A stretch of DNA of 40,574 bases from assembly GCA_002725625.1 (NCBI GenBank), contig PBQI01000001.1, forward strand, positions 35,102 through 75,675, read 5' to 3'. The stretch's first letter is position 1; every line of letters starts with the position of its first letter. The notes beneath the pieces were generated by a model. That model ran no database searches. It had not been told where the DNA came from and was given only the letters and a program-made list of their open reading frames with translations. Below are positions 1 to 40,574 of this stretch, piece by piece. This DNA is from Rhodospirillaceae bacterium (GTDB taxonomy: Bacteria; Pseudomonadota; Alphaproteobacteria; Rhodospirillales; UBA2165). The translations under genes and the position numbers were made by a program.

Positions 1-120
1 CCATGTCCTTGCCAACACTTACTGCCTAAGGTAATATTACGCCCACAGAATATCTACTATTATGTCCAAACACCCGATAACCAGAACGTAATAACACCAT
101 TTATATCATATTTGAAATAG
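1..120 (+). CDS. possible 3' end of an upstream gene (partial)
   Basis: A reading frame is open from the left edge and stops at a TAG at 118-120, 19 bases before ccdA. It gives about 39 residues rich in N, Y and Q. No family is recognisable. An open frame of this length can occur by chance, so this is weakly supported. The position and strand would fit the tail of the gene that precedes ccdA in the same operon. I see no convincing promoter in these bases. Confidence 0.22.
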   Translation, partial: PCPCQHLLPKVILRPQNIYYYVQTPDNQNVITPFISYLK

Positions 121-139
121 AGGCACTAAAACCATACAC

Positions 140-934
140 ATGAATGCTACAGACCTCTCACTTGGACTCGCATTTGTCGCCGGCCTAGCGTCCTTTCTAT
201 CACCCTGCGTATTTTCATTAGTACCCATCTACATCGGATATTTGAGTGGTCAGGTCATATCAGACTCGCCAAAAATCAAAGAATCCAAATCGACACAGCG
301 TCACGCCTTACTGCACGGAACTGCATTTGTATTAGGTTTTAGCGTTGTGTTTATAGCGCTAGGGGCAGCCGCCAGCGTTATTGGCAATATATTGTATGAC
401 TACAGAAACACTTTATCTCAGCTAGGAGGATTAGCAGTAATAGTATTTGGCCTCCATGTGATGGGAACTATCACTATTCCTTGGCTTTACTACGATTCAC
501 GACCTCAATATCAACAACCTGGCAACAACAAACTAAGTCTATTATCGTCATTCCTTATGGGTGTATTTTTCTCAGCCGGTTGGTCTCCCTGCGTTGGACC
601 GGTACTCGGTGCCATGCTAACCATGGCCCTGACCAGCGAAGGATTAATTACCGGAGTGCAGATGCTAACTAGTTATTCGGTTGGTCTTGCCATACCTTTT
701 ATTGTTGCCTCCATAGCAGTTGATAAGGTTGCGCAGATCTATCAAAAACTTGGGCCTAAACTCCGTTATCTCCAAACTGCCAATGGAATATTACTGATAG
801 TAATAGGTGCACTTCTATTCACCGGAACGTTAAGTCTGATGACCATAAGATTTGCCCAATTACCAGTTCTACTAGATTTACAGCAAACCATCGATACCGC
901 AATTGTCAGTCTATGGGCAACAATCAGCGGCTGA
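140..934 (+). CDS. ccdA: CcdA-type thiol:disulfide interchange membrane protein
   Basis: A 264-residue, six-helix inner-membrane protein of the CcdA/DsbD-transmembrane family. It carries electrons from cytoplasmic thioredoxin across the membrane to extracytoplasmic thioredoxin-like proteins. The two redox cysteines sit in the family's Pro-Cys motifs: SPC at C23 in helix 1 and SPC at C151 in helix 4. The length matches stand-alone CcdA rather than full DsbD, because the periplasmic domains are absent. The ATG at 140 is followed immediately by the first hydrophobic helix, which supports this start. The next gene, which overlaps its 3' end, encodes a membrane-anchored thioredoxin that is the obvious electron acceptor. 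No ResB or CcmF gene follows, so a role limited to cytochrome c maturation is not shown. Confidence 0.9.
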   Translation: MNATDLSLGLAFVAGLASFLSPCVFSLVPIYIGYLSGQVISDSPKIKESKSTQRHALLHGTAFVLGFSVVFIALGAAASVIGNILYDYRNTLSQLGGLAVIVFGLHVMGTITIPWLYYDSRPQYQQPGNNKLSLLSSFLMGVFFSAGWSPCVGPVLGAMLTMALTSEGLITGVQMLTSYSVGLAIPFIVASIAVDKVAQIYQKLGPKLRYLQTANGILLIVIGALLFTGTLSLMTIRFAQLPVLLDLQQTIDTAIVSLWATISG

Positions 935-1557
935 ATTTAAGGCAGTTATTATTGACTCAAAGCATGTCTAAACTACCGCAGTCACTCTCTCACAATAAAG
1001 AACTGCTTGCAGGTGCGGCACTTGGTCTAATACTAGGAATAGTTCTGATTACAACATATCCTGTATTACGCAATATCGACACAATTCTTCACTATCAACC
1101 TACCGACAATAACAGCCCCGTACTCGATCCAATCTTACCCGGATCACTAGCTCCTGACTTTAAGCTCGTAGATGCAGTCACAAATCAGCCTGTAACATTG
1201 AGTGAATTCTATGGAAAGCCAGTCATCCTCAACTTTTGGGCTACATGGTGTGGTCCTTGCAAGGTAGAGATGCCTCATCTACAAGACGTCCACACCTCCT
1301 ATTCGAAATCGGACCTAATCATATTAGCAATAAATTACGGTGAAGATCCAAAAACTGTGCTTAGCTTCGCATCTGATCTAGGACTCACATTCAGAACATT
1401 ACTAGATGAAACTGCAGCAATACAGTCACAATACCAAGTCCGCGGTTACCCTACCACAGTCTTTGTCAACCCGGACGGAACAATATCACACACTCATATA
1501 GGAATGCTTGAATCCAGTATGCTCATCCAACAAATAGACAAACTTCTTGCAAAGTAG
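913..1557 (+). CDS. TlpA/ResA-like membrane-anchored thioredoxin
   Basis: A 214-residue thiol-disulfide oxidoreductase with one N-terminal membrane anchor (about residues 31-52), a short linker, and an extracytoplasmic TlpA/ResA/AhpC-TSA thioredoxin fold. The active site is WCGPC with redox cysteines at 113 and 116. A cis-proline loop follows (RGYPTT, near residue 177). It would reduce disulfides outside the membrane using electrons from CcdA encoded just upstream. The first possible start at 913 overlaps ccdA by 22 bases. An ATG at 964 would remove the overlap and shorten the cytoplasmic tail by 17 residues, and neither has a good ribosome-binding site. The substrate is unknown. Confidence 0.88.
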   Translation: MGNNQRLNLRQLLLTQSMSKLPQSLSHNKELLAGAALGLILGIVLITTYPVLRNIDTILHYQPTDNNSPVLDPILPGSLAPDFKLVDAVTNQPVTLSEFYGKPVILNFWATWCGPCKVEMPHLQDVHTSYSKSDLIILAINYGEDPKTVLSFASDLGLTFRTLLDETAAIQSQYQVRGYPTTVFVNPDGTISHTHIGMLESSMLIQQIDKLLAK

Positions 1558-1563
1558 CTACTA

Positions 1564-2205
1564 ATGAACTCTTCACCTAATCAAACTACAATCGCGCTTA
1601 TTCAAGCCAAAATAATTAAAGACTGGACGAACATTGCCACCATATTGTCAGGCGCATACATAACCCTCGCACTACTTGCACCTATACTAATGTCTACTAG
1701 CTTGCATCAAGCAGGTCAGTTGCTCTATCGCATTTACTCTGCTGTTTGCCATCAGGACGTTTCAAGATCATGGTTCCTCTCAACAAATCATCCATTCTTC
1801 AGTCCAACTATCTTGCCTTCATCACAAGTAGCATTCCCAAACAATGTTGCTCCCTGCCTTGAGTGTAGCGCCTTCATTGGCGCTCCAGAGATAGGCTGGA
1901 AAACCGCTTTATGTCATAGATGCACGGCCATATATCTTGGCGTATTTGTTGCCAGCCTTATATATCACCTATTAAAGTCTAGGAACATACGAGTACCTAG
2001 ACTAACCACATTTTTATACTTAATTATTGGACTGTCACCTATCCTTATCGACACTGTCGTACTAACCGATTCGACAACCGTATTTGCTATTTCTACAATA
2101 CATCTCTCGCATATACTAAGCACATTGACTGGGGGACTCTTTGGCACCTTGAGCATATGGTACTCTTACCCCCAAATCGACACGTACTGCCAAAAATATA
2201 TATAA
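1564..2205 (+). CDS. DUF2085 membrane protein
   Basis: A 213-residue protein with about four hydrophobic helices. It carries the two hallmarks of DUF2085: a CHQ...RSWFL block after the first helix (near residues 62-71) and a C-H-R-C-T-A-I-Y-L-G block before the second (near 118-127). Between them lies a further CLEC pair. The conserved Cys/His pattern suggests metal or haem binding, or a redox role, but the family's function is unknown to me. It follows the thioredoxin gene by 6 bases, so it is probably co-transcribed with the ccdA-thioredoxin pair. That makes a link to extracytoplasmic thiols or metals plausible, though this is inference. Confidence 0.7.
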   Translation: MNSSPNQTTIALIQAKIIKDWTNIATILSGAYITLALLAPILMSTSLHQAGQLLYRIYSAVCHQDVSRSWFLSTNHPFFSPTILPSSQVAFPNNVAPCLECSAFIGAPEIGWKTALCHRCTAIYLGVFVASLIYHLLKSRNIRVPRLTTFLYLIIGLSPILIDTVVLTDSTTVFAISTIHLSHILSTLTGGLFGTLSIWYSYPQIDTYCQKYI

Positions 2206-2248
2206 ACTATTACAGCAAACACCTTATCAAGGCTAATTCCTATCAATT

Positions 2249-3022
2249 ATGATATCCCATTCTGACAATAAGATCACATATTTTACGTTCAAAACAATAC
2301 CAAACACCAATATTACACATGCTATCTTTGGCAGGTCAGGTGGTGTCAGCCCTTATCCTTACGAAAGCCTCAACATGAGTACAAGTACAGGCGACACCAA
2401 ACAAAATGTCAACGCAAACATAGCTCTTGCATACAGCTCGCTAAATGTGCCCCTCACTTCACTCAGGACAGTCACTCAAGTACATGGAGCACGCATAATC
2501 GCTACCCATAACGAACAATTCCATAATAATATAGAGGCTGATGGACTTATCACTCAAACACCAAACACTTCTTTATTCATGCGTTTTGCTGACTGTGCAC
2601 CCATAATGTTATATGACCCTATCGTTCACGCAATCGGCCTAGGCCATGCAGGCTGGCGAGGAACCTTAGCTGGCCTCGCATCCTCAATTGTAGAAACAAT
2701 GAAGTCGACATTTGGATCCAAATCCCACAACCTACTAGCGGCCATTGGTCCTTGTATAACCGTAGATCATTACAAAGTCGGCCAGGAGGTAGCTAATTTA
2801 TTTCATGAGACATACAACAAAACAGATGATATTCTTCTATACAAAAATGACTCAGTATATCTAGATATTCTTAAGGCAAATATACATTCACTAACTTTAT
2901 CCGGTGTACAATCAATTGAAACTAGTGACCTATGCACTACAGACAACAACGATTACTTTTTCTCGCACCGAGCCGAACCGAACCCGTCAGGTAGATTTGG
3001 CGCCGTAATATACTTAACTTAG
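2249..3022 (+). CDS. pgeF: PgeF/YfiH multicopper-type family protein (LACC1-like)
   Basis: A 257-residue protein of the YfiH/PgeF/DUF152 family. Members bind one metal through two histidines and a cysteine. These are seen here as H79 in TQVHG, C116 in FADCAP and H133 in GHAGWRG. The motif AAIGPCI near residue 170 and the C-terminal HR....GR segment are also typical. Family members have been described as peptidoglycan-editing factors in E. coli and as purine nucleoside phosphorylase/adenosine deaminase enzymes (YlmD, LACC1). Which activity applies here cannot be told from sequence. The next gene is yggS, and the pgeF-yggS-yggT order is a common bacterial arrangement close to cell-division genes. 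Confidence 0.88.
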   Translation: MISHSDNKITYFTFKTIPNTNITHAIFGRSGGVSPYPYESLNMSTSTGDTKQNVNANIALAYSSLNVPLTSLRTVTQVHGARIIATHNEQFHNNIEADGLITQTPNTSLFMRFADCAPIMLYDPIVHAIGLGHAGWRGTLAGLASSIVETMKSTFGSKSHNLLAAIGPCITVDHYKVGQEVANLFHETYNKTDDILLYKNDSVYLDILKANIHSLTLSGVQSIETSDLCTTDNNDYFFSHRAEPNPSGRFGAVIYLT

Positions 3023-3030
3023 CACTTCTC

Positions 3031-3801
3031 ATGGGAAAACAAAATCAAACATTATCATCGGACTCATTAGCCACATCCTACAACGAAACACTTGCTCACA
3101 TCCAAGATGTAGCGCAGCGGGCAGGCCGTGCTCTAGACGATATCACATTGATTGCTGTCACAAAGAATCAATCAATCGAAGCAATCGAAAGACTGTACGA
3201 ACTAGGCCACAGAGATTTTGGAGAAAACAGAGTTGCAGAGGCTTCTACAAAAATTGCCTTATTCTCAGCCCAACTGCAATCCAATCCAAGTCCACCCATT
3301 TGGCATATGATCGGACACATTCAAAGCCGCAAAGCACGTACATCCGTATCACTATTCAATCTGATCCATTCAGTCGACACCATAAAGCTTGCAAAACGAC
3401 TATCACGATTTGCGGCTGAATCCGATACTACCGTATCGATACTGTTGCAATGCAATGTCTCTGGAGAACATACCAAGTCAGGTTTCACTGCAAGCGATAT
3501 CGTTCACAATACGACTCAGTGGTCTGATTTAGTCAACTCAATATCTCAAATCGCAGGGTTGCCAAATCTCAAAGTTGTAGGGCTTATGACTATGGCACCC
3601 ATAACAAACGAGCCCGAGAAATCAAGGCCAATATTCCGAAATCTACGAATTCTCAAAGATAAGATATTGCAACGTTTTCCACGATTACCCATAAAGCATC
3701 TATCAATGGGAATGAGCGCCGACTACGCTATAGCAATTCAAGAAGGTGCTACAATGTTAAGGATCGGAACATCAATATTCGGTCACAGAAATACCAAGTA
3801 A
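3031..3801 (+). CDS. yggS: YggS/PLPBP pyridoxal-phosphate homeostasis protein
   Basis: A 256-residue cytoplasmic, single-domain alanine-racemase-like TIM barrel that binds PLP and takes part in vitamin B6 homeostasis; it has no known catalytic reaction. The PLP lysine is K45 in AVTKNQ. Other family blocks follow in order: FGENRVAE, WHMIGHIQSRKA, SVD, GLMTMAP, LSMGMSADY and RIGTSIFG. The length is slightly above the usual 230, with a short variable N-terminal extension. It starts 8 bases after the pgeF stop and is followed by yggT, which matches the conserved cluster. Confidence 0.93.
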   Translation: MGKQNQTLSSDSLATSYNETLAHIQDVAQRAGRALDDITLIAVTKNQSIEAIERLYELGHRDFGENRVAEASTKIALFSAQLQSNPSPPIWHMIGHIQSRKARTSVSLFNLIHSVDTIKLAKRLSRFAAESDTTVSILLQCNVSGEHTKSGFTASDIVHNTTQWSDLVNSISQIAGLPNLKVVGLMTMAPITNEPEKSRPIFRNLRILKDKILQRFPRLPIKHLSMGMSADYAIAIQEGATMLRIGTSIFGHRNTK

Positions 3802-3824
3802 TACTATATAGACAAGGATCCACT

Positions 3825-4097
3825 ATGGAAGAAATACTTATCAGACCAATTGGCTTCATTTTTTCAATAGTACAATTTGCAATTCTAGGCAGAGTGCTAT
3901 TGTCCTGGATACGACCGGACCGATCGCATCCAGCAATACAACTACTGTATGACTTGACCGAGCCAATACTCCAACCAATTCGCAACTTGATGTCTGACAT
4001 GGGCGGAGGCATGTTTGATTTTAGTCCGATAATAGCGCTTCTATTACTCAATGTACTCGAAGGATTGTTGAAATATATTATTACAGGTCTGTTCTAG
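3825..4097 (+). CDS. yggT: YggT family membrane protein
   Basis: A 90-residue membrane protein with two hydrophobic helices (about residues 9-29 and 66-88). Between them lies the family's conserved loop, including LLSWIRPDRSHP and LTEPILQPIRNL. YggT proteins are linked to osmotic shock, membrane organisation and (in plants and cyanobacteria) cytochrome or nucleoid functions; the role in bacteria is not settled. An AAGGA-like ribosome-binding site lies just before the ATG. It follows yggS by 23 bases and appears to close the plus-strand operon that began at ccdA. Confidence 0.87.
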   Translation: MEEILIRPIGFIFSIVQFAILGRVLLSWIRPDRSHPAIQLLYDLTEPILQPIRNLMSDMGGGMFDFSPIIALLLLNVLEGLLKYIITGLF

Positions 4098-4237
4098 GTA
4101 TTTCCCTAAAGCAAATACTGATCAGTGCTTGCCATCCACACTACCCAACAAGCCATTCTGTCATCCAGGAAGCTGACCACCACGCAACTTTATAGCGTGC
4201 CAGTAACATAGACAGTCAACACCTGACAATTCTGAAC
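4098..4237. other. convergent intergenic region with weak hairpins
   Basis: 140 bases separate two convergent genes. It holds a perfect 10-base palindrome ACTGATCAGT (4117-4126) whose imperfect flanks GCAA/TTGC extend it to 4111-4132. A second short stem, CACGC/GCGTG (4181-4185 with 4195-4199), has a 9-base loop. Either could help end transcription, but neither is followed by a clear T-run on either strand. I see no tRNA-like or protein-coding signal. Confidence 0.35.
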
Positions 4238-4939
4238 TTACTTCACGTAAAGGAATCTATTACAGTTGTCACAAGTAACGATACTGTTGCCACTACGTGC
4301 ATCCTGTATATGCCCAGTAGACACACCTAGACCACAGCATGAACAAATTCCATCATTCACCAATGCCACTGCCACACCGCGGTACTTTAACCTAGCAGTA
4401 TCGTATTTTCCCAGTAATTCCGCCGGAATAACGTTTAACGCAACCTCGCGCTCACTATTCAAATTTTCGATATCATTCGCAAGAGTTTCGTTCTCAAATC
4501 CAAGCTCATTCTCAAGTGTTGTACGTTCGGACATGGCGATATTGTGTTGAGCAACCGCATCGTCAAGTTCCGTCTTACAATCCTCTTCGGCTATCATTGC
4601 TTCAAGTTTCGAATCTTCTAGCTCCGCTATACGACGAGTCAGAGCTTCTCCCTGATCTTGCAAATCCTTAAGCTCTTTCGGACTAGTAACAGCACCACTA
4701 TACAATCTATTTTCACCGCTTTTATGTTTACTAGTTACAATATCTATCTCACCCTGTATGCTGGTTTGCTCCTTTGTAGCAGCCAAAACCGAATCTGTAG
4801 CTACATCAACCTTCATTGCAGTTTGTTGCACAATTTGATTGTCATCTAGCACACGTCCGATCTCACGCATACGTTGCTTATTCCGTTCAATTTTCGTATC
4901 AATTTGTTGTAGTATATATATACCAGCTATTGAGCTCAT
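4238..4939 (-). CDS. coiled-coil C4 zinc-ribbon protein (COG1579/CT398 type)
   Basis: A 233-residue cytoplasmic protein with two parts. Residues about 5-190 are a long charged antiparallel coiled-coil hairpin. Residues 195-233 form a zinc ribbon with two CxxC pairs: C199/C202 and C223/C226. This is the architecture of the CT398/HP0958 (FlgZ) family, whose members act as adaptors for nucleic acid, RpoN or secretion partners; the function in non-flagellated bacteria is unknown. The start at 4939 lies 10 bases downstream of a perfect TATAAT (minus strand, 4955-4950) within a palindrome shared with the divergent gene, so its leader is only a few bases long. Confidence 0.8.
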   Translation of the reverse strand: MSSIAGIYILQQIDTKIERNKQRMREIGRVLDDNQIVQQTAMKVDVATDSVLAATKEQTSIQGEIDIVTSKHKSGENRLYSGAVTSPKELKDLQDQGEALTRRIAELEDSKLEAMIAEEDCKTELDDAVAQHNIAMSERTTLENELGFENETLANDIENLNSEREVALNVIPAELLGKYDTARLKYRGVAVALVNDGICSCCGLGVSTGHIQDARSGNSIVTCDNCNRFLYVK

Positions 4940-4948
4940 AACAACATG

Positions 4949-4973
4949 GATTATATCACCACGGTGTATAATC
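4949..4973. promoter_or_regulatory. near-perfect palindrome with two back-to-back TATAAT boxes
   Basis: The left arm reads GATTATA(T)CACC, the centre AC and the right arm GGTGTATAATC; the arms match over 11 bases apart from one inserted T. The left arm is a consensus -10 on the minus strand (4955-4950) pointing at the zinc-ribbon gene. The right arm is a consensus -10 on the plus strand (4967-4972) pointing at the spermidine-synthase-like gene. One protein binding here would control both genes. No good -35 is visible for either. Confidence 0.6.
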
Positions 4974-5036
4974 TAACCAATTCCTAGACAGAAAAGAAAT
5001 AACTAACGAAACCAACTAAGCATATAACACCAACCC

Positions 5037-6602
5037 TTGCGAAACCACATATTAGCATCAGTCTTTATATCTGGCATGACCACGCTTGCAGCGGAAGTGT
5101 CTGCTTTTCGATTGGTCGGAAATATCTTTGGCACGTCGAATATCGTTTGGTCTTCCATAATTGGACTTATGTTGCTATACCTGTCAGTGGGATATTACAT
5201 TGGAGGACAATTAGCCGATAAAACACCAAGCGCCACAAAGTATTTCACACTAATCTGTTGGGCATCCATAACTACCGCATTTATTCCTGTCATATCTAGG
5301 CCAATATTGCTGTACGCAGCAACCGCTTTAGCATCTCTAAACGCACCCTTTGTCGCTGGAGCATTTGCCGGCACCATGCTTATCTTCGCAGTACCAATAA
5401 CATTGCTAGGTTGCACATCTCCTTTCGCAATCAGACTTCTAACATCTAATGCTTCTGAGGCCGGATCTGTAGCCGGCCGAGTGTACGGGTTATCAACAAT
5501 AGGCTCCATACTTGGTTCGTTCCTTCCAGTCTTAGTCACGATCCCACTAATCGGTACACGTTATACGTATATTGTATTCTCCGGTGCTCTATTACTCACA
5601 TCACTTATAGGACTATGGAAACTTTCATCGCAAAATTCAGTTACTAATACACTATATATGGCTATACCATTTTGTTTCGCAGCTTATCTATGCTCGCAAG
5701 GCAATATAAGACCCTATGATGGCCTAATGTACGAGAAGGAATCATCATACAACCTCATACAAGTGATCGAGCGTAATGAGGTGCGCTATCTATTACTTAA
5801 CGAAGGGCAGGGAATACATTCAGTACACGATCCAAATTCTATCTATACGGGAGGTAGCTGGGACTATTTCCTAGTAGCTCCCTTCTTCAACCCACCACCT
5901 TACAAAGTATCACATATGCACAATCTTCTAATCATAGGCCTTGCAGCGGGAACAGTATCTAACCAATACACTCAAATATATGGCAATATCCCAATCACTG
6001 GCATAGAAATTGACGCAGATATCATCGACATTGGTAATAAATATTTTGATATGGACAAACCCAATTTGTCAGCAATCCCAGCTGACGGGCGTCTATATCT
6101 CAATTATTTATCTGACAAATACTCAGGAATTGTTGTAGACGCTTACAGGCTGCCCTATATACCCTGGCATCTAACCACAAAAGAATTCTTCCTCGAAACC
6201 AAATCTCTACTGAGCCCAACAGGCGTACTTGCGATTAATGTAGGCCGCACAAACACGGATCGCCGTCTAGTTGACGCCCTATCAGCAACATTGTTATCGG
6301 TATTTCCTACAGTCCACGTCATTGACGTACCAGACACATTCAACTCAATACTCGTAGCAACTAACACAACAACATCCGCCAATAATCTACAACAAAACCT
6401 ATCATCGCTAGGCCAAAATGTTCACGCACTGCTACCATTGATGCTCGCCAAGACAATCAATAACCTTGTGCCTACACAGCCGAGCGACATGATATTTACA
6501 GACGATCGGGCGCCAGTAGAGCATCTTACGGATTCCATTCTACTAAACTATCTTCTAGGTTCAGCCACAGACAAAAACTTTACTGCAGGTCCAGAGCTAT
6601 AG
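5037..6602 (+). CDS. membrane-fused spermidine-synthase-like protein
   Basis: A 521-residue fusion. Residues 1-220 contain about seven hydrophobic helices; residues 225-500 are a spermidine-synthase-like Rossmann domain. Rossmann landmarks include LLIIGLAAG (297-305), GIEID (322-326), ADGR (349-352) and VVDAY (366-370). Two catalytic features of true aminopropyltransferases are missing. The GGGDG loop is GLAAG, and the second Asp of the D-x-x-D-P motif is Arg371 (D368-A-Y-R-L-P). It is therefore probably not a spermidine synthase; fused proteins of this type are common but uncharacterised. The TTG start at 5037 is the most upstream possible and lies 8 bases after TATAAC (5023-5028). An ATG at 5076 would cut into the first helix. 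Confidence 0.75.
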   Translation: MRNHILASVFISGMTTLAAEVSAFRLVGNIFGTSNIVWSSIIGLMLLYLSVGYYIGGQLADKTPSATKYFTLICWASITTAFIPVISRPILLYAATALASLNAPFVAGAFAGTMLIFAVPITLLGCTSPFAIRLLTSNASEAGSVAGRVYGLSTIGSILGSFLPVLVTIPLIGTRYTYIVFSGALLLTSLIGLWKLSSQNSVTNTLYMAIPFCFAAYLCSQGNIRPYDGLMYEKESSYNLIQVIERNEVRYLLLNEGQGIHSVHDPNSIYTGGSWDYFLVAPFFNPPPYKVSHMHNLLIIGLAAGTVSNQYTQIYGNIPITGIEIDADIIDIGNKYFDMDKPNLSAIPADGRLYLNYLSDKYSGIVVDAYRLPYIPWHLTTKEFFLETKSLLSPTGVLAINVGRTNTDRRLVDALSATLLSVFPTVHVIDVPDTFNSILVATNTTTSANNLQQNLSSLGQNVHALLPLMLAKTINNLVPTQPSDMIFTDDRAPVEHLTDSILLNYLLGSATDKNFTAGPEL

Positions 6603-6618
6603 CCACACTACACATTAG

Positions 6619-8559
6619 TCACTCTTTACCAACTATTACTTCCATCATCTGGTCATATCCTAGCTTGGATTGATTGTGAAATACAAGCACTAATGGGTGA
6701 TCGTAGACCGTAAAACTTTCATCCGCACTTCCTAGTCTATGAGTAGTGTCGAAATATTTTTGATTGTCTTTGAGGTCGATACCCGCCGATACAATGGAAT
6801 TCCCTCTTAGAGATATTCCTGCAAAGTTCGGATGTCGTGTCTCTGCAAGCAACAATGTATAGCCTAGCGTACCATCGAACAAACTTTGGTAATACCTCAT
6901 ACTGTACGGGAACATATCTGGGTTTGATAACACTGGACCATAATTTCTATTACTAGCCACAATTATGTAGTCAGCTTTCATAACATTCTGCGCAATAGAC
7001 TCAAATTTACTTGCCGTGTCGGGCAAATCAGCTAAACCCAAAGCCACAGAACCGTACTGATCTCTAAACATCAAACTATTTGCCTGTCTGATCTGTTTTA
7101 GTGGTAGTGGGTGATCCCATTTTTCAGTCAGAACGGTCTCCTCTATCTCAGCGTTTTCATACATCCAGTTGGAAGCGACAATCCAGGGGTGAGGTTTTTC
7201 ATACATACTTACATACCCCATTGCATAAACTGTCGTGGTGCCCACTACAACCAGGAGTATAGGCAATCCGTAGGCAACAGATGTTTTCGCAAGTCTAACC
7301 AACATACTAGTTGCAAAAATTATTTGAACAGGAATTATCGGAAGCATATATCGCGGATATTTCACATGAAGTCCACCGATGAGCACAAAATAACACACAA
7401 CCCAACTCAAGAGAACCAACTGTCGAACAACGCCGTCGTCAATTTCCTTAAGACGTAATCTTGATCCGACTTGTATCCCAAGAGCTAATGTACCGCCATA
7501 CATAAAAACTGTTAGTGGCCAGCCAATCGTCCAGCTCCCTTGTTCAATAATGTGATAAATATAAGGCGCAGTATCTTTATACTGCAAAATAAACGGCCAA
7601 TCTACTAAGCCTCTTACCATATAAGATTGTAGAGCGATATTGCCGAGATACTCTTGCCATTCAATTAATGCGTATGGATTACATAAGATAAACGCTCCTA
7701 ATGCCCATAGACTCGGCACAATCCACACCTGAAATAGACGACGCCCAACACCAAGCTTCACCCCTTCAACCCGAATTAATTCACAGCACAGTATTGCCGT
7801 GAAAGCAGGCAGTACTAAAAGTACCGCATTCGCCTTAATACCAACTGCTAAACCAATAGCGCCACCTGCAAAATTTAAGTGTTTCAATTTTTTTGAACCT
7901 ACATACAACACCAAAATCCAAAGCACCACAGTAACTGCAGTAGTGAGTAACGAATCGAAAGTGCCGAAGTGCGCCTGTTGAATAAACTGTACAGTCACCG
8001 CGAATAAGCCGGCCGAAATAAACCCGGTTAATTCGCTATTCAATTTCTTTCCAATCAAGTAGACCATCAACAGCGTAATGCAGTCAGCCAATACGGACAC
8101 ATAGCGTCCAACAACCACCATTTGTAAAATCTCTAAGCTATCACCTGTAAGGAACAGGTGCCTTAGTACATAATTGTCAATATCATCTAGGGATTTACCA
8201 AAATAAGCCAAACTTTTTGCCACAACAACGCGCAGATAGAGTGGCGCATGTCCATAGGCAAACAATCTCGGTTCGCCGCGCGGTATCTCTATGCCGCTAG
8301 TAGTCTTACTATCAGGCCAGTAAAATGGGTTCAGACTCGACCCAGCGTCATATCCATCATTCGTTGTGCCGAAAAATTCTATACTCGTAGCTACTAAATT
8401 TATATATCTTTCGTCCGGATGCGTTTGATGTAGACCATCCCATGCAACATGAGATCCTCTACTCAATATACAGACTGCAACAACCGCAATCATCCCAAGT
8501 TTCTTTAGATTGTTCGAAAGCCAACTGCTGCTATAACTTCTAATTAGTATTTTTATCAC
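6619..8559 (-). CDS. GT39/ArnT-like membrane glycosyltransferase
   Basis: A 646-residue multispanning protein of the dolichyl/polyprenyl-phosphate-mannose-type (GT-C, PMT_2) superfamily. Members move a sugar from a polyprenyl-phosphate carrier to a lipid or protein acceptor on the outer face of the membrane. After the first helix (about 20-38) comes a long loop with the acidic T-H-P-D-E-R motif (near residue 50) that forms the GT-C catalytic site. About ten more helices follow up to residue 450, then a soluble C-terminal domain of about 190 residues. The start ATG overlaps the stop of the flavoenzyme gene (ATGA), so the two are translationally coupled. Donor and acceptor are not predictable. 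Confidence 0.75.
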   Translation of the reverse strand: MIKILIRSYSSSWLSNNLKKLGMIAVVAVCILSRGSHVAWDGLHQTHPDERYINLVATSIEFFGTTNDGYDAGSSLNPFYWPDSKTTSGIEIPRGEPRLFAYGHAPLYLRVVVAKSLAYFGKSLDDIDNYVLRHLFLTGDSLEILQMVVVGRYVSVLADCITLLMVYLIGKKLNSELTGFISAGLFAVTVQFIQQAHFGTFDSLLTTAVTVVLWILVLYVGSKKLKHLNFAGGAIGLAVGIKANAVLLVLPAFTAILCCELIRVEGVKLGVGRRLFQVWIVPSLWALGAFILCNPYALIEWQEYLGNIALQSYMVRGLVDWPFILQYKDTAPYIYHIIEQGSWTIGWPLTVFMYGGTLALGIQVGSRLRLKEIDDGVVRQLVLLSWVVCYFVLIGGLHVKYPRYMLPIIPVQIIFATSMLVRLAKTSVAYGLPILLVVVGTTTVYAMGYVSMYEKPHPWIVASNWMYENAEIEETVLTEKWDHPLPLKQIRQANSLMFRDQYGSVALGLADLPDTASKFESIAQNVMKADYIIVASNRNYGPVLSNPDMFPYSMRYYQSLFDGTLGYTLLLAETRHPNFAGISLRGNSIVSAGIDLKDNQKYFDTTHRLGSADESFTVYDHPLVLVFHNQSKLGYDQMMEVIVGKE

Positions 8560-10013
8560 GCTTCAAGAATATCAACAGGTTCGCCTCCACTGCGAGGTAT
8601 ACGGACTTCCTCGTGATATGACCGATCAGTGTTGACAGACCACACATCATTGGTCTGGCCTGCAACAACATTTTTCACCGCCATGATAGCGGTCAGCATC
8701 GAATGATCTTGATTGTTATACTTGTGCAGTCCATTCCTTCCTATAGTATGAAAATTACTAAGCCCAGACACCCATTCTTGCACAGTAGCAAGAAGGGGCC
8801 CGTAAACAGCGTCATATACTGGATATGCTTTTTGTTGACGCACTACTACTCCATCAAGGACATTGGCCTTATTAGCTAAACCAATCCGTTCAATCTCGAT
8901 AGTACCCAATTCTAACAGTTCGGTATCGGACATGTTCCATAACCCATCTCCTTCATTACAAAAGTATTCTAGACCAAGACTTGTTGTGCTATCATCGGGT
9001 ACCATATCACCACTCCAGTTCTTGAAGTTCTGTATACGTCCCACCTTCACATCAGGACTATGAATGTACACCCAGTTATCGTCAAATACGTCGGCTATAT
9101 CAAGTATAAGCACAACAGTCAGAAAATCCCTATATCGCAGACCATTAGCTGCCTCAACAACTTCCTCCGGCGGAGCAGGGTCTATACAATTAATTAGTTC
9201 GTTAAGTGGCATTGTAGAGAAAAAGTCAGTTCCCTCTATATGTCTTGGCCCGGCTGGACCATTGATATCAACGCCATTTACACTGTCTTCATTCCTGACA
9301 ATGCGTATAACCTCGGATCCAATTTCAACACAACCACCTGCCTCGCGTACGAGCTCTGTTACTTTTTCCCACATCATACCCGGACCCAAAGTCGGGTAAT
9401 GAAATTCCTTGATGAGTGTTTTGATAACTTCACCTCGCGGAGGGAACAAGGCATTCTTTATTGCTGTTGGAAGAGTCAAGCCTTTTATACGCTGCGCAGC
9501 CCATTCGGCTCGTATATCCGTACACTTTATACCCCACACCTTCTCCGTATATGTCTTAAAAAATATCTCGTATAATCGCTTACCAAATCTGTTTACTACC
9601 CACTGCTCAAAACTTTCCTCCTTTTTGTAAGGAATAATCTGCGCCATAGCATAGCTAATCACGATTCGTACACTTTCAATTATGCCAAGCCCGCTTAACG
9701 CATTAAAAACCCTTAACGGATAATCAAAGAATTTTCCCCGGTATAAGATTCTAGATTTACGGGGTCGCACTACAAATTCCTCCTGCATCCACTCATGCCA
9801 CAGCTCTTCAACCTCGGGAACCATAGTAAAAAACCGGTGTCCTCCGATATCAAATCTGTAACCTTTATATTCTTCAGTCCTGGCAATTCCTCCCACCAGA
9901 TTGTATTTTTCAAAAACCGCAACTTCCACGTCGGCTTTTATCAATTCCCACGCTGCAGTGAGCCCCGCTGGTCCGGCACCGATAACTACGCTTTTCCTTT
10001 TATCCATTGTCAA
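8556..10013 (-). CDS. FAD-dependent amine-oxidase/UGM-like oxidoreductase
   Basis: A 485-residue flavoprotein. The N-terminal FAD Rossmann motif GAGPAG is at residues 12-17, followed by the acidic FE(K) end of strand 2 and GGIARTE. The GGHRFFT block near residue 58 is typical of the protoporphyrinogen-oxidase/UDP-galactopyranose-mutase-like COG1232 branch. In many bacteria such genes sit beside glycosyltransferases rather than haem genes, and here a GT39-type gene follows with a 4-base overlap. A role in making or editing a sugar or lipid-linked sugar is more likely than haem synthesis, but the substrate is unknown. The start overlaps the end of lepA by 4 bases. Confidence 0.75.
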   Translation of the reverse strand: MTMDKRKSVVIGAGPAGLTAAWELIKADVEVAVFEKYNLVGGIARTEEYKGYRFDIGGHRFFTMVPEVEELWHEWMQEEFVVRPRKSRILYRGKFFDYPLRVFNALSGLGIIESVRIVISYAMAQIIPYKKEESFEQWVVNRFGKRLYEIFFKTYTEKVWGIKCTDIRAEWAAQRIKGLTLPTAIKNALFPPRGEVIKTLIKEFHYPTLGPGMMWEKVTELVREAGGCVEIGSEVIRIVRNEDSVNGVDINGPAGPRHIEGTDFFSTMPLNELINCIDPAPPEEVVEAANGLRYRDFLTVVLILDIADVFDDNWVYIHSPDVKVGRIQNFKNWSGDMVPDDSTTSLGLEYFCNEGDGLWNMSDTELLELGTIEIERIGLANKANVLDGVVVRQQKAYPVYDAVYGPLLATVQEWVSGLSNFHTIGRNGLHKYNNQDHSMLTAIMAVKNVVAGQTNDVWSVNTDRSYHEEVRIPRSGGEPVDILEA

Positions 10014-11812
10014 TCTCTTACTCGTAGCACTGCCATAAATGCATCTTGAGGAATCTCTACATTACCAACCATCTTTAGTCGTTTTCGACCTTCTTTTTGA
10101 CGGGATAACAGTTTCTTTTTACGAGTTATGTCACCTCCATAGCATTTCGCCAAAACGTCCTTGCGCAACGCTCTTACATTAGCCCTTGAAATAATACGAC
10201 CTCCAGCGGCTGCCTGTATGGCAACTGGGTACAGCTGACGCGGTATGAGTTTTTTCAGTTTAGTTATAAGCCGCTGCCCAGTACTATACGCGTCATCACG
10301 ATGAACAATCATTGCTAGTGCATCTACTGGCTGCTCATTAACTAGTATTGCCAATTTTACAAGATCACCAGCCCGATAACAATCAAACTGATAATCCAGA
10401 GATCCATATCCGCGTGTACTTGACTTTAACTTGTCAAAGAAATCAACTATCAGTTCAGCTAACGGCATTCTAAACACGAGCACAAGACGTCCTCCACCAC
10501 TGTGTTGCTCTTCAACAAACACACCCCTTCGTTTTGTAACCAATTCCATCACGACTCCATAATATGTTGCTGGCAGGTATAAGTTAACGATCATCCATGG
10601 TTCCCGAATTTCCTGAATCTTACCTTCGTCCGGAAGTCCAGCCGGCGACTTTACTTTGACAACATCCCCGTTTTCAGTTTCAACCTCGTATTCTACTGAA
10701 GGAGCGGTAGCGATAATATCTAAATCATACTCTCTCTCAAGTCTTTCCTGAACAATTTCCATATGAAACATACCGAGGAACCCACATCTAAAACCGAAAT
10801 TAAGCGCATGCGACGACTCAGGTTTGTACACAAGAGCCGCATCGTTTAGCTGCAACTTTTCCACTGCATCTTTTAATACTTGATAGTCATCTCCTTCCAC
10901 TGGGAAAAAGCCTGCATATACCATTGGTTTAACTGGCCTATATCCAGCCAATGGCTCTATCGTTATTCCGCTTTCTACCCCTATAGTGTCTCCGACTCTA
11001 CACTGACTAACACTCTTAATTCCGGTCGCCACATATCCTACCTGACCCTCTCTCAATCTATCAGTAGAGGTCATTTCCGGCGAAAAAACCCCGACTTCGA
11101 GTGGCTCAAAACTAACTTCGCCCTGTATTAAACGAAGTTTATCGTTTACTGTAACCTCACCACTCTCCATGCGCACATAAATGACCACACCCTTGTACGG
11201 ATCATAGTGCGAATCAAACACTAAACCTCTGCTGCATTCTGATGCACCTACTGCAGGTGGCCTTATGTGACTGACAATAGCGTCAAGCACTCCCTCAACA
11301 TTAGCGCCGGTCTTCGCAGACACAATCAAAATTTCATCCTGAGGCACCCCTAGAAGCTCGCCAATATCCGCCATAATTTCTTGCGTTCTCGCCCCATCAA
11401 GATCAATCTTGTTTACCACCGGAATAATATCGAGATCTGTTTCTAGTGCCAGATACAAGTTGGCGAGCGTCTGGGCTTCAATCCCTTGGCTAGCATCAAC
11501 AACTAACAGAGCGCCTTCGCATGCTGCCAAAGCCCTGCTCACCTCGTACGAAAAATCAACATGTCCTGGCGTATCAATTAGATTTAATTCATATTCCCTG
11601 CTATCACTATTTACATATTTCATTCGCACGGCGGACGCCTTAATAGTCACTCCTCTTTCTCTTTCGAGCTCCATACCATCTAGTACTTGGGCATGCATAT
11701 CCCGTTCAGAAATGGTCCCGGTAAGCTGCAACAATCTATCTGCCAGTGTCGATTTACCATGGTCAATATGAGCTATAATACAAAAGTTTCGTATACTATT
11801 TTGTTGAACCAT
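10010..11812 (-). CDS. lepA: translation factor LepA (EF4)
   Basis: A 600-residue ribosome-dependent GTPase. It shows AHIDHGKST (G1), DTPGHVDF (G3), NKID (G4) and SAKTG (G5), then the EF-G-like domains and the LepA-specific C-terminal domain with its basic tail (GGDITRKKKLLSRQKEGRKR). LepA is reported to act on stalled ribosomes and in 30S assembly. I chose the start at 11812 (MVQQNSIRNF), because other LepA proteins begin just before IRNF. An in-frame upstream ATG at 11836 would add eight unrelated residues. The gene overlaps the end of tlyA by 17 bases and the start of the flavoenzyme gene by 4, so all three are probably one transcript. Confidence 0.97.
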   Translation of the reverse strand: MVQQNSIRNFCIIAHIDHGKSTLADRLLQLTGTISERDMHAQVLDGMELERERGVTIKASAVRMKYVNSDSREYELNLIDTPGHVDFSYEVSRALAACEGALLVVDASQGIEAQTLANLYLALETDLDIIPVVNKIDLDGARTQEIMADIGELLGVPQDEILIVSAKTGANVEGVLDAIVSHIRPPAVGASECSRGLVFDSHYDPYKGVVIYVRMESGEVTVNDKLRLIQGEVSFEPLEVGVFSPEMTSTDRLREGQVGYVATGIKSVSQCRVGDTIGVESGITIEPLAGYRPVKPMVYAGFFPVEGDDYQVLKDAVEKLQLNDAALVYKPESSHALNFGFRCGFLGMFHMEIVQERLEREYDLDIIATAPSVEYEVETENGDVVKVKSPAGLPDEGKIQEIREPWMIVNLYLPATYYGVVMELVTKRRGVFVEEQHSGGGRLVLVFRMPLAELIVDFFDKLKSSTRGYGSLDYQFDCYRAGDLVKLAILVNEQPVDALAMIVHRDDAYSTGQRLITKLKKLIPRQLYPVAIQAAAGGRIISRANVRALRKDVLAKCYGGDITRKKKLLSRQKEGRKRLKMVGNVEIPQDAFMAVLRVRD

Positions 11813-12596
11813 CAGTGTCATCCATAGTAATACCAATCAGTTTATCCGAATCTATTCCTATCTCATCACTTCTATTTGATAAATAGGCTAGAAATTCTAC
11901 GTTACCTGCCGCGCCCACTAATGGACTCTTTATCAAACCTAAAGGTTTCAGGCCTATACCAATAGAGTAGTCCAATATTCTCTTTAGTACTTGTCGATGT
12001 ATCTCTTCTGATCGAACCACTCCACCCTTACCAACATCTTTTCTTTCAGCCTCAAACTGCGGCTTTATGAGCGCCAGTATATATCCACCTTCATGATTTA
12101 GCCATCTTTCCACCTTGTCCAACAAAAGTCTAAGAGATATAAATGACACATCTATAACTACAATGCTCGGTTCCTCAGGTAATTTATTTAGATATCTCGC
12201 GTTTGTATTTTCTAGCAAGATCACTCTATCATCTTGCCTGAGTTTCCAATGTACTACTCCTTTACCCACATCGATGCCATACACTCTGGTCGCTCCATGC
12301 TGTAGCAGACAATCGGTAAAACCACCCGTTGATATGCCCACATCAGCGCACAAAGTGTTGCTGACAGATAATCCCCATGTCGCCAGACCAGCTTCAAGCT
12401 TAATTCCACCCCGGCTGACGTATCGCATGCGTTCATTAATTTCGATCTTACTATCAACTGGAACCATAGTACCAGCCTTATCTATCATAGAGCCGTCCAC
12501 TATAACCTGGCCGGCCATAATAACTCCCTTAGCTTTTGATCCCGATTCGACCAATCTCCGCTTCATGATCAATAAATCCAATCGCATCTTCGTCAT
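11796..12596 (-). CDS. tlyA: TlyA 2'-O-ribose rRNA methyltransferase
   Basis: A protein of about 266 residues with an N-terminal S4 RNA-binding domain (RLDLLIMKRRLVESGSKAK) and a C-terminal FtsJ-like SAM methyltransferase domain (ADVGISTGGFTDCLL, YGIDVGKG, VVIDVSFISL, IKPQFE). TlyA modifies 16S and/or 23S rRNA at cytidine 2'-OH positions, and its loss gives capreomycin resistance in mycobacteria. Three in-frame ATGs are possible: 12602, 12596 and 12587. I favour 12596 because a TAAAAT box (minus strand, 12609-12604) ends 7 bases before it, so a transcript would begin at or next to that codon. It leads the tlyA-lepA-flavoenzyme-GT39 operon. Confidence 0.93.
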   Translation of the reverse strand: MTKMRLDLLIMKRRLVESGSKAKGVIMAGQVIVDGSMIDKAGTMVPVDSKIEINERMRYVSRGGIKLEAGLATWGLSVSNTLCADVGISTGGFTDCLLQHGATRVYGIDVGKGVVHWKLRQDDRVILLENTNARYLNKLPEEPSIVVIDVSFISLRLLLDKVERWLNHEGGYILALIKPQFEAERKDVGKGGVVRSEEIHRQVLKRILDYSIGIGLKPLGLIKSPLVGAAGNVEFLAYLSNRSDEIGIDSDKLIGITMDDTDGSTK

Positions 12597-12603
12597 ACAC
12601 ATA

Positions 12604-12633
12604 ATTTTATCATCAAGCTATTCGATATATAAT
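12604..12633. promoter_or_regulatory. divergent -10 boxes of tlyA and ubiA (leaderless pair)
   Basis: On the minus strand TAAAAT (12609-12604) lies 7 bases before the tlyA ATG at 12596. On the plus strand TATAAT (12628-12633) lies 6 bases before the UbiA ATG at 12640. Normal spacing from -10 to the transcription start puts both mRNA 5' ends at their start codons. No Shine-Dalgarno is present for either, and no convincing -35 boxes are visible. Confidence 0.55.
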
Positions 12634-12639
12634 ATGATT

Positions 12640-13530
12640 ATGAATCATCTACGTCTAATATTGTATTCGACCAGACCGCGACAATGGGTCAAAAACATGT
12701 TTCTGTTTGCAGCTCTAATATTTGACAGGAAGCTGTTTGTAATTCCCTACTTGAGTAAAACTCTATATGGCTTTATTTTATTAACCCTAATTAGTGGGGC
12801 AGTTTATATAACAAATGACATTCTCGACCTGGAACAAGACAAGCTGCACCCCACCAAACAACTCAGACCACTACCGTCCGGACAACTAACAAAGCAAATA
12901 GCAGTAGGCATGGCAATACTTCTCCCATTAGTAGCTCTTCCGTTATCGTTTCTACTAAACTCTTGGTTTGGGACCATACTTCTAATCTATTGGCTCCAAA
13001 ACATATTGTATTCAATCTGGCTCAAACACATAGTTATATTAGACGTATTACTAATATCATTAGGATTCGCATTACGTGTCGCCGCTGGAGCCACACTAAT
13101 TGACGTTGAGCAAGGTCCTATTGGCTCCCCCTGGATATACATGTGTGTTGGATTTGGCGCATTATTGGTTATTTTAGGCAAGCGGCGCAGCGAGCTAAAT
13201 CTACTCTCAGATCTCGCCGATAATCATCGTGCAGTTTTAGCATCCTATAACCATAAATTCATTGACTTATTGATATATTGTGTATCTACATCCACTATTA
13301 TCTCTTACTCTTTTTACACGTTCAATGCAACATACCATCAGCCAAAAAACCACAGCATGATGCTTACAATACCTTTAGTAGTATATGGCGTTTTCAGATA
13401 TCTATACTTAGTGCATGTTAAAGGCGAAGGTGGTACGCCTGAACAACTTGTCTTTAAGGACCAGCCACTGCTTTTATCAATAATCCTTTGGATAATCACC
13501 GCGACAGTGCTTAGGTACAATTATCGGTGA
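12640..13530 (+). CDS. UbiA-family polyprenyl-phosphate phosphoribosyltransferase (DPPR synthase-like)
   Basis: A 296-residue polytopic prenyltransferase of the UbiA superfamily, closest in motif pattern to mycobacterial decaprenyl-phosphate 5-phosphoribosyltransferase (Rv3806c). Visible signatures are RPRQWVKN (residues 12-19), the metal-binding N59-D60...D63...D67-x-x-H70-P71-x-K73-x-x-R76-P stretch, and GKRRSEL after the central helices. The known reaction joins PRPP to polyprenyl phosphate, the first step to polyprenyl-phosphoryl-arabinose or -ribose. The frame runs open far upstream, but that part is antisense to tlyA. I place the start at 12640 (12634 also possible), just after TATAAT. 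It overlaps mevalonate kinase by 4 bases (GTGA). Confidence 0.85.
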   Translation: MNHLRLILYSTRPRQWVKNMFLFAALIFDRKLFVIPYLSKTLYGFILLTLISGAVYITNDILDLEQDKLHPTKQLRPLPSGQLTKQIAVGMAILLPLVALPLSFLLNSWFGTILLIYWLQNILYSIWLKHIVILDVLLISLGFALRVAAGATLIDVEQGPIGSPWIYMCVGFGALLVILGKRRSELNLLSDLADNHRAVLASYNHKFIDLLIYCVSTSTIISYSFYTFNATYHQPKNHSMMLTIPLVVYGVFRYLYLVHVKGEGGTPEQLVFKDQPLLLSIILWIITATVLRYNYR

Positions 13531-14495
13531 TCAATAAGACTTTCACTTCAGTATCGTCCAGGGCGCCCGGAAAATACATAATAATAGGCGAACATGCCGT
13601 GGTTCACGGAGAGCCCGCACTAGCCGCACCCCTAGATTCGCTGAGTAGCATTGCAACCATAAATCCTACACAACCTAATGGTAGTAATGGCCTAAGCATT
13701 ACCGCACCTGATATAAACTTGTCAGACTATTTACACTCGCTGCATCAAAACCACCCAATTGCGGATATTGTTCGGCGCACACTTCTAGCGATAAATTACC
13801 ATGACTCTTTATCGGCCAATCTAACGATTACGTCTACCATACCAATCGCATCTGGCCTAGGTTCTAGTGCATCTGTTTCAACAGCAATATCACGTTCCAT
13901 AGTCAAATTCTTAAATATACCCCTAACTGATAATGAAATATCAGCTATTGTATACAAAACCGAAGAACTACAACACGGTAACCCCTCAGGAATAGACAAT
14001 ACAGTGATCGCACATGAAGTTCCGATGCTCTACTCCAAAGTAAGTCCGCCTAAACACTTGCGACCAGCCCAGTCTCTATATTATGTGCTTGCCGATAGTA
14101 AATACCCCAGTAATACTATTGCGACGGTAGATTCGTTTAGTAAGCAACGACTGCTACAAAGCACTTTATTCGACCGCAATATACGTAAAATAGGCAAATT
14201 AGCAAGGTCCGCCTCCATTGCATTCCAAGATGGTGACCACACAAAACTTGGCACACTAATGACAAAGAACCACATATTGTTACAACAGTTGGGCGTGTCA
14301 ACCAAACAGCTCGACAAGTTGGTCAATATAGCAATTGAGGCTGGGGCCAAGGGCGCTAAGTTATCAGGCGCTGGTTACGGCGGTCATATAATCGCTCAAG
14401 TCAGCAAACAAACTATGCTCACAGTTGCCAATGCTCTCAAAGCAACAGGCACAAATCCGCTAACAGCAACCATCAAACCACATTCACATGAATAA
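13527..14495 (+). CDS. mvk: mevalonate kinase
   Basis: A 322-residue GHMP kinase that phosphorylates mevalonate to mevalonate 5-phosphate in isoprenoid synthesis. The three GHMP motifs are clear: RAPGKYIIIGEHAVVHGEPA (12-31), IPIASGLGSSASVSTA (105-120) and LSGAGYGGH near residue 280. PSGIDNT (153-159) carries the mevalonate-kinase catalytic Asp157. The GTG start overlaps the UbiA stop. Its 3' end overlaps the start of isopentenyl phosphate kinase by 8 bases, so the three are one translation-coupled unit. No phosphomevalonate kinase, decarboxylase, HMG-CoA enzymes or IPP isomerase are in the window. Confidence 0.92.
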   Translation: MINKTFTSVSSRAPGKYIIIGEHAVVHGEPALAAPLDSLSSIATINPTQPNGSNGLSITAPDINLSDYLHSLHQNHPIADIVRRTLLAINYHDSLSANLTITSTIPIASGLGSSASVSTAISRSIVKFLNIPLTDNEISAIVYKTEELQHGNPSGIDNTVIAHEVPMLYSKVSPPKHLRPAQSLYYVLADSKYPSNTIATVDSFSKQRLLQSTLFDRNIRKIGKLARSASIAFQDGDHTKLGTLMTKNHILLQQLGVSTKQLDKLVNIAIEAGAKGAKLSGAGYGGHIIAQVSKQTMLTVANALKATGTNPLTATIKPHSHE

Positions 14496-15312
14496 TAATT
14501 ATTCAAACTTAATTTACATCAAACTTGGTGGATCTCTTATTACCAATAAAAAGACCGAGTCCACTGCACACCCAACTACCATAAAGCACCTCGCAGCAGA
14601 GATTTACAATTTCAAATCTTCCAACCCAGCGACTCAAATCATTGTCGGACACGGTGCCGGATCATACGGACACATCCAAGCACTTCGAAACAAATTACAT
14701 TTATGCGCCCACAGCTCTGAAAGATGGTCCGGAGTACTAGAAGTAGCGCAAGCGGTCTCCCAACTCAGCCGTATTATCCAACGGGCACTACACTTGGCAG
14801 GATTACAAGCCAAGTTATTTCACCCATCAGAATCAGCTATTTGTCGCGACAAACAATTAAAATCCTTAGATACAACAAAGATAAAGCACACTATTGACAG
14901 TCAAGTAATCCCATTAATACACGGGGACATTTGCTTTGATGAAACCTGCGGAGCATCAATCATATCTACAGAATCTATCTTTGCCTACATTAGCACAAAG
15001 TTACAGCCAACCAACATATATATTGCCGGCACGGAGCCAGGAGTATATGACAGCTATCCTGACGGCAATATAATACCCGCAATATCAGCTTCATCAAGGA
15101 ATACCTATTTCACAAACATAACTACATCTAAATCACCAGATATTACCGGCGGAATGAAATCCAAAGTAGACATTATGCTTGAGCTAATTCGCCATTACCC
15201 CGATATCACAGTCCGCATTTTCTCCGGCACCAAACCGGGGAACCTAACTAACGCACTTACCGGACAATACGCTATGGGAACTATACTGTCGGACAATCAT
15301 CCTCATTCATAA
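14488..15312 (+). CDS. ipk: isopentenyl phosphate kinase
   Basis: A 274-residue amino-acid-kinase-fold enzyme that phosphorylates isopentenyl phosphate to IPP. The signature is IKLGGSLITNK (residues 11-21) and GHGAGSYGH (54-62). H62 matches the histidine that contacts the substrate phosphate and separates this family from other amino-acid kinases. The C-terminal TGGMKSK and GT.PG blocks are also present. Together with the preceding mevalonate kinase it implies the alternative route in which phosphomevalonate is first decarboxylated and then phosphorylated, known from haloarchaea and from the chloroflexote Roseiflexus. The missing decarboxylase must be elsewhere in the genome. Confidence 0.93.
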   Translation: MNNNYSNLIYIKLGGSLITNKKTESTAHPTTIKHLAAEIYNFKSSNPATQIIVGHGAGSYGHIQALRNKLHLCAHSSERWSGVLEVAQAVSQLSRIIQRALHLAGLQAKLFHPSESAICRDKQLKSLDTTKIKHTIDSQVIPLIHGDICFDETCGASIISTESIFAYISTKLQPTNIYIAGTEPGVYDSYPDGNIIPAISASSRNTYFTNITTSKSPDITGGMKSKVDIMLELIRHYPDITVRIFSGTKPGNLTNALTGQYAMGTILSDNHPHS

Positions 15313-15325
15313 TTGTAATTTGGTC

Positions 15326-15331
15326 TATAAT
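15326..15331 (+). promoter_or_regulatory. TATAAT -10 upstream of the SH3b gene
   Basis: A perfect TATAAT lies 27 bases before the GTG at 15359, just after the isopentenyl phosphate kinase stop. It would separate the SH3b gene from the isoprenoid operon or add an internal start. No good -35 is seen at 16-18 bases upstream. Confidence 0.4.
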
Positions 15332-15358
15332 TACACAACAAACTAATCAATAAATATT

Positions 15359-16213
15359 GTGACAGCTCAATCCCCTAACGACATACTGAAGATACCACGA
15401 GACGCAAGTCCTGACGAGATTGCAGCAGCAGTCAAGACTCGCACCGCACATCTAAGGGACCTTACAGACGCATCATCTCAACAGAAGCTAGCCGAAATCT
15501 ATCAAGCCGCAGCATTTTTACTATGGGAGACAAAGAACAATGCTCGCTCACGGACGGCTCCAGGCAGTATGACTCCAATTACAAATGCTGCACCTCCCTT
15601 ACCGTCAAGCCGCCGGCGCAAACCACATCCACGGGATCGTAAACGTAGATCTGCGCTAGCACCACTCATGATTATGGTCCCTACATTAGCAGCTGTATCA
15701 TTATTCCTGCTATATCCCGACTACACAATGTCTGCCGCGTGGACACTAGTTGATAAGTTCACAGAATTAACTACCGACTCGTCGCAATCGTCTATAATCT
15801 CTACTCCACCAACTACTCCAGCAATACTGCCCATACCAACTACAGATATAGTATCCTCATCCTCAGCCTCACCCGCCGTGATAATTTCTACACCATCCAC
15901 CTCCATGTCACAGCCCGATCCTACTGAAGATACATCTCCAACTAAGATCCGCGCCTGCGTCACTATATCGTCATTAAATGTCCGTACTGGCCCTAGCGCT
16001 TCTTACGAAAAATTATCTTATCTACTTGAAGGAGAGTGTGTAACCCTAGTGGCTCAAAATGACCAAGGAACTTGGGCGCTCATAGATACGCTTCCTCGTT
16101 CTACCGAAGTTTCCGGCTGGGTGTCACTTTCTTATTTGAACTATACCGAACCTAATAAACCATTGCCGGTTGCCACTACAACCAATCCGTTACCCGCACC
16201 ACCAAAAGAGTAA
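15359..16213 (+). CDS. membrane protein with degenerate J-like domain and SH3b domain
   Basis: A 284-residue protein in four parts. Residues 5-57 resemble a DnaJ domain (DILKIPRDASPDEI start; helix QQKLAEIYQAAAFLLW), but the essential HPD is replaced by H31-L-R-D. Residues 84-98 are very basic, followed by one membrane helix (about 99-119). Residues 135-195 form a Ser/Thr/Pro linker. Residues 199-263 are a bacterial SH3 domain (SLNVRTGPSASYEKL ... GWVSLSYLNY), the kind that binds cell wall or other extracytoplasmic partners. The basic residues before the helix favour the N-terminus inside and SH3b outside. The start is GTG at 15359. The function is not known. Confidence 0.7.
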   Translation: MTAQSPNDILKIPRDASPDEIAAAVKTRTAHLRDLTDASSQQKLAEIYQAAAFLLWETKNNARSRTAPGSMTPITNAAPPLPSSRRRKPHPRDRKRRSALAPLMIMVPTLAAVSLFLLYPDYTMSAAWTLVDKFTELTTDSSQSSIISTPPTTPAILPIPTTDIVSSSSASPAVIISTPSTSMSQPDPTEDTSPTKIRACVTISSLNVRTGPSASYEKLSYLLEGECVTLVAQNDQGTWALIDTLPRSTEVSGWVSLSYLNYTEPNKPLPVATTTNPLPAPPKE

Positions 16214-16268
16214 GAATATTGTGTAAAGTCACCCGATTTGCGATTCAACAATTATCATATCGATCATA

Positions 16269-19604
<3,336 letters not shown>

Positions 19605-19610
19605 CCGCAG

Positions 19611-19616
19611 ATTTTA
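19611..19616 (-). promoter_or_regulatory. -10 box of the membrane protein-gyrB unit
   Basis: TAAAAT on the minus strand ends 6 bases before the GTG at 19604, so transcription would start at the codon itself. A TTGACC lies upstream (19642-19637), but with a 20-base spacer, which is too long for a good match. Confidence 0.4.
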
Positions 19617-19634
19617 CCATTAACGCCTGCCTAG

Positions 19635-19677
19635 AAGGTCAAATTTATAGCCAGTAACTAACGAAAAGGTTGACCTT
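19635..19677. repeat. 8-base inverted repeat overlapping the murA -35
   Basis: AAGGTCAA (19635-19642) and TTGACCTT (19670-19677) are perfect inverted copies with 27 bases between them. The right copy contains the TTGACC -35 of the murA promoter. The left copy sits upstream of the divergent membrane-protein gene. The layout suits an operator, but matching -35 elements facing both ways could also explain it. Confidence 0.45.
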
Positions 19678-19698
19678 GCACGCACACTCTATTACAAT
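19670..19698 (+). promoter_or_regulatory. strong sigma-70-type promoter of murA
   Basis: TTGACC (19670-19675, 5 of 6 consensus), a 17-base spacer and TACAAT (19693-19698, 5 of 6) form the best promoter in the window. The start would be near 19705, giving a leader of about 76 bases before the murA ATG. A second possible -10, TATACA (19769-19774), lies 6 bases before the ATG. Confidence 0.65.
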
Positions 19699-19780
19699 TC
19701 AGGTAACATGTACGATGATATGAAATCCTACCGTGCCATCTCTGTCTATAGCTGAATACTTCACTGTGTATACATAACCT

Positions 19781-21055
19781 ATGGAACAATTTGTAATTAA
19801 CGGTGGAGTACCATTGACTGGCACTTTGACACCATCTGGCAACAAAAACGCCGCACTTCCAATTCTGGCCGCCTGCCTACTCACTGAAGAGCCTGTTATT
19901 CTACATAACATCCCTCAAATCGGTGATGTATTAACTTTAAAGCAGCTGCTTGAACATCTTGGGGTAACAATCGATGAGAAAGACAAGCACACATGGATAG
20001 TACACGCTAAATCTATAGTAGGCCATGCGCCCGATCCCACGCTATGCCGCAATATACGAGCATCAATATTACTAGCTGGCCCTATGTTAGCTCGCCATGG
20101 ACAGTTAACATTACCTCCGCCCGGTGGTGATGTTATAGGACGGCGCCGTCTAGACACTCATATTCTTGCCTTAGAAGCATTAGGTTGCTCGATAGAAGGA
20201 ACCAACCCATTCAAATTAATAGCAAGAAATCTCGTTGGAGCTGATATATTACTAGATGAAGCAAGCGTCACGGCCACAGAAAATGCTGTGATGGCCTCAG
20301 TACTTGCAAAAGGAACTACTGTACTTCGCAACGCAGCATCCGAACCACATGTTCAAGAGCTCTGTATGTTTCTCAACAATATCGGAGCTAGTATTACAGG
20401 CATTGGATCAAACATGCTTACTATACACGGCGTTAGCGCACTGGGTAGCGGCGAGCATACAATTGGTCCCGACTACCTCGAAGTAGTGAGCTTCATTGGC
20501 GCCGCGGCAGCTACTGGCGGCAAAATACGCATCAAGAATAGTGGTGCCAATCACCTAAAAATGGCGGAGCTCGTTTTTGCCAGGCTCGGTATAGAATGGC
20601 AAATAGAGTCAGGAGATATAATAGTATCGAGCGATCAAACCCTTAAGATAATACCTGACCTCAATGATGTCATACCTAAAGTAGATGACGCGCCATGGCC
20701 TGGTTTCCCTGCCGATATGATGAGTATAGCCATAGTGGTTGCCACACAATGCGAAGGCACTGTTCTATTTCATGAAAAACTATTCGAAAGCAGATTGCAT
20801 TTTGTCGACAAGCTAAATGGTATGGGAGCACAAATTATAATGTGCGACCCTCATAGATGCATTGTGCAAGGCCCTACGATACTTCAATCTCAAACACTTG
20901 AAAGTCCGGACATCCGCGCCGGTATGGCACTATTAATAGCAGCGCTCTGCGCAAAAGGCACATCCATCATCCGAAACATCAATCAGATCGAACGTGGCTA
21001 TGAAGGCATAGACGCCAAATTAAGATCACTTGGCGCCGATATCCATCGCCTGTAA
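19781..21055 (+). CDS. murA: UDP-GlcNAc 1-carboxyvinyltransferase MurA (Asp117 type)
   Basis: A 424-residue enzyme that adds enolpyruvate from PEP to UDP-GlcNAc, the first committed step of peptidoglycan synthesis, in the cytoplasm. The catalytic Lys22 is in SGNKNAALP, the RASI substrate loop is near residue 93, and the active-site loop reads [12 protein letters not shown]. Residue 117 is therefore Asp instead of the usual Cys. The same change occurs in mycobacterial and chlamydial MurA and makes them insensitive to fosfomycin. The length is normal. It is a single gene between divergent and convergent neighbours. Its presence argues that the organism makes peptidoglycan, unlike Dehalococcoides. 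Confidence 0.95.
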
Positions 21056-21114
21056 TCTCCTTCTGTCTAGTCTTGTTTTTCCAACCAATCCCTAAAACAC
21101 AATCTCTTTTCGGG

Positions 21115-21966
21115 TTAGCCAGAACTCCATGCTATACCAACCCCGCCTGGCCCTACGTGTGCTCCAACCACAGGACTCAATTCAGTCATCAATGTCTCTA
21201 CTGCATTAACGGCAGCGCTGCACTCTTCAAGCACAAAAGCCGCATCATCTGGCGAAGATGCATGCAAGCCAGCAAGTCTCACACCACTCTTTCCGCTCAC
21301 AGCTTCTGTAACACTATCAATCAAATACTTCAGAGCTTTGCGTCGTGTGCGAACTTTACCCGCATCCTGCACAATACCATCTCCTACCGTTAGTATAGGC
21401 TTGATATTCAGGGCTCCACCCAACAATTTTCTAGCACCACCTATTCTGCCACCACGGTGCAAGTATTCTAAGCTATCTAGAGTAACCAAAACGCCTACAT
21501 TTTCATTGGCCGCTCGTGCTGCCTCTACACAGGCCGTTAGACTGCCTCCTGCCTTGGCCTCTCTAGCACCCGCCAAAGCCACATACCCGGCCGCCATCGA
21601 CATGGTTCGTGTATCGATAATTTCAATATTCATGTCAGGCATCATACTTTTTGCTTGTACTGCGGAATTCAGTGTTCCAGACAATTCCCCTGACAAAGTA
21701 ACAACTAAGATATCGCTTGCTTCGTTACCGACTCTCCTGTACATCTCTTCAAATTCAGCGACACTTGGTTGAGTTGTGCTTGGAAACACAGGGTCATTCC
21801 TTAATCTATCGTAAAACTCAGAGGCACTCATATCAACACCGTCAAGAAAAGTCTCGTTACCCCAGACCAGGGTAAGTGGTATCACATGCATACCATATTC
21901 TCTGATCACGCCTTCTGGAATCGTCGAAGTGCTATCTACTATCACAGCTACATTATTATTACACAT
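21115..21966 (-). CDS. DegV family fatty-acid-binding protein
   Basis: A 283-residue protein with the DegV two-domain fold. The N-terminal motif VAVIVDSTSTIPEG leads, then TTQPSVAEFEEMY, then VVTLSGELSGTLNSA; the C-terminal part has GHVGPGGVG-like AHVGPGGVGIAW. DegV/FakB proteins bind a fatty acid and present it to the FakA kinase. No fakA is near, so the partner is elsewhere. The start at 21966 is fixed by a strong GGAGG ribosome-binding site 6 bases upstream (plus-strand CCTCC at 21973-21977). Confidence 0.92.
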   Translation of the reverse strand: MCNNNVAVIVDSTSTIPEGVIREYGMHVIPLTLVWGNETFLDGVDMSASEFYDRLRNDPVFPSTTQPSVAEFEEMYRRVGNEASDILVVTLSGELSGTLNSAVQAKSMMPDMNIEIIDTRTMSMAAGYVALAGAREAKAGGSLTACVEAARAANENVGVLVTLDSLEYLHRGGRIGGARKLLGGALNIKPILTVGDGIVQDAGKVRTRRKALKYLIDSVTEAVSGKSGVRLAGLHASSPDDAAFVLEECSAAVNAVETLMTELSPVVGAHVGPGGVGIAWSSG

Positions 21967-22138
21967 CGTAAACCTCCAATGTTTACAATCGAACTTATCT
22001 TATACGCCGTTTACTCCATCCTGTGGATACTCAATCATTTGATTGATTTTACCATTATTTCACCCTATTTCTAATAGTCGCTTTATTTTATGTACAAGCT
22101 ACCCAGTATTTTTATTAAAATAACCTCATAAATTATAC

Positions 22139-22168
22139 GACACAAGCATTGAATGATATACTTGTGTC
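22139..22168. repeat. 8-base inverted repeat upstream of msrA
   Basis: GACACAAG (22139-22146) and CTTGTGTC (22161-22168) are perfect inverted copies with a 14-base spacer, one and a half helical turns apart arm to arm. It lies about 40 bases upstream of the msrA start. A dimeric regulator site is the simplest reading, and a small RNA hairpin is the alternative. Confidence 0.45.
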
Positions 22169-22197
22169 TAGAAACGCTTTAACGCCTGTACACGAAA

Positions 22198-22203
22198 TAT
22201 ACA
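22198..22203 (+). promoter_or_regulatory. TATACA box 6 bases before msrA
   Basis: TATACA is followed by exactly 6 bases and the msrA ATG at 22210. No Shine-Dalgarno is present. The same box and spacing occur before murA and sufS, which suggests a leaderless start. Confidence 0.35.
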
Positions 22204-22209
22204 CCATCA

Positions 22210-22770
22210 ATGAATACTGAAACTCGACCCATCTCCAACCATCTTGCTACATTGGCTGGTGGCTGTTTTTGGTGTCTTGAACCCATATTCTCCAATCTTA
22301 TTGGCGTACTAAAAGTAACTTCGGGCTACGCTGGCGGATCTACAAAAAGCCCAACCTATCAGGAGATCTGTACAGGAGCCACAGGACATGCGGAATGCAT
22401 CCAGATAAAATATGTACCCCAGGAAATCCCATACGATACGTTACTCGACGTGTTTTTTGCTTACCACGATCCAACAACACCCAATCAACAAGGCAATGAT
22501 ATTGGCACTCAATATCGATCCGCTATCTTTGCCCATAGCGACATTCAATTCACTACCGCAGCAAATACGATCGAGCTTCTAACTAACAACCAAATTTTCA
22601 ACAATCCCATAGTCACCGAATTAACAATTCTGAAAAAGTTCTATAAAGCTGAGGACTATCATCAAGAATATTTTCTCCGAAACCCCGATAATCCCTACTG
22701 CAACGCAATGATTACACCAAAGTTGCATAAGCTTCGACTAAAGCACTCTCATCTGCTTAAGAGTACATAA
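22210..22770 (+). CDS. msrA: peptide methionine (S)-sulfoxide reductase MsrA
   Basis: A 186-residue cytoplasmic repair enzyme that reduces methionine-S-sulfoxide in proteins. The catalytic motif GGCFWC has C19 as the nucleophile. The family blocks GYAGG, PTYQEICTGATGHAE, FFAYHDPTTPNQQGNDIGTQYRS and the AEDYHQEY segment follow in order. No MsrB is fused or adjacent. C183-type resolving cysteines near the C-terminus are not obvious, as the tail LKHSHLLKST lacks Cys, so regeneration probably uses C22 or an external thiol. Confidence 0.95.
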   Translation: MNTETRPISNHLATLAGGCFWCLEPIFSNLIGVLKVTSGYAGGSTKSPTYQEICTGATGHAECIQIKYVPQEIPYDTLLDVFFAYHDPTTPNQQGNDIGTQYRSAIFAHSDIQFTTAANTIELLTNNQIFNNPIVTELTILKKFYKAEDYHQEYFLRNPDNPYCNAMITPKLHKLRLKHSHLLKST

Positions 22771-22793
22771 AATCACACGCCATAACAGTACAG

Positions 22794-23585
22794 CTAAGAT
22801 TCAATGCAGTCTTGTATTATTCGCCCTTTCATGTATTTAACAGCCCCACCTGATATCAAAACTCTACCACCTACGATTTTACATCCTACATCTCCACCTC
22901 TGGACGACACCTGTCTAGCACTCATACAAGTTTTACCCAAAATTTTCCCCCAATAAGGAGCCAGTTGGGTATAAGCCGAACCGGTCACGGGATCTTCATT
23001 CACGCCTAGTTTTGGACCAAAAAATCGCGCCACAAAGTCGTATCCACTAGATTCTGCAGTAGCAATAACCCCTCGTAAAGGGACTTTATGTAGTTTATCA
23101 AATAACGGCTCCATACATCTCACCTCGCTTTCATGTCTGAGGACTACTATATAATCTTCACTCTTTAAAATCTCTACCGGACTTACACCAAGTCCTTCAA
23201 GTAACTCGCTAGGCGCATCGCATTTTAATGGTGGCTGCGCAGGGAAATCTAACACAATCTCACTTCCGTCTCTTTTGACATACAATTCTCCAGATAACGA
23301 TTCAAATCGGATAGTCTCTTTCCTATATCCCAACTCATTAAACAACACGTATGCTGCCGCCAATGTTGCGTGTCCACACAAACGTACTTCACCAACTGGC
23401 GTAAACCATCGAATATGATATTTGCCTTTTGATTCAACAAAAAATGCCGTCTCTGACAGGTTGTTCTCGGAAGCCAATGCCTGCATCATATCGTCGGATA
23501 GCCATTTACTAAGCGGTATGACAGCAGCAGGATTACCTTCAAACAGATTATGAGCAAACGCGTCAATATAATATACAGTCAACAT
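22794..23585 (-). CDS. PhzF family isomerase-like protein
   Basis: A 263-residue protein with the diaminopimelate-epimerase-like double fold of the PhzF/YddE family. Signatures are the N-terminal YYIDAFAHNLFEGNPAAV, the catalytic Glu in NNLSETAFF (near residue 45), GEVRLCGHATLAAAYVLF and NEDPVTGSAY. PhzF isomerises trans-2,3-dihydro-3-hydroxyanthranilate in phenazine synthesis, but most homologues, as here, lie outside phenazine clusters and have unknown substrates. It is convergent with msrA, with 23 bases between them. Its start is 9 bases after a weak GAATAT box. Confidence 0.88.
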   Translation of the reverse strand: MLTVYYIDAFAHNLFEGNPAAVIPLSKWLSDDMMQALASENNLSETAFFVESKGKYHIRWFTPVGEVRLCGHATLAAAYVLFNELGYRKETIRFESLSGELYVKRDGSEIVLDFPAQPPLKCDAPSELLEGLGVSPVEILKSEDYIVVLRHESEVRCMEPLFDKLHKVPLRGVIATAESSGYDFVARFFGPKLGVNEDPVTGSAYTQLAPYWGKILGKTCMSARQVSSRGGDVGCKIVGGRVLISGGAVKYMKGRIIQDCIES

Positions 23586-23673
23586 ATAGGTTGGATATTC
23601 TCACTAAACATCATTGTTGCCAATTACTTACAAATTCGATGTTAATCGTAATTCTGATAATTCAAATATATTA

Positions 23674-23713
23674 ATAACATGCTAATACAACAGCGTTATA
23701 ATTTTACCGGTAA
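23674..23713 (+). promoter_or_regulatory. promoter plus palindromic operator of the ABC permease operon
   Basis: ATAACA (23674-23679, 4 of 6), a 17-base spacer and a perfect TATAAT (23697-23702) form a promoter. The perfect 10-base palindrome TTACCGGTAA (23704-23713) covers the predicted transcription start near 23709. A repressor bound there would block initiation. The leader to the permease ATG at 23790 is about 80 bases. Confidence 0.55.
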
Positions 23714-23789
23714 TTATATTTATTGTAAAACATATTAGCAATCTTACACCAACCAGGTCCATATCTTAACCGCACTCGAGATACCGCCA

Positions 23790-24938
23790 ATGGCGATTTA
23801 CCTGAGCTTCAAAGAAATATGGAGGAACAGAACAAAATATTTTTTGTTTAGTTTAGTTATTGCCCTAATCTCAGTGTTGGTGTTATTCACGGCAGGACTA
23901 GGTGAAGGTCTGGCAACGAACAACAAGGAGTATCTCGAAAAACTAGATGCAGATCTATTAGTTTTCCAAACAAATGCAAATTATTCAACAATTGAAAGTA
24001 GACTTGACTACAAAAAGTATAAGCGTACACGCCGCATCGAGGGAATAGCCGATGCTGGGCCAATAGCTTTCAGTAATGTAAAAGTAGTCGTAAACCCAAG
24101 CGAAGAGCCAGTCGATGTTTCCTTTATCGGAGTAGAACCTGCACGACCCGGTGCTCCTAAAGCATTGCTCGGCCACGATCTCAAGTCATATCCTTCAAAA
24201 ATTGCTCTAATAGACCAAAACACAGCCGATCTGATAGATGCAAAAGTTGGCGATAAAATAACAATCAAATCCACTCAAGGTACTGAAGATAAGCTTTTTG
24301 AGCTTACAGTAACCGGAATTGCTGACGGCCAACGCTACTTTTTCCGACCTTCAATATTTGTCTCTCTCAGCACGTGGGACAAACTTAGACCTAAATCCGA
24401 CCCGGACAATTATACAACTCAACCTGTACTCAACATAATAGCAGTGAAAGCTGAAGATATCGTTAGCACTTCCTATCTTGAAAACGCAATTCCAACCATA
24501 ATTGATGACGTGGAATTAACAGATATAAAAACCGCTTACGAATCTGCTCCCGGATATTCAGAACAGCAGGGCACTCTAAATACAATCAAAGGATTCACAT
24601 TCCTGATAGGAACTTTAGTAATTGGAGGCTTTTTTCAAATTCAAATATTACAGAAATTACCGCAAATAGGTATGTTAAAAGCAATCGGAGCCCCAAATCG
24701 TCTTGTCTCTGCAGCCGTGATATCCCAAATTATTATAGTAAGTCTAATTGGAGTCATTATAGGTACATTAGCTACCTTTGCGCTTGCAGTTACTCTACCT
24801 TCCAACGTCCCTGTGTATTTTACTGCCTCTTCTGTAACAGCAACTATCATCACTTTGCTACTTATAGGTCCAATCGGTGGAATGCTCTCGATTAGAATGG
24901 CCCATAAAATAGAGCCTCTCACAGCACTTGACATGTAA
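23790..24938 (+). CDS. FtsX/MacB-type ABC transporter permease
   Basis: A 382-residue permease. Helix 1 (about 16-36) is followed by a large extracytoplasmic domain (about 40-265), then three C-terminal helices (about 268-290, 308-338, 345-370), the classic FtsX/MacB_PCD layout. The coupling segment LPQIGMLKAIGAPNRLV lies between helices 2 and 3. The family works by mechanotransmission: lipoprotein release, peptide or antibiotic export, or cell-wall enzyme control. The DevC-like size fits cyanobacterial-type exporters. The ATPase gene starts 7 bases after its stop. A strong promoter and palindrome lie upstream, so expression may be switched by a repressor. Confidence 0.85.
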   Translation: MAIYLSFKEIWRNRTKYFLFSLVIALISVLVLFTAGLGEGLATNNKEYLEKLDADLLVFQTNANYSTIESRLDYKKYKRTRRIEGIADAGPIAFSNVKVVVNPSEEPVDVSFIGVEPARPGAPKALLGHDLKSYPSKIALIDQNTADLIDAKVGDKITIKSTQGTEDKLFELTVTGIADGQRYFFRPSIFVSLSTWDKLRPKSDPDNYTTQPVLNIIAVKAEDIVSTSYLENAIPTIIDDVELTDIKTAYESAPGYSEQQGTLNTIKGFTFLIGTLVIGGFFQIQILQKLPQIGMLKAIGAPNRLVSAAVISQIIIVSLIGVIIGTLATFALAVTLPSNVPVYFTASSVTATIITLLLIGPIGGMLSIRMAHKIEPLTALDM

Positions 24939-24945
24939 TCTCACT

Positions 24946-25701
24946 ATGGACACTTACATACTCAACACCATAGACTTAAGTAAGACATACAAATCAAATG
25001 AGTTAGTCGTTAAGGCTGTCAACAAGGTCTCCCTCCAAATCAAGCCAGGAGAATTTATAGCTTTGGTTGGCCCTAGCGGATCTGGTAAAACGACGATGTT
25101 AGCAATGCTAGCTACACTTCTCGAATCTACCGAAGGCCACATCTATATTGATGGCGAACCATTTGACAACATGAACGACAAACAGCGAGCAAAGTTCCGT
25201 AGAGAAAAGATAGGATTTACGTTCCAGGACAACAATCTCGTTCCCTATTTAACCGCTGTTGAAAATGTCGAGTTAATGCTCCGATTAAACGGAATATATA
25301 ATCCAGTCGACGCAACCAGAGTAAAAAACCTTCTACTCCGACTAGGATTAGACGAACAACTGAATTCACTACCATCACAAATGTCAAAGGGAGAACAACA
25401 GCGCGTTGCAATAGCTCGCTCACTTATTCATGACCCACGAGTAGTACTAGCAGATGAACCTACTGCAAGTCTTGACACCCAAAGAGCCAAACAGGTTGTT
25501 CAAATTCTTTCCGATCTGATCCACGAGGAACAACGGGCCGGAATTATGGTCACTCACGACTTAAGAATGTGCAAATATGTCGACAGAGTAATACAAATGG
25601 TAGACGGCACTATAAACCGCATAATTGCTGACCCAGCTGATATCGATATCCTAGCAGGAACTAGCGAATTCGACAAACTTAGTACACCATCATTACTTTA
25701 A
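24946..25701 (+). CDS. LolD/MacB-type ABC transporter ATPase
   Basis: A 251-residue ATPase that drives the preceding permease. Walker A is GPSGSGKTT (residues 42-50), the Q-loop is FTFQDNNLVPYLTAVENVELM, the ABC signature is MSKGEQQRVAIARSL, Walker B is VVLADEPTASLD and the switch His is in MVTHDLR. The signature begins SKGEQ instead of LSGGQ, as seen in DevA-like members. I start at the ATG at 24946; a TTG at 24928 overlapping the permease would add six residues that do not match the family. A 50-residue tail follows the nucleotide-binding fold. Confidence 0.92.
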   Translation: MDTYILNTIDLSKTYKSNELVVKAVNKVSLQIKPGEFIALVGPSGSGKTTMLAMLATLLESTEGHIYIDGEPFDNMNDKQRAKFRREKIGFTFQDNNLVPYLTAVENVELMLRLNGIYNPVDATRVKNLLLRLGLDEQLNSLPSQMSKGEQQRVAIARSLIHDPRVVLADEPTASLDTQRAKQVVQILSDLIHEEQRAGIMVTHDLRMCKYVDRVIQMVDGTINRIIADPADIDILAGTSEFDKLSTPSLL

Positions 25702-25742
25702 CGCCCATATATAAGCCAAAATAGTTATACGAGATTATACAA

Positions 25743-26534
25743 ATGATCGGAACAGATATCTGGATAAGTACACTAGCACCACTATTAGCCTGCACTGTAG
25801 CACTCTGGGCAGTAAGTCTGCTGCTCAAGAATGCATCAATCATCGATATATTCTGGGGACTAGGATTTGTTGTATCTTTCTGGCTCACATATATACAAAC
25901 ATCCCGAAACAATAACATTACAACGATTCTGCTCGGTGTCCTAGTAACAGTATGGGGATTGCGTTTAGCAATACATATATTGTTACGAAGTATTGGCAAA
26001 GGTGAGGACAAACGATATGTACAATTTCGCGCAAATAGTGCCCCACATTGGTGGTGGTCTAGCCTATTTAAGGTTTTTCTACTACAAGGATTGCTTATCT
26101 GGTTGATATCTGCACCAATTTCAATTATGCAAGTATCTCCTACTCCAATGAGTCTGATAACTACAATTGGCTTATTAGTATGGATCATAGGATTCGTATT
26201 CGAAGCTGGATCCGATTGGCAACTCATGCGTTTCAAATCAGATCCAACCAACAATGATAAGCTGCTTACAACTGGTTTCTGGGAAATAACTAGGCACCCA
26301 AATTATTTTGGAGATGCAACGCAGTGGTGGGCCTTTTGGCTTATCTCAGTAACACAGGCCACATGGTGGACGATCTTTTCACCTATACTAATCACAATAT
26401 TACTGCTAAACGTATCCGGCGTCCCCATCACTGAGAAGTCTATGCGCAGAGACAAACCTGATTACAAGTATTATATAGATAACGTGCCATCTTTTGTGCC
26501 AAACTTTCTCAATATTTTCAGGAGTGATAAATGA
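25743..26534 (+). CDS. DUF1295 membrane protein (steroid 5-alpha-reductase-like)
   Basis: A 263-residue protein with about six to seven helices. Its C-terminal part carries the DUF1295/ICMT-like signature: TGFWEITRHPNYFGDATQWW, then FWLIS and a C-terminal charged motif near MRRDKPDYKYYIDNVPSFVPN. The family is related to 3-oxo-5-alpha-steroid 4-dehydrogenases and isoprenylcysteine methyltransferases, which bind NADPH or SAM in the membrane; bacterial members are uncharacterised. It overlaps the next gene by ATGA, so it works or is at least made together with the SRPBCC protein. A lipid-like substrate is likely but unproven. Confidence 0.82.
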   Translation: MIGTDIWISTLAPLLACTVALWAVSLLLKNASIIDIFWGLGFVVSFWLTYIQTSRNNNITTILLGVLVTVWGLRLAIHILLRSIGKGEDKRYVQFRANSAPHWWWSSLFKVFLLQGLLIWLISAPISIMQVSPTPMSLITTIGLLVWIIGFVFEAGSDWQLMRFKSDPTNNDKLLTTGFWEITRHPNYFGDATQWWAFWLISVTQATWWTIFSPILITILLLNVSGVPITEKSMRRDKPDYKYYIDNVPSFVPNFLNIFRSDK

Positions 26535-26992
26535 TTCATAGATTGGTAACCACCCAAGTAATACCGCAACACCTGGATGTAGTTTGGGACTTTTTCTCCA
26601 CCCCAATAAATCTCAATACCCTTACGCCACCTGACATGAACTTTGAATTTATAGATGGAGCAGACCAACCAATGTTTTTAGGTCAGCTCATCCAATATCG
26701 CATTCAAATTCTTCCTATAGTCAAAGCCACTTGGCTAGCGGAAATAACACATTTGGAATATCTTTCACACTTTGTGGACGAACAAAGACTCGGGCCTTAT
26801 CAATTCTGGTACCACGAACATAGATTCACCGAAGTCCCAGAAGGAACACTTGCAACTGACACAGTGACCTATTCCATCCCATTTGGTCCTCTAGGTGGTG
26901 ATATAATTCATGCACTTGCCATCAGACCAAAACTACAGTCAATTTTTTCATACAGACAATTAAGGATAAATCAACTTTTCAACGTAGGGTAA
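26531..26992 (+). CDS. SRPBCC (START/Bet v1-like) ligand-binding protein
   Basis: A 153-residue soluble protein with the pattern of the cyclase/dehydrase-like SRPBCC group: HRLVTTQVIPQHLDVVWDFFSTPINLNTLTPPDM at the start, FGPYQFWYHEHRFTEVPEGT-like strand pairs in the middle and a long C-terminal helix with FSYRQLRINQLF. The fold makes a hydrophobic cavity for lipids or polyketides, without a catalytic signature that I can see. It is coupled to the DUF1295 gene by a 4-base overlap. Confidence 0.8.
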   Translation: MIHRLVTTQVIPQHLDVVWDFFSTPINLNTLTPPDMNFEFIDGADQPMFLGQLIQYRIQILPIVKATWLAEITHLEYLSHFVDEQRLGPYQFWYHEHRFTEVPEGTLATDTVTYSIPFGPLGGDIIHALAIRPKLQSIFSYRQLRINQLFNVG

Positions 26993-26999
26993 CTTCCTG

Positions 27000-27689
27000 A
27001 TGAAACCTGTATATCACTCATCAATAAATCAATATGTATTATTTCTTACAATAGTCGTACTTCTACTAACTCCAATTAGACCAGCGTATGCACATCAACC
27101 ATTCTTCGAGAATCCAGACTCCACACAGACCAACCCACTTTCTATCGCAGATCCCACTATATCAACAGCACTATACGCAACCATCGACTCCTTGACTGAC
27201 ATCGATTATTACATTTTTGATGCTATTCAAGGATCAGATATTCTTGTTGGCATTACAATACCTCAAATAGAGGGTCAGCTGAACTTTGCTCCTACGGTAG
27301 CAGTCATCGGACCCGGCTTACCAGCCAACATTATTCCCGCGGTAATTACAACTGATTCAGAGCGGCCAAATGGATCCCTCATACTAACACCAGCGGAGCC
27401 AGAACCTTTCTTTGAGCCATTCTCACGCACCAGCTACTGGCGCCGACAACGCGAATATGTCACATTACCTAAAAGCTCACAATATACTATTGCAGTATGG
27501 TCGGAGTCTGATATACGCACCGGGAAATATGTTCTTGTCGTTGGAGATCGCGAAATACCAGGCGGTGACCCAGATTTCTCAGCTAAGCTCAAAGCATACT
27601 TGACGCCTATCCAAGATCAACCTAACGCAAAAAATTTACCAGTGTGGGAGAGACTAGTGTTCTGGCTAAGAAAAATACTCAGCAACTAA
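27000..27689 (+). CDS. secreted protein with PPC-like domain
   Basis: A 229-residue protein with an N-terminal signal sequence: a hydrophobic stretch at residues 13-30 and a probable cleavage after A-Y-A at 31. The mature part looks beta-rich. The segment TDIDYYIFDAIQGSDILVGI and the later KYVLVVGDREIPGG resemble the two ends of bacterial pre-peptidase C-terminal (PPC) domains. No catalytic motif is visible. It follows the SRPBCC gene by 7 bases. The function is not known; a role as an extracytoplasmic accessory of the ABC or DUF1295 operon is only a guess. Confidence 0.6.
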   Translation: MKPVYHSSINQYVLFLTIVVLLLTPIRPAYAHQPFFENPDSTQTNPLSIADPTISTALYATIDSLTDIDYYIFDAIQGSDILVGITIPQIEGQLNFAPTVAVIGPGLPANIIPAVITTDSERPNGSLILTPAEPEPFFEPFSRTSYWRRQREYVTLPKSSQYTIAVWSESDIRTGKYVLVVGDREIPGGDPDFSAKLKAYLTPIQDQPNAKNLPVWERLVFWLRKILSN

Positions 27690-27705
27690 CGCGCAGCCAT
27701 ACATA

Positions 27706-29181
27706 CTACGTGCCACAGAACGTACGCGTAACTAGCTGATCATCACTCGGTGGAGTGGCATAATAGTCCAACCCCGACCGGTATAAATAGGGAAATTTAA
27801 GCACGTCCACAAAATCATTAAATGGTCCGTACTCCCCCTCTTCTACGGCTATATTAATAGCCCCTTCAACAATGTGATTTCTAGCTATATAAATCGGATT
27901 TACACTATACATCAATGCCTGCCTATCCTTCTCGCTAGTATCATCTCTGTTACACCTATCTTTCCACCGACTAATCCAATCCCGATATCGAGAGGAAAAT
28001 TGAAACAAATCTGAAACATTACCAACACCATCGCTGCCTCCGGAAATGTCTGACAGTCTTCTAAACGCTAAAGTAAAGTCATCTTTCTCACTATTCAGAA
28101 TTCCAAAAAACTTTACAAACAAATCATCATCATCCTTTTCTTCAGTCACCAATCCAAATTTTTTCCTAGCATGTTTTTGATAAGACCGCGAGTATAAGTC
28201 TGGAAAAAGCGATAGGGTGTTCTCTAGATCCCCCAAAGCTTTACCTTTATCATCTCCTAGTATTGGCAGCAAGGCCTGCGCCAAGCACGCTAGGTTCCAA
28301 TGACAAATTCCAGGCTGATTACGGTAGGCATACCTTCCTCCACGATCAATTGAACTATACACCGCATGCTCGTCAAATCCATCAATAAATGCGCACGGCC
28401 CATAATCAACTGTTTCACCACTCAGCATCATATTATCTGTGTTCATTACCCCATGAACAAATCCAACTAGCTGCCATCTAGCAACCAAGTCAGCCTGTCT
28501 TGCCATTACAGAGCTTAACATTTCCAATACATACTCCTGAGACTCATTAATTTCCGGATAATGCCTATCAACGACATACTTAACAAGACTATTCAACGAT
28601 TCGAAATCTCCATATGCAGCAAAATACTGATGGGTTCCAATACGTATATGACTACGAGCCACTCGTGTCAATATCGCTCCAGGCAGTTTACCTTCTCGTA
28701 TCACCTTATCTCCCGTTAGTATCGCACCAAGTGACCGGGTGGTTGGTATGCCCAAATGATACATAGCCTCAGACACAATATACTCCCTCAAAACCGGCCC
28801 AAGCGGAGACCTTCCATCACCACCACGCGAGTATGGAGTCGGACCCGACCCCTTGAGTTGTATATCAAACCTTGAATGCCTTGAGGTAATAACCTCTCCA
28901 ACTAGCATAGCCCGTCCATCACCCAATCTTGGTACATAATGACCAAACTGATGTCCAGCATACACAGCAGCAATTGGATCGGCTCCGTTAGGCATCTCAC
29001 AACCGGCCATCATGCTTATACCTTCGTCACTTGCAAGCCATTCAGCATCAATATCCAATTCATCAGCTAACTGCCTATTAACCCTAATCAACTCTGGTTT
29101 ACTAACATCGCTAGGGGAAACGCGTCGATAGAAGGTATTCGGCAATCTGACATAACTATTGTCGAAGCTAATTGGTCTCAT
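27706..29181 (-). CDS. selO: SelO/YdiU protein adenylyltransferase
   Basis: A 491-residue pseudokinase-fold enzyme that AMPylates proteins on Ser, Thr or Tyr and is tied to redox stress in E. coli. Family signatures are YAGHQFGHYVPRLGDGRA, IQLKGSGPTPYSRGGDGRS, REYIVSEAMYHLGIPTTRSL and FVHGVMNTDNM...DYGPCAFID, the last holding the catalytic Asn/Asp pair. The protein ends TFCGT, with Cys where the eukaryotic protein has selenocysteine. Its ATG overlaps the permease stop (TAATG), so it is made with the ABC exporter. The length is normal. Confidence 0.93.
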   Translation of the reverse strand: MRPISFDNSYVRLPNTFYRRVSPSDVSKPELIRVNRQLADELDIDAEWLASDEGISMMAGCEMPNGADPIAAVYAGHQFGHYVPRLGDGRAMLVGEVITSRHSRFDIQLKGSGPTPYSRGGDGRSPLGPVLREYIVSEAMYHLGIPTTRSLGAILTGDKVIREGKLPGAILTRVARSHIRIGTHQYFAAYGDFESLNSLVKYVVDRHYPEINESQEYVLEMLSSVMARQADLVARWQLVGFVHGVMNTDNMMLSGETVDYGPCAFIDGFDEHAVYSSIDRGGRYAYRNQPGICHWNLACLAQALLPILGDDKGKALGDLENTLSLFPDLYSRSYQKHARKKFGLVTEEKDDDDLFVKFFGILNSEKDDFTLAFRRLSDISGGSDGVGNVSDLFQFSSRYRDWISRWKDRCNRDDTSEKDRQALMYSVNPIYIARNHIVEGAINIAVEEGEYGPFNDFVDVLKFPYLYRSGLDYYATPPSDDQLVTRTFCGT

Positions 29182-29954
29182 TATTTACGTTCGTTTCTAA
29201 CAAACAACCATGTGCCAAAAATCACAAATGTGCTAAATAAACCAAAAATAACAATCAGGTTAATGGATGGCTCAGTCAATACAACTGAATTATATTCTGT
29301 TTTACCTTCGTAATAGATGCCTCTAGCCAAGTCTACTGCATATCGCATTGGCGACAGTCGTGAAAGAACATCCATCACTATAGGCAAATCGCCAATAGGA
29401 GTAAACACGCCCGACAGAAATATTTGCGGAAGCATTATAAAGGGAAATATTTGATTGGCTATCCTTTGACTTTTCAAGTTTGACAAAACTAATATACCAA
29501 ACGAACCCCCAAACACACACACTATCACACTAACAACTACCAAACCCAACACAACAGATATATCAAATGGAATACCAATCACAACGCCAAACCCAAGAAT
29601 AGCAATGCCTTGTATTAGAGACACTAGTGACTCTCCAATTATCTTCCCAATCACAATGGTGTAACGTGATATCGGAGACACAAACACCTCCTGAATAAAA
29701 TCGTTCTGTCGATCTTCGATGAGGGAAATAATTCCTAATGCGCTCGACTGAAATAGTGTCTGTGCCAGGACTCCTACAAACACAAAATGCATAAAATCAT
29801 AATCGATCATACTACCTAATCCTGACTGAAAACTACCGCCTAATATGCCAATAAAGATAACAGGAAATATCAGAGATGTCACCAATCTAATTGGGTCCCT
29901 TATAAGTTTCATTAGGTCTCTATATGCAAGCGCAACAACAGCACTCAACTCCAT
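29181..29954 (-). CDS. ABC-2 type exporter permease (DrrB/NodJ-like)
   Basis: A 257-residue inner-membrane protein with six hydrophobic helices and the ABC-2 signature: AYRDLMKLIRDPIRL at the N-terminus and the central block MLPQIFLSGVFTPIGDLP before the fifth helix. It forms the membrane channel for the ATPase encoded just upstream, with which it overlaps by 10 bases. Substrates of the family include antibiotics, lipids and polysaccharides; none can be assigned here. SelO follows with a 1-base overlap. Confidence 0.88.
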   Translation of the reverse strand: MELSAVVALAYRDLMKLIRDPIRLVTSLIFPVIFIGILGGSFQSGLGSMIDYDFMHFVFVGVLAQTLFQSSALGIISLIEDRQNDFIQEVFVSPISRYTIVIGKIIGESLVSLIQGIAILGFGVVIGIPFDISVVLGLVVVSVIVCVFGGSFGILVLSNLKSQRIANQIFPFIMLPQIFLSGVFTPIGDLPIVMDVLSRLSPMRYAVDLARGIYYEGKTEYNSVVLTEPSINLIVIFGLFSTFVIFGTWLFVRNERK

Positions 29955-30886
29955 GAGTCTTCTCCAATTATCTTCAAGTAGGCATCTTCTAATGTAGCGT
30001 CCTGAGTTTCTACGATATTTAAAGGTGTCTCAATATTACGCAAGACTCTATGGATTTCACTCGGATCAATCTGTATCCTAATTCTTCGATTAACCTCATA
30101 ATTCACGCCTAGCGAATCCAACTCGTCAACCAACGCCGATCTGTCATCGCAGTCCACAATAAGATACGCACCAGCCAAGTCCGATTTTACTTCTTCAGGT
30201 GAGCCCAGGCTAACAATCCTGCCTCGGTCAATAATACATATTTTATCCGCATTATTAACCTCCTCAAGGTAATGCGTAGTGAGAAATACGGTCACTCCAT
30301 TTCTTTCTTGTGCATCAGATAGATATTCCCAGAGATTCCGCCTACTCTCCGGATCAAGCCCTGTAGTAGGCTCATCTAGAAAAAGCACCTTGGGAGCATG
30401 GATCAGGCCACGAATAATTTCTAGCTTCCTCTTCATGCCACTCGAAAAAGTATTGATCGGTTTATGTATCTCCGACGCAATACCTAGAACCGTTGCTAGC
30501 TCCTCCACTTTATATTTATATGCCGTCGGCATTGTACCGAATGTAGGTCTAAAACCATACATACCATACAATATGGCATGTAATCTAATATTCTCCTCTG
30601 CAGTAAGATTCTCGTCCAGGCTCCTATTCTGAAATATTATTCCAGAATTTCTGCGCACTCCAGACGGGTCAGTATCAACGTCATATCCACACACTCGTAC
30701 TGTTCCACTAGTCGCTATTAATGTCGTTGTTAGAACAGAAATAGTAGTGGTCTTGCCAGCCCCATTTGGTCCCAGTAACGCAAAAAACTCTCCTTGGTGC
30801 ACATCAAACGAGATGCAATCCACCGCGTTACTCTTCGACTGTGGATATCGCTTCGTCAAACCTTTTACTTCTATTACTGGTTTCAT
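29945..30886 (-). CDS. ABC-2 type exporter ATPase (DrrA/NodI-like)
   Basis: A 313-residue ATPase. Walker A is LLGPNGAGKTTT (near residues 37-48), the Q-loop is IIFQNRSLDENLTAEEN, the signature is FSSGMKRKLEIIRGL, Walker B is VLFLDEPTTGLD and the switch His is in TTHYLEE. A C-terminal DrrA-type domain of about 90 residues follows. The start at 30886 lies 5 bases after TATACA (minus strand, 30897-30892), so the exporter-selO unit may have its own leaderless transcript apart from mak upstream. Confidence 0.93.
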   Translation of the reverse strand: MKPVIEVKGLTKRYPQSKSNAVDCISFDVHQGEFFALLGPNGAGKTTTISVLTTTLIATSGTVRVCGYDVDTDPSGVRRNSGIIFQNRSLDENLTAEENIRLHAILYGMYGFRPTFGTMPTAYKYKVEELATVLGIASEIHKPINTFSSGMKRKLEIIRGLIHAPKVLFLDEPTTGLDPESRRNLWEYLSDAQERNGVTVFLTTHYLEEVNNADKICIIDRGRIVSLGSPEEVKSDLAGAYLIVDCDDRSALVDELDSLGVNYEVNRRIRIQIDPSEIHRVLRNIETPLNIVETQDATLEDAYLKIIGEDSWS

Positions 30887-30891
30887 ATCTC

Positions 30892-30897
30892 TGTATA
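30892..30897 (-). promoter_or_regulatory. TATACA box 5 bases before the exporter ATPase gene
   Basis: On the minus strand AGGTATACA is followed by 5 bases and the ATG at 30886. The same AG/GG-TATACA wording precedes sufS. There is no ribosome-binding site between box and codon. Confidence 0.35.
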
Positions 30898-30921
30898 CCT
30901 AAACAAATTCACATGTAGCTC

Positions 30922-30932
30922 GTCCGCCGGAC
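30922..30932. repeat. GTCCG-C-CGGAC palindrome after mak
   Basis: An 11-base palindrome with one central base lies between the mak stop and the exporter ATPase gene. It is GC-rich against an AT-rich background, but no T-run follows on the minus strand, so it is weak as an intrinsic terminator. Confidence 0.3.
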
Positions 30933-30938
30933 AATGCA

Positions 30939-31868
30939 TTATCTATCCGACCATAGCCATGCCGCTCCACGTACGCCACCAGAATCTCCATGCACAGCTT
31001 TTCTTAATGTAGTGAAACAGTCATCCGAAAAAACATAGCTCAACCACTGATTAGGTACACTTTCGTAGAGATAATCGATATTAGATAATCCTCCTCCCAA
31101 TACAATTACTTCAGGATCCAAAACATTGATAATGGACGCGAGGCCTCGGGCTAAACGGTCCACATAGTCCTCAATTACATGTCGTGCTTTGGGATCATTT
31201 GACTCAAAGAGACGCATTATTTCTATGGGCTCAACACTTCGCCCAGTTAAACGTTGATAGCCAGCCTTCAACCCTGGTCCTGATAAATATGTCTCTATGC
31301 ATCCATTAAGTCCACAGTAGCATTCAGGTCCCGGCAGCTCAGATGTTCTCGGCCACGGAAGAGGATTATGACCCCATTCACCGCCAATTCCATTTAGCCC
31401 CGCCACGACCTTTCCGTCAATAACTATTCCGCCTCCAGTGCCAGTACCAATAATTACACCAAACACACTAGCACTGCCTTTGCCAGCACCATCCACTGCC
31501 TCGGAAAGAGCAAAGCAATTCGCATCATTAGCCAGCATAATTGGCCTACCGATGGCATTTTCAAGGTCTTTGTCAAAACGCTTACCAATTAGTTCGGTAG
31601 TGTTGGCATTCTTTATCCTACCAGTACTGACGGATAATGTACCTGGTATTCCAACACCAACAGTCCCCGACAGTCCGATAACACCTTCTATATGCCTAAC
31701 CAACTCATCTATTGAATAAACAATCTTGTCATAACGATCAGCTAGACCGGCCACAGGCGTATCGATCCTGTAACGCATAATTTCAGTACCGTCAAAGTCA
31801 ATAGCAATTCCCTCGATTTTAGTACCACCTAAATCAATTCCAATTCGACAACTGATACTATTTTGCAT
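30939..31868 (-). CDS. mak: ROK family fructokinase (Mak-like)
   Basis: A 309-residue ROK sugar kinase. The ATP loop is IGIDLGGTKIEG (residues 9-20), the catalytic Asp is in LANDANCFALSEA, and the ROK zinc site is GGEWGHNPLPW plus ECYCGLNGCIETYLSG. The C-terminal block ILDPEVIVLGGGLSN and the tail HGDSGGVRGAAWLW match E. coli manno(fructo)kinase Mak almost word for word, so fructose (or mannose) is the likely substrate rather than glucose. An AAGGTGAT ribosome-binding site supports the start at 31868. It is divergent from the SIS-PfkB cluster, and a shared role in sugar use is plausible. Confidence 0.88.
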   Translation of the reverse strand: MQNSISCRIGIDLGGTKIEGIAIDFDGTEIMRYRIDTPVAGLADRYDKIVYSIDELVRHIEGVIGLSGTVGVGIPGTLSVSTGRIKNANTTELIGKRFDKDLENAIGRPIMLANDANCFALSEAVDGAGKGSASVFGVIIGTGTGGGIVIDGKVVAGLNGIGGEWGHNPLPWPRTSELPGPECYCGLNGCIETYLSGPGLKAGYQRLTGRSVEPIEIMRLFESNDPKARHVIEDYVDRLARGLASIINVLDPEVIVLGGGLSNIDYLYESVPNQWLSYVFSDDCFTTLRKAVHGDSGGVRGAAWLWSDR

Positions 31869-32127
31869 AAATCACCTTTTAAATAGATTACCACTACATT
31901 AGCCAGACCATCTACACATAAACATGAGTAACAATATTCTTCATTCAGCTTTTCAGATGCATCGTCAACAAATCTCCCCGGTAACCATCTGACTCAGATA
32001 TTATCTGCACTCTCTACATATCATTTCTTTCTAAGCAACATACAAATTTTTAACAACCATCGTTAATACATTTCTGATCCGATCTAGCCATGACTTTATT
32101 ATATAATGGGGCCACGGAGAACAGACC
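31869..32127. other. divergent intergenic region, mak-SIS gene
   Basis: 259 bases without a coding signal I would trust. It holds the mak ribosome-binding site (31871-31880, minus strand), the TATAAT box (32102-32107) and the GGAGA site (32116-32120) of the SIS gene. I found no long inverted repeat in it. Confidence 0.4.
32102..32120 (+). promoter_or_regulatory. -10 box and ribosome-binding site of the SIS-PfkB operon
   Basis: TATAAT (32102-32107) is followed by GGAGA (32116-32120), which sits 7 bases before the ATG at 32128. This is one of the few lead genes in the window with both a consensus -10 and a Shine-Dalgarno. The -35 is poor. Confidence 0.5.
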
Positions 32128-33294
32128 ATGAGACAAAACAACATAATCGTACAAGTAGAGAGTCTACCCGAACTTATAAGATCACAAACGCTTGAGTTGA
32201 ACGATCGGGTATGCAACCTTTTCACAAAGGAAATGTGTAATAGCATAGACCACATAATTACGACTGGATGCGGAGACTCACACATGGCGGCGATCGCAAC
32301 CGAACTAGCATTTGAGCAACTCACAAAGATATCGACTGAGCCCCTCAACGCACTAACCGCAAGCAGATATGCTCTAGCCACCAACCACACCAACATCACA
32401 AAAAACACCCTTGTGATTGGCACATCCGTATCAGGCACAGTAGTACGAACGCGCGAAGCATTAGGCATTGCTCGCGACCAAGGCATGATTACAGTCGCTA
32501 TTACTGCTAACCCATCATCACCATTCGGACAAACGGCTAAGCATACCCTGGACTGTACCGTACCAAATTTCATTGATTTTCCAGGCGTACGTTCATACCG
32601 AACTTCTTTGGTGGTGTTGTACCTTATAGCCATCAGAATTTCAGAGGCAAAAGACATAATCACTCCCACTAGAGCGCATCAGTTGCGCAGCGAACTTATC
32701 TCCACAGGAGATGCAATTGAAGCCACAATAGAAGCTAACAGGGACACAGTCATAGAATTAGCGCACAATCTTACGACACAGAACCATTTTGTCTTTGTAG
32801 GGCATGGTCCAAATTACGCTACAGCCATGTTTGGAGCAGCTAAGCTCCTCGAGGCAGCCGGAACACATGCTCTAGCGCAGGACACAGAAGAATGGGGGCA
32901 CTTACAATACTTTACTAATGCCGATATAGATACACCAACATTCATAGTTTCACCAGGTAGCAGGAGTCACAACAGAACAGCGGAAATGCTTATTCCTATG
33001 AATAGAATAGGACGTTATACGATAGGAGTCTGTCCATCTGGGGACAATACAGTAGGAGAACAATGCGATGTCTTTCTGCCCGTCGTCGGTAATACACCTG
33101 AGATATTTTCACCAATCGTCTATCCAACAGCCACCGAGCTATTTGCAGACCATCTAGCCTCAAATTTAGGAGAGGATTATTTCCGTGGATTTAAGGATCT
33201 CTATGACGTCACAGACCTTAATCCATTAAATGGAAATAGCATCCGCACGAGTCAACAAGCTACACTAGATGAGATACTGAAAAATCAGAGTTAG
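32128..33294 (+). CDS. double-SIS phosphosugar isomerase/deglycase-like protein
   Basis: A 388-residue protein made of two SIS domains in the arrangement of the GlmS isomerase half. SIS1 has TTGCGDSHMAA and GTSVSGTVVRTREAL (the Ser-rich phosphosugar loop); SIS2 has FVFVGHGPNYATAMFGAAKLLEAAG and AQDTEEWGHLQYF. The N-terminal glutaminase domain of GlmS is absent, so it cannot take ammonia from glutamine. Similar stand-alone proteins are FrlB/FraB-type deglycases of phosphorylated Amadori compounds and AgaS-like amino-sugar isomerases. The following PfkB kinases could supply a phosphorylated substrate. The exact reaction is unknown. Confidence 0.75.
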   Translation: MRQNNIIVQVESLPELIRSQTLELNDRVCNLFTKEMCNSIDHIITTGCGDSHMAAIATELAFEQLTKISTEPLNALTASRYALATNHTNITKNTLVIGTSVSGTVVRTREALGIARDQGMITVAITANPSSPFGQTAKHTLDCTVPNFIDFPGVRSYRTSLVVLYLIAIRISEAKDIITPTRAHQLRSELISTGDAIEATIEANRDTVIELAHNLTTQNHFVFVGHGPNYATAMFGAAKLLEAAGTHALAQDTEEWGHLQYFTNADIDTPTFIVSPGSRSHNRTAEMLIPMNRIGRYTIGVCPSGDNTVGEQCDVFLPVVGNTPEIFSPIVYPTATELFADHLASNLGEDYFRGFKDLYDVTDLNPLNGNSIRTSQQATLDEILKNQS

Positions 33295-33336
33295 CACATG
33301 CTCTACATAAATAACTGCTAATTCAAACAATACGCT

Positions 33337-34320
33337 ATGGTTAACTATATATCCAATCCTACACAGCCAAACCTGAGCCAAGTCACAGTAATAGGTGATG
33401 CTGGTGTTGATATCATAATCCAACTACCTAAATCACAGGACCAGGCGACTTCATTCAACATAATTCGGCCAATCCTTTCACCGGGTGGAACAGCAGGAAA
33501 CACATCATTATCTCTTGCCCGACTTGGTCATGATGTAACCATGTTTTTTGCTATCGGCTCCGACAGCTACGGGAAATACTTACTGCGCGCATTAGAAGAC
33601 GCAAATATAAGTACGGAACATGTTCATGTCTCACAAGATCATTTCACATTGCATGTCAATGTAATCATTGACCACCTAGGCGAGAGGCACTTCGCTGGAA
33701 ATCCTTATGGCAACTGGGCTTCCGTGTATTATCCGCCTGATAAGGTATCCCATGAAGCAATTGCCAAATCTAGTTGGTTGCATACCACTGGCAATAGTTT
33801 CGATCGTGGAACTACTCCCCAATCTACAATACGATCCATGACAATAGCAAAACAACACAAAATTCCAATATCGCTTGATCTTAACCTGCGCGATCCAAAC
33901 AATCAACTACCTAACCAGTACAAACACGCCATATCGGAAGCAATAGAACTTGCCGATTATGTATTAGGGTCTGCCGATGACGAAATAGCACTTTACACTC
34001 AAATAGATGACCGGAGTAAAGCCGCGCTTGCACTTTCGGCCGGAAAGCGAACCATAATTTCGAGATTAGGTTCAAACGGATGTCTAGTAGCCACACCGTC
34101 AGGTGAAATTACGAAGATACCATCCTATAAGGTGAAAGTGGTAGACACCTTAGGAGCCGGAGACTCATACAATGCCGGTTTTATATCTGCAAAGCTAGAT
34201 GGTGCTTCCACAATCGAAGCTGCCAGAAGAGGCAATGCAATAGCTGCACTCTGTGTAGCAAGTGAAGGCGTAACTGAAAACATTACTATCGAATCAATGC
34301 AGGCACTTATGAATGGTTGA
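33337..34320 (+). CDS. PfkB family carbohydrate kinase, copy 1
   Basis: A 327-residue ribokinase-fold kinase. PfkB motif 1 is GGTAGNTSLSLARLG...GSDSYGKYLL; motif 2 is DTLGAGDSYNAGF with catalytic Asp276 and an intact GAGD anion hole. DLNLRDP in the middle is the pattern seen in 2-keto-3-deoxygluconate and fructo-/fructosamine-type kinases. Substrates of this superfamily include sugars and nucleosides, and sequence alone does not choose. It lies 42 bases after the SIS gene, on the same strand as a second PfkB gene. Confidence 0.85.
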   Translation: MVNYISNPTQPNLSQVTVIGDAGVDIIIQLPKSQDQATSFNIIRPILSPGGTAGNTSLSLARLGHDVTMFFAIGSDSYGKYLLRALEDANISTEHVHVSQDHFTLHVNVIIDHLGERHFAGNPYGNWASVYYPPDKVSHEAIAKSSWLHTTGNSFDRGTTPQSTIRSMTIAKQHKIPISLDLNLRDPNNQLPNQYKHAISEAIELADYVLGSADDEIALYTQIDDRSKAALALSAGKRTIISRLGSNGCLVATPSGEITKIPSYKVKVVDTLGAGDSYNAGFISAKLDGASTIEAARRGNAIAALCVASEGVTENITIESMQALMNG

Positions 34321-34376
34321 TTACTAAACCCAAACACTATCACAACCATGTCACTCTTACAAACAACAGCCATAAT

Positions 34377-35372
34377 ATGGAAAATAACATTAATCCAACA
34401 TACTCCTTACCCAACAGCCTTCTAAACAGACCACTTGCTATCCTATCTTTAGGATCATTCGTTCTAGAGCGAGTAATTAAACTATCTGGCTGGCCACAGG
34501 CTGGTGGACAAGATAATATCACTATAGAATCAATTACCAACACCTTTGGAGGTTGCGCAACGAGCGTTGCCTGCTTTGCCGCTCGCTTCGGGCTCAAATC
34601 TTCAATCATTAGCATGATCGGTGACGATGAGCCATGCCTTACCGCTCTTAAGGAATTACGTGATGCTGGCGTAGCCACAAATCACATGTCCCACTACACC
34701 AATGAACAAGGAAGTCTTATTCGCATCCTTGCCGACCCAACTGGTGAATGGGCATCCTTGAGTATGATAAATCCTAACCTTCAATTCCGCATGGCAGATC
34801 TTCCATCCATTGACTACTTCAGAACCACTAAGATTCTGCACATCGACGGCTATGCATCCCTTAGCCCACTAGGTAACGAGGAGGTAGTATTTGAAGCCAT
34901 CAGTCGAGCTACTGATGCGGGTTGCGTTATATCAGTTGATGCTTGCGTTCCCACCGCTAAACATGCCACCGGCCTATTGAAACGCATATTCGGTTACGCA
35001 GATATTACCTTTGCAAATCTATCCGAAGCACAATTACTCACAGGAGCCGACACACCAACCGCCATAATCGATTCATACCGCCGAATGAATTTAGATTTAG
35101 GGATAGTAAAAAACGGAATGCACGGTTCCTACATAGCTACTCCAACATCAAGCGTACATATTCCTGCATACAAAGTAGATGTGATAGACTCCATAGCCGC
35201 AGGGGACGCATATGTAGCCGGACTGTTGGCTTCCTTATGCAAAGGAATACCACTCATCGAGTCCGCCAAATGTGCAAGCGCATCCGGAGCACTAGCTTGC
35301 CAAGGTGCTGGCTCTTTAAGTAACCACTTTTCATTTAGTGATGTGGCCAAGATGATTTCTCAAGTACAATAA
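34377..35372 (+). CDS. PfkB family carbohydrate kinase, copy 2 (altered GAGD)
   Basis: A 331-residue ribokinase-fold protein, clearly diverged from the copy before it. Motif 1 is FGGCATSVACFAARFG...GDDEPCL. Motif 2 reads DSIAAGDAYVAG: the catalytic Asp277 is kept, but the first Gly of the GAGD anion hole is Ala. Activity is likely but may be modified. I start at the ATG at 34377; a TTG at 34317 that overlaps the previous stop would add 20 unconserved residues. It lies 56 bases after copy 1 and 87 before the phosphorylase pair. Confidence 0.8.
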   Translation: MENNINPTYSLPNSLLNRPLAILSLGSFVLERVIKLSGWPQAGGQDNITIESITNTFGGCATSVACFAARFGLKSSIISMIGDDEPCLTALKELRDAGVATNHMSHYTNEQGSLIRILADPTGEWASLSMINPNLQFRMADLPSIDYFRTTKILHIDGYASLSPLGNEEVVFEAISRATDAGCVISVDACVPTAKHATGLLKRIFGYADITFANLSEAQLLTGADTPTAIIDSYRRMNLDLGIVKNGMHGSYIATPTSSVHIPAYKVDVIDSIAAGDAYVAGLLASLCKGIPLIESAKCASASGALACQGAGSLSNHFSFSDVAKMISQVQ

Positions 35373-35459
35373 CTATACATTCCAAAATAACTTTTCTGGA
35401 GTTGCACTAGCAAAAAACTAAGTATATTACACACCGAGCATAGGACAAATTTAAGCAAT

Positions 35460-36305
35460 ATGAATAAACTACCAGAATACATACATGAACGCATGGGCGG
35501 AAAGCTACAAAAAGGCCAGATCGCCGACTATGTAATAGTACCAGGCAGTCAGGCTCGAATCGAAACGATAATCTCCTACTGGGACGAACACAGTAAACTA
35601 GCGCACCACTATGAATTTTTGGTACATTCAGGCATGCTGGAAGGACAAGCAATCACCGCATGCTCAACGGGAATAGGCGGACGCTCCACCTCAATAGCAA
35701 TTGATGAGATGGCGGCACTTGGGGCCAACACCTTTGTCAGAATAGGAGTTACTGGTGGTATACAGCCAAATATGCAAGTCGGAGACTTAGTAATTGCATC
35801 TGGTGCGGTCAGAATGGACAAGACCAGTGAACACTATGTATTTCTCGAATATCCTGCTGTAGCTGATTTGGAAGTTACATGCGCACTGATTGCAGCTGCA
35901 CAATCGGAAGGTTGTAATTTCCATGTGGGTATCGGAGCAACTGCATCATCATTTTATGCAGGCCAAGGTATAACGTGTCTCAATGGTTACCGTACTACTA
36001 AAATGGATGCCATAGCTTCTGACATCAAAGCAGCAAACGTTTACGACTGGGATTCAGAAACTGCAACTATATTCACTCTTTGCAATCTTTACGGTCTCCG
36101 AGCTGGGCGCCTAAACGTAATAGTAGATGATCCAAATACAGGTCTTTACAATCCAACTGGCGAAGAAACTGCAATCAAAGTAGTTACCGAGGCTGTCAAG
36201 TTACTAATGAAATGGGACAAAACAAAACTCGCCACAAATGACGAAGTTATGCTACCCGAATATCCTCCCAAAATCCATGCAAGCAAAACCCAAGGAAATA
36301 AATAG
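35460..36305 (+). CDS. uridine-phosphorylase-like protein, copy 1
   Basis: A 281-residue NP-I family protein that aligns without gaps to E. coli Udp over most of its length (VIVPGSQAR, ACSTGIGGRSTSIA, RIGVTGGIQ, LEYPAVADLE). Conserved: ribose-side H9 and E200, phosphate-side G29, R33 and R94, uracil-side F165 and Q169. Changed: Udp Arg48 is Y51, Thr94 is V97 and Arg168 is I171. Two of the usual phosphate contacts and one base contact are therefore missing. It may be a phosphorylase with other specificity, or a hydrolase (nucleosidase). The second copy starts 2 bases after its stop. Confidence 0.82.
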   Translation: MNKLPEYIHERMGGKLQKGQIADYVIVPGSQARIETIISYWDEHSKLAHHYEFLVHSGMLEGQAITACSTGIGGRSTSIAIDEMAALGANTFVRIGVTGGIQPNMQVGDLVIASGAVRMDKTSEHYVFLEYPAVADLEVTCALIAAAQSEGCNFHVGIGATASSFYAGQGITCLNGYRTTKMDAIASDIKAANVYDWDSETATIFTLCNLYGLRAGRLNVIVDDPNTGLYNPTGEETAIKVVTEAVKLLMKWDKTKLATNDEVMLPEYPPKIHASKTQGNK

Positions 36306-36307
36306 TC

Positions 36308-37111
36308 ATGTCAAGAGATTATGTCCACAGAAACTTTGGTGGCAAATGTAAACCCGGAGATATAGCCCCATACGTAATAGTAACAGGTAGTAAGACTAGG
36401 GTCCGAAACCTAACGTCAAGATGGGACAAGTATGATGAGATAGCTGACGACTACGAATTCCTAGTTTGTACAGGTACACTTCATGGAAAACCAATTTCAG
36501 CCTGCTCTACAGGTATTGGCGGTATGTCTGTATCAATTGCCATTGAAGAACTCGCACGACTTGGAGCTAAAACGCTACTTAGAATTGGGGTAACGAGTCC
36601 TTTAGCAGATGAACTTGATTATGGTGATTTAGTTCTAGCCAAAGGTGCCGTACGATGGGACGGCACAAGCCACGATTATGCTATGCCCGAATATCCTGCC
36701 ATTGCACATTTTGAAGTACTTATGGCCTCAATGGTAGCCGCTAAGACACTGAACTACCCATACAAAGCAGGAATAATAGCAGACATGGCTTCGCTTGGAC
36801 CAACAACACATGATGGCTACAGAGGATATCTTGCTACAAACACAGAAATAATGGCTGCATCTCTACATAATGCCGGCGTACTCAATGGAACGGGCGAAGC
36901 AGCCACCATGCTTGTACAGTCCTCAATATACGGGCTTAGATCAGGAGTAATTAACGTCAATCTTCTCAATCAAGCGACTAAAGCCTGGGACCCAAAAGAA
37001 GATGATCGAGTAGTCACCTGTGGATTAGAAACTATTTCCGTATTGCAGCGCTGGGATGAGTTAAAGTTGGAATCAGGCAATCAGTATATGGTTCCGCAAA
37101 TTACAACATAA
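36308..37111 (+). CDS. uridine-phosphorylase-like protein, copy 2
   Basis: A 267-residue NP-I family paralogue of the gene before it. It keeps H7, G27, R31, R92 and E197 but shares the two phosphate-site changes: Y49 in place of Udp Arg48, and V95 in place of Thr94. Its base-binding loop is rebuilt: FYxGQ is replaced by LGPTT (163-167) with a three-residue deletion, so it should not recognise uracil in the usual way. The 2-base gap points to coupled translation with copy 1, perhaps as subunits of one hexamer, which is inference. It ends the plus-strand cluster. Confidence 0.8.
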   Translation: MSRDYVHRNFGGKCKPGDIAPYVIVTGSKTRVRNLTSRWDKYDEIADDYEFLVCTGTLHGKPISACSTGIGGMSVSIAIEELARLGAKTLLRIGVTSPLADELDYGDLVLAKGAVRWDGTSHDYAMPEYPAIAHFEVLMASMVAAKTLNYPYKAGIIADMASLGPTTHDGYRGYLATNTEIMAASLHNAGVLNGTGEAATMLVQSSIYGLRSGVINVNLLNQATKAWDPKEDDRVVTCGLETISVLQRWDELKLESGNQYMVPQITT

Positions 37112-37168
37112 CTAACTAAAGTAAAGCCAGTGCCTTACCTTGCATTAAAACCACACTAGGCTCCACAG

Positions 37169-37474
37169 CTATTCAACCTCAATCGTTATTTCGTCACCAA
37201 CTATTTCTACAGGGTAAGATGGAATGCCTCTTATCGCAGGAAAAGATAGTACACTCCCATCACGTAAGTCAAATTTCGCTCCATGCCGCGGACACTCTAT
37301 CTCATAGCCCTCGCATTCTCCTTCAGCTACAGGCCCATCGTCATGCGAGCAAATATCGCCTATGCAATAAAACTCACCACCCACATTGAACAAAGCTAGC
37401 CTTTTTTCACCCACAGCAAACATCATTTTCTCACCTTCAGTTACTTCATCCTTCTTAGCAATCGTAATTCGCAT
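37169..37474 (-). CDS. Rieske-type [2Fe-2S] ferredoxin
   Basis: A 101-residue soluble protein with the Rieske cluster ligands in CSH (C42, H44) and CPRH (C61, H64), and the fold of biphenyl-dioxygenase-type (BphF/NirD-like) ferredoxins. It ends just after the second box's beta strands, the normal length. As the last gene of the suf operon, 38 bases after sufU, it may use the clusters made by the upstream enzymes or feed electrons to SufBCD; similar gene order occurs in other bacteria. It has no signal peptide. Confidence 0.92.
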   Translation of the reverse strand: MRITIAKKDEVTEGEKMMFAVGEKRLALFNVGGEFYCIGDICSHDDGPVAEGECEGYEIECPRHGAKFDLRDGSVLSFPAIRGIPSYPVEIVGDEITIEVE

Positions 37475-37512
37475 ATACTATTAACCTATTCATTAACTCA
37501 ATACTAAACTTC

Positions 37513-37899
37513 CTAGTCTTCAATCCATTCCTGAACGCCATAAGCACCAACCTTTAATACCTTCAAGCTAAGCATTGCGCATTTTAATCGTACTGGACCA
37601 AGTTCTATTCCAAGCATATCCAGAATATCATCTCTAGAATATTCTTTTATCTCTTCAAGACTTTTGCCTTGAATATCTTCCATCAACATAGATGCCGATG
37701 CCTGAGATATAGCACACCCTTGCCCCGAAAAGGCACATTCCACCACTCGGTTGTTTTCATCAACCCGTAAATCAATGCGAATCATGTCGCCACACAACGG
37801 ATTATCATCTTGATAAGAAATATCGGCGGGGGCTAATTCACCTTTAAACCGAGGGTTTTTGTAATGGTCCAATATAACTTCGCGATACATATCTTCCAT
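37513..37899 (-). CDS. sufU: SufU sulfur-relay/zinc protein
   Basis: A 128-residue IscU-like protein of the SUF system of Gram-positive and related bacteria. SufU takes persulfide sulfur from SufS. The ligands that bind zinc and exchange with SufS are C36 and D38 in NPLCGD, C62 in GQGCAISQAS and C107 in RLKCAMLSLKV. The insert between the second and third cysteines (about 80-103) marks SufU rather than IscU. It lies 14 bases after sufS. Confidence 0.95.
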   Translation of the reverse strand: MEDMYREVILDHYKNPRFKGELAPADISYQDDNPLCGDMIRIDLRVDENNRVVECAFSGQGCAISQASASMLMEDIQGKSLEEIKEYSRDDILDMLGIELGPVRLKCAMLSLKVLKVGAYGVQEWIED

Positions 37900-37913
37900 A
37901 AGATTGTCCTTGC

Positions 37914-39146
37914 CTACCCAAACACTTGCTTGACTTTATGTAGACCTTCAATAAGTTTGTCCACATCGCTGTATGTATTATACAAATAGAAAGATGCTCT
38001 TGCAGTAGCCACTAATTTATAACGTTCGTGGAGTGGCATCGCACAATGATGGCCAGCACGTACAGCTACACCATCCCCATCCAATATCTGCGATATATCA
38101 TGCGGATGTACACCATCTAGGCTAAAAGCCGTCACGCCACCACGCATTTCGGCTTCTGGACCATAGACAGTGAGTCCGGGCACTTCATTTAGTCTATCCA
38201 TCGCATAAGAAACTATATCCTGCTCATGCTCCCATATGCTTTGCATACCAAGCCCATTCAGGTAGTTTACTGCCGCTCCCATACCAATAGCCTCTCCTAT
38301 AGCAGGTGTACCCGCCTCGAACTTGTATGGCAAGTCATTGGTATCAAAATCTCTTAAGTGGACTCTTTTAATCATATCGCCACCACCAAGAAATGGTGGC
38401 ATTGCATCTAATAATTCATATCTACCCCACAATATACCCACTCCTGTTGGCCCACACATTTTATGAGCCGAAAAGGCAAAAAAGTCCACGTCCAGATCTT
38501 GGACATCAACCGGCATGTGTGGTGCTGATTGTGCTCCATCAACAATTATTAGCGCTCCATGATCGTGGGCATTAATAGCCATATTCTTGATTGGATTGAG
38601 TGTTCCCAAAACATTCGACATATGTGTAACGCATACAGCTTTCGGATTTTTATCTAGAAGTTGCTCGTATACATGCAAATCGAGCAATCCATTATCATCT
38701 ACCGGTATAATATCTATCTCCAATCCAATACTTGCAGCAAGCATTTGCCAAGGCACCAGATTGGAATGATGTTCCATTTCGGTCAAGATAATCCGATCTC
38801 CGCTGTTTAAATTTGTGCGGCCCCAGCTATTTGCAACTAGATTGATAGCTTCTGTCGTATTTCTGGTATATATTATTTCTTTTTCGTTTGACGCATTAAT
38901 AAATTTACCAATAGTTATGCGCGCATTTTCATAACCCGCAGTAGCCTCCTCGGCCAAGGTGTGTATTCCTCGATGCACATTAGCATTGTTGTTGCTGTAG
39001 TAGTCATTCAAGCAATCGAGAACTTGCTTTGGCTTTTGGGAGGTTGCTGTAGTATCCAAATAAACTAATGGCACATCTTCTTTCACCATCCGTTTTAACG
39101 CAGGAAAATCTTGTCTTATCACGTTGGCGTCAAATCCACCTTTCAT
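37914..39146 (-). CDS. sufS: cysteine desulfurase SufS
   Basis: A 410-residue class V PLP enzyme that releases sulfur from cysteine for Fe-S assembly. The PLP lysine is K229 in FSAHKMCGPTG, the PLP-contacting H126-H127 is in EMEHHSNLVPW, and the persulfide cysteine is C368 in RAGHHCAMPL. That short loop is the SufS (group II) form. sufU follows directly as its partner. The start at 39146 lies 6 bases after TATACA (minus strand, 39158-39153), so sufS may be made from its own leaderless mRNA as well as from a longer suf transcript. Confidence 0.96.
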   Translation of the reverse strand: MKGGFDANVIRQDFPALKRMVKEDVPLVYLDTTATSQKPKQVLDCLNDYYSNNNANVHRGIHTLAEEATAGYENARITIGKFINASNEKEIIYTRNTTEAINLVANSWGRTNLNSGDRIILTEMEHHSNLVPWQMLAASIGLEIDIIPVDDNGLLDLHVYEQLLDKNPKAVCVTHMSNVLGTLNPIKNMAINAHDHGALIIVDGAQSAPHMPVDVQDLDVDFFAFSAHKMCGPTGVGILWGRYELLDAMPPFLGGGDMIKRVHLRDFDTNDLPYKFEAGTPAIGEAIGMGAAVNYLNGLGMQSIWEHEQDIVSYAMDRLNEVPGLTVYGPEAEMRGGVTAFSLDGVHPHDISQILDGDGVAVRAGHHCAMPLHERYKLVATARASFYLYNTYSDVDKLIEGLHKVKQVFG

Positions 39147-39152
39147 TATGAG

Positions 39153-39158
39153 TGTATA
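39153..39158 (-). promoter_or_regulatory. TATACA box 6 bases before sufS
   Basis: In the 67-base gap between sufD and sufS, GGTATACA on the minus strand is followed by 6 bases and the sufS ATG. The position copies that at murA and msrA. It suggests an internal promoter in the suf operon. Confidence 0.35.
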
Positions 39159-39213
39159 CCTCTACACAATAGCCGCGAATCTCGGACAAAAACTGAAGTT
39201 ATCGTTATTTTTT

Positions 39214-40569
39214 TCATGCCATCTTGTCCACAACGGATTCCTTCAATCTCCCGCGAACCCCGTCAAATGGGATGCGCTCCATAATTGGGTCGAAAAATCC
39301 ATCAACCACAACCTTGCGAGCTTCTTCGTATTCAATACCACGCGACATCAAATAAAATAAATGTTCTTCTTCTAGTCTGCTTATCGTAGCGGCATGTGTA
39401 CAACGCACATCATCTGCCTGTATCTCTAGACCAGGTATCGAGTCAGCGCGCGCGCCCTTAGCCAATAGCAAGTTCCTATTCGCCTGAAACCCATCTGTTT
39501 TCTGTGCGCCAGGTTCGACATTAATCATGCCTTGCCAAACAGATCGACTCTCATCGCGCAACGCACCCTTAAATAACAAATCGCTTGTTTGACCTTCTGC
39601 TCTGTGATTTTGTTGTGTGTCATGATCCATGTGCTGTTTACCAGCGGCAAAGTAAAATCCCGACATACGCCCCCAAGCTCCTTCTCCAACCAAATCCAAG
39701 TCCAAGAATGATTTAGTTATCTTGCTTCCAATTGCACTAAACACCCAGTCTAATCGGCCATCACGCCCTACTTGCGATTTCTCATGTGAAAAATGATAAC
39801 AGTTCTCGCTCAATGATTGTAGCTCAACAAACTTTAACTCCGCGTTATCACCAACAAACACCTCAACCGTGCCAGCATGTAATTGTTCAGAGTTTCCGCT
39901 ATCAGACGCTAGCTCATGCACATAAGTCAACGATCCTCCATTTTCAACTACGATCACTACTCTTGAAAAATGTGCGTGTCCGTTTAACCATAAAACTGAG
40001 TGCAAGGGCGCCTTAACATGCACGCCAGCCGGGACATAAACAAACACACCCTGATCTACTAATGCACCCGCCATTGCAGCATGTTTGCCATCTGAAACAT
40101 TAACTATTTTTGATATGTACTTAGCAAATAATTCACCGTGATTATTAGTAGCGGAAAAAAAGTCGGCAAATACCACGCCTTTGTCCGAAGCATCGTTATC
40201 CAAGCTTTCCTGAATTACTTGCGCACCAGATATTACAATCTGACCTCCGTGTTGATCTCCCACCAACGGTTTTAGTAGGTGATCCGGTACATTGCCCATA
40301 CCGTTATCATTCTTAGCTTCTACTGTTCCAAGAGCAAACTTTTCCCAATCCACTGATCTGATATCTGTCCGTCTCCATGCCTCATCACTTACTGTCGGCA
40401 TTGGAGTTCTGTAATATACGTTCAGTGCATCTATCCGTTCTTTAGCGTACCATTCAGCTTCACCCATAGTATCAGAGATTTTAGCAATATCCGTCTTCGA
40501 CAAGCGAGACTCTCTTTCTGAGGAACTAGTAATCTTTATAGCTTCAGCGTTAGAGACTTTGTTGACCAT
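39214..40569 (-). CDS. sufD: Fe-S assembly scaffold protein SufD
   Basis: A 451-residue SufBD-family protein. The N-terminal helical part (1-90, EAWRRTDIRSVDW) leads into the right-handed beta-helix core and the C-terminal helical part with VRCTHAATISRLEEEHLFYLMSRGIEYEEA. SufD joins SufB and the SufC ATPase to build clusters. The lack of the N-terminal cysteine-rich SufB features and the C-terminal pattern favour SufD. The ATG at 40569 comes one base after a TGA on the same strand, as expected if sufB ends there, but that gene is outside the window. sufS and sufU lie downstream. Confidence 0.9.
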   Translation of the reverse strand: MVNKVSNAEAIKITSSSERESRLSKTDIAKISDTMGEAEWYAKERIDALNVYYRTPMPTVSDEAWRRTDIRSVDWEKFALGTVEAKNDNGMGNVPDHLLKPLVGDQHGGQIVISGAQVIQESLDNDASDKGVVFADFFSATNNHGELFAKYISKIVNVSDGKHAAMAGALVDQGVFVYVPAGVHVKAPLHSVLWLNGHAHFSRVVIVVENGGSLTYVHELASDSGNSEQLHAGTVEVFVGDNAELKFVELQSLSENCYHFSHEKSQVGRDGRLDWVFSAIGSKITKSFLDLDLVGEGAWGRMSGFYFAAGKQHMDHDTQQNHRAEGQTSDLLFKGALRDESRSVWQGMINVEPGAQKTDGFQANRNLLLAKGARADSIPGLEIQADDVRCTHAATISRLEEEHLFYLMSRGIEYEEARKVVVDGFFDPIMERIPFDGVRGRLKESVVDKMA

Positions 40570-40574
40570 ATCAC

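Follow-up and report, generated by a model that had tools for sequence, protein, structure and literature searches.

Two genes that adjoin on the forward strand of the 40,574-nucleotide stretch of DNA analyzed here (hereafter, the window; positions 35102–75675 of contig G000:C1, in a bin labelled G000) both encode uridine phosphorylase-like proteins, UP1 and UP2 (Table 1), which raises the question of why one locus should carry two such paralogues and which reaction their products catalyze. The two proteins are 41% identical to each other and fall in the NP-I phosphorylase superfamily (PF01048; 109 bits for UP1 and 60.8 bits for UP2, against a gathering cut-off of 25.1); the best match of both is the uridine phosphorylase model TIGR01718, with scores (235.3 and 176.9, respectively) that lie below its curated cut-off of 280.3. 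Fold matches were obtained to Escherichia coli Udp for UP1 (1rxs, E = 2.2e-21; Foldseek) and to Streptococcus pyogenes UP for UP2 (3qpb, E = 5.6e-18), and the structure models, which were built from seven-sequence alignments and have pLDDT values of 72 and 77, confirm the fold only, the active-site loops being of low confidence. The open reading frames agree with an earlier note on this DNA in leaving a gap of 2 bases between the genes, and the location of a Shine-Dalgarno-like AAGGAA about 10 bases ahead of the UP2 start suggests that translation of the two may be coupled. Where dS was measurable, dN/dS was 0.06–0.10 for UP1 and 0.05–0.12 for UP2, indicating that both genes are under purifying selection and are equally constrained. 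A frameshift or assembly artefact was ruled out, since both frames are open, lie side by side in 9 of 9 genomes and have dN/dS values <0.13.

Table 1. Features of the UP1–UP2 locus (positions in the window).
Feature	Position	Strand	Basis or remark
SIS, double SIS-domain protein, GlmS isomerase-domain-like	32128..33294	+	PF01380, synteny
PfkB1, second PfkB-family kinase	33337..34320	+	present in clusters of the window's close relatives
PfkB2, PfkB-family sugar kinase	34317..35372	+	PF00294
UP1, NP-I family protein, proposed catalytic subunit	35460..36305	+	281 aa, ATG
Shine-Dalgarno-like AAGGAA within the last bases of UP1	36292..36297	+	read from sequence
UP2, sister paralogue, proposed partner subunit	36308..37111	+	267 aa, ATG

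The contig that carries the window is very probably misbinned and of Anaerolineales (Chloroflexota) origin, as indicated by its G+C content, its closest relatives, its gene order and the absence of the pair from the bin's own relatives. The G+C content of the window is 0.43, compared with 0.50–0.565 in 9 of 11 other sampled contigs of the bin; the remaining two have values of 0.495 and 0.415, the latter contig (G000:C150) possibly sharing the contaminant source of the window contig, and proteobacterial-looking genes were found on another contig of the same bin. The nearest relatives of UP1 (79–85% identical) are encoded by the Anaerolineales MAGs UBA3001, UBA3499 and UBA1136, in which the gene order of the window, including a convergent SUF operon, is matched. 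A search of 100 genomes related to the bin did not detect the pair: the one full-length match (in G076) is a Udp of the ordinary type, having both Arg48 and Thr94, and the others are short and weak. No relatives of the pair were found among the viral contigs searched, and plasmid records yielded just distant Udp/DeoD-type matches of <60% identity. The search of Chloroflexota covered several hundred genomes (roughly 800, in overlapping draws) and brought the number of genomes with a complete pair to nine (the window, G100–G105, G662 and G742), always in the order UP1 then UP2. In G104 (FK_Sedi_A_Bin.25), a second, strongly diverged pair, UPa–UPb, is located upstream in the same cluster (L026:4388-5997).

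To describe the active sites, we use the residue numbers of E. coli Udp, in which Arg168 and Arg223 are uracil contacts. In a Udp-type dimer, each site draws its phosphate, ribose and base contacts from its own subunit and receives His8 and residue 48 from the neighbor. Further residue roles were taken from papers on human UPP1 and Bacillus subtilis PNP. Closure of the human UPP1 dimer involves contacts of Arg94 with phosphate and of His36 with ribose, each subunit giving one guanidinium to the phosphate (PMC2664818), and in B. subtilis PNP, Arg43 is supplied by the adjacent subunit (PMC3434127). Alignment to E. coli Udp bore out the residue assignments of the earlier note: in both proteins, Arg48 is replaced by Tyr (Y51 in UP1, Y49 in UP2) and Thr94 by Val (V97 and V95), and His8 (H9/H7), Gly26 (G29/G27), Arg30 (R33/R31), Arg91 (R94/R92) and Glu198 (E200/E197) are kept, so that three residues of the Udp phosphate set are retained and two, Arg48 (donated by the neighbor) and Thr94, are changed. 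The His8 match is the least certain of these equivalences because the N-terminal spacing varies, with 17 residues to Pro25 in Udp and 19 in UP1. In the base site, as had also been noted, UP1 retains F165 and Q169, with I171 in place of Arg168, and the base loop of UP2 is altered; the latter reads ASLGPTT and is one residue shorter. Several changes were additionally identified: Pro-Gly-Asp27 has become PGS or TGS (Asp27 to Ser); the near-universal Glu-Met-Glu at 196–198 is D[ST]E in UP1 and TGE in UP2; and the Arg223 contact is lost. The uracil-binding set Gln166/Arg168/Arg223 is represented in UP1 by Q169 (Glu in some members), I171 and P225, and in UP2 by none of its residues.

Across the family, Tyr48 is found in 9/9 UP1 and 10/10 UP2/UPb sequences, Val94 in 9/9 and 8/10, and the His8-equivalent His in 9/9 and 10/10; Gly26, Arg30 and Arg91 are invariant throughout UP1 and UPa. 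Two features separate the paralogues. An Asp located 23 residues beyond the Glu198 equivalent (D223 in UP1) is present in 10/10 UP1/UPa sequences and 0/10 UP2/UPb sequences, and Udp position 72 is Arg in all UP1 proteins (R75), Thr in UPa, and Met, Thr or Gly in UP2/UPb.

The changes at positions 48 and 94 were then placed on a maximum-likelihood tree of 41 proteins, in which UP1 plus UPa (97/92) and UP2 plus UPb (95/85) are sister groups with a joint support of 100/99. Arg48 is invariant, and position 94 is Thr or Ser with a single Gly, in 19 related proteins that do not belong to the pair (14 from Chloroflexota genomes; Udp and DeoD themselves not counted); together with the tree, this indicates that Tyr48/Val94 is ancestral to the pair and defines its clade, as the earlier note had proposed to check. 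Independent origins of Tyr and Val in the two copies were ruled out, because the tree places both in the common ancestor. UP1 without an adjoining UP2 was never seen among the Chloroflexota genomes searched, and many other PF01048 genes are present in the pair-bearing genomes. The two genes thus always travel together, adjoining in nine genomes, and the tree indicates that they stem from one old duplication followed by joint inheritance; strict co-inheritance of sister paralogues is the pattern expected of subunits of one heteromer. Tandem Udp-like genes of the ordinary kind, in which Arg48 and Thr94 are intact, are present in pair-bearing genomes as well (L051, L059; G100:C104) and form a natural internal control. 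Chloroflexota additionally contain several NP-I paralogues that have diverged and whose base-site residues are changed (L067 of G124, L088 of G742), and one that has Gly at position 94.

The distribution of losses between the paralogues is asymmetric. In UP2 of G662, residues of the protein's own site are changed (G26T, R30H, R91Q, T94L), as they are in UPb of G104 (G26N, R30S, R91Y, T94P), and both proteins keep the His and Tyr48 that a neighbor would receive. UPa shows the reverse: Gly26, Arg30, Arg91, Val94 and Glu198 are kept, the His is lost and position 48 is occupied by His. Owing to these complementary losses of own-site and donated residues, a UPa–UPb dimer would have one complete site and another lacking both halves. 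In the two UP2-type proteins, own-site and donated residues are lost in 6/6 and 0/4 cases, respectively (p ~0.005), and in UPa in 0/5 and 2/2 cases (p ~0.05); both values treat the positions, which are not fully independent, as exchangeable and, with so few cases, are indicative only. Three proteins, encoded by the two MAGs G104 and G662, underlie this argument, and the G104 contig is of low coverage. UP2 of the window keeps Gly27, Arg31, Arg92 and Glu197, the own-site losses being confined to UP2 of G662 and UPb of G104, and could be active in its own right. Arg versus Met, Thr or Gly at position 72 points to an asymmetric UP1/UP2 interface. Ser73, one residue further on, is an interface K+ ligand on the dimer axis (PMC2664818); an Arg placed at such a two-fold axis would presumably lie opposite itself in a UP1 homodimer and opposite Met in a UP1–UP2 dimer.

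Based on these patterns, we propose that UP1 and UP2 are translated together and assemble into a single mixed enzyme of the NP-I family, most likely from three UP1–UP2 dimers; both proteins retain the trimer-contact motif, as YPAV and YPAI. The working site would be that of UP1 (Gly29, Arg33, Arg94, Glu200 and Asp223), completed by His7 and Tyr49 of UP2, and the site of UP2 would have little or no activity, being entirely dead in some lineages. A heteromer with one working UP1 site is modestly favored on this comparative evidence. Among the versions of a shared new chemistry raised by the earlier note, the mixed hexamer accordingly emerges as the best supported, by co-occurrence, sister paralogy and complementary loss, and the nucleosidase version is weakened. 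The mixed enzyme would cleave nucleosides by phosphorolysis in a rebuilt phosphate pocket, and if cleavage is indeed its function, phosphorolysis is the probable mode. Purine nucleosides are suggested as substrates by Asp223 and by the loss of the uracil-binding Arg residues, and a purine preference is inferred accordingly; the equivalent of DeoD Asp204 in B. subtilis PNP, Asp203, protonates purine N7 (PMC3434127).

The loss of two phosphate contacts described in the earlier note stands, but new chemistry does not follow from that loss alone, as the invariant R75 might compensate. The pair could be a phosphorylase that depends on phosphate in the ordinary way but has a remodelled pocket, in which UP1 Arg75 or Tyr49 of the partner, the candidates for replacing the Arg48 and Thr94 contacts, makes up for Arg48. 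This explanation invokes no new chemistry, is compatible with a heteromer, and draws on the invariance of Arg75, which lies close to the dimer axis and the K+ site, and on the finding that human UPP1 holds phosphate by two of three Arg residues (PMC2664818). UPa also lacks Arg48, yet has Thr at the Arg75 position, and we regard the explanation as a serious possibility that falls short of an even chance.

The genes around the pair bear on the fate of the sugar. In each of the clusters identified, the gene immediately preceding UP1 is a PfkB2 orthologue, and PfkB2 is 36–78% identical to the kinases of the other clusters compared with 26% to PfkB1. In close relatives of the window, the double-SIS protein, which is the first gene of the run (TIGR01135, 115 bits against a cut-off of 418), and the second PfkB kinase are beside the pair and an isomerase is not. 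The run in G662 consists of genes for a Bmp (PnrA-like, PF02608) substrate-binding protein, an ABC ATPase, two permeases, a TIGR00725 protein, PfkB, UP1 and UP2, and genes judged by sequence likeness to encode a Bmp/PnrA-like nucleoside-type ABC importer lie upstream in G104 and G105. The TIGR00725/SLOG cluster 4 protein, possibly a nucleotide-processing enzyme, is encoded just upstream of PfkB in two clusters (L095:7013-7597, L026:5961-6551). An IF-2B-family gene lies directly behind UP2 in G104 and, as the second gene after UP2, behind a GntR regulator in G742; the best match of both is TIGR00511, ribose-1,5-bisphosphate isomerase (136–175 bits against a cut-off of 314). In G100, nine bases separate an IF-2B homologue from the PfkB2 paralogue that precedes it, and a TIGR00511 relative with a higher score (225 bits; cut-off, 314) is encoded elsewhere. 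The PfkB kinases score ~100 bits against a ribose-1-phosphate (R1P) kinase cut-off of 330, and ribokinase models match them about as well. Several IF-2B-family paralogues, each adjoining a PfkB kinase, occur in Anaerolineales genomes (L131, L129 of G100), possibly representing several sugar-1-phosphate routes. Elsewhere in the window (13527-15312), adjoining genes that were judged by eye to be mevalonate kinase-like and isopentenyl phosphate kinase-like would amount to a mevalonate branch of archaeal type in a bacterial genome.

In haloarchaea, one operon encodes a uridine phosphorylase homologue (guanosine phosphorylase), a PfkB R1P kinase and a ribose-1,5-bisphosphate (R15P) isomerase, which lead from guanosine to RuBP (PMC9700705). 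The resemblance of the present gene context to this operon favors phosphorolysis over hydrolysis. Ribose-1-phosphate released by the pair would be converted by the adjacent PfkB kinase to ribose-1,5-bisphosphate, which would pass to the IF-2B-type isomerase in several genomes. This pentose-bisphosphate route is put forward tentatively, and the explanation as a whole, combining heteromer, phosphorolysis and pathway, is the best available and about evenly balanced between right and wrong. RuBisCO was weighed as a sink of the pathway and not upheld, since family members are present only in G104, G105 and G662 and absent from 5 of 8 relatives.

A nucleosidase, with the pair (mixed or not) using water in place of phosphate, releasing free ribose, and with PfkB acting as a ribokinase, would be consistent with the loss of two of five phosphate contacts in the common ancestor, with the constant presence of a PfkB gene beside UP1 and with the indecisive kinase scores. 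The invariant Gly26, Arg30 and Arg91 of UP1 and UPa are unexpected without a bound anion, and an IF-2B-family gene accompanies the pair in two clusters and, in G100, a PfkB2 paralogue. IF-2B-family sugar isomerases act on C1-phosphorylated aldoses, so the linked genes point to a C1-phosphorylated sugar, and a nucleosidase is considered unlikely. Also unlikely, and rated slightly lower, are two separate homohexamers with different base preferences, adjoining merely through a common role in nucleoside salvage: purifying selection on both genes, the retention of Gly26, Arg30, Arg91 and Glu198 in UP2 of most lineages, and a UP2 base loop unlike that of UP1 would all fit, but the genes are never apart in nine genomes rich in other PF01048 genes, and the UP2 anion site was lost twice with the partner-useful residues kept, UPa having lost exactly those residues. 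A two-gene nucleoside-cleaving enzyme that has its only working site split between two NP-I paralogues, one catalytic and the other not, and that uses water or another acceptor instead of inorganic phosphate, suggested by the loss of the donated Arg and of Thr, is improbable. That UP2 is a duplicate undergoing decay, or a subunit that only regulates and contributes nothing else, as the degenerate sites of G662 UP2 and G104 UPb might imply, is very improbable given that its dN/dS equals that of UP1 and that the degenerate copies specifically retain His and Tyr48.

The proposed mixed enzyme can be set against several known systems. It shares with E. coli Udp the fold, ~40% identity, Gly26, Arg30, Arg91, Glu198, the GIGG motif, the K+-site residues Glu49/Ser73 and the 'FPAV'-type trimer contact, and differs in its two adjoining paralogues, the substitutions Arg48 to Tyr, Thr94 to Val and Asp27 to Ser, the altered Glu-Met-Glu, the lost uracil contacts and the TIGR01718 scores. 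Like the DeoD-type hexameric purine nucleoside phosphorylase, UP1 has an Asp at the catalytic Asp204 position (Asp223, 23 residues after the Glu, as in DeoD Glu181-Asp204), but the pair is closer to Udp overall, and the equivalents of Arg43 and Ser90 are Tyr and Val. The operon logic of phosphorylase homologue, PfkB kinase and isomerase follows the haloarchaeal non-carboxylating pentose bisphosphate pathway (PMC9700705), whereas the present clusters are bacterial, contain two phosphorylase genes rather than one and, in the window, a SIS gene; the isomerase is near the pair in only 2 of 9 genomes, and the curated-model cut-offs are not reached. Division of labor between an impaired or inactive-alone catalytic subunit and a catalytically dead paralogue is found in trypanosomatid deoxyhypusine synthase (PMC3663545) and AdoMetDC/prozyme (PMC5201418), with unrelated folds and organisms and with complexes that were shown biochemically, whereas the present one is deduced from genomes.

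NP-I nucleoside phosphorylases are textbook homo-oligomers. A search of the open-access literature found no report of a heteromeric NP-I phosphorylase in which one subunit is catalytic and the other a donor; heteromers of catalytic and dead paralogues are thus, as far as found, known from other enzyme families and not from nucleoside phosphorylases. Through the residues donated between subunits, this pair would offer a clean natural case in which to test how symmetry in an enzyme gives way to obligate asymmetry. In addition, the clusters suggest that the pentose bisphosphate route described from archaea (PMC9700705) has a bacterial counterpart serving the ribose of nucleosides.
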